Shown here piece after piece: positions 1-62,299 of a DNA stretch of 62,299 nucleotides. The stretch comes from Candidatus Omnitrophica bacterium CG08_land_8_20_14_0_20_41_16. GTDB taxonomy: Bacteria > Omnitrophota > Gorgyraeia > Gygaellales > Profunditerraquicolaceae. The position numbers were made by a program, and so were the translations under genes. How positions within the stretch are numbered: position 1 is the first letter of the stretch; every line of letters begins with the position of its first letter. The stretch spans positions 1 through 62,299 of the forward strand of contig PEYI01000042.1 in NCBI GenBank assembly GCA_002774445.1, written 5' to 3'. Below the pieces are notes generated by a model. The model was not told the origin of the DNA. It made no database searches and worked only from the letters and a program-made list of their open reading frames with translations.

Positions 1-1082
1 ATCTTCTCATAAACATTCCTAAATCCTTTTATCCCAGAATACTCTCCGGCAGTAATCTTACGCCCGGTTTCAATTATTTCCGGCTCTCCCCTGCCTAATT
101 CCTCATAATCATACAACTCATAATTACGCCTGTCCTTCAGGGCCCCGTCGGCATGAATACCGGATTCATGAGCAAAGGCATTTGCGCCTATGCCCGGTTG
201 ATTTATGGGGATAGGGACACCAAAGGCATAGGAGGCATATTTACAGATCTTCCAAGCTTTTTTTAAATTTACTTTATCGTCAAGGAATAGGCCTTGCATA
301 CCGCTTCCGTATTTTATGGCCAAAACTACCGAAACTAAATCTGCATTCCCCGCGCGCTCTCCCATGCCATTAACACAGGTATTGATATAGGCGTCTACCC
401 CTGCGTCATTGGCTGCCTTGGCCCCGGCAATGGAATTAGCCACAACTAACCCTAAATCATTATGGCAATGCACTTCTATCGGAATATTCACCGCCTCTGT
501 TAGCAGCTTTATCCTCTCATATATACTAAAAGGCGTATCATAACCTAAGGTATCGCAATACCGAATTCTTTGGGCCCCGGCAGCCTTGGCACTTAAGGCA
601 AACTCAATCAGGTAATCTATCCTCGTGCGCGAGGCATCCTCGGCATTTACGCCTATAGATTCAGCGCCCAGCCGTACCGCCTCCTTAACCGCATCAGACA
701 TCTCCTTAATCACTGATTTATGGTCAAGCTTACCTTTGAATTTATGCACAATCATCTGATCAGACGTAGATATAGATAAATTAATATGCTTAAGATTCGG
801 AACTAATTTAAAGGCGTTTTTCACATCATCCTTTATGGCCCTGAGCCATCCGCTTAATCTTATGGTAAAAAGAGGGTCTTTTTTAGCTAATTCCAGATTC
901 GCATTAAGATAGTTCGTTTCATGACGCGTGACGGGAAAACCAAACTCCGACTGAAATACGCCCATCTCATTTAAGTAAATATTAAGCATGGTCTTCTGAA
1001 GCTTGGAAAGGCATATGCGCGAAGTCTGCACGCCATCGCGATTAGTTACATCAATGATATATATCTTCGGTTTAGCCGCCAT
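1..1082 (-). CDS. Homocitrate/2-isopropylmalate synthase-family enzyme (partial, 3' end outside window)
   Basis: The gene starts at 1082 (ATG, with GGAG seven bases upstream) and runs off the left edge, so about 360 codons are visible. The reading begins MAAKPKIYIIDVTNRDGVQT. The NRDGVQ loop, an IEVHCHNDLG motif and a later HESGIHADG motif are typical of the HMGL-like family of acetyl-CoA-condensing TIM-barrel enzymes (LeuA, NifV, citramalate synthase), with the metal-binding histidines of HCHND. N-terminal wording such as FGFPVTRHETNYLNAN is closer to NifV/homocitrate synthase-type members than to classical LeuA. The exact 2-oxo-acid substrate cannot be fixed from sequence alone. Confidence 0.85.
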   Translation of the reverse strand, partial: MAAKPKIYIIDVTNRDGVQTSRICLSKLQKTMLNIYLNEMGVFQSEFGFPVTRHETNYLNANLELAKKDPLFTIRLSGWLRAIKDDVKNAFKLVPNLKHINLSISTSDQMIVHKFKGKLDHKSVIKEMSDAVKEAVRLGAESIGVNAEDASRTRIDYLIEFALSAKAAGAQRIRYCDTLGYDTPFSIYERIKLLTEAVNIPIEVHCHNDLGLVVANSIAGAKAANDAGVDAYINTCVNGMGERAGNADLVSVVLAIKYGSGMQGLFLDDKVNLKKAWKICKYASYAFGVPIPINQPGIGANAFAHESGIHADGALKDRRNYELYDYEELGRGEPEIIETGRKITAGEYSGIKGFRNVYEK

Positions 1083-1111
1083 ATCTCCTCACTTTCCCTC
1101 GGGAAGAGAAC

Positions 1112-1168
1112 AGATTACAGAGTACGGATTACAGAAATATTTTCTCTGTTCTCTGTTCTCTGTAATCT
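1112..1168. repeat. Intergenic word repeat with inverted ends
   Basis: The 89-bp gap between the synthase and the phosphoesterase holds AGATTACAGAG at 1112-1122 and its exact complement CTCTGTAATCT at 1158-1168. Between them are reiterated words (GATTACAGA, CTCTGTT). It could fold as a hairpin or act as a terminator for the gene ending at 1172, but there is no clear T-run. Confidence 0.5.
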
Positions 1169-1171
1169 AAA

Positions 1172-2905
1172 TTATTTCTTAAGTATCTTTTTAAAATCTT
1201 CCTTAGCAAGAACTCCCTTAGAACCGAATATTTCCTGATTATTCAAAAGATAAGTGGGCCCGAACATAATCTTAAGTTCGCTATTTAAGGCAATATTCTC
1301 TTTAAGCAAGGATTCCCCCTCGCCGCCTCTGGCACAAGCCTTTATTTTTTCTGTATCTAAGCCTTTCAGGCAATCATCCCACCAAGAACTATTGATATTT
1401 TTTGCCCTGCAGGAGAGATAATCCGAGAAGACGTTAGGATAGTATTTTTGCACGCATACCGCGCGCAAATCATCCTCAGTCTCCAATATGCCTGTAGGCG
1501 TATCAATTTTATCTCCCTGCTGAATTGCTAAGAAGTGTATCCGGGGATCAAGCTCCCTGATTGCTTCCAAAATCCCGAAGGCATTCTTATCGTATAGGCT
1601 CAAGAAAAGATCCAAACGGCCGTTAACTTTTTTTCTGTTCAAAAACCAAGAAACGCCGCTGACTTCGTATTTCAACATATAAAAACCACCCTTCTCTTCT
1701 AACTTATCCTTTAAATTGCTAAACCCCCGCTCTCTATCTACCTCCTTACCTAAAAGATAGGCCGGGAGTCCGGAAATATTCAATTCCTCAACCAATCTTG
1801 CCGCCTTTTTTTCCGGATAATAAAGGTAAACTGCCTTCAAACCGGGAAATTGCTCTTTAAGAAAATCTGAGACCTTTTCAGCATTGCAAGTTAAACAATT
1901 TTTAAATGTAATTACGGTTAAATTAACCTTGGCTGCCTCGTTAAATAAACAGCGGGCGCCTATATTCCCCGCATTCTGGCAAGAACCGGCAAAGCCTTTC
2001 TTTTTACAATCTCCGTCGGAGAAACAGCGCGGCAATATGGAAATAATCCCGGGGTCATCATTAATCTTGTCGGATAACCGAATCTCTTCTGCCTTACAAT
2101 TAACCACCCTGCCATCTTCTATGCTTAAGGCTGCCTTCCCAAGCATACGGCCCTGCCAGGCTGGCTTTAAAATAACCGTGCTCCCGGATTTGACGAGAGA
2201 TTCCTGTTGCAGGTGGTTATGCCCATCAATAAGGATATCTATTCCGGAAACGGCATTAATTAATTTTAAGTCTTCCTCTTCCCCAAGATTGCTTAAGACG
2301 ATAATAACGCTAGCGCCGCTTTTTTTAAGAGAAGCTATTGAATCCTTTAAGGGGATAACCGGCTCGGTAAACTTTAAGCCCTGTAACTTTTCTTTAGCCT
2401 TAGCATTAGTTAAGCCTATAATCCCAAAACTTACGCCGCCGGCATCATGTATAATATAAGGCGATATCTTATCGGACTTAAGATTAACGGAGATAAATCG
2501 CAATTTTGATTTACCGATATTCTCCTCTAAAAACCCTTCTCCAAAATTAAACTCGTCATCGCTAATATTAACTGCGTCATACTGCATTAATTCCATGGCG
2601 CGCAAGTTTATAGCGGCCCTTCGCATATCCAACTGGGTATTCTGGGTATTCTGGTCTAAGAGCCCGGAGCTGAAAAAATTTCCGGAATCTAAAAGCAGTA
2701 TATCAGGATTGGTTTTCCTTAATTGCTTGATTAAGGCAGCCCTGCGCGCTACTCCGCCATCCGGCTCTATCGGGCAATGACAGGGATAAAGCATGGCATG
2801 AGTCTCCCCGGTGTAAAGCAAAGTAACTTCTTTGGCAAAAGCAGCTGCGCAATTCAGAAACCAGAAAACGGAAACTAATAACCCAAAAATAAGTATTTTT
2901 TTCAC
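1172..2905 (-). CDS. Secreted metallophosphatase-like protein fused to a thioredoxin-like domain
   Basis: I take the GTG at 2905 as the start because it places a signal peptide (KKILIFGLLVSVFWFLNCAAAFA) at the N-terminus. An in-frame ATG at 2983 would put repeat-derived residues in front of it. Residues ~25-290 resemble the calcineurin-like phosphoesterase domain of 5'-nucleotidases (TGETHAMLYP, LLDSGNFF, DGHNHL). The usual GNHE motif reads SDDEFNFG here, so metal binding or catalysis may be altered. A cysteine-rich stretch (~292-318) is followed by a thioredoxin-like fold with CLTC and a SGLPAYLL cis-proline loop. It probably acts in the periplasm, but substrate and activity are unknown. The start lies in a family A repeat. 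Confidence 0.75.
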   Translation of the reverse strand: MKKILIFGLLVSVFWFLNCAAAFAKEVTLLYTGETHAMLYPCHCPIEPDGGVARRAALIKQLRKTNPDILLLDSGNFFSSGLLDQNTQNTQLDMRRAAINLRAMELMQYDAVNISDDEFNFGEGFLEENIGKSKLRFISVNLKSDKISPYIIHDAGGVSFGIIGLTNAKAKEKLQGLKFTEPVIPLKDSIASLKKSGASVIIVLSNLGEEEDLKLINAVSGIDILIDGHNHLQQESLVKSGSTVILKPAWQGRMLGKAALSIEDGRVVNCKAEEIRLSDKINDDPGIISILPRCFSDGDCKKKGFAGSCQNAGNIGARCLFNEAAKVNLTVITFKNCLTCNAEKVSDFLKEQFPGLKAVYLYYPEKKAARLVEELNISGLPAYLLGKEVDRERGFSNLKDKLEEKGGFYMLKYEVSGVSWFLNRKKVNGRLDLFLSLYDKNAFGILEAIRELDPRIHFLAIQQGDKIDTPTGILETEDDLRAVCVQKYYPNVFSDYLSCRAKNINSSWWDDCLKGLDTEKIKACARGGEGESLLKENIALNSELKIMFGPTYLLNNQEIFGSKGVLAKEDFKKILKK

Positions 2906-2978
2906 CCCGCACCTTCTAAAATATTCATAGTTAGATATTTTAGAGGTGTGGGGTAATGAATTAAAAGAAGGGGCGAGG
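2905..2978 (-). repeat. Family A junction element, copy A1
   Basis: This 74-bp inverted-repeat element lies between serA and the phosphoesterase gene. Its ends, on the plus strand, are CCCCGCACCTTCT and a degenerate GGGGCGAGG. It is flanked by TTCA at 2901-2904 and 2979-2982. On the minus strand it supplies AGAAGGTGCGGG just before the GTG at 2905, while serA's TGA stop survives in the other TTCA copy. An inner pair (ACCCCACACCTCTAAAATAT against ATATTTTAGAAGGTGCGGGG) makes it doubly palindromic. Confidence 0.75.
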
Positions 2979-2979
2979 T

Positions 2980-4566
2980 TCATATTCTTATCCCTTTCAC
3001 CATCAATATATTCTCAAGTTTCTTTATCTTATCCACGGTCTCAATTGATATAGGGCTATCTATATTCAAGACGCTAATCGCCTTCCCGCCCGGCTTGTCA
3101 CGGCCAAAGGTCATCGCCGCGATATTTATATTGTGTTTACCCAAAAACGTCCCGAGGATACCGATTAAACCCGGCCTATCCCAGTTTTCAATATAAATCA
3201 TATTGCCCAAAGGAGCCAACTCAACATAATACTCATCAATCTTGACAATCCTAGGCTGTTTGTTTCCGGATAAGGTGCCGAAGATAATCCTCGTCTCCTT
3301 ATCGGTTTTAATCTCAAGCTGAATAAGATTTACAAATTCATTCTCCTTGGAAGATTTTGCCTCTTTAATCTTAATTCCCCTCTCTTTAGCCAAAGAAACA
3401 GCGTTAATAAAATTTACCGTTTCTTTCAATATCGGAGAAAGCAGGCCTTTAGATAAAGCCATGGTTAACGGGCTTAAATCATACGCGGCTATTCCCCCGC
3501 TATAACTTATATCTAACTCTTGAAATCTCCCCTCCACAAGCTGTCCGGAGAATGCGCCTAATCTCTCCGCCAATGCTATATAAGGATCAAGTATCTTGCA
3601 AACTTCAGCTTCCAAACAAGGATAATTTGCGGCATTGCGTATACCTTTACCTAATAATGCATCGCGCACAATCTCAGCAACTTCAATAGCCACATTTACC
3701 TGCGCCTCTTCAGTGGAAGCGCCTAAATGAGGAGTAACAATAACATTATCCAGCCTTAAGAGTTCACTCTCGGGAGCAATCGGTTCTTTTTCAAAAACAT
3801 CCAGAGCCGCGCCGCTAACCTTGCCTTCTTTCAACGCATTGACTAAAGCCGCCTCATCTACAATCCCGCCCCTGGCGCAATTAATAATACGCACGCCTTT
3901 CTTCATTAAAACAAACTGTTTATCTGAGACCATATGCTTTGTTTCGTCAGTCATCGGTGTATGTACGGTAATATAATCTGCCTGCTCGAATAAATCTTTA
4001 AGCTCTACGACCTCTACCCCTAAAGACTCGGCGACATCGCGCGAAAGAAAAGGGTCATAGGTTAAAACACGCATCCCAAATGACAAAACTCGTTTGGCCA
4101 CTTCCTTGCCTATCCTGCCAAAACCAATTATACCTAGGACTTTGGAATAAAGCTCAACTCCCATAAATTTGGAACGTTTCCACTCGCCCTTCTTAGCAGA
4201 GGCGCTTGCCTGAGGGATATTACGCGAAAGCGCTAAAATCATGCTCACCGTGTGCTCGGCGGTAGAAATGGTATTCGCGCCGGGGGTATTCATGACAATT
4301 ATTCCTTTTTGAGTGGCTGCGTCTAAATCCACATTATCCAGGCCGACCCCTGCGCGGCCAATAACTTTAAGCCTTGAGGCGGCACTAATGATATCTTTGG
4401 TGACTTTAGTGGCGCTACGCACCAAAAGCGCATCATAATCTTTTATAATCTCTCTCAGCTCGCCGGGCTTAAGATCAGTTTTTACATCAACCTGAAACTC
4501 TTTAACCTTTTTTAAAATCTTTAAACCCTCATCAGAAAGAGGGTCGCTGACTAAAATTTTAATCAT
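2980..4566 (-). CDS. serA: D-3-phosphoglycerate dehydrogenase
   Basis: This enzyme oxidises 3-phosphoglycerate to 3-phosphohydroxypyruvate, the first step of serine synthesis. At 528 residues it is the long form. It has an N-terminal substrate domain, an NAD-binding Rossmann segment (VLGIIGFGRIGKEVAKR, ~140-155), catalytic-region motifs NCARGGIVDE and TPHLGASTEEAQ, an intervening domain, and a C-terminal ACT domain (IENWDRPGLIGILGTFLG) that binds serine in related enzymes. ATG is preceded by AGGAG. It lies 17 bp downstream of the aminotransferase gene, so the two form a serine module. Its TGA stop sits in the duplicated target of repeat A1. Confidence 0.96.
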   Translation of the reverse strand: MIKILVSDPLSDEGLKILKKVKEFQVDVKTDLKPGELREIIKDYDALLVRSATKVTKDIISAASRLKVIGRAGVGLDNVDLDAATQKGIIVMNTPGANTISTAEHTVSMILALSRNIPQASASAKKGEWKRSKFMGVELYSKVLGIIGFGRIGKEVAKRVLSFGMRVLTYDPFLSRDVAESLGVEVVELKDLFEQADYITVHTPMTDETKHMVSDKQFVLMKKGVRIINCARGGIVDEAALVNALKEGKVSGAALDVFEKEPIAPESELLRLDNVIVTPHLGASTEEAQVNVAIEVAEIVRDALLGKGIRNAANYPCLEAEVCKILDPYIALAERLGAFSGQLVEGRFQELDISYSGGIAAYDLSPLTMALSKGLLSPILKETVNFINAVSLAKERGIKIKEAKSSKENEFVNLIQLEIKTDKETRIIFGTLSGNKQPRIVKIDEYYVELAPLGNMIYIENWDRPGLIGILGTFLGKHNINIAAMTFGRDKPGGKAISVLNIDSPISIETVDKIKKLENILMVKGIRI

Positions 4567-4583
4567 TATTATAGCTCCTTAAT

Positions 4584-5717
4584 TTATAAAAATACTTCTT
4601 CTGCCGCCTTAATACCCGAACCTAATTGAAACTTATAACCCATCTGCGTCAAGACTTTTTCTAAACACGAGATACCGGTAATAATATCAAACTCCTCAAT
4701 AAAACCCATATGCGCAATCCTGAAAATTTTGCCCTTTAGCTTACCCTGTCCGCCGGCAATAGTCACCCCGTAACTATCGCGCATAGTCTTGACTAATTTT
4801 TCTCCGTCTAAACCTACGGGGACACAAACTGCGGTAACCACGTCTGAAGAAGCGGTTGGCGCAAATATTGCCAGGCCCAAGGCCTTCATTGCTGCCCGGG
4901 TAGCGTCTGCCATCTTTCTATGCCTTAAGAAGATATTCTCCAGCCCATCCTGCTTTATTATTTTAAACGCTTCCGTTAAAGCGATAATCAAGGTAATTGC
5001 CGGCGTAAAAGGGGTATCCGTCTTATCTAATGCCTTCTTGGCTTCCCTTAAATCCAAATAATAACGCGGGCTCTTAGACGCCTCAATTAGTTTGAAGGCC
5101 TTAGGGCTTACTGAGATAAAACTTAACCCCGGAGGAAGCATAAGGCCCTTTTGCGAACCGGAAACAACAATATCGCAAGACCAGGCATCAGTCTTTAAAT
5201 CAATTGCGCCCAATCCGCTTATGGCATCTACGACTAAAACTGCTTCCGTATTTTTTACTACCTTGCCGATACTGGCGATATCATTTACTACGCCGGTAGA
5301 AGTTTCACATAAAGTAGTAAATACCGCTTTTATTTTAGAATTAGCCTTTAGTTTTTGCTCTACAAGAAAAGGATTAACCGCCTTGCCCCATTCTACGTCA
5401 ATAACCTCAACCGTTATACCATAGGCATAGCAGATTTCCGTCCATCTCTCGCCAAATTTACCGCCCTGAACAACCAAGGCTGTGTCCCCTGCGGATAAAA
5501 GATTAGTTACCGATGCCTCCATAGCGCCTGTGCCTGAAGAAGCTAAGATAAAGACGTCGTTCTTAGTTTGATACACATATTTTAAGCCTTCGCTTACCTC
5601 TTTTAATATTGCCTGAAACTGCGGGGTACGGTGATGAATAATCGGCCGGCTCATCGCCTCTAAAACCTGCGGCGGAAGAGGCGTTGGTCCGGGTGTTAAT
5701 AAATAATTCTTGTGCAT
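4584..5717 (-). CDS. Class V aminotransferase (serine/alanine-glyoxylate type)
   Basis: This is a 377-residue PLP-dependent aminotransferase of the SPT/AGAT group. It has the N-terminal LTPGPTPLPP motif, SSGTGAMEAS for phosphate binding, VDAISGLGA with the cofactor-pairing aspartate, and SGSQKGLMLPPG with the Schiff-base lysine near residue 190. Family members transfer amino groups between serine or alanine and pyruvate or glyoxylate. Directly upstream of serA it may do the phosphoserine aminotransferase (SerC) step in this organism. That role is inferred from context. Confidence 0.93.
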   Translation of the reverse strand: MHKNYLLTPGPTPLPPQVLEAMSRPIIHHRTPQFQAILKEVSEGLKYVYQTKNDVFILASSGTGAMEASVTNLLSAGDTALVVQGGKFGERWTEICYAYGITVEVIDVEWGKAVNPFLVEQKLKANSKIKAVFTTLCETSTGVVNDIASIGKVVKNTEAVLVVDAISGLGAIDLKTDAWSCDIVVSGSQKGLMLPPGLSFISVSPKAFKLIEASKSPRYYLDLREAKKALDKTDTPFTPAITLIIALTEAFKIIKQDGLENIFLRHRKMADATRAAMKALGLAIFAPTASSDVVTAVCVPVGLDGEKLVKTMRDSYGVTIAGGQGKLKGKIFRIAHMGFIEEFDIITGISCLEKVLTQMGYKFQLGSGIKAAEEVFL

Positions 5718-5745
5718 CTGTTGACCCTCCTCTAATTTTTAGTTT

Positions 5746-6372
5746 TCAGTTTTTAGTTTTGTTATTATTTTTCTTACCCGGCATGATTACTTCATCTACT
5801 ATTCCGTATACCTTAGCCTCATCAGCAGACATAAAATAATCCCTGTCGGTATCCTTCTGAACCTTCTCCAGCGCCTGGCCGGTATGCTGCGCGAGTATCT
5901 GATTAATTTTATCGCGCATATTCAGGATTTCTTTGGCATGGCGCGAAATATCTTCCGCCTGGCCCTGGATTCCTCCCCAAGGCTGATGAATCATAATCCT
6001 GGCATTAGGCAGAGATTGCCGTTTACCTTTTGTGCCAGCGCATAAGATTAGGGCGCCCATACTCGAGGCCTGCCCTATGCAATAGGTGGCTATATCGCAT
6101 TTAACAAACTGCATGGTATCATATATAGCTAAACCTGCGGTAACCGAGCCGCCGGGAGAATTGATATAAACATTTATATCCTTATTAAAATCCTCCATCT
6201 GTAGAAATAAAATCTGGGCGATAATCAGGTTAGCCACATAATCGTCAACAGGGGTCCCGATAAATACTATACGGTCTTTAAGCAGCCGGGAATATATATC
6301 ATAGGCCCTTTCATAACCGCGAGCCGTCTGCTCAATAACCATAGGGACTAAAGTCTGATTTTTGATAACCAT
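5746..6372 (-). CDS. clpP: ATP-dependent Clp protease proteolytic subunit
   Basis: ClpP forms the tetradecameric serine-protease barrel that degrades proteins fed by Clp ATPases. I chose ATG at 6372 ([16 protein letters not shown]) because AAGGAGGTG lies just upstream; this gives 208 residues, normal for the family. An upstream in-frame start at 6417 would add residues from a repeat region. The catalytic serine is in [11 protein letters not shown], the histidine in MIHQPWGG and the aspartate in [13 protein letters not shown]. It follows tig, as in many bacteria, but clpX is not next to it; an aminotransferase follows instead. Confidence 0.95.
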
Positions 6373-6417
6373 AAACACCTCCTTACCCATAAGGGCACAC
6401 CCGCGCAATTTCCCCAC

Positions 6418-6521
6418 GAGGGGGACACTGGCGCAATTCCAATAAGCGCCAGGTGCATATTAGCGCGGGGTGTTGCGCAGAAGCGCACACCGGCCCATCC
6501 AATTGGGCCGAGTGTTGTTTT
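6418..6521 (-). repeat. Cluster of hairpins with conserved ATTGGA-type loops
   Basis: The tig-clpP gap is almost entirely small hairpins. On the minus strand these are CGGCCCAATTGGATGGGCCG, GCGC-TTCT-GCGC, TGGCGC-TTATTGGAAT-TGCGCCA and CCCC-CTCG-TGGGG. Stems differ, but the ATTGGA-like loop recurs. The same alternation occurs at 53445-53590. There is no T-run typical of an intrinsic terminator. It may be a repeat family or a processing or stability signal. Confidence 0.55.
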
Positions 6522-7400
6522 TTAAGCCGCTATATTCCAATTTGCCTCTCTTAATAAAAATTCCATTACCCGGCGCGGCATATGTTCATCAGGAGCAATA
6601 TTCTCTTTTTTGGCTATCGCTAAAAGGACTAAATAAACCTTAACCTGATTTTTAGCTTCGGGCTCCAGTTCCTCGCGCATCTTTTGAGCCTGTTCTTCTA
6701 TTTTATCGGCCGGGATACCTTTTAAAGCCAAATCCACCTTGGCCTGGCGAAGCATATCCTCCAATTGTCTCTTAACTAAAGACTGGGGCAATTTAAAATC
6801 CAACCCCTTGACCAAATCCTCAATAATCCCACTTTCTACTTTCTGCCGCTCGGCATTCTCTTTCTGGATAAAAACCTGCTTCTCCAAGACATTTTCCAGC
6901 TGGGCCAAAGAAGGATAACCCAAAGACTTAGCTAAGTTATCGTCTATCTTCTCTAACTTACGCGATTCTTTCAATGAATCAATGGCGCGCTTTACTTCAT
7001 CGCTCGAAACACTTACATTCTTATAATTGATTTTAATGCCCTTATAATCTTTTACATCAATCTCGGGGCTAATCTCTACTCTGGCCTTAAAAGAAAGTTT
7101 ATCACGGTCTAATTTCACCTCGGATATCTTAGGCAAGTCAATAACATCAAGCCCCTCTTTGTTAATAGCCTGATTATAAATATCCGGGATTAACTCCTCT
7201 AAGACCTGCTTGTGCGCATAGCTGCCGTATTGCTTCTCCAAGATATCCCGCGGAGCGTGCCCGGGACGAAACCCCGGAACCTTGGCCTCACTTAAGATAC
7301 GTTTAAATACATCTTCAAATTTGTCCTTAACCATATCGCCGCTTACCTCAACATTAATTTCTCTTGTATTACCATCAATCTTCTTTACTTCGGTATTCAT
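6522..7400 (-). CDS. tig: Trigger factor lacking the PPIase domain
   Basis: Trigger factor is the ribosome-bound chaperone for nascent chains. Residues ~1-125 form the ribosome-binding domain, with the signature PGFRPGHAPRDILEKQYG for docking on protein uL23. At 292 residues it is far shorter than the usual ~430. The sequence moves from VDVKDYKGIKINYKN almost directly to the helical C-terminal chaperone arms, with no FKBP-like segment between. Prolyl-isomerase activity is therefore probably absent. ATG at 7400 has AGAAGGAAAAG upstream. Being paired with clpP is common. Confidence 0.88.
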   Translation of the reverse strand: MNTEVKKIDGNTREINVEVSGDMVKDKFEDVFKRILSEAKVPGFRPGHAPRDILEKQYGSYAHKQVLEELIPDIYNQAINKEGLDVIDLPKISEVKLDRDKLSFKARVEISPEIDVKDYKGIKINYKNVSVSSDEVKRAIDSLKESRKLEKIDDNLAKSLGYPSLAQLENVLEKQVFIQKENAERQKVESGIIEDLVKGLDFKLPQSLVKRQLEDMLRQAKVDLALKGIPADKIEEQAQKMREELEPEAKNQVKVYLVLLAIAKKENIAPDEHMPRRVMEFLLREANWNIAA

Positions 7401-7535
7401 TCTTTTCCTTCTATCCCGACTCGCAAGCTTGTGGCGAAATTCTCTTCGATAATTTCACCACGCTCCTCGGGATAAATTCGCCCCCGTCGTTTTGATTCGC
7501 TTTGCGGATGCAAAACGAATCAGCGGGGGGCTCAT
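7401..7535. repeat. Two large hairpins between lptB and tig
   Basis: Two imperfect palindromes fill this gap. One has GCCCCC-type arms and inner GATTCG/CGAATC arms (about 7483-7532). The other is bounded by TCCCGA/TCGGGA with inner GGTGAAATT/AATTTCGCC arms (about 7413-7473). The distal one ends just before the tig ribosome-binding site. Their role is unknown; they look like dispersed palindromic repeats. Confidence 0.5.
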
Positions 7536-8258
7536 TTACATTCTAAATTTTTCCCCCAGATAGACCTGCCGCGCCTGCGCGTTATTAATAAGTTCGTTAG
7601 CTGTCCCGGAAATAAGAATTTTACCTCCAGCAATAAGATACGCGCGGTCAGTTATTAAAAGTGTCTCCCTTACGTTGTGGTCAGTAAGCAAAATCCCTAA
7701 TCCCTTTCCCTTTAACTCTTTAATAATCTCCTGCGCCTCATTAACCACAATAGGGTCAATGCCTGAAAAAGGCTCATCCAAAAGTATAAAAGAAGGGTTA
7801 GTGACCAATGCCCGGGTAATCTCTAATCTTCTCCTCTCGCCCCCTGATAAAGTATAAGACTTATTCTTCCTTAAATGCGCGATGTTTAATTCATTAAGGA
7901 GGCTGTCTAATCTTGCCTTCCTCTCGGACCTGCCTATAGGTAATGTCTCTAAAATCGCTAAGATATTTTCTTCAACGGTCAGCTTCCTAAAGATTGAGGG
8001 CTCCTGCGAAAGGTAACTTATCCCGAAACGGCAACGTTCATGAATGGGAAGATTGGTAATATCATAATTATCAAAGATTATCTTGCCGCGGTTAGGGGGG
8101 ATGATACCTACGATCATATAAAATGTCGTAGTTTTGCCTGCACCATTAGGGCCTAAAAGACCGACGATCTCGCCGCGTTTAACCAGAATATCAACCCCAC
8201 AGACAACTTCCCGGGCGTTATATGATTTGCTTAAATCCTTAATTTCCAAAAGATGCAT
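7536..8258 (-). CDS. lptB: LPS export ABC transporter ATP-binding protein
   Basis: LptB powers extraction of lipopolysaccharide from the inner membrane by LptFG. The 240-residue protein has Walker [17 protein letters not shown], a Q-loop near YLSQEPSIF, signature [15 protein letters not shown], Walker [14 protein letters not shown] and the switch histidine in [11 protein letters not shown]. The FSGIDP wording is typical of LptB. It overlaps the end of the lptC/A gene by 20 bp and is part of the LPS operon. LptFG is not in the window. Confidence 0.94.
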
Positions 8259-9165
8259 TCTTAAACTCTTCTGTGGAATAAAAAACTAACTTAGGGTGGC
8301 CGCTTAAAACCACTTTCTTATCCAGGGCTGTATATATTGCCTCCTGGCTATAAGAAATATTCTCTCCGCGCACGATCTTTACATTACCGCTGGCGATTAT
8401 TTTATCTATGCTATTTGCCATGGACTTGGTTGTTTTATCTGCCTTCGCGCTATTGTCACCCGTCATAAAATAAAGGTCCATCTTATCGCTATAGATTATC
8501 AAATCCAGCTTTTCTACTTTAACATTATCATTAAAAGAAGCAATATTTTTTTCGTAGTCCACTATCAATTGGCCATCGCAGGTAATTATAATCTTATCCT
8601 TAAGCGCCAGCTCTTTAAGGCTATCTTTTTCCGAGTTAATATCCACGCGCACATCTTTATTCAAGGCTACTTTCTTTAGGCTTTGTTCGCCGTGCGCTCC
8701 GGTACCCACAATGGCTATATTGTCTTTCTCTATATTTACCTTATCTTCTGTAGTCACTACCTGGTTTTTCCTGTCCCAATCCATAGAATTAGTAGTAAGC
8801 TTTGCCCCTTTAGAAGTCGTGATCACCACATCCTTCTCTAAATGCACTTTGCCGTCAGTTTTATTAAAATCACCTGTTTTAGCGGTAAGATTGACATTTT
8901 CTTCCTTGCCATATAAGTTACCGTCCACGTCTTTTAGTTTAACTACTTCTGTGAAGATATCCGCGGATTTACCGGATATATCCCAGCTTTTTTTACCTTT
9001 ATCTTCGTAACCGGATATGGAAAAATCACTTATCTGCTGGTCAGCTTCGCCTGCTGGCTGCGAAGCGGCCAAGCAGGCACCCAAAAACCCAAAAATCCAA
9101 AAACTCAAAAACAAAAAAACAGTTTTCCCGTTTTTCGGTTTTTTAGTTTTTACATTAAAGACCAT
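8239..9165 (-). CDS. LptC/LptA-like LPS transport protein
   Basis: This 308-residue protein has an N-terminal hydrophobic anchor or signal ([18 protein letters not shown]). A beta-strand-rich LptC-like region follows, then an OstA/LptA-type C-terminal part ([21 protein letters not shown]). It may combine the LptC membrane anchor and LptA bridge functions that carry LPS across the periplasm. Position next to lptB and kdsC supports this. The first ~30 codons fall in a reiterated tract of GTTTTT/GGATTTTTGGG words, so the signal peptide itself is encoded by low-complexity repeat DNA. Confidence 0.83.
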
Positions 9166-9754
9166 AGAATTTTACAATATCTTCCCATTTACCTTGAGCC
9201 TTAAGGATTAATTCCGCTATCTCGCGCACTGCCCCGCGGCCGCCATATCTTATCGTTATATAAGAAGCAGCCTGTTTTATCTCCGGGCAGGCATTAAATA
9301 CCGCAACACCCAAACCCACAAGTTTCATTAAACCTAAATCCACTAAATCATCCCCGACAAAACAAACTTCATCTTTTGAGACATTATATTTTTTAAGCAG
9401 CTTGCCCAATATAGCGCTCTTGGGGGAGACATCACTAAAAATCTCAGCCACACGCATATCTCTCGCGCGCGGCTTGATCGTTCGTGAACCCTTAGCGGTA
9501 ATAAGAACGGTTTTAATGCCCGCCTTGTTTAGAACATAAACCCCTAACCCATCATGCACGTCAAAAAACTTTGAGTCGCGGCCTTTAGAATCATAAACGA
9601 TGCGCCCATCAGTAAGCACGCCATCAACATCTAAAAGAAGGAGCCTTATCTTCTTGGCACGTTCTTTTAAGCTTTCTTTTACCCCATTAGAAACTATTTT
9701 ATTGACATTTGCCTGCGTGGTGTTTCTAACGGGGTTCACTTCCATATTTGACAT
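9155..9754 (-). CDS. kdsC: 3-deoxy-D-manno-octulosonate 8-phosphate phosphatase
   Basis: KdsC removes phosphate from KDO-8-P to give KDO for LPS. It is a HAD enzyme of the C0 type. The nucleophile motif is LLLDVDGVLTDG, with the specific run DSKGRDSKFFDVHDGLGV, motif II LITAK and motif III CFVGDDLVDLGLM. Total length is 199, of which about 20 residues near the N-terminus (NPVRN...SNGV) come from a family B insertion. Without it the enzyme would begin close to its first strand, as relatives do. It overlaps lptC/A by 11 bp and follows kdsD with a 1-bp gap. Confidence 0.93.
   Translation of the reverse strand: MSNMEVNPVRNTTQANVNKIVSNGVKESLKERAKKIRLLLLDVDGVLTDGRIVYDSKGRDSKFFDVHDGLGVYVLNKAGIKTVLITAKGSRTIKPRARDMRVAEIFSDVSPKSAILGKLLKKYNVSKDEVCFVGDDLVDLGLMKLVGLGVAVFNACPEIKQAASYITIRYGGRGAVREIAELILKAQGKWEDIVKFYGL
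9682..9734 (-). repeat. Family B in-frame element, copy B1 (in kdsC)
   Basis: This is a 53-bp element with inverted ends (plus strand CCCCATTAGAAAC and GTTTCTAACGGGG) and a 27-bp unique centre. The flanks are TTTA (9678-9681) and TTCA (9735-9738), a near-match duplication. It adds 19 codons, reading NPVRN...VSNGV, at residues ~7-25 of KdsC. Confidence 0.78.
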
Positions 9755-9755
9755 A

Positions 9756-10736
9756 TCAAACGAGGCCTACTTTAAGTAAATCCTGCACATCTAATAAACC
9801 TATCGGACGCCTGCTTTTATCTACCACCGGCAGCTCATCAATCCTCTTCTCATGTAAAATACGCATTGCCTCAGCTGCCAACATCTCTTGGTAAATTACG
9901 GTTGGATTATTAGTCATCACCTCTTTAATCTTGCGGATAGGAAGCGCGCTATCTGTTTCAAAATTACGGCGTAAATCTCCATCGGTAAATATCCCGATTA
10001 GTTTACCGGACTTATCAACAACCGTAGCCGAGCCTGCGCGCGCAGAAGTAATTTTTAAGAGGACACTTGAGACCTTTTCGTCTGCTTTGACTATCGGGTT
10101 AGCCTTGCCTGTGCGCATAATATCCGCCACCTTTAAAAGCAGGCGCAGGCCCAATGCGCCGCCCAGATGAAAAAAAGCAAAATCCTTCTCTTTAAATCCT
10201 TTCGATTCTAATAAGCATACTGCTAAGGCATCGCTCATCGCTAAGGTTGCCGTAGTAGAAGCGGTAGGAGTTAAGCCCAAAGGGCAGGCTTCTTTTTTTA
10301 CAGATACATCCAAGACTACATCGCTGTATTTAGCCAAGATTGATTTAATATTGCCGGTTAAGGCAATAACCTTACAACCTATTTTCTTTAAAAGAGGCAA
10401 GAGCTTCTTCAGCTCTTCGGTTGAGCCGCTGTTAGATAGGATAATAACTACATCCTCAGAAGTAACTTTGCCTAAATCTCCGTGGATTGCTTCAGCGGTA
10501 TGCAGGAATAAACTGGGGGTACCGGTAGAAGCCAAGGTCGCGGATAATTTCTGGGCGATAATTCCGGTTTTACCCATCCCGCTTACTATAGCCCTGCCTT
10601 TAGTCTTTAAGACCAAATTCACGGCACGCTTAAAATTACTATCAATACGGCTTTTTAGGTTTTTAACGGCATTGGCCTCAATTGCCAAAACCTCTTTCCC
10701 TCTCTTTAATATATTTATCCTCTTCATTCTAACCAT
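9756..10736 (-). CDS. kdsD: Arabinose-5-phosphate isomerase
   Basis: KdsD interconverts ribulose-5-P and arabinose-5-P, the first committed step to KDO. The 326-residue protein has an N-terminal SIS domain (GRAIVSGMGKTGIIAQKLSATLASTGTPS, HGDLG, ILSNSGSTEE, LGLTPTASTTATLAMSDALA) and two C-terminal CBS domains (MRTGKANPIV... and MTNNPTVIYQEMLAAEAMRIL). The HGDLG histidine and the CPLGLTPTASTT run are typical of the enzyme. It overlaps the end of kdsA by 8 bp in the kdsCDAB cluster. Confidence 0.95.
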   Translation of the reverse strand: MVRMKRINILKRGKEVLAIEANAVKNLKSRIDSNFKRAVNLVLKTKGRAIVSGMGKTGIIAQKLSATLASTGTPSLFLHTAEAIHGDLGKVTSEDVVIILSNSGSTEELKKLLPLLKKIGCKVIALTGNIKSILAKYSDVVLDVSVKKEACPLGLTPTASTTATLAMSDALAVCLLESKGFKEKDFAFFHLGGALGLRLLLKVADIMRTGKANPIVKADEKVSSVLLKITSARAGSATVVDKSGKLIGIFTDGDLRRNFETDSALPIRKIKEVMTNNPTVIYQEMLAAEAMRILHEKRIDELPVVDKSRRPIGLLDVQDLLKVGLV

Positions 10737-11553
10737 TCTGCCCTAATGCCTCCCGTATCTTTTTAACCTGTTTAAGCAGTTTTTCTAAATCTTCCAAATT
10801 AATCATATTCGGCCCGTCGCAAAGAGCCTTGGCCGGCTCAGGATGCACTTCCAAGAATAACCCATCACAGCCAAAAGCAACCGCTGCCCGGGATAAACCC
10901 TCCACAAATTCGCGTTGGCCCCCAGAACAGCTTCCTCTCCCTCCGGGGATTTGAATGCTATGCGTCGCGTCATAAACTACCGGATAGCCAAATTCGCGCA
11001 TAATCTGTAAAGCCCTAAAATCCGTGACTAAATTATTGTATCCGAAAGCTACCCCGCGCTCAGTAATAATAATCTTTTTATTCCCCGTAGATTCTGCTTT
11101 TTTAATTATGGGCAAAATATCCCAAGGCGCCAAAAACTGCCCTTTCTTTATGTTCACCGCTTTGCCTGTCTTAGCGGCGGCTACTACAATATCTGTCTGA
11201 CGGCATAAAAAGGCGGGTATCTGGATAATATCCAAAACCTCCGCCGCCTCGGAAACATCTTTTACGCAGTGCACATCGCTTAGGATCGGGCATTTAACCT
11301 TGGCCTTAACCTTATTTAAGACATCCAATCCCTTTTTTATCCCTGGCCCGCGGAAAGACTCTAAAGACATGCGGTTGGCTTTATCAAAACTGGATTTAAA
11401 AATATAGGGGATCCCTAACTTAACAGTAATATCCTTAATCCTCTTGGCGGTATTAAGGCAGAGGTTCTCTGACTCAATCACGCATGGCCCGGCAATCAGG
11501 ACTAATTTGTTCTTATCGCCTATCTGGATATTTTTTACAGGCACCTGATACAT
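10729..11553 (-). CDS. kdsA: 3-deoxy-8-phosphooctulonate synthase
   Basis: KdsA condenses arabinose-5-phosphate with phosphoenolpyruvate to KDO-8-phosphate. At 274 residues it is full length. Family motifs are LIAGPCVIES, FKSSFDKANRMSLESFRGPG, LSDVHC, IPAFLCRQTD, NIKKGQFLAPWD and FDATHS-like YDATHSIQIPGG. The cysteine in AGPCVIE corresponds to the residue that ligates metal in metal-dependent KdsA enzymes. It shares one base with kdsB upstream. Confidence 0.96.
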   Translation of the reverse strand: MYQVPVKNIQIGDKNKLVLIAGPCVIESENLCLNTAKRIKDITVKLGIPYIFKSSFDKANRMSLESFRGPGIKKGLDVLNKVKAKVKCPILSDVHCVKDVSEAAEVLDIIQIPAFLCRQTDIVVAAAKTGKAVNIKKGQFLAPWDILPIIKKAESTGNKKIIITERGVAFGYNNLVTDFRALQIMREFGYPVVYDATHSIQIPGGRGSCSGGQREFVEGLSRAAVAFGCDGLFLEVHPEPAKALCDGPNMINLEDLEKLLKQVKKIREALGQNG

Positions 11554-12293
11554 TATATTTTCTCTTTCTTAAGAAACTCTTTAACTCTTTCCAATTCCTC
11601 AGGCGTATCCACGCCTATGGTATCAAATTTAGTTTCAATAACTTTAATCTTAAAACCTTCTTCAATGACCCTTAACTGCTCTAATTTCTCTATGTTCTCC
11701 AAATTGGAGGCCGGTAGGTTTTTGTAAATAAAGAGGAAATCCTTGGTATAGCCGTATAAGCCAATATGCTTGAAATACGCCGGCTGCTTAATATCGGAGT
11801 TAACCGCTAAATACGGAATGGCAGCGCGGGAAAAATATAAGGCAAAATTATTCTTATCCACAACCACCTTAACTACATTAGGGTCATTAATCAACTTTAA
11901 GTCATCTATCTTTTTCATAACCGTAGCCATAGCTATTGACGAATTATCCAGGAGGGCGCGGGCAACGCTATCTATCATCGTAGGATGAATCAAAGGCTCA
12001 TCTCCCTGAATATTCACGACAATCTTAACATCTAAAGGATTGACTACCTCGGCGAGCCTATCCGTACCGGAGGCATGGCCCTTGGAGGTCATCACTACTT
12101 TAGCCCCGAATTTACGGGCAGCATCTGCCACTGCCTCATGGTCACAGGCAATGATTACCTCATCCAGCAACCTTGCCTGCTTAGCCCTCTCCCAGACATG
12201 CTGGAGCATCGGCTTACCCAAAATATCCGCGAGCACCTTGCCTTCAAAACGAGTAGAAGAATATCTTGCCGGTATTACTCCGATTACCTCCAT
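11553..12293 (-). CDS. kdsB: CMP-KDO synthetase
   Basis: KdsB activates KDO with CTP to give CMP-KDO, the donor for WaaA. The 246-residue protein starts VIGVIPARYSSTRFEGKVLADILGKPM, the nucleotide-binding loop. It contains VNIQGDEPLI and the later YFSRAAIPY and HIGLYGY motifs. It overlaps the heptose-kinase gene by 10 bp and kdsA by 1 bp, so it is probably translationally coupled. Confidence 0.96.
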   Translation of the reverse strand: MEVIGVIPARYSSTRFEGKVLADILGKPMLQHVWERAKQARLLDEVIIACDHEAVADAARKFGAKVVMTSKGHASGTDRLAEVVNPLDVKIVVNIQGDEPLIHPTMIDSVARALLDNSSIAMATVMKKIDDLKLINDPNVVKVVVDKNNFALYFSRAAIPYLAVNSDIKQPAYFKHIGLYGYTKDFLFIYKNLPASNLENIEKLEQLRVIEEGFKIKVIETKFDTIGVDTPEELERVKEFLKKEKI

Positions 12294-13345
12294 TTGCCCT
12301 CGCTTCTCTCGGGAGATCTATACTCTATTCTTGCTAATAACTCTTTTCTATTAGTAGCGGCAGTTCCCACCTTACCCACCACGATACCCGCAGCAAAGTT
12401 TGCCAGATGCGCTGCTTCAAGTTTAGTTGCACCTGCGCAAAGGCCCAGGGTAAAAGTGGCGATTACCGTATCTCCCGCTCCCGAAACATCAAAGACCTCT
12501 TGAGCTACCGTAGGGATATGCGTCATCCTAGAGCCTCTCTCAAATAATTTCATCCCCTGCTCTCCTAAGGTAACCAATAGTGACTCTAATTCCAGATACT
12601 CTAATATCCGGCTTCCTGCAGCGTCAATATCTTTATCCGTAAAGAGCCTGTCGCTATCTAACTTAAGTTTATTCTTTTTATCCTTAATCTTTAAATTCCT
12701 TACCCCATTCTCCAATTCCTTGCGGTTAGGGGTAATTGAGGTAACCCCGCGGTAATACTGGAAGTGGTCTTCTTTGGGGTCAACTAAAATAATTTTTTTA
12801 TGCGTTTGGGCAAATAGAATTAATCCCTCAAGTAACTGAGGGTTGATAACTCCCTTGCCGTAATCTTCAATAATTATAGCATCAAAACCGCTGATATTCT
12901 TTTTAATAAAATTAAATATACCCCGCGTAGTTTCTTGAGGCAACGGTTCGGTATGCTCCCAGTCAACCCTAACCACCTGTTGATGCCCGGCGATAATGCG
13001 GGTCTTGACTGTGGTGTATCTATCCGGCACAACCAATATGCCTTTGGTTTCTATCTTTTTTTTCTTTAGTTCCTCCAGAAGCAAATTGGCATTCTTATCG
13101 CTTCCGATAACCCCGGTTAAAGAAACTCTAGCCCCGTAGGAACGGATATTATTCGCTACATTCGCCGCTCCGCCCGCCATATGGGTCAACTTATTCGCCC
13201 AGACTACCGGAACCGGCGCCTCAGGAGAAATCCTCTCTACCTTACCCCAGATGTATTCATCCAATATCAGGTCACCGATAACCAATACCCGGGGCTGATT
13301 TAATTTCTGGGCTATTAATTTTAATTTATTTTTCATCTCTCTCAT
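12284..13345 (-). CDS. D-glycero-beta-D-manno-heptose-7-phosphate kinase (HldE kinase domain)
   Basis: This 353-residue PfkB-family sugar kinase matches the N-terminal half of HldE/RfaE. It has RVLVIGDLILDEYIWGKVERISPEAPVPVV, the AGGAANVANNI ribokinase signature and the DVSGAGDTVIATF anion-hole and catalytic aspartate motif. The adenylyltransferase half of HldE is missing, so that activity must be elsewhere. The last residues (RSPERSEGK) look repeat-derived and overlap the start of kdsB. It makes heptose-1,7-bisphosphate for the LPS inner core. Confidence 0.9.
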   Translation of the reverse strand: MREMKNKLKLIAQKLNQPRVLVIGDLILDEYIWGKVERISPEAPVPVVWANKLTHMAGGAANVANNIRSYGARVSLTGVIGSDKNANLLLEELKKKKIETKGILVVPDRYTTVKTRIIAGHQQVVRVDWEHTEPLPQETTRGIFNFIKKNISGFDAIIIEDYGKGVINPQLLEGLILFAQTHKKIILVDPKEDHFQYYRGVTSITPNRKELENGVRNLKIKDKKNKLKLDSDRLFTDKDIDAAGSRILEYLELESLLVTLGEQGMKLFERGSRMTHIPTVAQEVFDVSGAGDTVIATFTLGLCAGATKLEAAHLANFAAGIVVGKVGTAATNRKELLARIEYRSPERSEGKWR

Positions 13346-14328
13346 ATGCGTTCAATTACAGCCTGTGCTAACAAAGGCAGTATTATTTCATGATGCCCGA
13401 TAATATAATAACCTCTTCCCCCTGAGGCAACCGGCCTCAAGGCTACATTTTGCGCTGGCCGGTATTGATAAATCATATCAAAGGCCGCAGCAGTAAAGTC
13501 CTTGACCTTGGTCCCTAAATTACGCGCCATATTGAGCGCCTTTAAAAACACTTCCGGCAAGATTACCGCTGAGCCAAAATTTAAAACCACCCCGCCATTA
13601 TTTAACTGACAAACTTCTTCTACAAGTTGATGAAAATCCCTTAAACTGCCTTCGCCGGTAAGCGCGGCATCAAAAGAGGAATGCTGGTGGATAATATCTG
13701 TCCCGATAGCTACAAATACACAAATCGGCACTTTATATTTAGCGGCATTGTAAAGCAAGCTTAAATGTTTATAGCGTAATTTAGAAGCAGCAATTTTAGC
13801 GGCGATGGCCCCGCCTAAACCCAAACCTTGCTGCACGCCTTCTTTTACCGCGTGGTTAAGAAATTCTGCAGTCTCTCTGCCCATTCCGAATCTGCCGGTT
13901 TTTAAATTCTCTCCTACATCTTCGGAGGTCTTACCTTGAAAAGCAATCTCAAAATCATGGATCATGCCTGCACCGTTTAGACATATACAGGTAATCACCT
14001 TCTTTTTTATGAGCTCAATTAATACCGGGTTTAGTCCGCACTTAATCACATGCGCCCCGGCCATAAAAATAACCGCTTTGCCTTTCTCGCGGGCTCGGAT
14101 TAAATCCCTCACAACCAGCCGTAAATCTTTGGCTTTTAAAATATTAGGCAAGGAGTCATAGAAATCAGCGAAGCTTATTTTTTTGGCCGGCGCCTTGGCA
14201 AAATCTCCTACGTTCACCTTGCTAAAACGCGCCTTAATCGAATATGTCTTTACCCTGTTAGAAATTCTGTTTTCTTCCTTTGGAACTTTGATATTTCTAA
14301 CGGGGTTTATCTTGTTTAAATTAATCAT
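13342..14328 (-). CDS. Deoxyhypusine-synthase-like protein of the heptose cluster
   Basis: The 328-residue protein resembles bacterial homologues of deoxyhypusine synthase found near heptose genes (the type seen in Geobacter). Motifs include FMAGAHVIKCGLNP, CLNGAGMIHDFEIA, TGRFGMGRETAEF, AIGTDIIHQH and a closing HHEIILPL. Bacterial relatives with proven polyamine roles exist, but no eIF5A substrate is expected here, so the reaction is unknown. Residues ~8-26 (NPVRN...SNRV) are a family B insertion. It overlaps the heptose kinase by 4 bp (ATGA), suggesting coupling. Confidence 0.75.
   Translation of the reverse strand: MINLNKINPVRNIKVPKEENRISNRVKTYSIKARFSKVNVGDFAKAPAKKISFADFYDSLPNILKAKDLRLVVRDLIRAREKGKAVIFMAGAHVIKCGLNPVLIELIKKKVITCICLNGAGMIHDFEIAFQGKTSEDVGENLKTGRFGMGRETAEFLNHAVKEGVQQGLGLGGAIAAKIAASKLRYKHLSLLYNAAKYKVPICVFVAIGTDIIHQHSSFDAALTGEGSLRDFHQLVEEVCQLNNGGVVLNFGSAVILPEVFLKALNMARNLGTKVKDFTAAAFDMIYQYRPAQNVALRPVASGGRGYYIIGHHEIILPLLAQAVIERI
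14253..14305 (-). repeat. Family B in-frame element, copy B2
   Basis: This 53-bp element has ends CCCTGTTAGAAAT and ATTTCTAACGGGG on the plus strand. It is flanked on both sides by TTTA (14249-14252 and 14306-14309), a perfect 4-bp duplication. Element plus duplication is 57 bp, exactly 19 codons, near the N-terminus of the deoxyhypusine-synthase-like protein. Its central 27 bp is unrelated to those of B1 and B3. Confidence 0.82.
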
Positions 14329-14424
14329 CTGAATTTATAATTTTAGCATAAATTCTCATTAAATCAACCTTAAAATTAAGTGTCGATTTTCCCCACCGAG
14401 GAAAACCTCGCTCGGAGAAGCTGC

Positions 14425-14459
14425 CCCTGCCTGCCCCGCCATAGGCGAGGCAGGCAGGG
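14425..14459. repeat. CTGCCTGCC palindrome in a 147-bp gap
   Basis: CCCTGCCTGCC (14425-14435) and GGCAGGCAGGG (14449-14459) flank an inner CCGCC/GGCG stem. The palindrome lies in the gap 14329-14475 between the double heptosyltransferase and the deoxyhypusine-synthase-like gene. A related palindrome is inside purL near 60.0 kb. It could act as a terminator-like hairpin, but no T-run follows on either strand. Confidence 0.55.
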
Positions 14460-14475
14460 ACCCGTAAAAACTCTG

Positions 14476-16536
14476 TTAACTTTTCAAAACCTCATCCGCC
14501 GCAGAGACAACATCATCTACACTTATCGCCTTCAAACAGGCGAATCCTTTAACACAATTGTGCGCCAGGCATTCAATACAACCGACTTCTTTATGCAGGA
14601 CTTTATCTTTTAGCCCTACCGGACCCCAACGCTTGGGGCTTAAACCTTTCTGGTTCCTGCCAAATATAGAAATTACCGGCGTTCCTACGCTAGAAGAAAT
14701 ATGCACGGGACCGGAATCATTAGAGATAAAAAGACGGCATCTTTTTAACAAGCTGGCTAATTGGGATATAGAGGTCCTCCCTGCTAAAGAAATAACAGAG
14801 CTACGCATATTCTTAATTACACCTTCAGCAAGCGCGAGATCTTTTGGCCCGGAGACTAGCAAAACTTTAAATCCGTATTTTTTAACTAATTCATCCGCGG
14901 CCTGCGCAAAACGCTCTAATGGCCAAATTTTGGAAGGGCAGCTGGCGCTGGGATTTATAGCCAGTAATTTATCCCCCAGCCTTATCCCTTCCTGCTTGAA
15001 TAAATCATCTACCCACTCGTCAGATTCTTTTTTGATGGGCATAAAAAGGTTCTTGGTTTTAACCTCTATGCCTAAATATTTTAATAAATCCAAGTTATAT
15101 TCTAATTCATGTTTTTCTCCGAGCTGCTTAGTATGCGTAATTCTGTCCGTAAGCAAAAATCCTAATTTACGGCCATAGCCAACTCTTCTCTTTATGCCGG
15201 CTAAATAAGTAATTAAATGCACCCGGTTTGTAGGATGCAAGATTATAGCCAGCTCAAACTTTCTCTTACTTAAATTCCGGGCGAACTTTATTGACCTTGC
15301 CCAGCTCTTATGTTTTCCATCTTTATCATAAATAATAACCTCATCCAGATAAGGGTTACCTTCGACGATTTCTTTAGTGTAAGGAGAAACCATCATCGCA
15401 ATAAAAGCCTGCGGATAATTTTGACGCACAGCCTTAATCACCGGCGTGGATAAAAGCACATCTCCAATCCTATCAGTGCGCACAATAAGGATACGTTTAA
15501 AATTATCGCGCGCTTGTTGTTTTATTGATAGTTCTCCTCTTAATATTTCTTTGGCCTTTTTTAAGACTTCCTCTGCTTTTATTAAACGCATACAATCTAT
15601 AGTGCCAAAACGGCATTGCGCCTCATGGCACCGACGGCAAAATATCTCCCTAGAAACAACCACGCTGTTATTTTTAGACCAGGGGCCATATTTATTTTCA
15701 TCGCTGGCTCCAAATAATGCCAGTATAGGCGCATCCATATAGCTGGATAGTTGTAAAACTCCCGTATCGCAAACGATCACTAAAGATGATACCTTGATTA
15801 GATAAGCCAACTGCAAGAGAGTGGTTAACCCGGTAAAATCAAAAACTTTGCCGTTAGAATGATCGCATATGTATTTACTAATGCCTTTATCAGAATCCCT
15901 TCCCACCAGAATCACTCTAAAATCCCTGCTTAATTCTCCGGCGACTTGCGCAAATTTTTCTCTTTCCCAACGGCGGTTTACGCCACCAGCAGCTGCGGCG
16001 ATAATAACAATCCTCTCTCCCGCCCTGATATTATTTTTTTCTAAGAGCCGGCCTACGTAATCTTTGTTATCTTGACTGATAAATAAGGATTTCGTTACTA
16101 CATCAAAAGATGAATTTTGCAAATTTAGCGCCTTTTGTAATCTATATAAATTCCGCTCCTTTACATGCCGGATATAAGAAGGAATATGCAAAAATGGCGA
16201 AGTTCTAAATCGCGCAAGTAGCAATGCGCCAAATAAAGTATTACGTAAATCGATTACTATATTGAAGCGCTCTTTTTTAAGCGCAAAGAATAACTTCATC
16301 TTTTCTCGCAAAGGCGCATATTTATCATAGATAATAAGTTTATCTATTGAGGGATTATCTTCAAAAACTTCTTTTGGCCGTACACCCACCATAACCGTAA
16401 TTTTGGCCGCTGGAAATTTTTCCCTTAAAGAATCCAACACCGGCAGGGTAAGGACTACATCGCCTACGTTGCTGAGAGTAATAAAGAGAATTTTGTTTAT
16501 TGAGTTTCTTGGGTTCATTGAGTTTCTTGGGTTCAT
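14476..16536 (-). CDS. Double GT9 heptosyltransferase
   Basis: The 686 residues contain two complete GT9 domains in tandem. One (~12-330) begins KILFITLSNVGDVVLTLPVL and ends with CRRCHEAQCRFGTIDCM. The second (~345-686) begins RILIVRTDRIGDVLLSTPVI and contains FISNDSGPVHISSSVGTPVISIFG. GT9 enzymes add heptose or related sugars to LPS core at the inner membrane. Each domain carries the D-[ST]-G-x-x-H donor-binding motif (CDTGVLQLSS in the first lacks the histidine, so that half may be weak). The start codon lies in an 18-bp tandem duplication, and the gene overlaps the preceding GT9 gene by ATGA. Confidence 0.88.
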   Translation of the reverse strand: MNPRNSMNPRNSINKILFITLSNVGDVVLTLPVLDSLREKFPAAKITVMVGVRPKEVFEDNPSIDKLIIYDKYAPLREKMKLFFALKKERFNIVIDLRNTLFGALLLARFRTSPFLHIPSYIRHVKERNLYRLQKALNLQNSSFDVVTKSLFISQDNKDYVGRLLEKNNIRAGERIVIIAAAAGGVNRRWEREKFAQVAGELSRDFRVILVGRDSDKGISKYICDHSNGKVFDFTGLTTLLQLAYLIKVSSLVIVCDTGVLQLSSYMDAPILALFGASDENKYGPWSKNNSVVVSREIFCRRCHEAQCRFGTIDCMRLIKAEEVLKKAKEILRGELSIKQQARDNFKRILIVRTDRIGDVLLSTPVIKAVRQNYPQAFIAMMVSPYTKEIVEGNPYLDEVIIYDKDGKHKSWARSIKFARNLSKRKFELAIILHPTNRVHLITYLAGIKRRVGYGRKLGFLLTDRITHTKQLGEKHELEYNLDLLKYLGIEVKTKNLFMPIKKESDEWVDDLFKQEGIRLGDKLLAINPSASCPSKIWPLERFAQAADELVKKYGFKVLLVSGPKDLALAEGVIKNMRSSVISLAGRTSISQLASLLKRCRLFISNDSGPVHISSSVGTPVISIFGRNQKGLSPKRWGPVGLKDKVLHKEVGCIECLAHNCVKGFACLKAISVDDVVSAADEVLKS

Positions 16537-16540
16537 TGAG
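16500..16540 (-). repeat. 18-bp tandem repeat across a stop/start overlap
   Basis: TTGAGTTTCTTGGGTTCA occurs twice in a row (16500-16517, 16518-16535) plus a partial third unit. Each unit carries an ATGA on the minus strand, so the upstream gene's TGA and two successive in-frame ATG starts (encoding MNPRNS twice) are all in the repeat. Confidence 0.75.
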
Positions 16541-17558
16541 TTTTTATTTCTTTTAGAACATCGTTAGGAGTAATTGCCTTCATACAGCGGTTATCTTTAC
16601 ATTTTACTTCATAACAGGGGATTACACAGCCCACATTTTTCTGCAGAATTATCACGTTCTCTAAAGGATAGGGCCCGGTAATCTTAGGAGAAGTCGGCCC
16701 AAAAATAGCAATTATCTTTTTCGCGCCTACGCTGTTAGCGATATGCAGAGGCCCGGTATCGACAGTAATAAAGATGCCCGCCTCTTTAATTAAGGCGCCT
16801 AACTGCTTTAAATTAAATACCCCACAGGCAATTATAGGCTTAAACTTCATTCTTGACTTAATCTCACTAGTTAAAGAGAGGTCATTATACCCCCCGGTAA
16901 CCACCACCTTAGCCCCAAACCCTTCTATCAATTTATCCGCTAACTCTGCCCAATATTCTTTTGGCCAGCGTTTAGGGAGCCAATTCCCTCCGGGGTTTAT
17001 CACTACCAATAAATCTTTATTGGAAACTAAATTCTTGTTTAAGAATTCCCGCGCAAATTTAATATCCTCGTCTGTAATGTAAAACTCCGTATATCTATCC
17101 TCAACTTTAAGCCCTGCCTTTTTTATAATATCCAAGTAATAATCTATGCGATGTAAAGAATCTTTAGGGGGAGGTATAATTTTGCGAGTCAGCAGAAAAC
17201 CCCTCTTTCTGGTATAGTAGCCTATTCTCTCGGGTATCCCGGCAAGGCGGCAGATAAGCGCGCGGCTAAAAGAACGATGCAAAAGAAATACAATATCAAA
17301 ACTCCTCCCCCTTAGGCTGCGCACAAAATCAAAGCGCTCTAATATACCCTTATGCCGATCTTTCTCATCAAATATAATGAGCTCATCTAGATTAGGATTG
17401 CCTTTTAATATGGGATAACAACGGCTGGGGACAATACAGGCGATAAAACTATCGGGAAAATTACGGCGGATATTGCGTATCGTAGCCGTAGAAAATAAAA
17501 CATCCCCCAGCCAGTTGACATTAAAAATAAGTATCCTTTTATTACCCTGCTCTCTCAT
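16533..17558 (-). CDS. GT9 family glycosyltransferase (heptosyltransferase-like)
   Basis: This is a single-domain, 341-residue GT9 enzyme. It starts RILIFNVNWLGDVLFSTATIRNIRRNFP, contains VINPGGNWLPKRWPKEYWAELAD, and carries TVDTGPLHIANSVGAKKIIAIFGPTSPKITGPY with the donor-site aspartate and histidine. The C-terminal cysteine cluster (CVIPCYEVKCKDNRCM) is shared with neighbouring GT9 domains. It probably adds a core heptose; donor and acceptor are not predictable. It overlaps the GT4 gene upstream by 17 bp and the double GT9 downstream by 4 bp. Confidence 0.9.
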   Translation of the reverse strand: MREQGNKRILIFNVNWLGDVLFSTATIRNIRRNFPDSFIACIVPSRCYPILKGNPNLDELIIFDEKDRHKGILERFDFVRSLRGRSFDIVFLLHRSFSRALICRLAGIPERIGYYTRKRGFLLTRKIIPPPKDSLHRIDYYLDIIKKAGLKVEDRYTEFYITDEDIKFAREFLNKNLVSNKDLLVVINPGGNWLPKRWPKEYWAELADKLIEGFGAKVVVTGGYNDLSLTSEIKSRMKFKPIIACGVFNLKQLGALIKEAGIFITVDTGPLHIANSVGAKKIIAIFGPTSPKITGPYPLENVIILQKNVGCVIPCYEVKCKDNRCMKAITPNDVLKEIKTQ

Positions 17559-18648
17559 TGATCACTTCCTGATACACCCTTTCGGTTTCTAAAACCATTT
17601 TATCCTTGGAAAAATTATCTTTTATAAATTCCTCGGCCCCTTTGGCTAAGGCCTCTCTTTTTTTCGGGTCAGCGAGCAATGTAATAATTGCTTCTTTTAA
17701 TCCTTCTGTATCTCTAGGTTCAAATAATAACCCATTCTTGCCTTCCGTTATTAATGTCTTAATTCCCCCTACGCGTGATCCGATAACCGCAAGGCCTGAG
17801 GCCATTGCCTCCATAAGCGCCAAGCCTAAGCCTTCTTTTAATGAAGGCATAACAAATATGTCCATTGCCGGTAAAATTTCCCTTGTATCATAGGCCTCAG
17901 GTATAAAAAAAACACTCTTTTCAATGTTAAAACTCTCGGTTAATCTTTTTAGCTCTTTTTCCATTTTGCCTTCTCCGACAATAAGCAACTGGGCCTCAGG
18001 ATAAATTGCTAAAATTGATTTCATCGCCCCAATAAGATACTTATGCCCTTTAACATCCGAGAGACGGGCCACAATCCCCACAACCGGGCCAGATTTTAAG
18101 CCCAGTTTAAGCTTAGCTTTTTCTCTATCGGCTGCGGAAAATCGTTTGAATCTATCCATATCAATACCGTTATGCACTAAAATTATCTTGGAGGGGTTTA
18201 ATTTAAAATCATTAATCAGATGCTCTTTTACCTGCTCGCTTATAGCAATTACTCTCTCACCCCAGCACGGGAAAATCCTACGGGCCAATCGCCTTTTAAA
18301 GAAACCGTGACAGGTAGAAATATGTTTTACGCCGGTAAACTTATGCAACAAACACCCTAACACCTGCGTAGTCCGGCTATGTGAATGCACGATATCAATT
18401 TCGTTATCTTTAATTATCTTAGATAATTTAAACGCGCCTAATATTATTTTAGGGCTTAATTCATTCTTAGTCTTTATGGGTATGGGGATATGCCCTATCC
18501 CTAATTCCTTAAATTTAGGCAGGAGCCCTCCGCCGCCCGATGCGATAAATACGCTATGCCCTCTTTGCTTTAGGCCGCAGGATAAGTTTAATATATAACT
18601 GGTAATCCCTCCGATATTAAGATGATTGACGAGAAAAAGTATTTTCAC
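17542..18648 (-). CDS. GT4 family glycosyltransferase
   Basis: The 368-residue retaining transferase has two Rossmann domains. It starts KILFLVNHLNIGGITSYILNL and carries HSHSRTTQVLG in the N-half. In the C-half it has VGIVARLSDVKGHKYLIGAM and the E-x7-E region PSLKEGLGLALMEAMASGLAVIGS. It starts with GTG, created by the end of repeat A2, which also supplies GAAGGTG as the ribosome-binding site. It is likely to act in LPS core or O-chain assembly. Confidence 0.9.
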   Translation of the reverse strand: MKILFLVNHLNIGGITSYILNLSCGLKQRGHSVFIASGGGGLLPKFKELGIGHIPIPIKTKNELSPKIILGAFKLSKIIKDNEIDIVHSHSRTTQVLGCLLHKFTGVKHISTCHGFFKRRLARRIFPCWGERVIAISEQVKEHLINDFKLNPSKIILVHNGIDMDRFKRFSAADREKAKLKLGLKSGPVVGIVARLSDVKGHKYLIGAMKSILAIYPEAQLLIVGEGKMEKELKRLTESFNIEKSVFFIPEAYDTREILPAMDIFVMPSLKEGLGLALMEAMASGLAVIGSRVGGIKTLITEGKNGLLFEPRDTEGLKEAIITLLADPKKREALAKGAEEFIKDNFSKDKMVLETERVYQEVINERAG

Positions 18649-18724
18649 CCCGCACCTTCCCCCTTATTCAGTTACCTAAAGTCCCGCGCCTTCTTAACTG
18701 CTTGAATACAAAAAAGGTGCGGGG
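18648..18724 (-). repeat. Family A junction element, copy A2
   Basis: This 77-bp element has ends CCCCGCACCTTC and AAGGTGCGGGG and is flanked by TTCA at 18644-18647 and 18725-18728. On the minus strand, the upstream gene's stop is in one TTCA copy and the next gene's GTG is formed at the other. The inner part (ATTCAAGCAGTTAAGAAGG) aligns with copy A6 and preserves the uninterrupted site into which A6 received a nested insertion. Confidence 0.82.
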
Positions 18725-18725
18725 T

Positions 18726-20813
18726 TCATTTTAAGAATTTATCTATTGCCTGGAGTACTTCTTCAACAGTAATCATATTCATACATCTCCTATGCCTACA
18801 TTTCGGTTTATAGCACGGGCTGCAAGGTAGTTCCTTGCGTATAATCACAAAGTCTTTGGCCGGAGGCATGTGCCTTATAGGCTCTGTAGGGCCAAAAAGA
18901 GCGATAATAGGAGTTTTGACTGCCGCGGCAATATGCAAAGGCGAAGAATCAGCAGAGATATAAACCGCACAGCGCTTAATCAAACAAACTAACTGATTAA
19001 CCGTGGTCTTTGCGCAAGCATTAATTATCTTGGTATTCTTTACCATTTTAATAAGCGTATTGGCATCTAAAAGGTCGCCCTGAGTACCTGTTATTACTAC
19101 GCGTATGTTTCTTAAACCAAGCTCATCGCAAAGCTTGGCAATGCGCTCCTTAGGCCAACATTTAGTTATCCATCTTTTGCTGGCGTTTATATTTATCCCG
19201 ACAACTTTCTGGCCGTCGCTTAACCACTGCGTATTTAATAAATTCTCCACATATTCTTCATCATCAGAAGAAGGCCACAATTCCAGATGATTATCTTTTA
19301 AATCTATGCCTAATAGCTTTAGCATCCTAAACTGATGTTCTACCGGGCCAATTTTTGGCTGGTCATCTTTTTGCCGGTGGTTAAGCAGAAAACCTAACTT
19401 TTTATTATCATACCCATAACGATTAAGGCTTAATGAGAGAAAAGAAAGGGCGTGGCTTAGGCGGCTATTCTGAAGGTCAACAACTAAATCAAAATTTTTC
19501 TTCCTTAGAATACGCGCGGCACCTAATAACCCTTTAATCCCCTTATCTTTATTTTTAAGGTCAACCACCAAGAGTTTGTCTATATAAGGGCATCTCAACA
19601 ACACATCTTTAGACTCTACGCCAACTAAAAGGCTTATTTCATAGTGCGGGAACTTCTCCCTTATTGCCCTAATCCCGGCGATAGAAAGAATAACATCTCC
19701 CAGCGAGCTTAATTTAATAATTAATAATTTAAAATTCTTCGTGGCATCCTCGTAAACCTTTAGGGTATTTTCTACCATAAGCTCTACGTTGTATTTTTCC
19801 CTCACCCTCGTAATAGCTGCTTCACTAAGATTAGAAGCTAACTGTGGGTCTCTAAATATTCTTAGCGCCGCCTCGGCCATACTACTAGGGTCAGCGGGAG
19901 GAACAAGAAGGCCATTCTTATTATTCTCAATGATATCTACAACTCCACCCACTTCCGTAGCCACTACCGGCACCCCTGCTGCCTGCGCCTCTATAATTAC
20001 CCTGCCAAAAGCTTCATGGGTAGTGGTTGAAAGCACCAGGAGGTCCAGATGCGATAAGATTTCCGGAATATTCTTTTGCGTCCCTAGAAATTCCGTGCAG
20101 TGGTCAAGGCCCAGCCTCCTGGTTAAAACATGCAGCTCCTCTTTATAGGCCTCGTGTGATTTTTGAGCATCTCCAACTACCCAGACTTTTAGGGAAGGGA
20201 CTACCTTAGCAACTTTAGCCATCGCCTTAATAAAATACAAGTGGCCTTTAATAGGCGTAATCCTGCTGATAATTCCGATATTAAACTCCCTGCCTCTTCT
20301 TTTGTCAGGCCGGGAGTACTTAAATTTCTCTAAGTCTACGCTGCGCGGTATCAGCCTTATTCTCTCGTGCGGAACGGCAAAGGCTTCAATCATATGCCGG
20401 GCAATAACATTACTTAAGACAATCACTCTCTTTGCCCAACCCATCACATAACTAAAGGGATGTTTTTTATAATAGCCATGGCAGGTAGTGATAAATACGG
20501 CATTAGTCCTGCGGCAGGCAAAATAAGCAATCCAAGCCGGCACGCGCGAACGCGCGTGCACGATATCTATCTCCTCTTTTTTTATAATCTCAACTAAAAG
20601 AGGGACCATTTTAACCATGGTGAAGATTGATTTCTTATGCACGGGTAACTGGTAGTGCTTAGCGCCTACTGCCTCTAAATCCTTAACCAGTGTTCCGCCG
20701 GCAGAGACTACAACCGCTTTATGATTCAGGCGTACCAGATACTTGGCTAAATCCAAAGTCCCGGTCTCTACCCCTCCGACATTTAATTCCGGTAAAATCT
20801 GCAGTATATTCAC
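18726..20813 (-). CDS. GT4-GT9 glycosyltransferase fusion
   Basis: The first ~350 residues are a GT4 enzyme (NILQILPELNVGGVETGTLDLA, IGIISRITPIKGHLYFIKAM, TTHEAFGRVIIEAQAAGVPVVA). From ~365 to 695 there is a GT9 domain (LLIIKLSSLGDVILSIAGI, INASKRWITKCWPKERIAKL, YISADSSPLHIAAAVKTPIIALFGPTEP). One chain thus carries two transferases acting on LPS. It has a GTG start from repeat A3, and its TGA stop is preserved by A2. Order and overlap with neighbours indicate the same transcript. Confidence 0.88.
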   Translation of the reverse strand: MNILQILPELNVGGVETGTLDLAKYLVRLNHKAVVVSAGGTLVKDLEAVGAKHYQLPVHKKSIFTMVKMVPLLVEIIKKEEIDIVHARSRVPAWIAYFACRRTNAVFITTCHGYYKKHPFSYVMGWAKRVIVLSNVIARHMIEAFAVPHERIRLIPRSVDLEKFKYSRPDKRRGREFNIGIISRITPIKGHLYFIKAMAKVAKVVPSLKVWVVGDAQKSHEAYKEELHVLTRRLGLDHCTEFLGTQKNIPEILSHLDLLVLSTTTHEAFGRVIIEAQAAGVPVVATEVGGVVDIIENNKNGLLVPPADPSSMAEAALRIFRDPQLASNLSEAAITRVREKYNVELMVENTLKVYEDATKNFKLLIIKLSSLGDVILSIAGIRAIREKFPHYEISLLVGVESKDVLLRCPYIDKLLVVDLKNKDKGIKGLLGAARILRKKNFDLVVDLQNSRLSHALSFLSLSLNRYGYDNKKLGFLLNHRQKDDQPKIGPVEHQFRMLKLLGIDLKDNHLELWPSSDDEEYVENLLNTQWLSDGQKVVGININASKRWITKCWPKERIAKLCDELGLRNIRVVITGTQGDLLDANTLIKMVKNTKIINACAKTTVNQLVCLIKRCAVYISADSSPLHIAAAVKTPIIALFGPTEPIRHMPPAKDFVIIRKELPCSPCYKPKCRHRRCMNMITVEEVLQAIDKFLK

Positions 20814-20885
20814 CCCGCACCTTCTCTCTTAATTAAATCTATAAACCATATGACTTTAATATTTAAATATTTAGAAGGTGCGGGA
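20813..20885 (-). repeat. Family A junction element, copy A3
   Basis: This 73-bp element has ends CCCCGCACCTTCT and AGAAGGTGCGGGA and is flanked by TTCA (20809-20812 and 20886-20889). A complete 26-codon reading frame (minus strand 20890 down to 20810) starts at the ATGA overlapping the upstream stop, begins MNPAPSK and ends KREGAG. Its TGA overlaps the GTG of the next gene. Confidence 0.82.
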
Positions 20886-20886
20886 T

Positions 20887-22830
20887 TCATAATATCTTTT
20901 CTAGCGCCTCACTAACTAAATAATTATCTCTTAGGGAATGCGCGGCTGGCTTAGCGCGCCAAACTGCTTCAACCGTTTTGCTTAAATTAGCGCTTTCAGT
21001 CAAATATATATATTTCTTCTTGACAAAATACCTTAAGAAACGCTGATGTTTAATGCTTAGGCCGGGGGCCTTAAAGACAAAAACATATTTCTTGCTATTC
21101 ACTGCCTCAGAAATCATGGATATGCTCTCAGGAGAAGAAATAATAATACTGCTTAGGCCCAATATTCCACCGATGGCAGTCGGGATATTTTCTTCGTTAG
21201 CGATAATCAAAACCTTGAGACGGGGATAATCTTTAAATTCCCGTTTAATCATTGCCTCTACCTCTAAAGATGTGCGCCGCGAAGTAGTAATCAAAATACC
21301 GGCGTCTATTTTATCAGCTAAAGACTTTACTTCTCTTGCAACATCAAGCATAAACTTAGGGGAAAGGGAAAATTTTTTACTCTCCCCCCCTATTAACAAT
21401 CCTATATATAACCCTTGCTTATTCAAACCTTTAAAACTTATAAGCCTTGCTGATTCTTCCGCCAGATATTTTTCGTCTATAAGATTAAGCGCGCCTTCAA
21501 TCGCGAGGAGATTCTTTCTCCTTAAGGGGCGATCGTGCCGCGGCATAATCACCAGGTTAAACCTATGCGTGCTTAATATAGAGGGGCGCAGGATTGCAAC
21601 GGATACGCTTAAATTCTCCCGGGAGAGGACGAAATTCACCCCCGCGACTGAAGAACCGGCCGAGATAATTATATCGGGTTTAAGGCTCGCTAATATTCTA
21701 TAAGTATCTTCGGTTAAAAATTTCTTTAGGCACCCAAGACAACCCTGGCAATGGTATTTTCCCGATAATGTAACGCAGATATTAAAGAAAAACCTGGCAG
21801 GCTTACTCTTAAATTTCACCTCTACGACATTAATTTTGGCAATTATATCTTTAGTGCTTAACAAGCCCCGCGCTATTTTCGCTACCGCCTCTGACTGACG
21901 CAGATGCCCGGCCTTTCCGTCGCTTAATATAACTATCTCTCTTTGGCCGGAATATTTGAAGATTTTATAAGTCCAAAGGTATTCTCTGGGATATTTACGA
22001 ATAAAACCTTCAAAAAAAGAAACAGCCTTACGAAGATTATCCCTTATATCCTGTTCTTCATCATCAGTCCTGCTTACTGTAAGCTGTTTTCCCACCCATA
22101 TCTTTATTTTTGGCCCCCGGACCCTGGTAAAGAATACCGGGATTAATGCCGCATCATATTTCAACGCTAACTTTATCGCTCCTGTAGGCATAGAAGCAGG
22201 ACGGCCGAAAAAATCAACCAATATCCCCATTCTACCGCCCTGGTCCACAGTGATGCCTATGGCTTGATTATTCTTTAAAGAACCGACTAATTCCCTTAAG
22301 CCGCCGGCGCGGGTGATTATCTTACAACCCTTATTCTCACGGTAACTATTAAGCAGCTGATTCAGGCGGGGAAGCCTTTGGTCTTTGACAAAGACGGCAA
22401 AAGGAAAACCTAATCTTGCGCATATAATATTGGAGAATTCCCAGCTTCCGGCGTGGACGCTGGCAAGGATTACGCCTTTACTATTCTTAAAAGCCTCCCA
22501 GACATTCTCCTCACCCTCAATCTCTATGTATTTATCCATATATTTTTTGTCGACTAAAGGGATGAGGAATACTTCAATTATACTCTGGCCAAATGACTGA
22601 TAGAATTCCCGGGTCAGCTTAGATAAAACAAGAGGGGATAAACTGCCGCCCATTGCGGCCTTAATATTAACGTAGGCCCTTGCTTTATGCTTAAGGTCAA
22701 AATAATAAAGGCAATCTCCCAGGCGCCTGCCTAAGAAGAAACTTACCTCAACCGGTAAAATCCTCAAAACCGGGCCGATGGTCTTAAAAAGAATACAACC
22801 TAAATAATCTAGCCAAAAGAAGTTCTTCAT
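20887..22830 (-). CDS. LpxL-type acyltransferase fused to an ELM1-like domain
   Basis: Residues ~1-300 are a lysophospholipid/lauroyl acyltransferase of the LpxL/HtrB family. The catalytic HX4E-type site is in ASVHAGSWEFSNI, with FVKDQRLPRLNQLLNSYRENKG and VDQGGRMGILVDFFGRPASMPTG following. Residues ~300-647 begin REIVILSDGKAGHLRQSEAVAKI, the opening of the mitochondrial-fission ELM1-like family, a GT-B-like fold of unclear bacterial role. The fusion implies an envelope job for the ELM1 part. It overlaps lpxK upstream by 47 bp. Confidence 0.87.
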   Translation of the reverse strand: MKNFFWLDYLGCILFKTIGPVLRILPVEVSFFLGRRLGDCLYYFDLKHKARAYVNIKAAMGGSLSPLVLSKLTREFYQSFGQSIIEVFLIPLVDKKYMDKYIEIEGEENVWEAFKNSKGVILASVHAGSWEFSNIICARLGFPFAVFVKDQRLPRLNQLLNSYRENKGCKIITRAGGLRELVGSLKNNQAIGITVDQGGRMGILVDFFGRPASMPTGAIKLALKYDAALIPVFFTRVRGPKIKIWVGKQLTVSRTDDEEQDIRDNLRKAVSFFEGFIRKYPREYLWTYKIFKYSGQREIVILSDGKAGHLRQSEAVAKIARGLLSTKDIIAKINVVEVKFKSKPARFFFNICVTLSGKYHCQGCLGCLKKFLTEDTYRILASLKPDIIISAGSSVAGVNFVLSRENLSVSVAILRPSILSTHRFNLVIMPRHDRPLRRKNLLAIEGALNLIDEKYLAEESARLISFKGLNKQGLYIGLLIGGESKKFSLSPKFMLDVAREVKSLADKIDAGILITTSRRTSLEVEAMIKREFKDYPRLKVLIIANEENIPTAIGGILGLSSIIISSPESISMISEAVNSKKYVFVFKAPGLSIKHQRFLRYFVKKKYIYLTESANLSKTVEAVWRAKPAAHSLRDNYLVSEALEKIL

Positions 22831-23833
22831 TTTTTACGATCTTTAGCTCTACGCGTAAAACCAGAAGTTTTAGATTGCCAAAAATACCGAGCGTTTCATT
22901 TGAGAACCTGGCGGCGTCTTTCTCGGTAGTAACTATTATATTTAACCCTTCCTTGCTAACCTTTCTAACGATTGCCTCAAGTTCCTCTAAAGTATAATTA
23001 TGGTGGTCGCTAAACCTTAAATCCAAACCGACTTTTATATCTAAGCTTAAAATAAGCTTAAGGAATGAATCCGGATCTCCTATCCCGGAGAACAAGGCAA
23101 TCTTTTTACCTTTAAGATAACTCAGATTCAGCAACTCTCCGGGTTTCTTGATATCGTAAAACCCGGTTGGGTTATGTATAGACTCAACAATTAACCCCCT
23201 ATGATTATACTTGCTTAAAACAGATTTTGGTTTATTTAAATCTTTAGTTAAGTTTGTTTTAGTTAAAACAAAAATATCCGCCCCTCGCAGCGAAGACAAT
23301 GGCTGGCGCAATATGCCCCGCGGGAGCATCTGCCTATTGCCAAAGGGATTAAGCGCGTCAATAGTGACTATTTCTAAATCTTTCTTAATACCCCACTGCT
23401 GCATGCCATCATCCAATATAACCGTATCGGAATTGTATTCCCTGATCGCCCTTTTGGCCCCACGGGCCCTGTCTTTATCCACGATAATCGGAACATCTCC
23501 CAAATTTCGAGAGAGCATCCTCGGCTCATCGCCCATATAATCCTTAGCCTTACGTTTATAACCGCGGGTAAGTATAGCTATCTTATGGCCTCTGGCCAAA
23601 AGATAGCGCGCAATAAACTCTACCAAAGAAGTCTTTCCTGTGCCGCCTACAGTAATATTACCTATACTTATGACCCTTAGGTCAAAGCGCTTTAGGTCAA
23701 GAGACGAAATAAAAATTAAAGCGCGGATAATAAGCCCATAGGCAAAAGAAAGCAACAAGAGAATAAATTTTATCCCCGAGGCAAAAAAACTTTTATTCTT
23801 ATCCGTAGCCAGATTGTAAAGATACTGTTTCAT
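22784..23833 (-). CDS. lpxK: Tetraacyldisaccharide 4'-kinase
   Basis: LpxK phosphorylates the lipid A disaccharide at the 4' position. At 349 residues it is normal length. An N-terminal membrane-associated helix (FILLLLSFAYGLIIRALIF) precedes VISIGNITVGGTGKTSLVEFIARYL with the Walker A loop, ILTRGYKRK, DDGMQQWGIKKDLEIVTIDA and the C-terminal FSDHHNYT motif. All are diagnostic of LpxK. It sits between the acyltransferase and the STAS-PilZ gene. Confidence 0.96.
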   Translation of the reverse strand: MKQYLYNLATDKNKSFFASGIKFILLLLSFAYGLIIRALIFISSLDLKRFDLRVISIGNITVGGTGKTSLVEFIARYLLARGHKIAILTRGYKRKAKDYMGDEPRMLSRNLGDVPIIVDKDRARGAKRAIREYNSDTVILDDGMQQWGIKKDLEIVTIDALNPFGNRQMLPRGILRQPLSSLRGADIFVLTKTNLTKDLNKPKSVLSKYNHRGLIVESIHNPTGFYDIKKPGELLNLSYLKGKKIALFSGIGDPDSFLKLILSLDIKVGLDLRFSDHHNYTLEELEAIVRKVSKEGLNIIVTTEKDAARFSNETLGIFGNLKLLVLRVELKIVKNEELLLARLFRLYSF

Positions 23834-23898
23834 ATTATTATGATAACATAGCCTAATATAAGAAGCAATATTTTTGTCAGGGGAAGGGGTGTTAAAAC

Positions 23899-24621
23899 CT
23901 AATCTGAGGACATAAAAGAGAGGTTTCTTTCAATAAACTCTACTAATTTCTGTTGGATATGAGCAGAGATATTCGTAAATTCTACCCCTATTCCGGGATA
24001 GGCATGCGGCTGAATCTGCTTATCGGGAATCCAGACTACTTTAGCCTCAAGCTCAAGTTTTTCCTGCTTGGGGGGCAGATTCATCTTTAAGATAACCTCG
24101 TCGCCAAGCCTGAATTCATTGTCACCAAATATAAAAGCGCCTACCGCGCTTAAATTAATGAGGTCAAGATTAAGGCAGACCGGCGTTCTCTCGTCTTTGT
24201 TGGCCTTTAGCTCTATTTTTATATCAATGGGCAGGCGTTTAAACCTGCGGCGAAGCTGCATCTTCTCAATATTCTCAATAATCCTGTCTTCTTTAAAACT
24301 TCCCAAAGCCGTCTCTTCATCTGCGTATATCTCAATAACCTTATCTAATCCGGCGATACGAAGGATATTCATGGCTTGTGCCTGTAGATTGGTAAATTTA
24401 ACCCTGCCGTGGGCATTAACTATTTCCTTATAAGCAATCACGACAACCGAAATACCCATATAATCAATAAAATCAACCTCTTCTAAATTAAGAAGGATAT
24501 CATTGCAGCCGTCGCGCAGGCATTGAGCCACTGCCTCAATCAGATTAGCGCAATCCACGTCAATACGCCCGGATAAATCTAAAATCACAATATTATTCTT
24601 CTGCCTTGCTCTAATATCCAT
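23899..24621 (-). CDS. STAS-PilZ domain protein
   Basis: Residues 1-110 form an anti-sigma-factor-antagonist-type STAS domain (NNIVILDLSGRIDVDCANLIEA, LNLEEVDFIDYMGISVVV). The usual DS phospho-serine pair reads DYMG here, so regulation by serine phosphorylation is doubtful. Residues ~125-235 form a PilZ domain with the c-di-GMP-binding RRRFKR and NLSAVGAF motifs (RxxxR and [DN]xSxxG). It overlaps waaA by 11 bp. A c-di-GMP-responsive role in envelope control is inferred. Confidence 0.85.
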   Translation of the reverse strand: MDIRARQKNNIVILDLSGRIDVDCANLIEAVAQCLRDGCNDILLNLEEVDFIDYMGISVVVIAYKEIVNAHGRVKFTNLQAQAMNILRIAGLDKVIEIYADEETALGSFKEDRIIENIEKMQLRRRFKRLPIDIKIELKANKDERTPVCLNLDLINLSAVGAFIFGDNEFRLGDEVILKMNLPPKQEKLELEAKVVWIPDKQIQPHAYPGIGVEFTNISAHIQQKLVEFIERNLSFMSSD

Positions 24622-25882
24622 CGGATAATTCTATAAATTCCCTCATCAAAGCAACGTTTTTATTAGTCGCTCCCCGGTTATTTAAAATTATCTCCCGGGC
24701 ATGCTTGACTAATTCTATCGCCTTAGAATGATTACTCAATAGCTCACTTACACTAACTACCAATTCCTTTTGAGTATGGACTTGAAGCGCTGCCTGATTA
24801 TCTAAAAATACCTGCGCAATATCGCGGAAGTTGAACATATACGGCCCAAAAATTACCGGCTTTTCTACGCTGGCAGGCTCCAGAATATTCTGGCCACCCT
24901 TCTTAACCAAACTCCCGCCCACAAAGGCAACATCGCACAAAGCATAAAATGTAACCAACTCTCCCACTGTGTCTAATATAAATACCACATCATTAGGAGG
25001 CATTTCAGGGCTAAGCAAGCTTACTCTTTGCGGCTTAAACCCAAAATTCTTAACCAGGTTATACACTTCATACGCCCTTTCCGGATGCCGAGGGGCAAGC
25101 AATAGGCGCAGATTGGAAAATTTATTTAATAACTCTCGGAAGACATTTAATAATACGGCCTCTTCTCCCGGGTGCGTTGAGCCGGCTACAAAAAGACGTT
25201 CTCCTTCTTTCAATCCCAGCCTCTTCTTATAATCTGCCGTATCTAAAGCCTGGGTTAAAGTTTGATCAAATTTCATATTCCCCGTAACCTTTATTTTATC
25301 TAAACTAACCCCCAAGGCAATTAATTTAGAACAATCATTTTCAGACTGAGCGCAAAAAATATTTATTTTATTTAAAATCGGCTTAAGCAGGCATTTGACA
25401 ACTGAATAACCCCTGAAAGATCTATCTGAAATCCGGGTATTAAGCACAGCAATAGGAATACCGGATTTATAAAGAGCTGTTATAAGGTTTGGCCAGATTT
25501 CGGTTTCAGCGATAATAAAAATACAGGGATTTATTTTTTTAATTACCCTATGCAAAATAAAACTAAGGTCTAATGGCAAGTAAGTAACAAAATCGCCCTC
25601 TTTAGCGATTGAGCGGGCAATCTTATTTCCGGTGGGAGTTACGGTAGAGATTACAAAATTTTTAAGCGGATAACTGCGGCGGAGTTCCTCAATCAACCCG
25701 CGCATAGCCATGATTTCCCCTACGCTGACCGCGTGAATCCAAATCGGGCTTTTTAAAGTAAAATTTTTAGGAATGAATCCTAAACGTAAAGAAAATCCCC
25801 TGTGGAATTTTCCCTTAAATAAATACACCGGCAGGTAAACCAGCGCAAAAACCGAAAATATTAAATCATATAATATAACCAT
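24611..25882 (-). CDS. waaA: KDO transferase
   Basis: WaaA/KdtA transfers KDO from CMP-KDO to lipid IVA. The 423-residue protein has an N-terminal membrane helix, WIHAVSVGEIMAMRGLIEELR, STVTPTGNKIA, IIAETEIWPNLI, VLNTRISDRSFRGYS, FVAGSTHPGEEAVLL and FVGGSLVKKGGQNILEPA, all signature motifs of the family. Whether it adds one or more KDO residues cannot be judged. The upstream gap carries GACTATGGACTATAG-type words. Confidence 0.96.
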   Translation of the reverse strand: MVILYDLIFSVFALVYLPVYLFKGKFHRGFSLRLGFIPKNFTLKSPIWIHAVSVGEIMAMRGLIEELRRSYPLKNFVISTVTPTGNKIARSIAKEGDFVTYLPLDLSFILHRVIKKINPCIFIIAETEIWPNLITALYKSGIPIAVLNTRISDRSFRGYSVVKCLLKPILNKINIFCAQSENDCSKLIALGVSLDKIKVTGNMKFDQTLTQALDTADYKKRLGLKEGERLFVAGSTHPGEEAVLLNVFRELLNKFSNLRLLLAPRHPERAYEVYNLVKNFGFKPQRVSLLSPEMPPNDVVFILDTVGELVTFYALCDVAFVGGSLVKKGGQNILEPASVEKPVIFGPYMFNFRDIAQVFLDNQAALQVHTQKELVVSVSELLSNHSKAIELVKHAREIILNNRGATNKNVALMREFIELSDGY

Positions 25883-25888
25883 TTTAGT

Positions 25889-25921
25889 ACCTATGGACTA
25901 TAGACTATTGACTATGGACTA
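25889..25921. repeat. GACTAT word repeat
   Basis: The short gap between the xer gene and waaA consists of imperfect tandem words of the form GACTATGG, GACTATAG and GACTATTG. It resembles the other word repeats at 1112, 53904, 56560 and 60522, each with a different word. Confidence 0.6.
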
Positions 25922-25923
25922 AA

Positions 25924-26796
25924 TTACGCGCGGGGATGCGCCTTATCATAAACACTCTTTAGTCTTTCCGTAGTTAAATGCGTATAAATCTGGGTGGTAG
26001 ATAAACTGGCGTGTCCCAATAATTCCTGAACCGTGCGTAAATCTGCTCCGCGATTTAATAAATGTGTAGCAAAAGAATGCCTAAAGGTATGCGGAGAAAT
26101 CCCCTGATTAATCCCGGCGCTTTTTAAGTATTTCTTTACGATATCCCATACGCCGCGCGTAGTAATACGCGAACCATTTTTATTTAAGAAGATAACCTCG
26201 CCTTGTTTCTTTCTTTTGTCAAGGTATTTTCTTATAGCCATAAGCGCTGTATCGCCTATTGGGACTACCCGCTCCTTTTTACCCTTACCCATAACCTTAA
26301 TTATGCCGCTTATAAAATCAATATCGCTTAAACTTAAAGCCGTTAATTCAGAGATACGCAAGCCGCTAGAGTAAAAAGTCTCTAAAATCGCTCGGTCGCG
26401 TAAACCACGTTCATCTTTATCATCCTTAGCAAATGCCGATTCTATTAATTTAGCCACTTCTGTTTCAGTCATAACCGAAGGCAAATGTTTATCTAATTTA
26501 GGGCTTGAAAGCATAAGAATAGGATTTATTTTAAGGTAATTTTCCCGGGTCAGGAACCTAAAGAAGCTGCGCAGGCTTGAGAGATGACGGCCGATAGTGC
26601 GGTTGCCTAAGTTTTTTTCTTTTAATACCGCAAGATATTTCCTTAAAAATAAATAATCTATTTTCTCTAAATCAATATCCCCGGTAAACTTCTTAAAGTC
26701 TTCTAGATCCAATCTATAATTTAAAATAGTGTGCGCCGAATAATTCTTTTCAATTTCCAAATAGCGCATAAACTTCTCAATATATTTATCCATCAA
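25924..26796 (-). CDS. Tyrosine recombinase XerC/XerD
   Basis: The 290-residue site-specific recombinase normally resolves chromosome dimers at dif. It has an N-terminal SAM-like DNA-binding domain (YLEIEKNYSAHTILNYRLDLEDF). The catalytic domain has arginine I in YSSGLRISELTAL, lysine in VMGKGKKERVVP, HTFRHSFATHLL (H-x-x-R), LGHASLSTTQIYTH with the second histidine, and the tyrosine nucleophile. It overlaps topA by 11 bp, the dprA-topA-xer order known from many bacteria. XerC versus XerD is not decided. Confidence 0.93.
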   Translation of the reverse strand: MMDKYIEKFMRYLEIEKNYSAHTILNYRLDLEDFKKFTGDIDLEKIDYLFLRKYLAVLKEKNLGNRTIGRHLSSLRSFFRFLTRENYLKINPILMLSSPKLDKHLPSVMTETEVAKLIESAFAKDDKDERGLRDRAILETFYSSGLRISELTALSLSDIDFISGIIKVMGKGKKERVVPIGDTALMAIRKYLDKRKKQGEVIFLNKNGSRITTRGVWDIVKKYLKSAGINQGISPHTFRHSFATHLLNRGADLRTVQELLGHASLSTTQIYTHLTTERLKSVYDKAHPRA

Positions 26797-28831
26797 TCAT
26801 CTTTTCCACTTTCCTTGGATTGCCCTGGGTCACCCCAGGACACCCGTCGGGTGTCCTGGGCACCTCTGGCAAAGTGCGCGAAACAAACCTGCACTTGGGA
26901 AAATTCGAGCAACCGTAAAAGAACCCGCGCCGCGAGCGGCGCTCAATCAGTTCTCCGCCGCAATTAGGTTCTGGACATTTAACCCCTGAGGTGATAGATT
27001 TAGAAAACTTACACTCTGGAAAATTTGAACAGCTCAAGAATTTACCTTTACGGCCCCACTTGATAATCATCTGCTTGCCGCACTTTTCGCAGATTTCCTC
27101 TGAAACGATAACTTCTTTTTTAATGTTCTTTTGCGCGAAATCCAGGCTTTCCTTAAAAGGAGCGTAAAAATCCTGCAAGACCTTCAACTTTGTAAGCCTG
27201 CCTTCTTCAATTTCATCCAATTCTTCTTCCATCAGCGCGGTAAATTTTATATCCACAATTTTAGGAAAATACTCCACTAATAAATCGCAGACTTTAAAAC
27301 CTAATTCCGTAGGGTTAAAATAACCTTTAATCCGGCGCGCATAATCGCGCAGAATTAAGGTATAAATTATCGGCGCATAAGTAGAAGGCCTACCTACCCC
27401 GTCCTCATCAAGCGCTTTGATCAAAGAGCTATCTGAATAACGCGCAGGTGGTTTGGTAAAATGCTGAGAAGGAATAATTTTAAGCAAATCCAGGGCCTCT
27501 CCCTCTTTCAATAACGGCATTTTATTTTTCTCTGTCTTTTCATTACCACTATCGTCCTCGCCATCATTATTCTTATATGCTAAAAGGAATCCTGCAAAGG
27601 TAAGCGTGCTACCGGAGGCATTGAATAAATATTTACCTGCCGCTATACCAACTGAGGTTACTGCGTAAATAGCCGGCTTCATCTGACTGGCCAGAAAACG
27701 GTTGTAGATAAGGGTGTATAATTTATGTTGATCGAGGCTTAAAAAACTCTTTAGGCTTTCCGGGTGGCGGGCAATGAATGTTGGCCGAATCGCCTCATGA
27801 GCCTCCTGCGCGAGCTTTTTTGCTTTATAGTAATTAGGCTTCTCTGGCAGGCAATCCTTCCCGAAACTTAATGATATATAATCGCGCACTTCATTAATCG
27901 CCTCGGCGGAAACGCGCGGTGAATCCGTGCGCATATAAGTAATTAAACTCACGGGGTTATCCTGTCCGATATCAATCCCTTCATAAAGCTGCTGGGCTAA
28001 AAACATTGTCTTATTGGCATTGAACTTAAGCTTATTAAAGGCATCTTGCTGCATAGTGCTGGTGATAAAAGGCGCGCTGGGGTAACGTTTTTTTTCGCTT
28101 TTCTTTATCTGCGAAACTATAAACTTCTCAATCTTGGCTTCCTGACAAACCCTTTCTGCTTCTTCTTTATTTTTTATCTCGGCCTTCTGATTATCTATCT
28201 TATCTAATTTCGCAATAAAATTACTCTGGGCTTTTGCTAATTCCGCTTCAATCTCCCAGTACTCTTTAGGGTTAAAATTCTTAATCTCTCTTTCCCTATC
28301 TATTATAAGCCTTAAGGCTGCTGACTGGACGCGGCCGGCGCTTAAACCGCGGGCGATCTTTTTCCAAAGCAAGGGGCTTAAAAGGTAACCTACAATCCTA
28401 TCAAGGACTCGGCGGCCTACCTGCGCCTCAATCATCTTGGCGTCAAAATCCCTTGGTTTCTTAAACGCTTCGTTTACCGCCGCCGGAGTAATCTCGTAAA
28501 AAGTAACTCTTAACACATTCTTCATTTTATTAAAAACACGCTCTTTTAACTGCCAGCCGATAGCCTCGCCTTCGCGGTCAGGATCAGTAGCCACATAAAT
28601 AACATCCTTATCTTTAGCCTCTTTCTTAAGGCTGGCCAAGGCCTTCTGCTTGCCCGGTATTATTACATATTCAGGCTCAAAACCTTTCTCGATATTAACC
28701 CCTAACTTCTTCTGAGGCAAATCAATAATATGCCCCATGGAAGAAACCACGCTAAAATTATCGCCTAATATTTTGCTAATGGTCTTAGCCTTAGTCGGCG
28801 ACTCCACAATTACCAAATTCTTCTTTTTCAC
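26786..28831 (-). CDS. topA: DNA topoisomerase I
   Basis: TopA relaxes negative supercoils. The 681 residues comprise an N-terminal TOPRIM domain (NLVIVESPTKAKTISKILG, YVATDPDREGEAIGW) and the topo IA core with the active-site tyrosine in YMRTDSPRVSAEA. Two C-terminal zinc ribbons follow (CEKCGKQMIIKWGRKGKFLSC..., CPEPNCGGELIERRSRRGFF...). It starts with GTG at the end of repeat A4. The last ~20 codons after the second ribbon contain a 27-bp palindrome (PRTPDGCPG), and the end overlaps xer by 11 bp. Confidence 0.96.
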   Translation of the reverse strand: MKKKNLVIVESPTKAKTISKILGDNFSVVSSMGHIIDLPQKKLGVNIEKGFEPEYVIIPGKQKALASLKKEAKDKDVIYVATDPDREGEAIGWQLKERVFNKMKNVLRVTFYEITPAAVNEAFKKPRDFDAKMIEAQVGRRVLDRIVGYLLSPLLWKKIARGLSAGRVQSAALRLIIDREREIKNFNPKEYWEIEAELAKAQSNFIAKLDKIDNQKAEIKNKEEAERVCQEAKIEKFIVSQIKKSEKKRYPSAPFITSTMQQDAFNKLKFNANKTMFLAQQLYEGIDIGQDNPVSLITYMRTDSPRVSAEAINEVRDYISLSFGKDCLPEKPNYYKAKKLAQEAHEAIRPTFIARHPESLKSFLSLDQHKLYTLIYNRFLASQMKPAIYAVTSVGIAAGKYLFNASGSTLTFAGFLLAYKNNDGEDDSGNEKTEKNKMPLLKEGEALDLLKIIPSQHFTKPPARYSDSSLIKALDEDGVGRPSTYAPIIYTLILRDYARRIKGYFNPTELGFKVCDLLVEYFPKIVDIKFTALMEEELDEIEEGRLTKLKVLQDFYAPFKESLDFAQKNIKKEVIVSEEICEKCGKQMIIKWGRKGKFLSCSNFPECKFSKSITSGVKCPEPNCGGELIERRSRRGFFYGCSNFPKCRFVSRTLPEVPRTPDGCPGVTQGNPRKVEKMIDG
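26834..26860. repeat. 27-bp in-frame palindrome in topA
   Basis: CCCAGGACACCC, a 3-base loop and GGGTGTCCTGGG form a perfect 12-3-12 palindrome. It encodes nine residues (~657-666) in the tail of TopA. The same 12-3-12 geometry occurs in aroC and at 52445-52471. Confidence 0.8.
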
Positions 28832-28903
28832 CCCGCACCTTCTTTTTTATTCATACCCCCACCTTCTTTTTTTGAAAACTTTGAATTCTTAGAAGGTGCG
28901 GGG
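28831..28903 (-). repeat. Family A junction element, copy A4
   Basis: This is a 73-bp element with near-perfect ends (CCCCGCACCTTCT and AGAAGGTGCGGGG) and TTCA at 28827-28830 and 28904-28907. It lies between the dprA stop and the topA GTG. On the minus strand it carries an open frame of exactly 26 codons (28908 to 28828), starting MNPAPSK and ending NKKEGAG, whose TGA overlaps the topA GTG. Length and peptide ends match copy A3. Confidence 0.85.
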
Positions 28904-28909
28904 TTCATC

Positions 28910-30007
28910 CTAACTCCTGACAAATTGTTTTCCCGGAATCTCCCTGATTAATTTTTTTAGCTGCAGGTTTAAAAGTATCTGCGAGACTCGGGAGATATTG
29001 ATATCTACCTTTTCAACAAGATCATCTAACTGCAGGGGATCTTGAGGGATAAGATTATATAAAAGTAATTCTTCGCCGGCTAAATCGTGCCTGGTAATAC
29101 TCTCTTTTTCCGGTTCTATTTTTGCATTTTTTGTATTTAGGGAGAGATTAAATTCCTCCAGAATATCCTCGGCGCAAGAGACCAGCTTTGCCCCTTGCTT
29201 AATCAAGCCATTAGTGCCAAAAGAAGTCTTGGAATCAACTTTTCCGGGAAGACTAAACACATCTCTACCTTGCTCAAGAGCGAAATCCGCAGTGATCAGC
29301 GCGCCGCTATTTCTAGCAGCCTCAACTACCAATACACCTAAACTTAGACCACTGATTACACGGTTGCGCTGCGGAAAATTCTGCGGCAAAGGTTTTGCAT
29401 CACAAGGAAATTCGGAAATCACTGCTCCGTTCTTCGCAGTCTCCTCGGCTAATTTTTTATTTTCCGGCGGATATATATGGTTAAAACCGCTGCCCATTAT
29501 GGCAATGGTGCGGCCACCGGCTTTCAAAGCTCCGCGGTGGGCATAAGTATCAATGCCGCGCGCCATACCCGAGACAATCGTAAAACCTTTTTCGGATAAC
29601 TCGTAAGCAAACTTTTCCGCAGAACTTAATCCATAATAGGAAGCCCGGCGGCTACCGACAATCGCCATGCTCAATTTATCTTCTGTTTTCAACTCTCCTT
29701 TAACATAAAGCACTATCGGGGGATCATAGATATTTTTTAAATTCTCTGGATAACCTGCGTCATCCTGCGTAATAATTTTTAAACCTAATTTTTTAGCTAA
29801 TGCTAACTCTCTATCTAAATCCTCTCTCTTAAAAGAAGTTATTTGTTGCGCAATCTTCTCTCCAATTCCTGAAACCGCCATTAACTTCTCCGACGAATCC
29901 TTTAAGACATTCTCCGGATTGCCAAAATATTTAAGCAGTCTACTGAGACGAATACTGCCAATCTCACCAACCATATTTAAGCTAATTAAGGCTTCAAATT
30001 TAGTCAT
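28910..30007 (-). CDS. dprA: DNA-processing protein DprA/Smf
   Basis: DprA loads RecA on incoming single-stranded DNA in transformation. The 365-residue protein has an N-terminal helix-hairpin-helix-like region (LMAVSGIGEKIAQQI). The Rossmann-like core contains MAIVGSRRASYYGLSSAEKF, IVSGMARGIDTYAHRGAL, TIAIMGSGFNHIYPPEN and FPQRNRVISGLSLGVLVVEA. A C-terminal winged-helix-like segment follows (IPQDPLQLDDLVEKVDINISRVSQILL). It forms a cluster with topA and xer. Confidence 0.95.
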   Translation of the reverse strand: MTKFEALISLNMVGEIGSIRLSRLLKYFGNPENVLKDSSEKLMAVSGIGEKIAQQITSFKREDLDRELALAKKLGLKIITQDDAGYPENLKNIYDPPIVLYVKGELKTEDKLSMAIVGSRRASYYGLSSAEKFAYELSEKGFTIVSGMARGIDTYAHRGALKAGGRTIAIMGSGFNHIYPPENKKLAEETAKNGAVISEFPCDAKPLPQNFPQRNRVISGLSLGVLVVEAARNSGALITADFALEQGRDVFSLPGKVDSKTSFGTNGLIKQGAKLVSCAEDILEEFNLSLNTKNAKIEPEKESITRHDLAGEELLLYNLIPQDPLQLDDLVEKVDINISRVSQILLNLQLKKLIREIPGKQFVRS

Positions 30008-30031
30008 TTTTTATCCATTCATCACATCTTC

Positions 30032-30110
30032 TTAGCGTGTGTCTTGTCTTGTTTCTCTCCGCATCGCTCGCATTTCCCCAACGAGGAAATACCCAAGACA
30101 GGACCCGTTA
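30032..30110. repeat. GACAGGACCCG-type palindromic repeat between aroK and dprA
   Basis: The 117-bp gap contains GTCTTGTCTTG near 30041 and CAAGACAGGACCCG near 30094, around inner sequences TTTCC...GGAAA. The right arm AAGACAGGACCCG recurs at 48967 and, as CAGGACCC, at 44390. Pairing here is weaker than in the other copies. Confidence 0.45.
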
Positions 30111-30124
30111 CCCATTAAAACTTT

Positions 30125-30649
30125 CTATTTCTTACTTAACTTACTCTTTTTGCTGGTGACCTTGATGATTTTTTCTACCACCTGTCCCACCGACAACTTC
30201 GAGGTATCAATCGTCTTATCTGCCTTAGCATAATACGGCGCGCGCAGCTTAAGCAAAAGCTCTATTCTTTCTTTGGGATTCGGCACGTTCAGCAACGGAC
30301 GCTTGGCTGTCCCGGATACTCTCTTTAGGATAACTTCCGGCTTGGCAGTCAGGCAAATAATTTCCCCCGTTGTCTTCATTAGCTTAATATTATCTTCGTC
30401 AAGCACAACCCCCCCGCCGCAGGCAACCACGAATCCTTTTTCCTTCGCGACTTCCTTTAAGACCCTTCTTTCTATCCTGCGAAACCAAAGTTCGCCTTTG
30501 CGGCCGAAGATATCAGAAATAGTCATTCTTTCCTTTAATTCAACGAGTTCATCCAAATCCGCAAACCGCCAATTCTTAATTTTGGCCAATTCCTGACCCA
30601 CTGCGGTCTTTCCTGTACCCATGAAACCCACCAGATAAATGTTGTTCAT
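30125..30649 (-). CDS. aroK: Shikimate kinase
   Basis: AroK phosphorylates shikimate at the 3-hydroxyl in the chorismate pathway. The 174-residue P-loop kinase has Walker A YLVGFMGTGKTAVGQELA, the shikimate-binding DLDELVELKERMTISDIFGRKGE (D-x-D and R), RRIERRVL and the VVACGGGVVLDEDN motif with the GGG turn. The lid-like segment is RPLLNVPNPKERIELLLKLRAPYY. aroC lies nearby, separated by the spoVG-like gene. Confidence 0.95.
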   Translation of the reverse strand: MNNIYLVGFMGTGKTAVGQELAKIKNWRFADLDELVELKERMTISDIFGRKGELWFRRIERRVLKEVAKEKGFVVACGGGVVLDEDNIKLMKTTGEIICLTAKPEVILKRVSGTAKRPLLNVPNPKERIELLLKLRAPYYAKADKTIDTSKLSVGQVVEKIIKVTSKKSKLSKK

Positions 30650-30658
30650 GTTAGTAGT

Positions 30659-30762
30659 GAGTAGAGAGAATTGCTAAATTACAATACCAAAATTCCAAAC
30701 TAAAGTTTTTTAGTTTTGGGTATTGGGATTTTGGATTTGGAATTTTACCATTCTCTCTACTC
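30659..30762. repeat. Inverted repeat between the spoVG-like gene and aroK
   Basis: GAGTAGAGAGAAT (30659-30671) and ATTCTCTCTACTC (30750-30762) are a perfect 13-bp inverted pair around a centre of TTTTGGG/CCAAA words (CCAAAATTCCAAAC, TTTAGTTTTGGG) that can itself pair. It could end transcription of the spoVG-like gene or be another palindromic insertion. Confidence 0.6.
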
Positions 30763-30774
30763 CGCTTTTTACAA

Positions 30775-31038
30775 CTATTTCTGCTCTCGGTATGCAGTCA
30801 TTACTGTGTCAACCAGCCTTTGTTTGGCCTCCGGAGTGACAGTATAGAAGCAATCGAACCACTTTCCCTGTTTGGATTTCTCCCTGGGCATGCTGACAAA
30901 TAGCCCCTTTTCCCCTTCGACGACCTTAAAACCTTTAACTATGTAATCGCCGATAGCCACATCTACAAAGGCCTTCGCTGTTGAATCTCCTTCGTAGCGG
31001 TATAGCCGTACCACCTTTAGATCCTGTTCTTGAATCAT
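30775..31038 (-). CDS. SpoVG-family protein
   Basis: This small protein (87 residues) matches the SpoVG fold. The central AFVDVAIGDYIVKGFKVVEGEKGLFVSMP corresponds to the conserved DxxFVVHDIRVIDGxxGLFVAMP core, followed by a FYTVTPEAKQRLVDTV helix. SpoVG proteins bind DNA and RNA and act as global post-transcriptional regulators in Firmicutes; the role here is unknown. I chose the ATG at 31038, six bases after a perfect GAAGGAGG, over an in-frame GTG inside that ribosome-binding site. Confidence 0.85.
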   Translation of the reverse strand: MIQEQDLKVVRLYRYEGDSTAKAFVDVAIGDYIVKGFKVVEGEKGLFVSMPREKSKQGKWFDCFYTVTPEAKQRLVDTVMTAYREQK

Positions 31039-31046
31039 CCCAATCA

Positions 31047-31075
31047 CCTCCTTCTATATTAATAGACGAAGGAGG
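31047..31075 (-). promoter_or_regulatory. Hairpin that can sequester the spoVG-like ribosome-binding site
   Basis: On the minus strand CCTCCTTC (31075-31068) is followed after 13 bases by GAAGGAGG (31054-31047). The second arm is the Shine-Dalgarno sequence of the gene starting at 31038. The 8-bp perfect pairing would hide the site in the mRNA, suggesting translational control by temperature, a protein or an RNA. Such regulation is inferred. Confidence 0.6.
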
Positions 31076-31094
31076 CAGCAAAATCTAACTAATT

Positions 31095-31133
31095 AAATTA
31101 AACCAACAATGCATTTTAATATTGGTTTAATTT
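31095..31133. terminator. AT-rich hairpin after aroC
   Basis: AAATTAAACCAA (31095-31106) and TTGGTTTAATTT (31122-31133) form a perfect 12-bp stem with a 15-base loop, between the aroC stop and the spoVG-like gene. A second weaker stem (CGAAGG/CCTTCG, 31153-31174) lies next to the aroC end. Either could limit read-through from aroC; evidence for termination is only structural. Confidence 0.45.
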
Positions 31134-31179
31134 ATCCTGAGGAGCAAAGCGACGAAGGATCTCTGAGAGAACCTTCGCT

Positions 31180-32244
31180 TTAAGTAATTCTCCTTAAGTA
31201 ATTTTTATAATTCTCTTTAATGTCTCCCAGGGAATCCGAGCCAAATTTCTCCAACATTGCATCGGCTAAGACATAAGCGCAGCTAGACTCAGCCACAACC
31301 CCGGCAGCGCTAACTACACAAGTGTCCGAGCGCTCTACAGCCGCTTTGGAAGGCCGATTGGTCTTAATATTAACCGAATCCAACGGGTTCATCAAAGTAG
31401 ATATGGGCTTCATACAGGCGCGAATGACTAATTCCTCGCCGTTAGAGACCCCGCCTTCAATGCCGCCGGCATTATTAGTTTTACGGAAATATCTCTTAGG
31501 GACAATCCCCTGCGGGGACAGTCCCTTACCACGATAAATCGCATCATGCACCTCGGAACCGAAACTTACGGCATAGCCAAACCCTAAACCAATCTCCAGC
31601 GCCTTTATCCCGGGGATAGACATTACCGCCTGAGCAAGGCGTCCATCTAATCTTTCATCCGGCTGGACATAACTACCTAAACCCACAGGGAGGCCTTTAG
31701 CCCTAACTTCAAATATGCCTCCCACCGTATCCTTGAGCCTGATGGCTTCACTAATCTTATCTTTCATAGAACCAATGTTATTTTCTCCGCCAATAGATAA
31801 AACTCTGCTGGATATTTTTATCTTAAACTCCTCCAAGAATATTTTACATATTGCACCTATGCCTACGATTACTGCCGTATTCCTGGCTGAGGCACGCTCT
31901 AAAACATTTCTTATATCAGTAAATCCATATTTTAAAAGTCCGCTTAAATCCGCATGACCCGGACGCGGACAAATTACTTTAGGTAATCTCTCAATACTAA
32001 AATCCTTATTTCTAATCAATAAAGTGAGCGGACTTCCTAAGGTCTTATTATTTTTCAGCCCGGAAAATATTTCGGCGCGGTCATTTTCGATCTGCATACG
32101 CACTCCCCGGCCAAAACCCGCCTGCCTGCGTTTTAGTTCCTGATTGATTTTAGCTAAGTCTATCCTTAGCCCTGCCGACATACCCTCTAATATCGCTACC
32201 ATCGCCTTTCCGTGCGATTCACCCGCGGTTAGAAACCTTAACAT
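31180..32244 (-). CDS. aroC: Chorismate synthase
   Basis: AroC converts EPSP to chorismate using reduced FMN. The 354-residue protein has the signature runs TAGESHGKAMVAILEGMSAGL, RRQAGFGRGVRMQIE, RPGHADLSGLLKYG, RASARNTA, GSEVHDAIYRG and KTNNAGGIEGGVSNGE. Residues ~240-249 (GLSPQGIVP) replace the short loop usually found before FRKTNNAGG. They are encoded by a 27-bp palindrome, so an insertion has been tolerated beside the flavin site. The ribosome-binding site is AGGAGG. Confidence 0.95.
   Translation of the reverse strand: MLRFLTAGESHGKAMVAILEGMSAGLRIDLAKINQELKRRQAGFGRGVRMQIENDRAEIFSGLKNNKTLGSPLTLLIRNKDFSIERLPKVICPRPGHADLSGLLKYGFTDIRNVLERASARNTAVIVGIGAICKIFLEEFKIKISSRVLSIGGENNIGSMKDKISEAIRLKDTVGGIFEVRAKGLPVGLGSYVQPDERLDGRLAQAVMSIPGIKALEIGLGFGYAVSFGSEVHDAIYRGKGLSPQGIVPKRYFRKTNNAGGIEGGVSNGEELVIRACMKPISTLMNPLDSVNIKTNRPSKAAVERSDTCVVSAAGVVAESSCAYVLADAMLEKFGSDSLGDIKENYKNYLRRIT
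31499..31525. repeat. 27-bp in-frame palindrome in aroC
   Basis: GGGACAATCCCC, TGC, GGGGACAGTCCC: 12-3-12 architecture with two mismatches, nine codons long. An almost identical intergenic copy is at 52445-52471, and a half copy at 52044-52055. Confidence 0.8.
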
Positions 32245-32253
32245 AATTACCTC

Positions 32254-32823
32254 CTAATCTTTCCACAATCCGCGCTTATTTTCGCGCGCTTCCCGATATA
32301 ATTTCAAAAATAAATCCGCATATTTTACATTCGGCGGATAAGTCATTAATGAGGCATAACCCTGTTGGACAATTTCCGCATTCAGGAATGTTCCGTCAAG
32401 TAAATAAACATAAGCTAAAATTCTTTTATATCTATCAAATCTTTCTACATCAAATTCCAATCTTACGCGTTTACCCTCAACAATTTTTTTTGTAAATTCA
32501 TAAGACCGCCTGCCCAATTGTTTAATTGTCTCAACATCCTGGCCCGAACGTTGAGCATCCCGGTTAAGCTTATTCGATTCATGCATTTCGGGCGTGTCAA
32601 TCCCGATTAAACGCACCCTCTCCCCATTCTCCAGAAGAAGGGTATCTCCGTCAACCGCCCTCTTGACCAAAATCTTCGTATAATCATAAGCCTTGCCGAT
32701 AGGTATCCTGAACTTTACCTCTTCCTTAGGATAAGAGGGAGGTTCCAGATCCGCGGCGCATAGATAACCGCCAAAAATTAATATGCCTAACGTCAGAATC
32801 AAAATAACTTTAAGATATTTCAA
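32254..32823 (-). CDS. Secreted thermonuclease-family (SNase-like) nuclease
   Basis: The 189-residue protein has a signal peptide (VILILTLGILIFGGYLCAADLEPP) and a staphylococcal-nuclease-type OB-fold. Motifs are VKRAVDGDTLLLENGERVRLIGIDTPE (metal and catalytic residues), LEFDVERFDRYKRILAYVYLLDGTFLNAEIVQQGYA and the final REARENKRGLW. It probably degrades extracellular or periplasmic nucleic acids. It starts with TTG, backed by AAGGAGGG six bases upstream. Confidence 0.92.
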   Translation of the reverse strand: MKYLKVILILTLGILIFGGYLCAADLEPPSYPKEEVKFRIPIGKAYDYTKILVKRAVDGDTLLLENGERVRLIGIDTPEMHESNKLNRDAQRSGQDVETIKQLGRRSYEFTKKIVEGKRVRLEFDVERFDRYKRILAYVYLLDGTFLNAEIVQQGYASLMTYPPNVKYADLFLKLYREARENKRGLWKD

Positions 32824-32864
32824 CTTTACCCTCCTTGAGCACCTTAAGCTTTGATCTAGCGAAA

Positions 32865-32923
32865 CTTCGACGAGTGCGTTAAAATTTTATTTTCGAAATT
32901 TTAACGCATCTTACGAGTCGAAG
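32865..32923. repeat. Long palindrome beside the IS200/IS605 element
   Basis: CTTCGAC/GTCGAAG (32865-32871, 32917-32923) encloses a perfect 13-bp inner pair TGCGTTAAAATTT/AAATTTTAACGCA (32875-32887, 32896-32908). It occupies the 123-bp gap between the nuclease start and the tnpB stop. It may be a bidirectional terminator or a pre-existing palindrome near which the IS inserted. Confidence 0.6.
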
Positions 32924-32946
32924 CCGGACACCTTAATCCACTTAGT

Positions 32947-34152
32947 TCATTCTACTATTTTTATTAGGTGAACTACCCGTTCCCTGTGAGGAAACAGGCT
33001 TCTTGGTTCATGGTTCAGTCTATTGAGCAAACTCCCCAAGCGTTGATTCCCGTAGTTCCTACGGTATTCTTCTATTCCAAGTTTTAGTATATTTATGGAC
33101 GCATTCTCATCTCTGTCCATATCTATACCACATTTACTACATTTGTGCCTTCTCACCCACAATGCCTTATGGACTATTTCGCCACATCCACTGCATATCT
33201 GTGATGTATTGCGCGGAGATACTGGCAGGGCATATTTGCCACACTCATCTGTTTTATACAGAAGTTTCTGGCAGAATCCGTTCCATGCCACATCACTGAT
33301 GCTCTTGGCTAAATAGCGATTCTTAACCATATTCTTTACCGCCAAGTCCTCGTAGGCAATCAGTTCATATTTATCAACTAATCTTCTACTTAACTTATGA
33401 GTAAAATCATTTCGTTGACTCCTTATCTTACAATGAATTTTTGCCACAATCTTTTTTTGTTTCTTTCTATTATTAGAATCTTTTTTCTTGCGTGATAGCC
33501 ATCGCTGTTGTCTGGCTAATTTTATTTCAGAATTTCTAAACCATCTTGGATTATCTATCTTTTCTCCGTTACTCAAAGTAGCAAATGAATCCAATCCCAA
33601 ATCAATACCAATAGCAGTTTTTATCGGCCTGTTTTCTATCTCTTTGTTTTTTATCTCCAAAGAAAAACAAGCATACCATTGATTTCCTTCTTTTATTATC
33701 AAACAAGTTTTAATTGTCCCTTTAATTGGTCTATGAAGTTTAATTTTAATATTGCCTATTTTAGAAAGATGAAGTTTATTACCTTTAATTTCAAAACCAG
33801 ATTGCGGGTAACAAATAGAGTTATAGGAATCTCTGCCTTTGAAATGCGGAAATCCCGCCTTTTGATGTTTTTCTATTCTGCCAAAAAATGCCTTAAAAGA
33901 TTTATCTAATCTTCTTAAAACATCTTGTTGTGTTTGAGAATGAACTGATTGATATTCAGGGAATGACTTCTTCAATTCTGGTAGTTGGTTTATCTGGTCA
34001 TAACAGGAGATAGATTTACGAGATTGTTTATATGCAAATATTTTCTGTTCTAATGCAATATTATATAGACGACGGCACAATTCAATATCCGAAAGTAGTT
34101 TCTGGAGCTGTTTTTTATTAAGATATATTCTATATTTAAAAGTTCTTGTCAT
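32947..34152 (-). CDS. tnpB: TnpB RNA-guided endonuclease (IS605 OrfB)
   Basis: This is a 401-residue TnpB starting at ATG 34152 (MTRTFKYRIYLNKKQ), overlapping the tnpA stop. The nuclease residues look intact: RuvC-I aspartate in IGIDLGLDSFATLS, RuvC-II glutamate in IAYEDLAVKNM, a four-cysteine zinc ribbon (CSGCG...CSKCG) and RuvC-III aspartate in DMDRDENASINIL. TnpB cuts DNA matching its guide and keeps the element at its donor site. The C-terminal residues after ERVVH are encoded outside the predicted element end. Confidence 0.92.
   Translation of the reverse strand: MTRTFKYRIYLNKKQLQKLLSDIELCRRLYNIALEQKIFAYKQSRKSISCYDQINQLPELKKSFPEYQSVHSQTQQDVLRRLDKSFKAFFGRIEKHQKAGFPHFKGRDSYNSICYPQSGFEIKGNKLHLSKIGNIKIKLHRPIKGTIKTCLIIKEGNQWYACFSLEIKNKEIENRPIKTAIGIDLGLDSFATLSNGEKIDNPRWFRNSEIKLARQQRWLSRKKKDSNNRKKQKKIVAKIHCKIRSQRNDFTHKLSRRLVDKYELIAYEDLAVKNMVKNRYLAKSISDVAWNGFCQKLLYKTDECGKYALPVSPRNTSQICSGCGEIVHKALWVRRHKCSKCGIDMDRDENASINILKLGIEEYRRNYGNQRLGSLLNRLNHEPRSLFPHRERVVHLIKIVE
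32976..32998 (-). other. Right-end hairpin of the IS, candidate 3' part of a TnpB guide RNA
   Basis: On the minus strand CCTGTTTCC and GGGAACGGG pair fully (with G-T pairs) over a 5-base loop inside the last codons of tnpB. They are followed by TAGTTCAC. In related elements this hairpin is used for strand transfer, and RNA from it forms the scaffold of the TnpB-bound guide. The guide would be the DNA just outside, from about 32967 downwards. Confidence 0.5.
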
Positions 34153-34544
34153 AGATTTTTTTGTTCTGCAATATATTTTCTTATTGTTTCTGATGTTACA
34201 GTTCCCGCAGAACCTATGAAATATGTGCGAGTCCACAATTCATCTTTTATTATTTTCTTTAACTGTAAGAATTCTTGTCTCATTTTTCTACTTGAATATC
34301 CTTTAATTATATTAACTATTTCTGAAGGAGACCACCTGGGCGGAGCTGAAATGAAAAGATGAATATGGTCAGGCATTATTTCTAATGCTAAAATAGAAAT
34401 ATTATTTCTTATACAAGACTCTCTTATTATCTCTCCTAATCTCAATTCCATTTGGCCAGTAAACAATTTTTTTCTATATTTAGGGATCCAGGCAATATGG
34501 TAATTTAGATTGTAAATACTGTATCTCGTTTTATTAACATTCAT
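34149..34544 (-). CDS. tnpA: IS200-type Y1 transposase TnpA
   Basis: The 131-residue HUH single-strand transposase has the HUH motif in MPDHIHLFISAPP and the catalytic tyrosine in the C-terminal helix (TIRKYIAEQ, about residue 124). The start YSIYNLNYHIAWIPKYRK is typical. It appears intact. A good -35/-10 pair lies so close to the ATG that the mRNA would be leaderless. Confidence 0.93.
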   Translation of the reverse strand: MNVNKTRYSIYNLNYHIAWIPKYRKKLFTGQMELRLGEIIRESCIRNNISILALEIMPDHIHLFISAPPRWSPSEIVNIIKGYSSRKMRQEFLQLKKIIKDELWTRTYFIGSAGTVTSETIRKYIAEQKNL

Positions 34545-34550
34545 ACCTAT

Positions 34551-34578
34551 ATTGTATACCTATTTAATATTTCGTCAA
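34551..34578 (-). promoter_or_regulatory. Predicted tnpA promoter
   Basis: On the minus strand TTGACG (34578-34573), a 16-bp spacer and TACAAT (34556-34551) lie with only six bases before the ATG at 34544. Each hexamer matches consensus at five of six positions. Confidence 0.55.
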
Positions 34579-34629
34579 TAAAAATCAGAAAATATTTTTA
34601 TGAGAGAGGTAATGCAAGAATTATTTCTA

Positions 34630-34658
34630 TTGGCAAAGATATAATTTCCAATTATAAT
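34630..34658 (+). promoter_or_regulatory. Predicted helicase promoter
   Basis: TTGGCA (34630-34635), 17 bp, TATAAT (34653-34658). The expected transcription start is near 34665, at the ATG of 34666. The in-frame ATG at 34660 would then lie before the transcript begins. Confidence 0.65.
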
Positions 34659-34665
34659 AATGTTT

Positions 34666-36546
34666 ATGATTTACGACCGTTTCCAAAAAGAGGCAATTGG
34701 TTATATTAACGAGGGGTTCTCAGTCATTGTCTCAGCGCCTACTGGAGCGGGAAAAACCGCGATTGCCGAACATGTAATCACGACCTCCTTAGAAAAAAAG
34801 ATAGGCGTAATCTATACCGCGCCGATTAAGGCCCTCTCTAACCAAAAGTTCCGCGATTTTCAGGGCCAATTCAAAGATAATATCGGCATATTAACCGGAG
34901 ATGTATCGCTAAACCCTTTCGCCCCGGTTTTAATCATGACCACCGAAATATTCCGCAATAAAATCTTAGATGAGCCGCAGACCCTAGAAAGATATTCTTG
35001 GGTAATATTTGACGAGATTCATTATATTGATAATCCTGAACGCGGGACAGTCTGGGAAGAATCACTTATGTTCCTGCCTAAGCATATGAATATATTAGGG
35101 CTATCCGCGACCATACCCAATATTAAACAATTCGCCTCCTGGATTGAATCCATACATAATAAGCCGATAAAAACCGTAATTGAGGAAAAACGCCCGGTTC
35201 CCCTGCACTTTTTCTTTCAGGCGGGAAATGAAGTAGTAGATAAAATAGAGCAGCTTAAAAGATTTAAATTCGGTAAACCCAATAAATTATACGGGCTCAT
35301 AAATTATGTGCGTAATCAAGAGGGGCTGCCCTGCATATATTTTGTCTTTGGCCGAAGGCGCGCTGAAGAATTAGCCGCGGAATTAGCCAGTATAAACTTT
35401 TTGAACAAAGACGAAAGAATACAAATTACCGGACTCTATAATTCCCTCTGTGAACGCTTTGGCTTAAAAACCGACCGCACTGCGCAGGATTTATACCAGC
35501 TTGTGCAACAAGGCATTGCCTACCACCACGCCGGGATGCTTCCTACCTTAAAAGAGGTAATTGAAAGGCTATTCACCAGCCGGCTCATAAAAGTTATCTT
35601 TACCACGGAAACATTCGCCCTGGGTATAAATATGCCGTCTCGTTCGGTTATCTTTGATGGGCTGCGTAAATTTTACGGCCGCTATGTGCGCAACTTAAAA
35701 ACGCGGGATTTTTACCAGATGGCCGGGCGCGCAGGCAGGCGCGGCATAGACACAGAAGGCTTTGTTTATTCCCGCATCAACCTTCAGAAGATAAGGATTG
35801 ATGAAGCAAAACGCATAATCTTTGGCCCCCCTGAAGAAGTAAGAAGCCAGCTGAATAATTCTTACGCTACGATACTTAACCTCTATGAAAAATATAAAGA
35901 CGAGCTCTTTAAGGTTTATTCTTCATCGCTGCATTATTTTCAGTCGCGTAAAAACGACCAAAAAGAGGCCTTAATGCTAATTGAAGCAAAATTAAAACTA
36001 CTTAAAGATTGGGGTTACATAGAAGGCAAAAATCTGGCTCAAAAGGGCCAGTTTGCCAAAACTGCCTATGGCTATGAATTAATTTTAAGCGAGCTTTACG
36101 GCCAACAGATTCTAGAACAGCTTGATGAATTTGAATTAGGCGTAGTTGCCGCGGCTGTTGTCTTTGAGCCGCGTAAAAACCAACGTATACCTTCGGGTCT
36201 GTCAAAATCTACGCGCCGGATTAAAAAAACCTGCGAAGAAATATACGATAAGATTAAAAATAAAGAGCGGAGATTTCGCATTTATCCTTTTAGCAAAATA
36301 CCTTATTTCCACCTAAGTACAGCTATGGAGGCGTGGCTGCGTGGGACAACCTTTGATAAAATTCTAAGGCTTAGCGATACTGACGAAGGAGAAGTGGTGC
36401 GCTATTTCAGGATGGGTGTGCAGGTCTTACGCGAAATCTCTGATTCAAAAGCCGCCTCTTACATCTTAAAAGACAAAATCAAAGAAACCATCCGAGTAAT
36501 TAACCGCGACGTGGTGGACGCCGAAAAACAGCTGCGCGAAAGCTAA
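34666..36546 (+). CDS. Ski2-like DExH-box helicase
   Basis: This 626-residue superfamily 2 helicase has motif I SAPTGAGKTAIAEH, Ia TAPIKALSNQKFRDF, TGDVSLNPFAPVLIMTTEI, motif II VIFDEIHYID (DEIH), motif III LGLSATIPN, motif V FALGINMPSRSVIFD and motif VI YQMAGRAGRRG. The two RecA folds plus a winged-helix/helical C-terminal region resemble Ski2/Mtr4 or Hel308-type enzymes that unwind RNA or DNA. It is the only plus-strand gene accepted in the window and sits between an IS and a convergent Macro-Nudix gene. ATG at 34660 is an alternative start two codons earlier. Confidence 0.92.
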   Translation: MIYDRFQKEAIGYINEGFSVIVSAPTGAGKTAIAEHVITTSLEKKIGVIYTAPIKALSNQKFRDFQGQFKDNIGILTGDVSLNPFAPVLIMTTEIFRNKILDEPQTLERYSWVIFDEIHYIDNPERGTVWEESLMFLPKHMNILGLSATIPNIKQFASWIESIHNKPIKTVIEEKRPVPLHFFFQAGNEVVDKIEQLKRFKFGKPNKLYGLINYVRNQEGLPCIYFVFGRRRAEELAAELASINFLNKDERIQITGLYNSLCERFGLKTDRTAQDLYQLVQQGIAYHHAGMLPTLKEVIERLFTSRLIKVIFTTETFALGINMPSRSVIFDGLRKFYGRYVRNLKTRDFYQMAGRAGRRGIDTEGFVYSRINLQKIRIDEAKRIIFGPPEEVRSQLNNSYATILNLYEKYKDELFKVYSSSLHYFQSRKNDQKEALMLIEAKLKLLKDWGYIEGKNLAQKGQFAKTAYGYELILSELYGQQILEQLDEFELGVVAAAVVFEPRKNQRIPSGLSKSTRRIKKTCEEIYDKIKNKERRFRIYPFSKIPYFHLSTAMEAWLRGTTFDKILRLSDTDEGEVVRYFRMGVQVLREISDSKAASYILKDKIKETIRVINRDVVDAEKQLRES

Positions 36547-36562
36547 AAAATATGGACGGTTC

Positions 36563-37498
36563 TCAATGTTTTATCTTTAGGTAATCCTCTAAAATCTTTT
36601 TGTGGTCAAAGGCAAAATCCAGCTTTTCTATTTCGTTTAATTTCACTATCCTCAAAGCTTTGGCATCATCCCCTGCATGGGGTTTTCCTTTGGCCTCAGC
36701 GATAAAGACCATTGAGATAGTATGAAAACGCGGGTCGCGCTTAGGGTCAGAATAAGTATGGAACTGCTTAATCTCAGTTAAATCCAACCCTGTTTCTTCC
36801 TTGGCCTCTCTTTTTACCGCTGCTTCCAAGCTCTCTCCATAATCTACGAATCCTCCGGGAAGCGCAAGACCAAAAGGAGGATTGCTTCTCTCAATAATCA
36901 CTATGCCATCAGCAACTTCAATTATAGCGTCAACCGTAGTAAAAGGCCCATTCTGCAGTTTATAAAGAATGTGCTCAAGGTATTTCATAACGCCTTTATT
37001 AAAAATATCATAGGCATCTTTATCATAAAGACAGAATACTATCTCCTTGATTCTTGAGCCTTCTTCTCTTAAATAACGCCATACCTCCTGCGCCATAATT
37101 TTAGCGGAGGCCAATAACGGGAAACCGCCTGTGCCGCAGCCTAAGGCGGGGAAAACAATTGAATGAACTCCTAATTCATCGGCAACTTTTAGAGAATTTC
37201 TACAGGAACTACGGATTTTTGTTTCATCAGTTTCAAAATTCATGCCCATAGTGGCGGCATGAATAACATATTTCGCCCTTAGGCTGCCGGCAGAAGTGAA
37301 AATAGCCTCGCCTATACCTATGGGGCACTTTTTTACCGCCTCATCTTCAATAATCTTACCGCCTTTTTTCTTTATCGCGCCTGCCACCCCTCCACCCATA
37401 ACTCCCTTATTATTAGCGGCGTTAACAATGACATCTGCCTTAAAATCCGTAATATCACCCAGCACAACTTTGATTTCAGTGTCTTTAATTCTCATCAT
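36563..37498 (-). CDS. Macro domain-Nudix hydrolase fusion
   Basis: Residues ~1-170 are a Macro domain ([32 protein letters not shown], and [13 protein letters not shown]), which binds or de-acylates ADP-ribose derivatives. Residues ~180-311 are a Nudix domain with a full box [24 protein letters not shown]. The combination suggests handling of ADP-ribose, for example release from ADP-ribosylated targets followed by pyrophosphate cleavage. That coupling is inferred. It ends 16 bp from the convergent helicase. Confidence 0.92.
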
Positions 37499-37557
37499 AT
37501 CTCCCCTTTTATTAAAATAATTAATAATTAGTAACGGGTGACGAGGACTGCTTCCGA

Positions 37558-37974
37558 TTACTCTCCTATTATCTTAATTAAAACCCTCTTCTTGCGTTGT
37601 CCGTCAAACTCACCGTAAAATATCTGTTCCCACGGCCCAAAGTCTAACTTGCCTGCGGTAATTGCCACTACCACTTCCCTACCCATAATCGTCCTCTTTA
37701 AATGCGCGTCGCCATTATCCTCTCCGGTAAGATTATGCTGGTATTTATCCTTGCCATACGGAGCAAGCTTTTCAACCCAAACAGCAAAATCCTTATGCAA
37801 ACCCGCCTCGTCATCATTAATAAAAACCGAGCTGGTAATATGCATAGCATTCACCAAACACAGGCCCTCCTTGATACCGCTCTTTGCCACCGCCTCTTCG
37901 ACCTGCGGGGTAATATTGATAAATTCCTGACGATTCTTTGTATTAAACCAGAGATATTGGGTGTGGGATTTCAT
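37558..37974 (-). CDS. YjbQ/UPF0047 family protein
   Basis: The 138-residue protein carries the family signature: [20 protein letters not shown], then [41 protein letters not shown]. Relatives have secondary thiamine-phosphate synthase activity and bind metal through conserved histidines. The biological role is uncertain. A truncated second copy of its N-terminus lies 840 bp upstream (38815-38979), with the TPR gene between. Confidence 0.93.
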
Positions 37975-37979
37975 CAGGG

Positions 37980-38711
37980 TTATCTCTTATATCCTCGTTC
38001 TTCTAAAGCTGCTAAAAAACCGGGATGCACACGATATCCCATTTCTAAAGCCTTACTTACATCCTGCCAACTTTTATCGAACTGCCCACTGTGAAAATAA
38101 GCAACCCCTCGGTCATTATAACACTGTGCAATAAAATCTTTTTCCTCCGGATTCATTTCCATTGCTTTATTAAGGTCTTGGATCGCCTTATCATATTCCT
38201 TATTCTTTTCATATGCCATTCCCCGGTCATGTATAACATAAGCGGGTTTGAGAGAAATTTTTAATGCTTCAGTAAAAAACTCTACGGCTTTCCCATGATC
38301 TCCTAACTCGTCATAAGCTGTCGCTTTCTTCTCTAAGGGAATTGAATCGTTTGGATTATTTTTAATCTCTTGATCACATTTTTCGATAGTCTGACTATAA
38401 TAAGTATTTTTTGACACTCCGACAAATACGATGCTGAAAATTATTAAGGCAATCGCCGCTAGAAACGGAATCAGAAGAATTTTTAGATTTCGCTTAATAA
38501 CACTTATAACTGCCGGTACATACATAACAATACAAAACAAGGAGCCTAAAACCAGATACAGATGACTCCACCTCATCCAGTTGTATCCTGACACAAGCGG
38601 GCTTCCGGTCTTCCAGCGCATTAAATTACTTAATCCGCTAACAAAATATAGCAAAAACACGGGTAGCACAAAGAAAAAGCCGGTTATTATTATTCGAAAT
38701 ATTTTTTTCAT
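37980..38711 (-). CDS. Membrane TPR-repeat protein
   Basis: The 243-residue protein has three hydrophobic segments in the first ~110 residues ([55 protein letters not shown]). About three TPR units follow ([54 protein letters not shown]). It likely anchors a protein-interaction scaffold at the inner membrane. No specific partner is indicated. It lies between the intact and the broken YjbQ genes. Confidence 0.82.
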
Positions 38712-38814
38712 TTCTCCTCCGTATTTAACAGTTATTCTTTTCTTTTGGACTTATTTTAACACTAATACCCGCCTTATCCTGAACCTGAACCTCGCCACCC
38801 TTTTGCATTGAGTT

Positions 38815-38979
38815 CTAATCGTCCGTAAAAACCGAACTTGTAATATGCATGGCATTTACAAGGCACAGGCCTTCTTTAATACCGCCCTTTCTAATTGCGC
38901 TTTCGACTTCTCCGGTTATATTTAAGAACTCCTGTCGCTTGGCAGTATTAAATATAAGATATTCGGTATGGTTCTTCAT
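38815..38979 (-). pseudogene. Truncated YjbQ paralogue
   Basis: A 54-codon frame starts MKNHTEYLIFNTAKRQEF, runs through [17 protein letters not shown] and stops at FTDD. It aligns with the first ~58 residues of the intact YjbQ at 37558-37974, including the shared [17 protein letters not shown] block. The C-terminal two-thirds with the other conserved histidines is missing, and no homologous sequence follows in any frame. Its ATG shares one base with the protease stop. It is probably a broken duplicate. Confidence 0.85.
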
Positions 38980-39674
38980 TATAATTTCTCCAGTGTTAAT
39001 TTTTTCTCTTTCTGGTCAATCTTAAAACTAAAATTCTTTAAAAAAGACATACCCAATAGTCCGTCGCCAAAACCAAAATCTCCTTTTTTATCCATCAAAA
39101 CTGAAGCATCTACATTCCTGGCTTCGGAATTTTCAACTATAACACTATCTAAGACAATATGTGCAGCCTCAACTGAACGGCCGTCGGCAACCTGCACTTT
39201 CATATCAGGCTTAAGCTTATCCAGATTAATCCCTAATTTATTAGCGGTATCTCTTGTTAAAAGAATTAGCGACGCGCCGGTATCCAAAACCATGGTTGTC
39301 TCAACTTTATTATTTAAGGTAACCCCAATAGTCATGCCTTTAGCATCATGCGAAAAACTAGCTTTACGCGGTTTACTCTCTTCTTCGGCTTTTTGCTTAG
39401 CCAACTTATTATCAAAATTAAGCTTATCCGCCTGCCAACGGTTACGCAGAGAATCTGAATCTTTTGGCGAAGATTTAGAAATATCCGCTATCTCGCTCTT
39501 TAAGAATTTCACCGAACCCGAACCTACTTCAAAATCAACACTTTCCGCGTCTTCTTTTTTAATAATCCCCTCTATACTACGGCCATTCTTAAGCTTAAGC
39601 GTATCCGCATAAGCAAAAGAAAACAAAATACTTAAGAAAAACAAAAAACAATACAGCGCTTGCCCAATTTTCAT
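38979..39674 (-). CDS. Retropepsin-like aspartic protease, secreted
   Basis: The 231-residue protein has a signal peptide (ALYCFLFFLSILFSFAYA) and a small N-terminal beta domain (DTLKLKNGRSIEGIIKKE). A clan AA single-domain aspartic protease follows: GVTLNNKVETTMVLDTGASLILLTRD with catalytic DTGAS, a DSVIVENSEARNVDASV flap region and GLLGMSFLKNFSF. It would act as a dimer in the periplasm. The substrate is unknown. Confidence 0.88.
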   Translation of the reverse strand: MKIGQALYCFLFFLSILFSFAYADTLKLKNGRSIEGIIKKEDAESVDFEVGSGSVKFLKSEIADISKSSPKDSDSLRNRWQADKLNFDNKLAKQKAEEESKPRKASFSHDAKGMTIGVTLNNKVETTMVLDTGASLILLTRDTANKLGINLDKLKPDMKVQVADGRSVEAAHIVLDSVIVENSEARNVDASVLMDKKGDFGFGDGLLGMSFLKNFSFKIDQKEKKLTLEKL

Positions 39675-39711
39675 TCTTATCTTCTTTTCTGCCTTTCTTT
39701 AACCTGACTAT

Positions 39712-42222
39712 TTAATTCTTAGACATTGCACTCTCAAGGATATCGGATAAACCTTTGATAATATTTTTCATAACAGGCTTAAATTTATATTTAGGCTCCT
39801 TAAGGGTACCGGTGATACTGATGGTTGCAAATTTACCGAATTTTCCGATTATCGCGGTAGTAACATCTTTAAATGTCCCACTGAGCGGAATAGCCTCATT
39901 AATAATGTTAACACTAAGAGAAGCGTCAACGGAGTTATTAAATCCAACCTTGGCCGGGCCGGATAAATTAACCATATTGCTCTTAAGCATAAGGTCCGTA
40001 GTATAACAATAGCTATCTTGTATAACGAAATTACAGGAACCTTCATAAAAGACTATGCCAGCAAAATTCTCGGCAAATAATAATTTACCCAACCCCTTAA
40101 AAAGATCCAGTTCCCAGAGCTTACCCTTGGTAATAGCCAGGGAGCCGGCACCAATAAGTTTGGATAAATCATTGGAAAGACCATTCGCCTTAAGTTCGCC
40201 CTGAATGATCCCTGTAATATCTTTATCCTTGGCCGGAGTATCTAGTTTCAATTCTTCAATCTTTACTCCCTGCATAAATAAATTAACTGAATAAGGCAAA
40301 TTCTTTGAATTCAAATTTGCCTTGGCAAATAGGTTAACCGTGCCTCCATAAAAAGAAAAACTTAAAGACGGAATATCTATAATCCCGGAGTGCTGATTAT
40401 AATGACAGGAAAACCCCTCTCCTTTAAACCCGTAAAGAGATACCTGCGGGCTTAAAACTTGAGCCTCAATCGCACAATCCTTAATATCTTTTACGTCACC
40501 GTTAAAATTAAATTTTGCCTGCACAATACCCTTAGGCATAATCTTATCTATCTGCTCTTTAAACTTAGGCAAGAATCTTCCTAAATCTCCCAAATTTATG
40601 CCCACGGCGCCTGAAATATCCGCTTGAGAACTTAAGGTATCAAAATTGCCGGTAGCGTTAAAATCTGAATTAAGATACCTGCCGGATAATTCTGATATAT
40701 TAACCTTATTCTTAACTATAGTAAAATCAGCCTTAATCTTAAGGGCTTCTGAGAGAAGCTCCAAGGCAACATCCGGAGATTGGAAATTACTGACTAAGGT
40801 AGATAATTTATAGGAAAGGCCCTGATATTTGAAGCTTACCTCCTTGGCCTTAAGTTGATTCAATGTAAATTCCAAGCGGCCGTTAATCTCAGTAATCGGG
40901 TTATTAATTTTATCTAATTTTAAAACAGCGTTAACAAAATCAAGATAGCCATTTACATTGAACGCCCCGGTATTCAATCTATCTGTGGCGATATTTAATA
41001 AAAAGCCAGCATTCCCATTTAATAATCCGGGTAATATAAAATTGAACTTGTCCTTTAATAAGCCTTGTGCCTTAGCTAAATCAATATTAGAAACCAAGTC
41101 AATATTTAATACCGGATTACCAAAATTATTTAATTTCAATTTAGCCTTTACCGGAATAGCAAAAATCGTAGCCAGAATATTATCCGAGCTAAGTCCATTG
41201 TTATCAAAATTAACTGCGGCGCTTATTCCGTTAATTGACTCCACAAAATCCAAACCAGAAATAACCGAGTCCTTAAAAATAGCCTTTCCAAAATACTTAA
41301 CCTGCCCTTCTTTTAAGCTGTATTTAAGGCTGGCGTTAATCTGCGAATTAAGGCTAAGGGATATTTTATCCTTGCTTACATTAAGGCCAGAAGCTTTAAT
41401 TTGACAATCCAAACCCAGGACGCTATCCTTAAATTTAAGAAATATCAAGGCATCTGCTAACCCTTCTTTTATACCTATCCCTGAAGATTGACAATAAACT
41501 GAAAATTTATCAGGCGAAATGTTTTTTATTGATATCGTTGAACTTAGCTCTTCTTGTGGGAACTTGAATTCACCGTTTAAGGCAATATTAGGCTTAAGAT
41601 TTCCCGGGATTTGAGCAGAGGCTTTAAATCTTACTACAGATGGCAATGATAAATAAAGATTAATACGAACATCATCTAAATCCTGATTAAATGGCTTATC
41701 AAAACTACTATCCTTAAAATGAATCGTAGAATTAAAGATATTAACCCTGTAAACCTCAACACTAAATCCTCTAGGCGGCTTAGGCTTTGGGTTAATCGCT
41801 ACAGAAGGCTCAAGGAAAACAGGCTGTTTAAGGATACCCTCTTGTTTGGGTGTAGAGAAGCCTGCCAGATTAAAGCTACCATCTTTGCGCCTTTCCAAGA
41901 ATATCCGACAGGAATTAAGATTAATACTTGGAATAATAATTTTTTTCTGGATAAATCCCCAAATCCAAAATATGCAAGAGGCTTCTTTTACGCTTACAAT
42001 TGCCTCGTCTTTATCGTATATATTCAGGTTTTCTAAAACCAAACCTTTAAATATATTTATCCTTAAAGAGCCAAGGGTTACTTTCTTTTGGGTCTGGCCC
42101 TCTATGGCCTTAATAATAATCACTTTAACTGTCCTGGGCAGCACAACATTATTAAGGTACGTTAATCCTACCGCCGATAAAATAATCAGGAAAATTAAGA
42201 TAATAATTATTGTCTTTTTCAC
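39712..42222 (-). CDS. AsmA-like inner-membrane-anchored periplasmic protein
   Basis: I take GTG at 42222, which puts the transmembrane anchor (IIIILIFLIILSAVGLTYL) at the N-terminus; an ATG at 42285 would lie inside a palindrome. The ~836-residue protein is a long beta-rich AsmA/DUF748-type chain. It shows repeated short amphipathic strands, an early LGSLRINIFKGLVLENLNIYD motif and a C-terminal GSLAITKGKLWELDLFKGLGKLL block like those of AsmA family proteins. Such proteins form grooves that move phospholipid between membranes. No substrate can be assigned. Confidence 0.8.
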   Translation of the reverse strand: MKKTIIIILIFLIILSAVGLTYLNNVVLPRTVKVIIIKAIEGQTQKKVTLGSLRINIFKGLVLENLNIYDKDEAIVSVKEASCIFWIWGFIQKKIIIPSINLNSCRIFLERRKDGSFNLAGFSTPKQEGILKQPVFLEPSVAINPKPKPPRGFSVEVYRVNIFNSTIHFKDSSFDKPFNQDLDDVRINLYLSLPSVVRFKASAQIPGNLKPNIALNGEFKFPQEELSSTISIKNISPDKFSVYCQSSGIGIKEGLADALIFLKFKDSVLGLDCQIKASGLNVSKDKISLSLNSQINASLKYSLKEGQVKYFGKAIFKDSVISGLDFVESINGISAAVNFDNNGLSSDNILATIFAIPVKAKLKLNNFGNPVLNIDLVSNIDLAKAQGLLKDKFNFILPGLLNGNAGFLLNIATDRLNTGAFNVNGYLDFVNAVLKLDKINNPITEINGRLEFTLNQLKAKEVSFKYQGLSYKLSTLVSNFQSPDVALELLSEALKIKADFTIVKNKVNISELSGRYLNSDFNATGNFDTLSSQADISGAVGINLGDLGRFLPKFKEQIDKIMPKGIVQAKFNFNGDVKDIKDCAIEAQVLSPQVSLYGFKGEGFSCHYNQHSGIIDIPSLSFSFYGGTVNLFAKANLNSKNLPYSVNLFMQGVKIEELKLDTPAKDKDITGIIQGELKANGLSNDLSKLIGAGSLAITKGKLWELDLFKGLGKLLFAENFAGIVFYEGSCNFVIQDSYCYTTDLMLKSNMVNLSGPAKVGFNNSVDASLSVNIINEAIPLSGTFKDVTTAIIGKFGKFATISITGTLKEPKYKFKPVMKNIIKGLSDILESAMSKN

Positions 42223-42240
42223 TTGGATTTTACCAACCCG

Positions 42241-42268
42241 CCAATTCCGACTCCAGGGTCGGAATTGG
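42241..42268. repeat. Palindrome at the AsmA-like start
   Basis: CCAATTCCGA (42241-42250) and TCGGAATTGG (42259-42268) are perfect inverted arms, bounded by CCAAC/GTTGG-type outer pairing. It lies just upstream of the AsmA-like gene and touches the stop of the CCA-adding-type gene. Confidence 0.65.
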
Positions 42269-43717
42269 TTAGGTTGTCGGGACAAGCTTGGCCGCGGCCT
42301 TAAACGCCTCTTCTTTATTTTTGATTTTACCGATTGCCTGAAGCTCTTCTATTCCAAACAAAATCTTACCAATTAACGGCGAAGGGCCTAATTTAAATTT
42401 CTTCATTATCTCATTGCCGTTAAGCAACCGCTTCTGTTTTTTCTCTTTGCCTTTTTTCAAGTATTCTTTTATCAGCCTTGCCACCACAATCTCATGCTGT
42501 TTGGCTGCCTTAAAAGTAGTAAGCGGGCCCTTGGTTGAACGCTGATCAGCTAAGGATAACAAAAGTATACTTAAGGCCTCATTGCCTGCATCGCGGAAAA
42601 AGCGGAATTTTGCCCTCGGGGTAGGATTTTCGCTATCGGCAAGATAACCCGGACGAAGATGCCAAAGAATCATTTTATGTAAAGAATATATTTCATCCCT
42701 AGAAAGCTTAAGCCTTCTAGCGATATCCTCGGCAATCCTTAGGCCTGCCCTTTCGTGGCCATGGAATGTAATCCTCCCTTTTTGATGGCGTAAAGTCTTA
42801 GGCTTACCGAAATCATGCAGAAAAGCCCCAAATTTTAAGATAGCCTTACGCCTTCGGTCAGCAGAAATAACGGTATTTAAACACCCCAATATTTCTTTAT
42901 TCTTCATTTCCTTAAAAATAAGCTCCAGCTGCCTGATTGTTTCTAAGGTATGCTGCCAGACATCTAAATGATGATACGGGCCTTGGCCTATCCTACGCAT
43001 CTTCTTAATCTCAGGAAAAACAATATCCAATATTTTTAATTTATCCAAGGCCAAGAAACAATCGTAACCCTTGACTGTAGCAAAAACCTTAAATAACTCA
43101 TCGCGGATACGCTCTCCAGAAACCGCAGATAATTTATCTTTATCAAGCCTTGCCAGCCTTAAGGTATCTTTATCAATATTGAAGCCTAAAATTGCCGAAA
43201 AACTAAAAGCACGCAATATTCTTAAGGGGTCTTCAGGGAATGATTTCTTCGTTACTACCCGGATTAGTTTGGTTTTAATGTCAACCCTCCCCCGATAAGG
43301 GTCTATCAATGACACGTTTAAGTCATGACCCGTTAATGCTTCTTCTAACTTTAAGGCTATCGCGTTTATGGTAAAATCACGGTGTTTAAGGTCATCCTCT
43401 AAATTCTTGCCGCGAAAATCCGTAAAATCAAAGGTATAAAATTTATCCCCTTCTTTTTTGACGAGGCGGCATGACCCATGTTCTTTATCCAAAACCACAA
43501 ATCCGCATCTTAACCTCTTAGCCAAATTCCTCCCGAAACTTATCGCTCTCATTTTAATCGCAAAATCAAAATCCCGATTCTCTTTTGACTTTCCTAAAAT
43601 AAGATCGCGCAACACCCCACCCACCAAATAAAGCTTAGCGCGCCGAGCTTTGGCGAAATTATAAATGTCTTTTAAGATGCGCTTATCTTTTAATGAAAAT
43701 TTTAAGCCTGATTCCAT
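42269..43717 (-). CDS. CCA tRNA nucleotidyltransferase/poly(A) polymerase-type enzyme with HD domain
   Basis: The 482-residue class II nucleotidyltransferase has LYLVGGVLRDLILGK (G-G-x-x-R), RDFDFAIK (the D-x-D metal pair), DDLKHRDFTINAIAL and DPLRILRAFSFSAILGFN. An HD phosphohydrolase domain follows (YHHLDVWQHTLE, FLHDFGKPKT, GHERAGLRIAED). HD-bearing forms usually add CCA to tRNA and have phosphatase activity. CCA-adding and poly(A)-adding enzymes cannot be separated reliably by eye. Confidence 0.9.
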   Translation of the reverse strand: MESGLKFSLKDKRILKDIYNFAKARRAKLYLVGGVLRDLILGKSKENRDFDFAIKMRAISFGRNLAKRLRCGFVVLDKEHGSCRLVKKEGDKFYTFDFTDFRGKNLEDDLKHRDFTINAIALKLEEALTGHDLNVSLIDPYRGRVDIKTKLIRVVTKKSFPEDPLRILRAFSFSAILGFNIDKDTLRLARLDKDKLSAVSGERIRDELFKVFATVKGYDCFLALDKLKILDIVFPEIKKMRRIGQGPYHHLDVWQHTLETIRQLELIFKEMKNKEILGCLNTVISADRRRKAILKFGAFLHDFGKPKTLRHQKGRITFHGHERAGLRIAEDIARRLKLSRDEIYSLHKMILWHLRPGYLADSENPTPRAKFRFFRDAGNEALSILLLSLADQRSTKGPLTTFKAAKQHEIVVARLIKEYLKKGKEKKQKRLLNGNEIMKKFKLGPSPLIGKILFGIEELQAIGKIKNKEEAFKAAAKLVPTT

Positions 43718-43733
43718 GGTTATCCTGGTTCTG

Positions 43734-43785
43734 GGGGACGCTCCCCAAGGTGCCTTAGCAGAGTGTCCCTTTGGGGAGCGTCCCC
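43734..43785. repeat. GGGGACGCTCCCC palindrome
   Basis: GGGGACGCTCCCCAA (43734-43748) and TTGGGGAGCGTCCCC (43771-43785) form a perfect 15-bp inverted pair with a 22-base loop, in the gap between the bifunctional nuclease and the CCA-type gene. Each arm is itself palindromic. No T-run follows. Confidence 0.75.
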
Positions 43786-43798
43786 AAGCAGGTCTCTC

Positions 43799-44209
43799 CT
43801 ATTTCTCTTTATTAAATATCCCCGCTTGCTTAATAATTTCATCTTTCACGAAGATGGGCGCGTGGGCCCTGACTGCGAGGGCAATACTATCAGATGGCCG
43901 GGCATCAATGACCTTTTCATGGCCGGAGGAAGTCTTTAAGACTATTTTTGCATGGAAGGTATTTTCTTCCAACTCATCAATAATAATCTTTTCAACATTG
44001 GCTTCTAAGTATTTTATGGTTGAAAGCAGGAGATCGTGGGTCAAGGGGCGTTCAGGTTTAAACCCGCTTATCTTTAATTTTATCGCTGAGGCTTCAGCCA
44101 GACCAATAACAATGGGCAAAACCCGCTCCCCGTTTTTCTCTTTTAAAACAATAAGCTGGTCATGCCTTTTTTCATCAATAACGATTTTATTTAATTCCAC
44201 CTCTATCAT
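43799..44209 (-). CDS. Bifunctional nuclease family protein (DUF151)
   Basis: The 136-residue protein has the family pattern VELNKIVIDEKRHDQLIVLKEKNGERVLPIVIGLAEASAI, LTHDLLLSTI and IDARPSDSIALAVRAHAPIFV. Relatives include plant bifunctional nucleases and a Thermotoga structure; the function in bacteria is unclear. I place the start at ATG 44209, eight bases after GGAG, instead of 44233. Confidence 0.9.
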   Translation of the reverse strand: MIEVELNKIVIDEKRHDQLIVLKEKNGERVLPIVIGLAEASAIKLKISGFKPERPLTHDLLLSTIKYLEANVEKIIIDELEENTFHAKIVLKTSSGHEKVIDARPSDSIALAVRAHAPIFVKDEIIKQAGIFNKEK

Positions 44210-44230
44210 ACCCAACACTCCTAATATTTT

Positions 44231-44310
44231 CAAGAAAATCGCCTTCGGTGATAACTTTCAGCGATTTTCGCAGTGGTATGGGAAAGTGTTTTATACTTTC
44301 CTGTACCAGG
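44231..44310 (-). repeat. Family E repeat, copy 1
   Basis: This ~80-bp repeat, read on the minus strand, begins CCTGGTACAGGAAAGTA and ends CGATTTTCTTGA. It has two hairpins: AGGAAAGTAT/ATACTTTCC-type and AAAATCGC/GCGATTTT. Near-identical copies are at 52516-52596 and 56082-56160 in the opposite orientation. Confidence 0.85.
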
Positions 44311-44327
44311 ACAAAAAATAATTGAAT

Positions 44328-44404
44328 ACTTAGTGGGTGACGAGGACGATTCTTCGCCCCGCCATGGTGGGGCGAAGAACAATCCTCGGCAGGACCCACT
44401 AAGT
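44328..44404. repeat. 77-bp near-perfect palindrome before nrdR end
   Basis: ACTTAGTGGGT (44328-44338) and ACCCACTAAGT (44394-44404) enclose CGAGGA/TCCTCG and TTCTTCGCCCC/GGGGCGAAGAA, with an ATGG loop. It lies between the bifunctional nuclease and nrdR and touches the nrdR stop. It shares CAGGACCC and a mirrored GGGT with repeats at 48914 and 30032. Confidence 0.75.
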
Positions 44405-44406
44405 AT

Positions 44407-44874
44407 CTACTTCTTTTTTTTGTCCTTACCCAAAATATCCTTTAACTCCACCATAAACTGACCAACATCCTTAAACTGGCGGTAAACTGAAGCAAAACGC
44501 ACGTAAGCCACATCATCTAAGGCCTTTAACTTCTCCATAACTAACTCTCCGATGCGGCTTGCCAATACTTCGCGGTCGGATTTTTTCTGGATAGCGCGCT
44601 CAACAAAAGTAACAATATCTTCCATTTTCTCAACGCTAATCGGCCGCTTCTCGCAAGCCCGGATAATACCGGCTAACACTTTTTTACGGTCAAATGGCTC
44701 GCGCCTTCCGTCTTTCTTGATTACCATAAGTGAAACTTCTTCTATGTATTCATAAGTAGTGAAACGCTTGCCGCACTTAAGGCACTCGCGCCTGCGTCTA
44801 ATCGCCGACTCTTCAGCGGTTGCCCTAGAATCCACAACCTTATCTTCTTTATAACCGCAAAATGGGCACTTCAC
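44407..44874 (-). CDS. nrdR: Transcriptional repressor NrdR
   Basis: NrdR senses ATP/dATP and represses ribonucleotide reductase genes. The 155-residue protein has an N-terminal zinc ribbon ([16 protein letters not shown]...[17 protein letters not shown]) and an ATP-cone ([30 protein letters not shown]). It starts with GTG supplied by repeat A5. The neighbouring dCMP deaminase and glyA fit nucleotide metabolism, but no nrd gene is in the window. Confidence 0.96.
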
Positions 44875-44991
44875 CCCGCACCTTCTCTCTTATTTAAGCT
44901 ATCCTTTATTCTAAGTTTAAGATATGCATAAGGCTTCCCGCTCCTTAAAAGATAAACGTAATACATAGCAGAATATAAAGAAGGTGCGGGG
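44874..44991 (-). repeat. Family A junction element, copy A5 (long form)
   Basis: This 118-bp element has ends CCCCGCACCTTCT and AGAAGGTGCGGGG. TTCA is at 44870-44873, and TCA (one base lost) follows at 44992-44994. On the minus strand a 31-codon frame (44966 to 44871) begins MYYVYLLRSGKPY and ends NKREGAG. The opening resembles the N-terminus of GIY-YIG endonuclease domains, and the following KPYAYLKLRIKDSL resembles their C-terminal tail, as if the centre had been deleted. Confidence 0.75.
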
Positions 44992-45450
44992 TCATATCTT
45001 ACGTACTTTAATCTTCGCTTGTTTTAAAAAATCCATGGCCATCTTATCAGGATAACCGCCGGCAATTACGATATCCTTTATCCCGGCATTAATAAGCATT
45101 TTAGCGCAGATAACGCAGGGCTGGTTTGTAGAATAAAGCGTGCTTCCTTTAACGCTTATCCCGTATAATGAAGCTTGAATAAGCGCGTTTTGTTCAGCAT
45201 GCAAAGCCCTGCAGAGTTCTTGTCTCTCTCCGGAAGGAATTTTTAATTTCTGGCGCAGACAACCGATATCAATACAATGCTTAAGTCCTGTCGGAGCGCC
45301 ATTATAACCGGTAGCCAATATCCTCTTGTCTTTTACTATAACCGCGCCTACGCTGCGGCGTAAACAAGTTGACCTCTTGGCTACAAGCTTAGCCATCTCC
45401 AAAAAATACTCATCCCAACTCGGACGCTTATGTCTTTTTTGTTTATTCAT
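44992..45450 (-). CDS. dCMP deaminase family protein
   Basis: This 152-residue zinc deaminase is like ComEB/dCMP deaminase, which converts dCMP to dUMP. The site is [15 protein letters not shown] (HAE) with [16 protein letters not shown] (PCxxC). The segment [20 protein letters not shown] contains the substrate-loop and extra metal residues typical of dCMP deaminases. It overlaps glyA by 8 bp. Its TGA stop is preserved at the edge of repeat A5. Confidence 0.93.
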
Positions 45451-46696
45451 TTCTTACGAGCTCCGGGTATAAAGGAAACTGCTTGGTTAATTTTATTACC
45501 TCTTTTTTAATCCCTTCCAGCTCCCTGGGGTCGTCCCTTGCCTCTATAGCATCGTTAATAAACTTAGCGATATGGCGCATATGGAATTCTTTTAAGCCGC
45601 GGGTAGTTACTGCCGGAGTCCCAATCCTTATACCGCTAGTTATCCCTGCGTCTTTCTTATCAAAAGGAATTAAATTCTTATTCACCGTAATGTTAACCTG
45701 GCCTAAAACATTAGAGGCGTCCTTACCGGTAATCCTCTTTGAGTTTAAATCCACCAACATCAGATGCGTATCCGTTCCCCCTGAAACAATACGGAAATTA
45801 TTTTTAGCTAAGGCCCTAGCAAGCTCTTTGGCATTTTTAACAATTTGCCTCTGATAGGTTTTAAATTTCGGGCTCATCGCTTCCTTAAACGCTACAGCCT
45901 TGCCGGCAATAACATGCATCAGCGGCCCGCCTTGTATTCCGGGGAATATCTGCGCGTCAATTTCCTTGGCGAATTCTTTTCTGCATAAAATAAAACCTCC
46001 GCGCGGCCCGCGCAAGGTCTTATGCGTAGTAGAAGTAACAAATTCGGCAAAAGGCACTGGCGATGGATGGACTCCCGCAGCAACTAATCCGGCGATATGC
46101 GCCATATCCACAAATAAATAGGCTCCGACTCTATCGCATATTTTTCTAAAGGCTTTAAAATCTAATCTTCTCGGATACGCAGAGGCGCCGGCGAGAATCA
46201 TCTTCGGCTTATGTTTTTTTGCTAAACCCATAATCAAATCGTAATCGAGCATTTCAGTCTTACGGTCCACACCATAACCTACCATCTTAAAAAGTCTTCC
46301 GGAAAAATTATGCGGATGACCGTGGGTCAAGTGCCCTCCAGCAGCTAAGGCCATAGCCAAAACCGTATCCCCGGGCTGAAGGGCTGCAAAATAAACCGCC
46401 ATATTCGCCTGCGAACCTGAATGCGGCTGGACATTGGCATGCTCAGCTGTGAATAACTTCTTAGCCCGTTCAATAGCTAACCTCTCAACTTCATCCACAT
46501 ATTCACACCCGCCATACCAACGATGGCCGGGGTAACCTTCGGCGTATTTATTGGTTAAAACCGAACCCTGTGCTTCAAGCACAGCTAGGGAAGTAAAATT
46601 CTCCGAGGCAATTAATTCTAAATTCTCCTCTTCTCTCTTAAGTTCGTCTTTAATCGATGCGTAAATTTCAGGATCAACGAATTTTAAGTGCTTCAC
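45443..46696 (-). CDS. glyA: Serine hydroxymethyltransferase
   Basis: GlyA interconverts serine and glycine with tetrahydrofolate, giving one-carbon units for purines and thymidylate. The 417-residue protein has [50 protein letters not shown] and the PLP lysine in [14 protein letters not shown]. It starts with GTG from repeat A6. Its position fits both the serA module and the purine genes. Confidence 0.97.
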
Positions 46697-46834
46697 CCCG
46701 CACCTTCTTTCTTATTCATATAACTAAAATCTCATGCCTTTTTTTAAACTGCTTGAATCCCGCACCTTTGGTATATCTTATTATTTCTTTGAATATCTAT
46801 CAAGGTGCGGGATGAATACCCTGAAGGTGCGGGG
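46696..46834 (-). repeat. Family A junction element, copy A6, with nested insertion
   Basis: The 139-bp element between rpiB and glyA has ends CCCCGCACCTTCT and GAAGGTGCGGGG and is flanked by TTCA at 46692-46695 and 46835-46838. The rpiB TGA stop lies in one TTCA copy and the glyA GTG at the other. Removing the nested 55-bp unit and its duplication leaves 80 bp, close to the other copies and alignable with A2. Confidence 0.83.
46758..46812 (-). repeat. Nested 55-bp insertion inside A6
   Basis: TCCCGCACCTT...AAGGTGCGGGA, 55 bp, is flanked by TGAA at 46754-46757 and 46813-46816. Copy A2 shows the uninterrupted sequence CTGCTTGAATAC with a single TGAA, so this is a filled/empty site pair with a 4-bp target duplication. 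Confidence 0.85.
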
Positions 46835-46835
46835 T

Positions 46836-47297
46836 TCACTTTCTTCCACCCCTTATCTTTCTTTCAATCTCTCTAATTTGGGCTAACCGCCTTTTATGCC
46901 TTCCGCCTTCAAATTTTGTATTCAGCCAAACTCTAACAATTCTCTTAGCCAAATCCGGCCTGACAAATATTGAGCCTAAAACCAGAACATTGCTATCATT
47001 GTGCCTGCGGGAAAGCTTAGCTGCCTTTACGTTATAGGATAGGGCTGCGCGCACGCCCGGAAGCCTATTAGCAACGATAGAATTGCCTATCCCGCTTTTA
47101 CAGATAAGAATCCCTCTTTTAAACTTTCCTTTAGATATTTTATCAGCAAGGGCATAAGCAAACTCCGGATAATCGCAACGTTCATCGTCAAAAGGGCCTA
47201 GGTCTTTTACTTTAAGGCCAATTTTATTAAGAAACGGTTTTAATTTTTCTTTTAAGGCAAAACCTCCGTGATCCGAGGCAATAAGTATCGGAGTCAT
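46836..47297 (-). CDS. rpiB: Ribose-5-phosphate isomerase B
   Basis: RpiB interconverts ribose-5-P and ribulose-5-P, feeding PRPP for purines and ribulose-5-P for KdsD. The 153-residue protein has LIASDHGGFALKEKLKPFL, VKDLGPFDDERCDYPEFA, GILICKSGIGNSIVANRLPGVRAAL (active-site cysteine) and RRHNDSNVLVLGSIFV. It overlaps the Sua5 fusion by 4 bp (ATGA). Confidence 0.95.
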   Translation of the reverse strand: MTPILIASDHGGFALKEKLKPFLNKIGLKVKDLGPFDDERCDYPEFAYALADKISKGKFKRGILICKSGIGNSIVANRLPGVRAALSYNVKAAKLSRRHNDSNVLVLGSIFVRPDLAKRIVRVWLNTKFEGGRHKRRLAQIREIERKIRGGRK

Positions 47298-48412
47298 ATT
47301 AAATTACTCACCCTTTCTACGGCTTCCTTAATAGAAACAAATGTCTTCTCGTAAAAATCCAAAGGCCTACCAATAGGATCAGCAATATCCGTATGGCTGT
47401 CATTTATTTTAGCCCCGTTAGAAACACCTTTCTCCTTATTTAATATACCATGGTTTCTAACGGGGTTAGCAAATTCCTTTAATAAAAACACTCTATTTTT
47501 AACCTCGGGGGCCAAATGTAGAATAGCATCTTCATGCATTTTTTCCATAACTAAGATAAGGTCTGATTTTCTGGCCATCGCCTTGGTGATTTTCTGTGAA
47601 ATATGTTTAGAAATATCTATGCCTTCTTTAGCCAATACCTCCCTTGTGCCCTGCGATACACCAATGCCGGCAAGCATCATTATCCCGGCAGAAGAAACCT
47701 CCAAATCATTTCTTTTTTTATCCTTGATTATCTTCTTTAAAACCGCCTCGGCCATAACCGAACGGCAGGAATTTCCGGTGCAGACAAAAAGGATATTCTT
47801 CTTAGCGATAACAGCTTCAATCGCTTCTTTTTTTATTGCCCCCCTCCTTAAAATATCAAATCCATCTTTAGCTAAGTCTACGATAGATGATTCTAATCCT
47901 AGCTTTGTCTCTCTAGCATCAATAGCAAAATCTACTAAGCCATTTAAATCTTTTATCGCCTGTTCAAAATTTACCGGCGCAGGTTCTCCGGAGAGATTTG
48001 CCGAGGGGCAAATTATCGGGTCATAGGCTTCAGTAATGACCCTTAAGGCAATTTCATTATCCGGCATACGTAAGCCCACGGTCGGCTCTTTTATTCCTTT
48101 AAGTATCAAGGTTAATGGCCCGGGCCAAAACTTATCCATAAGTTTATACGCGCCAACCGGGACATCCCTAGCAAAATCTTCAACTTTTTCTTTTTTAGCG
48201 ATATGTATTGAAAAGGGCTTATCTTTAGGCCGCTTTTTAATCTCATAAAGCCTATCCACTGCTTTCTGATTAAGCATATTCGCGGCAATGCCATATACTG
48301 TTTCAGTAGGTATAATCACCAGGCCGCCTGATTTTAAAATATGCGCGGCCTCGCGGATATAATCCTCTTTAATCTGCCCTGGGTCAACCCTGACTATTTT
48401 GGCCTGATTCAT
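47294..48412 (-). CDS. Sua5/YrdC-LMW phosphatase fusion
   Basis: Residues ~1-205 are a YrdC/Sua5 domain (GGLVIIPTETVYGIAANMLNQKAVDRLYEIKKRPKDKP, FWPGPLTLIL, CPSANLSGEPAP), which makes threonylcarbamoyl-AMP for tRNA t6A. Residues ~208-372 are a low-molecular-weight phosphatase domain (ILFVCTGNSCRSVMAEAVL with CX5R, and a late DPIGRPLDFYEK). Similar fusions occur with rpiB nearby in other bacteria. Residues ~316-334 (NPVRN...SNGA) are a family B insertion within the phosphatase part. The gene overlaps purE by 4 bp. Confidence 0.92.
   Translation of the reverse strand: MNQAKIVRVDPGQIKEDYIREAAHILKSGGLVIIPTETVYGIAANMLNQKAVDRLYEIKKRPKDKPFSIHIAKKEKVEDFARDVPVGAYKLMDKFWPGPLTLILKGIKEPTVGLRMPDNEIALRVITEAYDPIICPSANLSGEPAPVNFEQAIKDLNGLVDFAIDARETKLGLESSIVDLAKDGFDILRRGAIKKEAIEAVIAKKNILFVCTGNSCRSVMAEAVLKKIIKDKKRNDLEVSSAGIMMLAGIGVSQGTREVLAKEGIDISKHISQKITKAMARKSDLILVMEKMHEDAILHLAPEVKNRVFLLKEFANPVRNHGILNKEKGVSNGAKINDSHTDIADPIGRPLDFYEKTFVSIKEAVERVSNLI
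47413..47465 (-). repeat. Family B in-frame element, copy B3
   Basis: This 53-bp element has perfect 13-bp inverted ends (CCCCGTTAGAAAC and GTTTCTAACGGGG) and a perfect TTAG duplication (47409-47412 and 47466-47469). Together they are 57 bp, or 19 codons, placed in a surface-type region of the phosphatase domain. Confidence 0.87.
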
Positions 48413-48891
48413 AACTTAATTTTGATATTCTTTACTTTAAGGCGCATTGATTTTTTATAGGCCAATAATTTTCTCCCGATTTTATTATCGCTTACTCCTA
48501 ATATCTCTATGGCAAAAAGCGCCGCGTTTTTAGCACCTGCCTTACCTATGCTCATCGAGGCAACAGGGATGCCCGCAGGCATCTGCACCGTGGACAAAAG
48601 CGAATCCAAACCCCTTAAACTCTTAGTCTCCATAGGAATCCCGATTACCGGCAAGATAGTATGCGCTGCCACAACACCTGCCAAAGCAGCTGCTCCGCCG
48701 GCAGCCGTAATAAAAACTTTAATATCTTTTTTCGGTGCTTCTTCAACATATTTTACTAATTCCTTGGGCGTCCGATGTGCGGACAAAACTTTTACTTCAA
48801 AACCAACCTTAAATTCTTTCAATAAATCAATTGCTTCTTTTACTGTTTCTAAATCTGACTGACTACCCATTATGATGCTAATTTTACTCAT
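48409..48891 (-). CDS. purE: N5-carboxyaminoimidazole ribonucleotide mutase
   Basis: PurE moves the carboxyl group in the sixth step of IMP synthesis. The 160-residue protein has SIIMGSQSDLETVKEA, VKVLSAHRTPKELVKY, ITAAGGAAALAGVVAAHT and PVIGIPMETKSLRGLDSLLSTVQMPAGIPVASM, a class I PurE pattern. A purK partner is not in the window. It is separated from purD by a 75-bp palindrome. Confidence 0.96.
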   Translation of the reverse strand: MSKISIIMGSQSDLETVKEAIDLLKEFKVGFEVKVLSAHRTPKELVKYVEEAPKKDIKVFITAAGGAAALAGVVAAHTILPVIGIPMETKSLRGLDSLLSTVQMPAGIPVASMSIGKAGAKNAALFAIEILGVSDNKIGRKLLAYKKSMRLKVKNIKIKL

Positions 48892-48913
48892 AGCACCTCT
48901 CCTTAAATCTTGT

Positions 48914-48988
48914 TTTTTAGCGGGTAGCTTGGCTGATTTCGAGCCGCGTGATGCGGCGAGAAACAGCCAAGACAGGACCCGCTAAAAA
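48914..48988. repeat. 75-bp palindrome between purD and purE
   Basis: TTTTTAGCGGGT (48914-48925) and ACCCGCTAAAAA (48977-48988) enclose CTTGGCTG/CAGCCAAG, TTTC/GAAA and GCCGC/GCGGC. The long stem with terminal A/T runs could act as a bidirectional terminator. It shares the GACAGGACCCGCT arm with copies at 30032 and 44328. Confidence 0.65.
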
Positions 48989-48990
48989 CA

Positions 48991-50289
48991 TTATTCTAAA
49001 GCTTTCCGTCCTATATCTTTCCTATAATGCATCCCTTCAAAACTTATTTTTCCTACCGCCTGATAAGTACTATCTATCGCATTCTTTATGGTATCGCCTA
49101 AGCCGGTTACTCCCAGAACTCTGCCACCGTTAGTTAAGTACTCTGATTCTTGTCTCTGCCCCACATCATTTATTATCCGAATTTTAGTACCGGCATGAAA
49201 TACCGACACACCTTTCATTTTTTCTACCTTATCAAGGCCAAATATCTCTTTGCCCTTTTCGTAATTTCCGGGATAACCTTGAGATGCCAAAACAACACAA
49301 ACACACGCCTGATTATCCCAATCTAAGCTTTTTATGCGCGAAAGCTTTCCTGCACAAGCCGCCAGCATTACCTCAACTAAATCCGATTTTAATCTTGGAA
49401 TTATTACCTGCGTCTCAGGATCTCCGAAACGCACGTTAAATTCTAATGTCTTTGGGCCGTCTTTAGTAATCATAATCCCCGCGTATAAAACACCCCGATA
49501 ATCTATCCCCTCTTTTTCTAAACCATCTATAGTCCGGTAAATCACTTTTTCTAAAATTTCTTTAAATAATTCTTTGGTAACTATTGGCGCGGGCGAATAC
49601 GCGCCCATTCCGCCTGTGTTGGCGCCTTGATCATTATCAAATACTCTTTTGTGGTCCTGGGCTAAAGCTAAAGCAATAACTTCTTTTGAATCTGTAATCA
49701 CAAGAATTGAAGCTTCCTCTCCTTGCAGGCATTCTTCAATAATAATCTTGTCCCCTGCGCTGCCGAATATCTTCTCCCGCATCATAGCTTCTACTGCCTG
49801 TCTTGCCTGATCAACAGTTTTTGCGACAACTACGCCTTTACCGGCCGCTAAGCCGCCAGCCTTAATTACACAGGGCGCGCCAATTTTCTTAATATATTTA
49901 TTGGATTCATCGACATTGTCAAAAATCTCAAAAGCTGCCGTAGGCACATTATATTTTGCCATTAATTCTTTGGCAAAGACTTTACTTGCTTCTAACTGCG
50001 CTGCTTTCCGGCCGGGTCCGAATATCTTAAGTCCGTAATTTTTAAATTCATCAACAATGCCTGCGGCAAGCGGCACCTCTGGGCCCACAACAGTCAAATC
50101 TATTTTTTCCTTTTTGGCGAACTCAAACAATGCCGGAATATCCTCAGCTTTAATATCAATGCACTCTGCAATTTTCGTTATCCCGCCATTTCCCGGCGCG
50201 CAAAAAATCTTATCAACTAATTTTGATTGCGCAATCTTCCACACCAACGCATGCTCCCTGCCACCAGAACCAATCACTAAAATTCGCAT
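48991..50289 (-). CDS. purD: Phosphoribosylamine-glycine ligase
   Basis: PurD joins glycine to phosphoribosylamine using ATP. The 432-residue ATP-grasp enzyme has MRILVIGSGGREHALVWKI, CAPGNGGI, VVGPEVPLAAGIVDEF, CVIKAGGLAAGKGVVVA, IIEECLQGEEASILVITD, DNDQGANTGGMGAYSPAP and LEFNVRFGDPETQVI. All expected motifs are present. Confidence 0.97.
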   Translation of the reverse strand: MRILVIGSGGREHALVWKIAQSKLVDKIFCAPGNGGITKIAECIDIKAEDIPALFEFAKKEKIDLTVVGPEVPLAAGIVDEFKNYGLKIFGPGRKAAQLEASKVFAKELMAKYNVPTAAFEIFDNVDESNKYIKKIGAPCVIKAGGLAAGKGVVVAKTVDQARQAVEAMMREKIFGSAGDKIIIEECLQGEEASILVITDSKEVIALALAQDHKRVFDNDQGANTGGMGAYSPAPIVTKELFKEILEKVIYRTIDGLEKEGIDYRGVLYAGIMITKDGPKTLEFNVRFGDPETQVIIPRLKSDLVEVMLAACAGKLSRIKSLDWDNQACVCVVLASQGYPGNYEKGKEIFGLDKVEKMKGVSVFHAGTKIRIINDVGQRQESEYLTNGGRVLGVTGLGDTIKNAIDSTYQAVGKISFEGMHYRKDIGRKALE

Positions 50290-50298
50290 CTTATTTTT

Positions 50299-50586
50299 TT
50301 AACCAGCCAATTTTGCGCGATGTGTCAATATATTAGCCCAAGCATAGGCTGTCTCTGCCCAAAATGTGTCTAAGCGCATATCCCTCGTAAGTTCATTTAA
50401 AGACTGCTTAAAAGCAGCGAATGTCTTTTGAAACCTCGGCTGCATAGGCGCTGACTCAAGCTGACGGACATATTCTTCTGTTTCGCTCAAGAATTGCTCG
50501 ACCCGGCTGCGCCTGCCTTCATAAGCATACCTGCCAATCCTTCCTAAATTCACAGCAATATTCAGTACTAATTCCTGCGCACTCAT
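50299..50586 (-). CDS. Small helical protein of unknown function
   Basis: A 95-residue protein that I do not recognise. It is predicted to be almost all helical (NIAVNLGRIGRYAYEGRRSRVEQFLSETEEYVRQLESA), with conserved-looking arginines and aromatics, and no signal peptide or membrane segment. A four-helix form like small accessory or toxin-antitoxin proteins is possible but unproven. ATG at 50586 follows GAGGTAAG. It lies between purD and the DUF5674 gene with short spacing, so it is probably in the same transcript. Confidence 0.72.
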   Translation of the reverse strand: MSAQELVLNIAVNLGRIGRYAYEGRRSRVEQFLSETEEYVRQLESAPMQPRFQKTFAAFKQSLNELTRDMRLDTFWAETAYAWANILTHRAKLAG

Positions 50587-50589
50587 CAC

Positions 50590-50919
50590 TTACCTCAATA
50601 AGGTATGGATAATCACTTCCATCTCTTTACGTATAGCCGGGCCTAAAACTTCCCGGCTGGGATTATTCTGCCCCGGCCTTAAATTAATCATTGAATCAAA
50701 ATCAACCTCGCCGGTTTCAAGGTCCAAACCGCCTCCCCAGACATCCGCCTGCTTACTTCCATCTTCCAGAAGCAGCCTTTCGCCATCCACATGCATTTTT
50801 CCGCCGGCAGACAAAATCTTACGCCGGACATCTACGACCACTTTAATATATCCCTTAAGATCTTCAGCAACCTTAGAAATAATCTCCTCGCCCGCCTTCT
50901 CTCTGATAATTAATAACAT
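50590..50919 (-). CDS. DUF5674-family protein
   Basis: This 109-residue protein has the pattern of DUF5674: IIREKAGEEIISKVAEDL, IKVVVDVRRKILSAGGKMHVDGERLLLEDGSKQADVWG and a conserved FDSMINLRPGQNNPSREV. The family is widespread in candidate-phylum bacteria and lacks a known function. It is directly followed by the small helical gene (3-bp gap), so the pair may work together. Confidence 0.82.
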   Translation of the reverse strand: MLLIIREKAGEEIISKVAEDLKGYIKVVVDVRRKILSAGGKMHVDGERLLLEDGSKQADVWGGGLDLETGEVDFDSMINLRPGQNNPSREVLGPAIRKEMEVIIHTLLR

Positions 50920-50981
50920 TTTTTCTTAATCAACTCCTTGCACTTCCCCTACTTAGTGGACATGTTGTTAAGATAGTACGC

Positions 50982-51395
50982 CTATTTGCTATCGATACGA
51001 ATATTGGTCATGTCAAAACGTTCAAACGGCCGTTCAGCGCCACCTGCCCATCCACTAATATACTCAATGTTACCCACGATAACATCTCCAACATGAAGAG
51101 GTATCTTGGGATCAACGAACTCTCCCTGACGTCGAACCACGGTTAATTTTATTTTTTGCCCTGCTTTATATTCACAAGCCGGAGCAGAATCAACACTGAT
51201 AACCTCAATCTCTAAATCAATAAAGCTGACTATTTCTGTTTCAGTCGACGATCTTCTTACCTGCTCTGTGCGCTCATTAGACGACAATACCTTAGCTGTA
51301 ACTTGAGCGATACAGGGAATATTACGCGAAGCAAACACAGGAAAACAAAAACAAGATGAGAAATAAACCACTAGGATAAAAACCCTTATCATCAT
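50982..51395 (-). CDS. Secreted protein of unknown function
   Basis: The 137-residue protein has a clear signal peptide (IRVFILVVYFSSCFCFPVFASRN). A beta-rich domain follows, with C-x-n-C spacing (IPCIAQVT, SAPACEYKAG) and strands such as KIKLTVVRRQGEFVDPKIPLHVGDVIVGNIEYI, reminiscent of OB or SH3-like folds. No family is recognised. It lies 11 bp after the cupin gene. Confidence 0.75.
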   Translation of the reverse strand: MMIRVFILVVYFSSCFCFPVFASRNIPCIAQVTAKVLSSNERTEQVRRSSTETEIVSFIDLEIEVISVDSAPACEYKAGQKIKLTVVRRQGEFVDPKIPLHVGDVIVGNIEYISGWAGGAERPFERFDMTNIRIDSK

Positions 51396-51406
51396 ATTTT
51401 CCTAAA

Positions 51407-51727
51407 TTAAGCCTTGATCATTACCAAGAGCATCTTGAAACGGTCTACAGTCTTTAAAGAATGCGGCTTGTTTGCCGGCATAATCATGGTTTCGCCTGCT
51501 TTTAGGTAATATTGCTTGCCGGCAATATTAATTTCTGCCTTGCCATCAAAGATATAAACTAAGGCATCAAATGGCGTAGCATGTTCACTTAAGCCCTGCC
51601 CTTTATCAAAAGCAAAAAGTGTTATTGTGCCTTTCTCTTTCTTGATAACTTCCTTACTGACAACAGCACCCTCTTGATAATCTACCAAACTAACTAAGCT
51701 TCCTACTTCTCCAACAATATTCATCAT
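51407..51727 (-). CDS. Cupin-domain protein
   Basis: This 106-residue single cupin barrel has motif 1 ITLFAFDKGQGLSEHATPFDALVYIFDGKAEI and motif 2 YYLKAGETMIMPANKPHSLK, with likely metal-binding histidines in SEH and PHS. Small cupins of this kind bind metals or small ligands; the substrate is unknown. The next 850 bp upstream contain no protein gene, so transcription may start nearby. Confidence 0.88.
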   Translation of the reverse strand: MMNIVGEVGSLVSLVDYQEGAVVSKEVIKKEKGTITLFAFDKGQGLSEHATPFDALVYIFDGKAEINIAGKQYYLKAGETMIMPANKPHSLKTVDRFKMLLVMIKA

Positions 51728-51791
51728 AATTAAGTAATGTGTCCCCGGATTTCTTCCAAATAAATTTAAAGACCGTTAATATCTAACTATA

Positions 51792-52027
51792 AATGAATCT
51801 GGCGGATTTTCGAGCGAATGGAGCTTTTAGCCAGAGGACGCTTGAGCAAACGAGGGAATCTGAACGCGGAAGCATTCAGACGCCGAGCATGTTTGAGCCC
51901 ATCCTGGCGCGGAGCGCCGACGGGCGAGTTGCGCAGGCGCCGAGTTTGCGAAAGATCTCTGGCGTGCCCCTAAATCTTATCTTCGTGGGGCAAAAGCGAC
52001 CTGAGCGAGAAAACCGACAGATTCATT
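51792..52027 (+). ncRNA. Candidate structured RNA, copy 1
   Basis: This 236-nt unit is closed by complementary ends (AATGAATCTG and CAGATTCATT). Inside, GCAAAC (51846-51851) pairs with GTTTGC (51944-51949). A hairpin TCTGAA...TTCAGA (51859-51880) has a GGAA tetraloop. GGCGC-GGA-GCGCC (51906-51918) is another stem. Shared unpaired-looking blocks are TTTTAGCCA, GCTTGAG, GCGAGTT, GAAAGA and TGGCG. Stems differ from copy 2 but pair in the same places. GNRA loops occur only in plus-strand sense. Confidence 0.6.
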
Positions 52028-52043
52028 AAAAAGAACGACCTGA

Positions 52044-52055
52044 GGGACAGTCCCC
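52044..52055. repeat. GGGACAGTCCCC half palindrome
   Basis: A single 12-bp unit of the repeat seen in full at 52445-52471 and in aroC. It lies 17 bp after structured-RNA copy 1. Confidence 0.6.
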
Positions 52056-52157
52056 TATTGAGTTACGCTAAAAAATAATTCTACAACATAAATTGTTACA
52101 ACGGGTTACAGTATTTGCTGCCCCGTATGGACTCGAAAAACTAAATCCCATCTTAAA

Positions 52158-52387
52158 AATGAATCTGGCGTTTATGTGAGCGAATGAAGGTTTTAGCCAA
52201 AGCAGCTTGAGTATTTTCGGGTATCCCAAGGCCGTCCGAAAGGACGGCAATCTTGGGATGGCGATGCTGTCTGAGCGCCGAGGTAGAGACCGAGGCGCGA
52301 GTTCAGCAGCCACCGAAAATACGAAAGACCTTTGGCGTCCGCCGCAGGCGGAAAACCGACCTGAGCGAACAAAACGACAGATTCATT
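52158..52387 (+). ncRNA. Candidate structured RNA, copy 2
   Basis: This 230-nt unit has the same closing ends as copy 1 and the same tail AAAAAGAACGAC. Stems: TATTTTCGG (52212-52220) with CCGAAAATA (52313-52321); ATCCCAAG with CTTGGGAT; GCCGTCC-GAAA-GGACGGC; GCTG/CAGC, CTGA/TCAG and GCGCC/GGCGC stacked around a GAGG...CCGA element that could form tandem sheared G-A pairs; TCCGCC-GCA-GGCGGA near the 3' end. Many stem changes relative to copy 1 are compensated. Confidence 0.62.
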
Positions 52388-52444
52388 AAAAAGAACGACG
52401 AAAGATTTCAGCACGCGAGCAATATCCCAAAGAGCAAAATCTGA

Positions 52445-52471
52445 GGGACAGTCCCCTACGGGGACAGTCCC
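52445..52471. repeat. 27-bp GGGACAGTCCCC palindrome
   Basis: GGGACAGTCCCC, TAC, GGGGACAGTCCC: same 12-3-12 form as the aroC copy. The rest of the gap 51728-52574 holds the two RNA copies and the start of repeat E2; I see no protein gene in it. Confidence 0.75.
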
Positions 52472-52515
52472 TGTAAGTGCCTGCAATTTATTTCGCCGGC
52501 TTGTCTTCTTTATTC

Positions 52516-52596
52516 TGGTATAGGAAAGTATAAAATACTTTCCTATACCACTGCGAAAATCTCTAGAAGTTATTTTACTTTTCCGAGATTTTCTTG
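52516..52596 (+). repeat. Family E repeat, copy 2
   Basis: It starts TGGTATAGGAAAGTATAAAA and contains the TACTTTCCTATACC arm and CTGCGAAAATC. It ends GATTTTCTTG. It overlaps the 3' end of the SPFH gene and supplies its last residues (KKISEK) and stop codon. Confidence 0.82.
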
Positions 52597-53444
52597 TTTA
52601 TCGGCAAAAAACCTGCCATTTCGCCGATAACATTAACTAACTCAGTATTGGCCGGAATAACAATTTTGGCGTTATTCACTAAAGACTTCTCGACCGCCTC
52701 AAGCTTTCTCAACACCTGAGCATTACCCACAAAATAATGTTCCGCTGCTTCATTGACTAATTTTATCGCCGCTGCTTCACCTTCTGCCTCTAAAATGCGC
52801 GCCTGCTTTATACCTTCGGCTTTCTTAATCTCCGCCCTCTTCTGGCCGTCAGCAACAGTCTCAGTGGCTGTCGCGTAATCAATCGCGGCAATCTTTTCAT
52901 TCTCTGCCTTAACTACCTTATTCATCGTTTCCTGAACATCTTTAGGAGGATCGATTTCTTTTAACTCCGTGCGGACAATCTCTAAGCCCCAGCTAGCAGT
53001 TTCCTCGCAAAGAGTTTTATGCAATTCAGCGTTAATCTTGCCTCTTTCGCTATTGGCAGATTTTAAAGTAAGCGTACCAATAATATTTCTTAATGTAGTG
53101 CGCGCTAAATTTACAATCTGCCACTGATAATTATTTACGTTATACTGACAGTTCTTAACATCAGCCTCATCAGCTTTTACTTTAAAATAAACCTGGGCAT
53201 CTACTTTAGCGTTTAAATTATCATTAGTAATAATTTCCTGCGGTTCGGCATCTACCATCTGCTCGGTTATATTAATCTGATAGATATTTTCAACTATAGG
53301 AAGTACCCAGTTAAATCCCGGGGTAGCGAAACGATGATATTTACCAAACCTTTCGATCAAGCCTCGATGCGTAGGCCGGACAATTTTAATACCCATAAAG
53401 AAAAAAACTACCGCTGCCACAATAACCAATGCCAAAATACTCAT
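52575..53444 (-). CDS. SPFH-domain (stomatin/prohibitin-like) membrane protein
   Basis: The 289-residue protein has an N-terminal membrane helix (SILALVIVAAVVFFFMGIKIV) and an SPFH domain (GLIERFGKYHRFATPGFNWVLPIVENIYQINITEQMVDAEPQEIIT). A long coiled-coil follows (KAENEKIAAIDYATATETVADGQKRAEIKKAEG), then a C-terminal ANTELVNVIGEMAGFLP. Such proteins form oligomeric rings in membrane microdomains. No NfeD partner is adjacent. ATG at 53444 is chosen; an upstream start would include repeat-derived cysteines. The C-terminus is encoded by repeat E2. Confidence 0.92.
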   Translation of the reverse strand: MSILALVIVAAVVFFFMGIKIVRPTHRGLIERFGKYHRFATPGFNWVLPIVENIYQINITEQMVDAEPQEIITNDNLNAKVDAQVYFKVKADEADVKNCQYNVNNYQWQIVNLARTTLRNIIGTLTLKSANSERGKINAELHKTLCEETASWGLEIVRTELKEIDPPKDVQETMNKVVKAENEKIAAIDYATATETVADGQKRAEIKKAEGIKQARILEAEGEAAAIKLVNEAAEHYFVGNAQVLRKLEAVEKSLVNNAKIVIPANTELVNVIGEMAGFLPINKKISEK

Positions 53445-53590
53445 ACCGCACCCCCTTGCACAGTAAGTGCACACCCCTCGCCCAATTGGATGGGCGAGTG
53501 TCCACTTTCTGCGTTACCGGCCTATCGCCGCAGTAGGCGGCGTACCCGCCATTCCAATATGGCGGGGTACATGTAAGGTAAGGCCGGGCG
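53445..53590 (-). repeat. Second cluster of hairpins with ATTGGA-type loops
   Basis: On the minus strand: CCCGCC-ATATTGGAAT-GGCGGG, CGCCGCC-TACT-GCGGCG, CTCGCCC-ATCCAATT-GGGCGAG and TGCAC-TTACT-GTGCA. As at 6418-6521, hairpins with an ATTGGA/TCCAAT loop alternate with hairpins having a TTCT/TACT loop, while stems vary. It fills the purM-SPFH gap. Confidence 0.55.
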
Positions 53591-54610
53591 CTATATTATT
53601 TGGACTTCTCTTTTGCCTTTTATAACTTCTCCGATAATCCATGACTTAAGTTTTAACTCCGCTAGTTTTGCGATTATTGCTTTTGCAGAGTTTGGCTCAA
53701 CAATCAAAACCATACCAATACCCATATTAAAGGTATGATACATTTCTTTATCTTTAATATTGCCTTTATTCTGAATCAAACGGAATATTTTGGGCACCAC
53801 CCAAGAACTTTTATCAAGGCGCGCATTGACATTTCGCGGCAAAATTCTGGCGATTTTATCGTAAAATGCGCCGCCGGTAATATGCGCGATCCCCGTAATA
53901 TCGTTCGCGAGTCCGCGAGTTCGCGAGTTCGCGAGCAAAGCCAAAACCGGTTTTACATAAATCCTAGTTGAAATAAGTAACTCTTTACTCATACGTTTTA
54001 TCTCGTTTTGCGAAAAAACTTTTCTTACCAAAGAATAACCGTTAGAGTGAATCCCGCTAGACTCTAAACCTATTACTAAATCCCCCGGTCTAATTTGACT
54101 TCCATCAATAATATTTTTGCGCTCAACTATACCTACGCAAAATCCGGCGATATCATATTCTCCACTTCTATACATCCCGGGCATCTGGGCGGTTTCTCCG
54201 CCAATCAAAGAACACCCAGATTGCCGGCAACCGGCATTTATGCCTTTAACCACATCTATCAGGACAGTTTCCTTAGCCTTACTAAAAGCAATATAATCTA
54301 AGAAAAATAGCGGCTCGGCTCCGGTACAAAGGATATCATTGACATTCATCGCCACCGCGTCAATACCAACAGTATCGTGCTTATTAGCTAACTGGGCAAT
54401 CTTTAACTTTGTCCCTACGCCGTCGCTTGAGGAAACCAAGACCGGCTCTTTATATTTATTTTTATCTAACTTAAAAAAACTACCGAATCCGCCGATATCC
54501 TTTAAAACTTCCTCGCGGAATGATTTTCTTACTAGCGGCTTTAATTTTGCCTTAAAAGCGCTCGCAGTAAAAATATCAACCCCCGATTTTTTATAAGTTA
54601 TCCTTCTCAT
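53591..54610 (-). CDS. purM: Phosphoribosylformylglycinamidine cyclo-ligase
   Basis: PurM closes FGAM to AIR with ATP. The 339-residue protein has YKKSGVDIFTASAF, SSDGVGTKLKIAQ, DAVAMNVNDILCTGAEPLFFLDYIA, GGETAQMPGMY, GLESSGIHSNGYSLVRKVF and ITGIAHITGGAFYDKI. Residues ~225-236 (SRTRGLAND) are encoded by four tandem 8-bp words inserted just before the HITGG region. It is followed upstream by purF with a 9-bp gap. Confidence 0.96.
   Translation of the reverse strand: MRRITYKKSGVDIFTASAFKAKLKPLVRKSFREEVLKDIGGFGSFFKLDKNKYKEPVLVSSSDGVGTKLKIAQLANKHDTVGIDAVAMNVNDILCTGAEPLFFLDYIAFSKAKETVLIDVVKGINAGCRQSGCSLIGGETAQMPGMYRSGEYDIAGFCVGIVERKNIIDGSQIRPGDLVIGLESSGIHSNGYSLVRKVFSQNEIKRMSKELLISTRIYVKPVLALLANSRTRGLANDITGIAHITGGAFYDKIARILPRNVNARLDKSSWVVPKIFRLIQNKGNIKDKEMYHTFNMGIGMVLIVEPNSAKAIIAKLAELKLKSWIIGEVIKGKREVQII
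53904..53935. repeat. Tandem octamer (TTCGCGAG)x4 inside purM
   Basis: Four consecutive 8-bp words (one with a C for T) lie in the purM frame. The reverse complement CTCGCGAA is repeated four times in purQ at 56560-56591. Confidence 0.85.
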
Positions 54611-54619
54611 ATTCTAACC

Positions 54620-56062
54620 CTACCCCTTTAACTCCCCCTGCCCGCAGCAATGCGTCTCCAGCGAAAACTTACCCTGTCTCTTTTTAACCCTTACCGGATA
54701 TTTTCCCGTCCAACAGGCAGTGCAATAATTACCCTTAGGGGGCTTAAAACAATTAAGCATTCCATCCAAACTTAAATAACCTAAGCTGTCAACTTCAAGA
54801 TATTTCCGTATCTTATCAATAGAGGAATATTTATTGGCAATAAGCTCGCTGGATTTATGAAAATCAATACCATAGAAACACGGGAAACGGTGCGCCGGGC
54901 AAGATATTCTTAAATGCACCTCTCTTACCCCAGCCTTACGCAAGGAACGTATGCGGATCTTAGAAGTTGTCCCGCGCACAATTGAATCATCAACTACAAT
55001 TATTCGTTTATCTCTTAAAACATCTTTAAGCAGATTAAATTTTACCCGCACACCCAAATTCCGCAAATCCTGCTCCGGCTGAATAAAAGTCCTGCCCACA
55101 TAGTGATTACGGATAATTCCTAATTCTAATGGTATCCCTGATTCCTGAGAATAACCCATTGCCGCTGAAAATCCTGAATCCGGCACAGGCACGACAAAAT
55201 CCGCATCAACCGGATGTTCACGGGCTAACTGCGCCCCTAATTTACGCCTTACTAAATGCACAGTCTCGCCGAAGATAACCGAATCCGGACGCGAGAAATA
55301 AATATGTTCAAAAGCGCAAAAGGATAACTTATTAGAGCGGAGTCCTTTTGGTTTTATAGATTTAAGCTTAGCGCCATTAATAAAAACTACTTCTCCGGGT
55401 TCAATCTCGCGGATATACTGCGCTCCGGTTAAATCAAAGGCGCAGGTCTCGGAAGCCAAACACCAGGCATTCCTTAGTTTACCTAAAGATAGCGGCCTGA
55501 ACCCTAAAGGATCCCTTGCCCCAATCAAGGTATTATCCACCATCATCACCAAGGCATAGGCGCCCTTAACTCTTTTTAAGGCATAAATTAAACTTTCTTC
55601 CAGATTGCGCGACTTTGCCCTGGCCATAAGATGGATAATGATTTCCGAATCCGTAGTCGTCTGAAATATTGACCCTATTTTTTCAAGGTACTGCCGCAAT
55701 TCTAACGAATTAACTAAATTTCCGTTATGCGCAATGCAGACCGAGCCTTTAGTATAGTCAATTAAAAGCGGTTGCGCATTCTTTAAGACGCTCGAGCCAG
55801 TAGTAGAATAACGCACATGGCCTACGGCAATATCGCCCTTAAGCCCATGCAATACCCTTTCGTTAAAAACATCGCTCACCAATCCTATATCTTTATGAAT
55901 AGATAAAATGCCTTTATTGTTTGTAACTATCCCGCAAGCTTCTTCTCCCCTATGTTGGAGAGCATATAATCCCAGATACGTAAGCCAGCTGGCGTGTTTA
56001 TTGTTGGCAATACCAAATAACCCGCAATATTCTCTTGGTTCGTCGTTATCTATCTCTACCAT
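54620..56062 (-). CDS. purF: Amidophosphoribosyltransferase
   Basis: PurF makes phosphoribosylamine from PRPP and glutamine, committing flux to purines. The 480-residue protein has a short propeptide ending before the nucleophile in PREYCGLFGIA. Glutaminase motifs are GHVRYSTTGSS and AHNGNLVN; the PRPP loop is IIVVDDSIVRGTTSKIRI. C-terminal cysteines (YCTACWTGKYP, HRFPCFYG) match the iron-sulphur, propeptide-bearing Bacillus-type enzyme. Confidence 0.96.
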   Translation of the reverse strand: MVEIDNDEPREYCGLFGIANNKHASWLTYLGLYALQHRGEEACGIVTNNKGILSIHKDIGLVSDVFNERVLHGLKGDIAVGHVRYSTTGSSVLKNAQPLLIDYTKGSVCIAHNGNLVNSLELRQYLEKIGSIFQTTTDSEIIIHLMARAKSRNLEESLIYALKRVKGAYALVMMVDNTLIGARDPLGFRPLSLGKLRNAWCLASETCAFDLTGAQYIREIEPGEVVFINGAKLKSIKPKGLRSNKLSFCAFEHIYFSRPDSVIFGETVHLVRRKLGAQLAREHPVDADFVVPVPDSGFSAAMGYSQESGIPLELGIIRNHYVGRTFIQPEQDLRNLGVRVKFNLLKDVLRDKRIIVVDDSIVRGTTSKIRIRSLRKAGVREVHLRISCPAHRFPCFYGIDFHKSSELIANKYSSIDKIRKYLEVDSLGYLSLDGMLNCFKPPKGNYCTACWTGKYPVRVKKRQGKFSLETHCCGQGELKG

Positions 56063-56081
56063 CTAATACTCCCTTTTTTTA

Positions 56082-56160
56082 TGGTACAGGAAAGTATAAA
56101 ACACTTTCCTATACCACTGCGAAAATCGCTTAAAGTTATCGCCGAAGGCGATTTTCTTGA
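56082..56160 (+). repeat. Family E repeat, copy 3
   Basis: This ~79-bp copy lies between purQ and purF. It begins TGGTACAGGAAAGTATAAAA and ends GCGATTTTCTTGA. Outer TACAGGAA/TTCCTGTA (56085-56092, 56162-56169) adds a third pairing. It is almost identical to the reverse complement of copy 1. Confidence 0.85.
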
Positions 56161-56170
56161 ATTCCTGTAT

Positions 56171-56998
56171 CTAAAAATGTTTTTTAATATAGTCAACGCC
56201 GTTCTTAAATATCTGTAGGCCCACGCCAGATTTACCACGCACCTGTAAACCCGTGGTGCGGGGTTTGCTATCCTCCCACCTAGGATGCTGCCATAATTGA
56301 ATATGCCTTTCCGGATGAGGCATAAGCCCTAATATCCTGCCTGTTGTATCATAAATCCCGGCGATATTTTGGAGCGAACCATTGGGATTAGCCGGCCAAC
56401 CCGTGAGTCTGCCTAAGGCGTCACAATAACTAAAAACAACCTGCCCGTTCTTCTTGATCCGGGATAAAACTTTTTTATCTTTTACGATAAACTTTCCCTC
56501 TCCGTGTGCTACCGGAAGATAAATAATTTCAGGCAGGTTTTTTGTCCAGATACATTTAACTCGCGAACTCGCGAACTCGCGAACTCGCGAACTTAAATAC
56601 ACCCATCTATCCTCAAATTTGCCAGAATCATTGATAATAAGGCTCGCCTCCTGAATTAGCGAATCATTGCCCGGCAATAAACCACTCTTAACTAGTATCT
56701 GAAAACCATTGCATATACCAATAATAAGCTTGCCTTCTTGGATGAATTTCTTTAAATCAGCAGATAACTTGTATTTTAATTCATTGGCAAATATCTTGCC
56801 CGAGGCAATATCGTCTCCGTAACTAAATCCTCCGGGCAGGGCAAGTATATGATAGTTTGAGAGATTGACTTTGGCGCTGGCTAAATTATTTATATGCACT
56901 AATTCTGCGCTTGCCCCAACGAGAGAAAAGGCAAAAGCAGTTTCTTTGTCGCAATTCGTCCCGGCTGTCCTTAAAACGCATACCTTGATTTTCTTCAC
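56171..56998 (-). CDS. purQ: Phosphoribosylformylglycinamidine synthase glutaminase subunit
   Basis: PurQ supplies ammonia to the PurL synthetase. The 275-residue class I glutaminase has VCVLRTAGTNCDKETAFAF, LALPGGFSYGDDIASG, the nucleophile in IIGICNGFQILVKSG and the catalytic GLMPHPERHIQ. Two stretches look inserted: VREFASSRV (~136-146), from tandem octamers, and PRTTGLQVRGKSG near the C-terminus, from a palindromic CCCCGCACC...GGTGCGTGG sequence. Both keep the frame. Confidence 0.94.
   Translation of the reverse strand: MKKIKVCVLRTAGTNCDKETAFAFSLVGASAELVHINNLASAKVNLSNYHILALPGGFSYGDDIASGKIFANELKYKLSADLKKFIQEGKLIIGICNGFQILVKSGLLPGNDSLIQEASLIINDSGKFEDRWVYLSSRVREFASSRVKCIWTKNLPEIIYLPVAHGEGKFIVKDKKVLSRIKKNGQVVFSYCDALGRLTGWPANPNGSLQNIAGIYDTTGRILGLMPHPERHIQLWQHPRWEDSKPRTTGLQVRGKSGVGLQIFKNGVDYIKKHF
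56560..56591. repeat. Tandem octamer (CTCGCGAA)x4 inside purQ
   Basis: Four perfect 8-bp words are in frame in purQ. It is the same word as in purM but in inverted orientation 2.6 kb away. Confidence 0.88.
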
Positions 56999-57011
56999 TT
57001 GCTCTTCCTAT

Positions 57012-57138
57012 TTTGTAGCAGAGGTTTAAACCTCCGCTACAAATTTCTCACTTATAGGAGATTGCTGAAATATTCTAAAAATAGGCAGCAATCTCAGAGA
57101 GCGCTGATATAATTTTTAAGAATTTTTCAGCGCTCTCT
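57012..57138. repeat. Three consecutive hairpins between the LOG gene and purQ
   Basis: TTTGTAGCAGAGG/CCTCCGCTACAAA (57012-57043), GAGATTGCTG/CAGCAATCTC (57058-57095) and AGAGAGCGCTGA/TCAGCGCTCTCT (57096-57138) follow each other almost without spacers. The last includes the stop of the LOG-family gene. Read as RNA this is a three-stem structure upstream of purQ. Confidence 0.65.
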
Positions 57139-57804
57139 ATAGAATTTCTTGACAACATCTATCACTTCCTTGGGTTTATCTACCAAAGTAAATATATCCA
57201 GATCACTTTTACTGATATTGCCGTGCTTTAGCACAACTTTCCTTAGCCAAGCCAGAAGCCTTTCCCAATACCGGCTGTTAAACAAAATTACGGGAAATTT
57301 TAATATACGCTCAGTCTGAATTAGGTTAATTGCCTCAAAGAATTCATCCAGCGTGCCGTAGCCTCCGGGCAATATCACAAATGCCTTAGCATATTTTACA
57401 AACATAACTTTCCTGACAAAAAAATAACGGAAATTCAAAAGTATATCCACATATTTATTAGATTTTTGCTCATTGGGTATCTGGATGTTCAAACCGATGG
57501 ACTGGCCTTTTGCGCGCTTAGCCCCCTTATTCGCAGCCTCCATTATTCCAGGGCCGCCGCCGGTAATAACGGCATAACCTTCTTTAGAGAATAGCCAAGC
57601 TAACTCCTCGGTTAATTTATAGTATTTATTACCGGGGTTAGTGCGGCTTGAGCCAAATATAGAAACAGCTTTGCCTATTTTGGAGAGGACTTCAAAACCA
57701 TCTACAAATTCAGACATAATCCGAAATACCCTCCAAGGGTCTTCCCGGGTAAAATCTTCTTTATTAATTAAGTCGTCCAGCCGGTATATTTTTTTCTTTA
57801 CCAT
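57127..57804 (-). CDS. LOG-family protein (TIGR00730 type)
   Basis: The 225-residue Rossmann-fold protein has VSIFGSSRTNPGNKYY, AVITGGGPGIMEAANKGAKRAKGQSIGLNI and the signature ILPGGYGTLDEFFEAINLIQT (PGGxGTxxE). LOG enzymes hydrolyse cytokinin or purine nucleoside monophosphates to free base and ribose-5-P. Overlap with purL by 7 bp suggests a link to purine nucleotide turnover here. That link is inferred. ATG at 57804 is chosen over an upstream TTG. Confidence 0.9.
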   Translation of the reverse strand: MVKKKIYRLDDLINKEDFTREDPWRVFRIMSEFVDGFEVLSKIGKAVSIFGSSRTNPGNKYYKLTEELAWLFSKEGYAVITGGGPGIMEAANKGAKRAKGQSIGLNIQIPNEQKSNKYVDILLNFRYFFVRKVMFVKYAKAFVILPGGYGTLDEFFEAINLIQTERILKFPVILFNSRYWERLLAWLRKVVLKHGNISKSDLDIFTLVDKPKEVIDVVKKFYRER

Positions 57805-60788
57805 TTTAACGGAGCCCTCCAAGTATCTTTAAGTTTATTAATATTAGCATTAATACAAATCTTTCCGTCTAATCCATAAACTTTGAAATCTTTTTTTGCG
57901 TTTACACAGCCAATTTTGCCAAAAGGCAGGCCATGCAGCGTTTTTTCAAACTCCTTCTGCCTATTCTTCTCTACCTCTACAATAAATCTGGAATTAGACT
58001 CTGAGAATAAAACAAAATCCGTACGTTTATTTTTAGACCTATAAGGAACTTCACTCAAGAACACCTCAACGCCTAAACCGCCGGCAAAACTCATTTCAGC
58101 TAAAGCAACACCTAAGCCGCCTTCTGAACAGTCATGCATAGCTTTGATTAGTTTTCTTTCTGCGGCATTGCTTAAGGCATTAAATAATTTCTTGGCCTTC
58201 CGCATTTTTACCTGCGGCACGGAGTTTCCGATTACACCGGACAAACCATAATAGTGCGAACCACCTAATTCATCATAAGTATTGCCGACCGCATAAATCA
58301 AATTGCCTTCCTCTTTTAAATACATAGAGACCGCATTATCAGTATTATCCATCACTGAAATAGCAGAGATAAGAATGGTCCCGGGTATACTCAAAGACTT
58401 TCCAGCCACTGTATATTCGTTATAAAGACTATCCTTCCCGGAGATGAAAGGGACACCGAATCCTTTAGCCGCATCATAACAGCCATAAGCGCAGCGCACA
58501 AGGCTGCCCAACCTATCCGGCTTATCAGGATTACCCCAGCAGAAATTATCCAAAATCGCTACTTCTTTTAAGGAGCCGCCCACACTTATAATCTGACGCA
58601 GGGCCTCATCAATACAAGAGGCTGCCATCCAATAAGGATCAATAAAACCGTATCTAAAATTTATCCCGTTTGCGACAATTATGCCTTTTTTAGAATTAAG
58701 TATGGGCTTTACTATGGCGGCGTCAGACGGGCCATCATTTAATACGCCGACTAAAGGCTTTAAGACCGAACCGCCCTGGACCTCGTGGTCATACCTGCGG
58801 ATTACCGACTCTTTAGAGCAAATATCATAACGCGAAAGCAGCTTAAATAATACCGGCGTAAGATCTTTTAGGCAATTTATTTTTGGCTCCTTACGCCTTA
58901 ATTGAAGATAAGTTGCCTTCTTCTCTATTCTCGGCACTCCTTCATACAGAAAATCCATATTCAAAGCGCAAACTAAATTTTCTTGATAATAAAGCTCAAG
59001 TTTATTAGTACCGGTAAATTCTCCGATGACCGTGGCCTCGCAATCTTCGCCGGCAAAAACATTTAATAAGGCTTCTATATTCTTGGGTGGCACTGAAAGG
59101 ATCATCCTCTCCTGCGACTCAGATATCCAGGCCTCCATATAAGATAAACCGCTATATTTTAGAGGAACTTTATCTAAATCTACGCGCGCGCCAATTTCAA
59201 CAGCCATCTCGCCTATCGCGCTAGATAGGCCTCCTGCTCCGCAATCCGTAATTGCGCTGTATAGGCTCTTATCGCGCGCTTCAAGTATCGTATCTAGCAT
59301 TTTCTTTTCCTGAATGGGATTGCCGATCTGCACCGCGCCCGCGGAGAGAATTTCAGATTCATGAGTCAGCTCTCCCGATGAGAATGTCGCGCCATGAATA
59401 CCGTCTCTGCCGGTCCTACCGCCTACCACTACCACCAAATCTCCGATATTTGTTTTCTTAAAAGATTTGTCTTTCGGCATAATCCCCGCGGTGCCGCAAT
59501 AAACTAAAGGATTACCGGTAAATCCTTCATCAAATAATATCGCGCCGTTTACAGTGGGAATCCCCATTTTGTTTCCATAATCCTCTACCCCGCTTACTAC
59601 GCCTTTCATTACGCGTTTAGGATGTAGGGCGCCGGGAGGTAACCTGCTAAAAGGATAATCCGGAAGACCAAAACAAAATACATCAGTATTAAGAATCGGC
59701 TTAGCGCCTAAGCCGGTCCCCATCGGGTCGCGGATAACTCCTCCGATACCGGTATTTGCTCCGCCGAATGGCTCTAATGCTGAAGGATGATTGTGCGTCT
59801 CAACTTTAAAACAAACATTATATTTATCGTCAAAGCGGATCACCCCGGAGTTGTCTTTAAACACCGACACGCACCACGGCTTATTTAGTTCCTTAGTAAC
59901 TTTCATAATTGTGGATTTCAATAAATTATTAATCAGCAAGTTACGTTTACCGTTTACCGTTAACCCTGCCCGACGGCCGGTAGGCCCCGCCAACGGCGGG
60001 ACAGGCAGGCGTTTACCGTTAGAATTCAGCTGCTCGCTATATTTTATTTTCCCGCGGAAGGTTTTATGCCAACAATGCTCAGACCAGGTTTGGGCTATGG
60101 TCTCTAGTTCGCAATCCGTAGGATTCCTGCCTAATTTCTTAAAATAATCCTTGATCGCGCGCATCTCAGCCAGATTCAGGAATAACTGGCCTTTTTTGCT
60201 CAACTCCAATAATTTATCATCTGACGCAGCTAATAAATCTACGGTAGTTAGATTGAATTGATAAGAGTTGCGAATCCCGCCTTGGCGGGATGAAGCAATC
60301 TCGTTTTCAGACACAATATGCTGTATCAGTTTATTGTGAAGAAGTTTATCGCAGATTATCTTTAACTGTTGTGGCGAGAGTTTACCGCGGATTATATATT
60401 TCTTGGCAGTCTTCACTGAATCCGCCCCTTCTATCCCTAAATCTTTGATACCTTTTAGCGTAGATTCTTCAACCGGGTCCATGACGCCGGGATTGTAAGC
60501 AACTTCAACCACGTACGATTTGTCAGTTCGTTGGTTCGTCAGTTCGTTGGTTACGATACGGTAATCCTGCGAGATTCTATCGCAAAGCAGCTCATCACAA
60601 ATTCTCCTAACCTCATCATCAGAAAGATTGCCTTCAATATTATATACTTGGATAAAACAGACATCCCGGACAGTATCAATACCTAAATCCAAAATATCTC
60701 TTTTAACGCTTTCTCCGATAGCGTCAATCTTTCGGCTACGCTCAGGATTGATACCGGGCTTACCCTGTATCTCAATTTTATAAAACAT
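57798..60788 (-). CDS. purL: Phosphoribosylformylglycinamidine synthase, synthetase subunit
   Basis: PurL converts FGAR to FGAM with PurQ-supplied ammonia. At 996 residues it is longer than the usual ~730-residue small type, with an N-terminal PurS-like part (two repeats over ~1-170). Motifs include TIAQTWSEHCWHKTFRG, FKVETHNHPSALEPFGGANTGIGGVIRD, TDCGAGGLSSAIGEMA and HDCSEGGLGVALAEMSF. No separate purS is needed. Two insertions keep the frame: words at ~79-89 and a palindrome at ~256-281. Confidence 0.94.
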   Translation of the reverse strand: MFYKIEIQGKPGINPERSRKIDAIGESVKRDILDLGIDTVRDVCFIQVYNIEGNLSDDEVRRICDELLCDRISQDYRIVTNELTNQRTDKSYVVEVAYNPGVMDPVEESTLKGIKDLGIEGADSVKTAKKYIIRGKLSPQQLKIICDKLLHNKLIQHIVSENEIASSRQGGIRNSYQFNLTTVDLLAASDDKLLELSKKGQLFLNLAEMRAIKDYFKKLGRNPTDCELETIAQTWSEHCWHKTFRGKIKYSEQLNSNGKRLPVPPLAGPTGRRAGLTVNGKRNLLINNLLKSTIMKVTKELNKPWCVSVFKDNSGVIRFDDKYNVCFKVETHNHPSALEPFGGANTGIGGVIRDPMGTGLGAKPILNTDVFCFGLPDYPFSRLPPGALHPKRVMKGVVSGVEDYGNKMGIPTVNGAILFDEGFTGNPLVYCGTAGIMPKDKSFKKTNIGDLVVVVGGRTGRDGIHGATFSSGELTHESEILSAGAVQIGNPIQEKKMLDTILEARDKSLYSAITDCGAGGLSSAIGEMAVEIGARVDLDKVPLKYSGLSYMEAWISESQERMILSVPPKNIEALLNVFAGEDCEATVIGEFTGTNKLELYYQENLVCALNMDFLYEGVPRIEKKATYLQLRRKEPKINCLKDLTPVLFKLLSRYDICSKESVIRRYDHEVQGGSVLKPLVGVLNDGPSDAAIVKPILNSKKGIIVANGINFRYGFIDPYWMAASCIDEALRQIISVGGSLKEVAILDNFCWGNPDKPDRLGSLVRCAYGCYDAAKGFGVPFISGKDSLYNEYTVAGKSLSIPGTILISAISVMDNTDNAVSMYLKEEGNLIYAVGNTYDELGGSHYYGLSGVIGNSVPQVKMRKAKKLFNALSNAAERKLIKAMHDCSEGGLGVALAEMSFAGGLGVEVFLSEVPYRSKNKRTDFVLFSESNSRFIVEVEKNRQKEFEKTLHGLPFGKIGCVNAKKDFKVYGLDGKICINANINKLKDTWRAPLKW
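59942..60020. repeat. Palindromic in-frame insertion in purL
   Basis: A GC-rich palindrome (CCTGCCCGACGG... with CCCGCC-AAC-GGCGGG and GGCAGG) is flanked by reiterated CGTTTACCGTTTAC and CGTTTACCGTTAG words. It encodes about 25 residues (LPVPPLAGPTGRRAG) between conserved PurL segments. Related palindrome at 14425-14459. Confidence 0.7.
60522..60553. repeat. Tandem 16-bp word in purL
   Basis: GTCAGTTCGTTGGTTC is repeated twice (last base A in the second unit), 32 bp, encoding TNELTNQRTD in the PurS-like part of PurL. Confidence 0.75.
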
Positions 60789-60810
60789 GGCTCAGTAGGT
60801 GGGTTAAATT

Positions 60811-62103
60811 TTACAACCCTACTCTAGAAAAAATCATATTTACCTTGCGCAAGTAATAATTTAAATCAAATATTTTATCTATTTCTTTTTCGTTTAGATA
60901 TTTTGATACTTCACTATCTAACATAAGGCTATTCTTAAAATCTATTTCCTCTTTCCATGTCCGCATAGCGCAATGTTGCACTAAATCATAGGCCTTAAGC
61001 CGAGACATGCCGCGATCCATGAGGTTTAAAAGCACCCTTTGCGAGAATATAAGCCCTCTAGTCTTAATTAAGTTTGCCATCATATGCTCCGGATAAACCG
61101 TTAAATCATTAATCACCTGAATAAATTTATTAAGCATATAATCTAAGGCTAAAGTTGAATCCGGAATAATTACCCGCTCAACAGATGAATGCGAAATATC
61201 CCGCTCATGCCATAAAGCGACATTCTCCATTGCAGCCAAGGCATTACCGCGTAAGAGGCGCGATAGCCCGCAGATACGCTCGCAGATAACAGGATTTCGC
61301 TTATGCGGCATGGCGGATGAGCCTTTTTGGCCCTCGCTAAACTGCTCTTCAGCTTCTAATATTTCTGTGCGCTGTAGATGCCTTATCTCAGTGGCGAATT
61401 TCTCTAGACTTGAACCGATAATCGCAACGCTCGCCATAAATACGGCGTAAATATCCCGCTGAATTATCTGGGTGGAAATCCTTGCCGGTTTTAATCCCAG
61501 TTTTCTGCAGACATAGTTTTCAACCTGCGGTTCAATATTAGAATATGTGCCTACGGCTCCGGAAAGCTTGCCTACCGACACTTCTTCTTTTGCTAACCTC
61601 AAGCGCTCCAGGTTACGCTGCATTTCATCATACCAGAGCGCTAATTTCAGGCCGAATGTTGTGGGCTCCGCGTGCACACCATGGGTGCGGCCTATACAAG
61701 CTGTATCCTTATAAATCTTGGCTTTTTTAGCCAACGCCTTAAGCAGCCTATTTATGTCGTCAACTAAAATCTCCGCGGCTGCTTTTAATTGCACGCCAAG
61801 CGTTGTATCCAGAATATCAGATGAAGTTAGCCCAAGATGCAGATATCTGGCATCGTTGCCTATATGTTGGGCTACATTGGTAATGAACGCTACTACATCA
61901 TGTTGTGTTTTTTCTTCAATTTTATTAATCTGGGCTAAATTAAACTTGGCTTTCTTGCGGATTCTCTTTACTGCCTGGGCGGGGACTTTTTTAAGTTTAG
62001 CTAATGCCTCTATGGCGAGTATCTCGATATCCAGCATGGTTTTAAACTTAAACTCTTCCTGCCAGATTATCTTCATTTTAGGCAGGCTATAACGTTCAAT
62101 CAT
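60811..62103 (-). CDS. purB: Adenylosuccinate lyase
   Basis: PurB removes fumarate from SAICAR and adenylosuccinate. The 430-residue protein has ARYLHLGLTSSDILDTTLG, ACIGRTHGVHAEPTTFGLKLALW, KLSGAVGTYSN and the signature GSSAMPHKRNPVICERICGLSRL. Catalytic histidine and serine positions are conserved. I chose ATG at 62103, seven bases after GGAG; ATG at 62115 sits too close to AGGAGG. It is the first gene of the purine run. Confidence 0.96.
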   Translation of the reverse strand: MIERYSLPKMKIIWQEEFKFKTMLDIEILAIEALAKLKKVPAQAVKRIRKKAKFNLAQINKIEEKTQHDVVAFITNVAQHIGNDARYLHLGLTSSDILDTTLGVQLKAAAEILVDDINRLLKALAKKAKIYKDTACIGRTHGVHAEPTTFGLKLALWYDEMQRNLERLRLAKEEVSVGKLSGAVGTYSNIEPQVENYVCRKLGLKPARISTQIIQRDIYAVFMASVAIIGSSLEKFATEIRHLQRTEILEAEEQFSEGQKGSSAMPHKRNPVICERICGLSRLLRGNALAAMENVALWHERDISHSSVERVIIPDSTLALDYMLNKFIQVINDLTVYPEHMMANLIKTRGLIFSQRVLLNLMDRGMSRLKAYDLVQHCAMRTWKEEIDFKNSLMLDSEVSKYLNEKEIDKIFDLNYYLRKVNMIFSRVGL

Positions 62104-62125
62104 TTTAAACTCCATCCTCCTGCTT

Positions 62126-62144
62126 GCCCCGTAGTATGCGGGGC
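62126..62144 (-). repeat. Leader hairpin upstream of purB
   Basis: GCCCCG (62126-62131) and CGGGGC (62139-62144) form a stem in the ~60-base predicted purB leader, just upstream of the AGGAGG. It could influence translation; it does not match a purine riboswitch core. Confidence 0.45.
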
Positions 62145-62165
62145 CTGCATCTTGTAGGAAAATAT

Positions 62166-62193
62166 ATTATAACAGAAATAGCGTTTTCCACAA
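62166..62193 (-). promoter_or_regulatory. Predicted promoter of the purine run
   Basis: On the minus strand TTGTGG (62193-62188), 16 bp, then an extended -10 TGTTATAAT with TATAAT at 62171-62166. Transcription would start ~55-60 bases before purB. Beyond it, 62194-62299, I see no gene or clear structure. Confidence 0.6.
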
Positions 62194-62299
62194 TTAAAAA
62201 TTATGTTTGTGTTGGGAATGATACCATAGATCGTTACCCCCTCCCCTATGAAGGAAAGTTAACGAAGCTTCTTTGTATAAGTAAAGAGGTTTTTAAGAA

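Follow-up and report, generated by a model that had tools for sequence, protein, structure and literature searches.

The two similar units at 51792-52027 and 52158-52387 of the window (the whole 62,299-nt stretch of DNA analysed here, which is one contig, C91, of a 98-contig, 1.18-Mb assembly) are probably copies of a mobile DNA element, non-autonomous and MITE-like, of one Omnitrophota class, hereafter named family A. The element is about 184-275 bp long, non-protein-coding and bounded by a terminal inverted repeat. When single-stranded, its plus strand folds into one branched hairpin, closed by a terminal stem (P1), followed by a double tandem G-A site and a long stem, and topped by an apical domain whose two hairpins are exchangeable. 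It is dispersed in genome-specific bursts and lies almost only between genes, often within about 10 nt of the stop codon of an opposite-strand gene. We infer that an enzyme acting in trans recognises the folded single strand, probably as DNA, by its conserved G-A-rich base and moves the element. The apical hairpins would be passengers, their self-complementarity being kept by exchange, and resident copies would be passive, behaving as 3'-end spacers or as hairpins in host transcripts. For the Omnitrophota, which are uncultured and mostly ultra-small, this would be the first class-wide mobile structured repeat to be described; no earlier description of the element was found in the literature covered, most subscription papers and preprints lying beyond that coverage.

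Two complete copies in the window

Both units lie where the original prediction had placed them, on the plus strand, and both are complete: copy 1 (51792-52027, 236 nt) and copy 2 (52158-52387, 230 nt) each align to positions 1-224 of the covariance model described below, with E-values of 1.9e-52 and 1.5e-62. They have in common the predicted ends, AATGAATCTG/CAGATTCATT, and the tail AAAAAGAACGAC. From sequence and folding, the arms of P1 are at 51792-51801 (AATGAATCTG) and 52018-52027 (CAGATTCATT) in copy 1, and at 52158-52167 and 52378-52387 in copy 2. The double tandem G-A site, assigned from sequence and family conservation, reads GA-GC-GA on both of its strands (51812-51817 and 52003-52008 in copy 1, 52178-52183 and 52363-52368 in copy 2). 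Further inside, as had been noticed, stem P4 is replaced with its pairing kept, GCAAAC (51846-51851) and GTTTGC (51944-51949) in copy 1 corresponding to TATTTTCGG (52212-52220) and CCGAAAATA (52313-52321) in copy 2. The surrounding 850-bp stretch contains no convincing genes. Its short frames do look like by-products: across the family, where nearly all full forms measure 184-275 nt, every remainder occurs when element lengths are divided by 3.

A family spread within one class of Omnitrophota

The element appears undescribed, as had been proposed, since neither unit matched any Rfam family at gathering or permissive thresholds. In the genome that the window comes from, BLASTN matched nine pieces. 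Beyond the window, two complete copies are on contig C90, one copy is on C66, one on C64 is cut by the contig end, and half a copy is on C63. On C2, an 86-nt miniature retains terminal stem P1 together with the G-A site, a single hairpin replacing everything above this base. Deletion derivatives, among which there is also a 112-nt form, preserve the base of the fold. A covariance model, R1, was built from five copies of this genome. It matched, mostly over the full length, in at least 61 of 117 related genomes, with up to at least nine copies per genome; these figures are minima, as scoring was limited to the best 19 candidates per genome. Under the same scoring no copy was detected in the other 56 relatives. 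In an even sample across the phylum, 80 of 384 genomes matched, and among the matches listed all belong to the window's own class. Scanning GTDB with the core motif returned Omnitrophota only (all 38 named relatives are Candidatus Omnitrophota), and the same scan of viral contigs gave 0 matches. The wider search that had been suggested, with a model from the window's genome, thus revealed a large family, and it confirmed the covariation.

A working set of 117 distinct elements, not to be confused with the 117 related genomes, was compiled. P1 is a terminal inverted repeat of 10 bp, perfect in 50 of 116 elements and present in 53 distinct versions of its 5' arm. Elements end in AATG..CATT, and the GTAG/CGTC tag is absent.

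A conserved fold of the plus strand

Minimum free energies are -103 kcal/mol for copy 1 and -113 kcal/mol for copy 2, which adopt a common branched hairpin with different stem sequences. The plus strand outfolds its complement in all 6 own-genome copies. Across only five of these copies, in a raw MAFFT alignment, 26 of the 62 consensus pairs have changed on both sides; together with the further genome copies found by BLASTN, this excludes chance pairing. In two wider model-fitted sets, 96.2% and 94.6% of cells were paired and both-sided changes affected 44 and 51 of the 62 pairs. Such alignments are biased towards the structure, and the five-copy alignment serves as the raw counterweight. Covariation scores were 0.361 and 0.475, against 0.11 and 0.14 for shuffles and at most 0.08 when the structure was slid along the alignment; this comparison with shuffled and slid structures is a statistic other than R-scape.

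The conserved sequence of the element is concentrated in internal sites, above all tandem G-A. At the base, C-GA...GA-G is found in 63 of the 117 elements, T-GA...GA-A in 9 and CC/GG in 3. The next stem carries TTGAG/CGAAAG in 59, TCGAG with GAGAGA in 21, and the Watson-Crick version TTTCG/CGAAAG in 5. At these sites both stem strands are conserved and the closing pairs covary, or else Watson-Crick pairs take their place. Because the sites are either kept or swapped in this way, we take the folded plus strand to be the conserved entity, whether as RNA or as single-stranded DNA. A possible tandem G-A element had been predicted; it exists, and it is not single, several being conserved across the family. 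The prediction of GNRA loops in plus-strand sense was right as to the sense, loops that would read as GNRA on the opposite strand being almost absent (1 case). As a hallmark of the family it did not hold: GNRA accounts for 22 of the 104 tetraloops, and the commonest loop is TAGA.

Signs of mobility and exchange of whole hairpins

The suggestion that the units are perhaps mobile is borne out by near-identical copies at unrelated loci, between which homology ends at the terminal stem. Three pairs of same-genome copies, 98.1%, 96.7% and 91.7% identical, have homology reaching respectively 0 and 0, 9 and 0, and 0 and -2 nt beyond their two ends. Flanks are unrelated except for other repeats. For 55 of 81 elements the nearest relative is in the same genome (3.0 expected). 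At the window site the element is absent from three congeners, one with an unrelated intergenic stretch and two with a different gene order. Two further loci have congeners without the element; among all the sites compared, intergenic sequence had diverged or was occupied by other repeats, and none was a clean empty site. In one set of larger repeats (loci L043, L044, L093 and L094, in genomes G090 and G037), the element sits inside a shell and is inverted in one copy.

No excess of target-site duplications of 2-9 bp was detected, except at exactly 4 bp without offset (7 versus 1.6). This argues against a classical transposase of the kind that makes duplications, and a single-strand mechanism would agree with it. 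The dinucleotide TA occurs at the left terminus of 39 of the 117 elements, at the right terminus of 25 and at both in 12, and GC content is 0.52 in the element versus 0.38 in its flanks.

Between near-identical copies of the same genome, the apical hairpins are exchanged wholesale, in modules that are each self-complementary. Since such swaps create covariation by themselves, covariation need not mean a selected RNA. The original prediction had read the covariation of the two copies as evidence of selected RNA structure: the covariation extends to the wider family, and alone it does not prove selection on RNA. For RNA discovery in general this is a warning, as whole-hairpin exchange can give overwhelming "covariation" and covariation alone is no proof of an RNA gene.

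Wobble pairs

Analysed by a single pipeline in the same genomes, RNase P RNA had 7.6% G-U and 1.3% A-C cells, the element 1.45% G-U and 1.31% A-C. The GU/AC ratio is 6.05 for RNase P RNA and 1.1 for the pooled elements (0.65-1.9 in subsets of 30 sequences). In covariance-model alignments of the element it rises to 2.5 (2.0% GU versus 0.8% AC), and the terminal stem has 25 GU against 11 AC, indicating that wobble is not wholly disregarded. RNase P RNA was the only main control, with tRNAs as a side control, because a search for SRP RNA gave no match in the relatives: Rfam small-SRP RNA (RF00169) was found in 0 of 59 Omnitrophota genomes and in 11 of 14 control genomes. The SRP RNA of Omnitrophota may be of another type, or divergent. 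The G-U/A-C ratio and the hairpin-swap test could serve as simple and general discriminators between a mobile element and an RNA gene.

Position relative to genes

Family A is almost exclusively intergenic. At the 112 loci where both neighbours were called (by simple ORF calls), its plus strand is antisense to both of them in 69; the other loci comprise 23 where it is co-directional, 14 with divergent neighbours and 6 with convergent ones. The orientation bias, 69 versus 23, has p=1.7e-6. In 36 of 81 cases the stop codon of the opposite-strand gene is at most 10 nt from the 3' end of the element, or is formed at or inside it. Neither a promoter-like signal nor an enrichment in T-runs was found flanking the element. 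The orientation bias is undiminished out to the sixth gene on both sides, and long runs of same-strand genes account for this reach as well as replication does. Lagging-strand insertion, estimated from third-position strand skew, came out in the expected direction with a confidence interval that touches zero. The complement strand is stop-free across the whole element in 88 frames, versus 24 on the plus strand (117 elements), so that read-through in gene sense would be tolerated.

Different genera carry elements behind the same genes: a ruvB-like gene (6), one other gene (6), a Band_7 gene (4) and folD (3). Same-gene elements are hardly more alike than others, the same-gene partner being the best match in 26 of 58 cases versus 18.1 expected, an excess so weak that it lends little to vertical inheritance at shared sites. 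The recurrence would be compatible with hot spots, with exchange that homogenises copies and with selection at 3' ends. No partner gene was found beside the element, the 116 neighbour genes sampled being ordinary and diverse.

Candidate mobilising enzymes

None of the enzymes considered could be identified as the mobiliser. Y1 transposase is present in 90 of the 117 relatives, in 48 of 61 carriers and 42 of 56 non-carriers (p=0.67); in REP families, too, Y1 genes and repeats need not co-occur (PMC3733652). TnpB (5 of 117 relatives) and reverse transcriptase (24 of 117) are too rare to be the partner, and tyrosine recombinase, present in 113 of 117, is uninformative. About 0.9 Mb of loci yielded no autonomous version and no IS with the same ends. 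The window itself contains an IS605-type pair, TnpB at 32947-34236 and an IS200-like TnpA at 34149-34544, some 17 kb from the element copies.

Neighbouring repeats

Family A is accompanied by other hairpin repeats. Family B is a palindromic repeat of about 90-200 nt with ends TAGCGGGT / ACCCGCTAAA, and its stems, too, contain tandem G-A (CGAG/GAGAA). It immediately precedes many copies on their 5' side (loci L011, L013, L015, L030, L108, L110 and others), the two often being duplicated together. In several genomes the homology between copies continues 50-210 nt past the 5' side of the element into family B, hence families A and B also travel together. Family C is a hairpin containing '..GGCAAAAAATTTCAGCACGCGAACAA..'; at three loci (L072, L077 and L081) a complete C unit is joined to a 5' half of the element. 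In the window, only the 3' end of a C unit is present, at 52400-52441 on the plus strand, directly behind copy 2 and outside the element, as part of a nested repeat cluster.

The palindrome GGGACAGTCCC occurs four times in the window versus 0 expected (31515-31525, 52044-52054, 52445-52455 and 52461-52471), three times beside the two elements, and looks like a REP-type repeat. At 52516-52550, close to the 3' end of the Band_7 gene, lies an inverted repeat of 16 bp, TGGTATAGGAAAGTAT/ATACTTTCCTATACCA, which is perfect and has a 3-nt loop. In genome G109, two head-to-head elements are found within about 500 bp (about 1310-1815, loci L145 and L146), the two loci being 90.6% alike.

Alternative explanations

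Several observations count against the mobile-element reading: recurrence behind the same genes across genera is unexplained by random insertion and could reflect 3'-end selection, no matching enzyme (Y1, TnpB or reverse transcriptase) was found, nor an autonomous version in the roughly 0.9 Mb of loci, nor a clean empty site among those compared, and GU exceeds AC on model alignments and in the terminal stem. Selection could act on a cis-acting 3'-end element, the complement of which, in the mRNA of the upstream gene, would stabilise, terminate or process the transcript, an effect reported for repeats of the REP, ERIC and Correia/NEMIS type, copies being selected behind stop codons and mobility being secondary. 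The orientation bias (69 versus 23, p=1.7e-6), the proximity or formation of stop codons (36/81) and the recurrence in different genera all speak for it, as do precedents such as QMITE2 in 3'-UTRs and the effects of ERIC on mRNA decay (PMC10969869). We consider it rather unlikely, given that same-gene elements are hardly more alike than others (26/58 versus 18.1), that no T-run follows the element and that the mRNA carries the strand opposite to the one in which the conserved G-A pairs are stable. If the family were instead a stand-alone or trans-acting RNA gene with its own promoter, selection on the folded RNA and often-duplicated paralogues, one would understand the very strong covariation, the conserved internal-loop sequence in one strand sense, the better fold of the plus strand in 6/6 own-genome copies and the class-wide distribution. 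This reading is only partly supported, and we judge it unlikely, because of the whole-hairpin swaps, the scarcity of G-U and the position antisense to both neighbours (69/112) without promoter or T-run enrichment; the element is also missing at orthologous sites and was not detected in 56/117 relatives.

A SINE-like retro-element, copied from RNA by a reverse transcriptase acting in trans, would fit the one-strand fold and the lack of target-site duplications. It is very improbable with G-U so scarce and reverse transcriptase in only 24/117 relatives (12/61 carriers, 12/56 non-carriers). The link to IS-associated guide RNAs of the omega/HEARO type, which the original prediction had proposed to check and which the TnpA/TnpB pair at 32.9-34.5 kb might evoke, is not supported and most improbable: there is no Rfam match, TnpB is present in only 5/117 relatives, the pair is about 17 kb away and the 116 sampled neighbour genes are ordinary. 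Returning to the mobile DNA element, a more specific version of it, which we put forward tentatively, is that of a folded-single-strand element with tandem G-A recognition and interchangeable hairpins, mobilised in trans by an Omnitrophota enzyme to the 3' ends of particular genes; together with families B and C, family A would then form a set of related, nested hairpin repeats.

Comparison with known systems

HEARO/OMEGA RNAs resemble family A as structured units of about 200 nt; they differ in that family A has no Rfam match and, in the TnpB search, no adjacent TnpB. Integron attC sites are imperfect palindromes of which a single strand folds, to be recognised in single-stranded form, and their tips vary. 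Family A may resemble them in its one-strand, imperfect-palindrome fold and variable tips, but no cassette or integron context was seen, and its sequence is unrelated as far as read.

The bacterial MITE-like small mobile repeats Correia/NEMIS, ERIC, RUP and QMITE are also short, non-coding, multi-copy and intergenic, with inverted-repeat ends and long stem-loops, and some small mobile repeats likewise favour the 3' ends of genes (PMC2229807, PMC10969869). Compared with these small mobile repeats, family A is larger (184-275 bp), has a GC content above its surroundings, lacks a clear target-site duplication and has no parental IS in the roughly 0.9 Mb of loci; it also has a branched fold, conserved tandem G-A, exchangeable hairpin modules and a class-wide range.

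With bacterial MITEs, family A shares terminal inverted repeats, the absence of a coded protein and dispersed near-identical copies. It exceeds their usual limit of about 200 bp and has neither their target-site duplication nor their A+T richness (GC 0.52 versus 0.38); as such duplications are in excess at exactly 4 bp only, we call it MITE-like rather than a classical MITE. REP/BIME sequences with RAYT (GTAG and CGTC families) are, like family A, palindromic and intergenic with one-strand features, and neither shows a strict correlation with Y1 genes (PMC3733652). REPs are 20-40 bp long with GTAG or CGTC tags (PMC3733652), whereas family A is about 230 nt long with untagged ends. As it departs from MITEs in target-site duplication and A+T richness, and from REPs in size and tags, we regard family A as a small mobile repeat that belongs to neither group.
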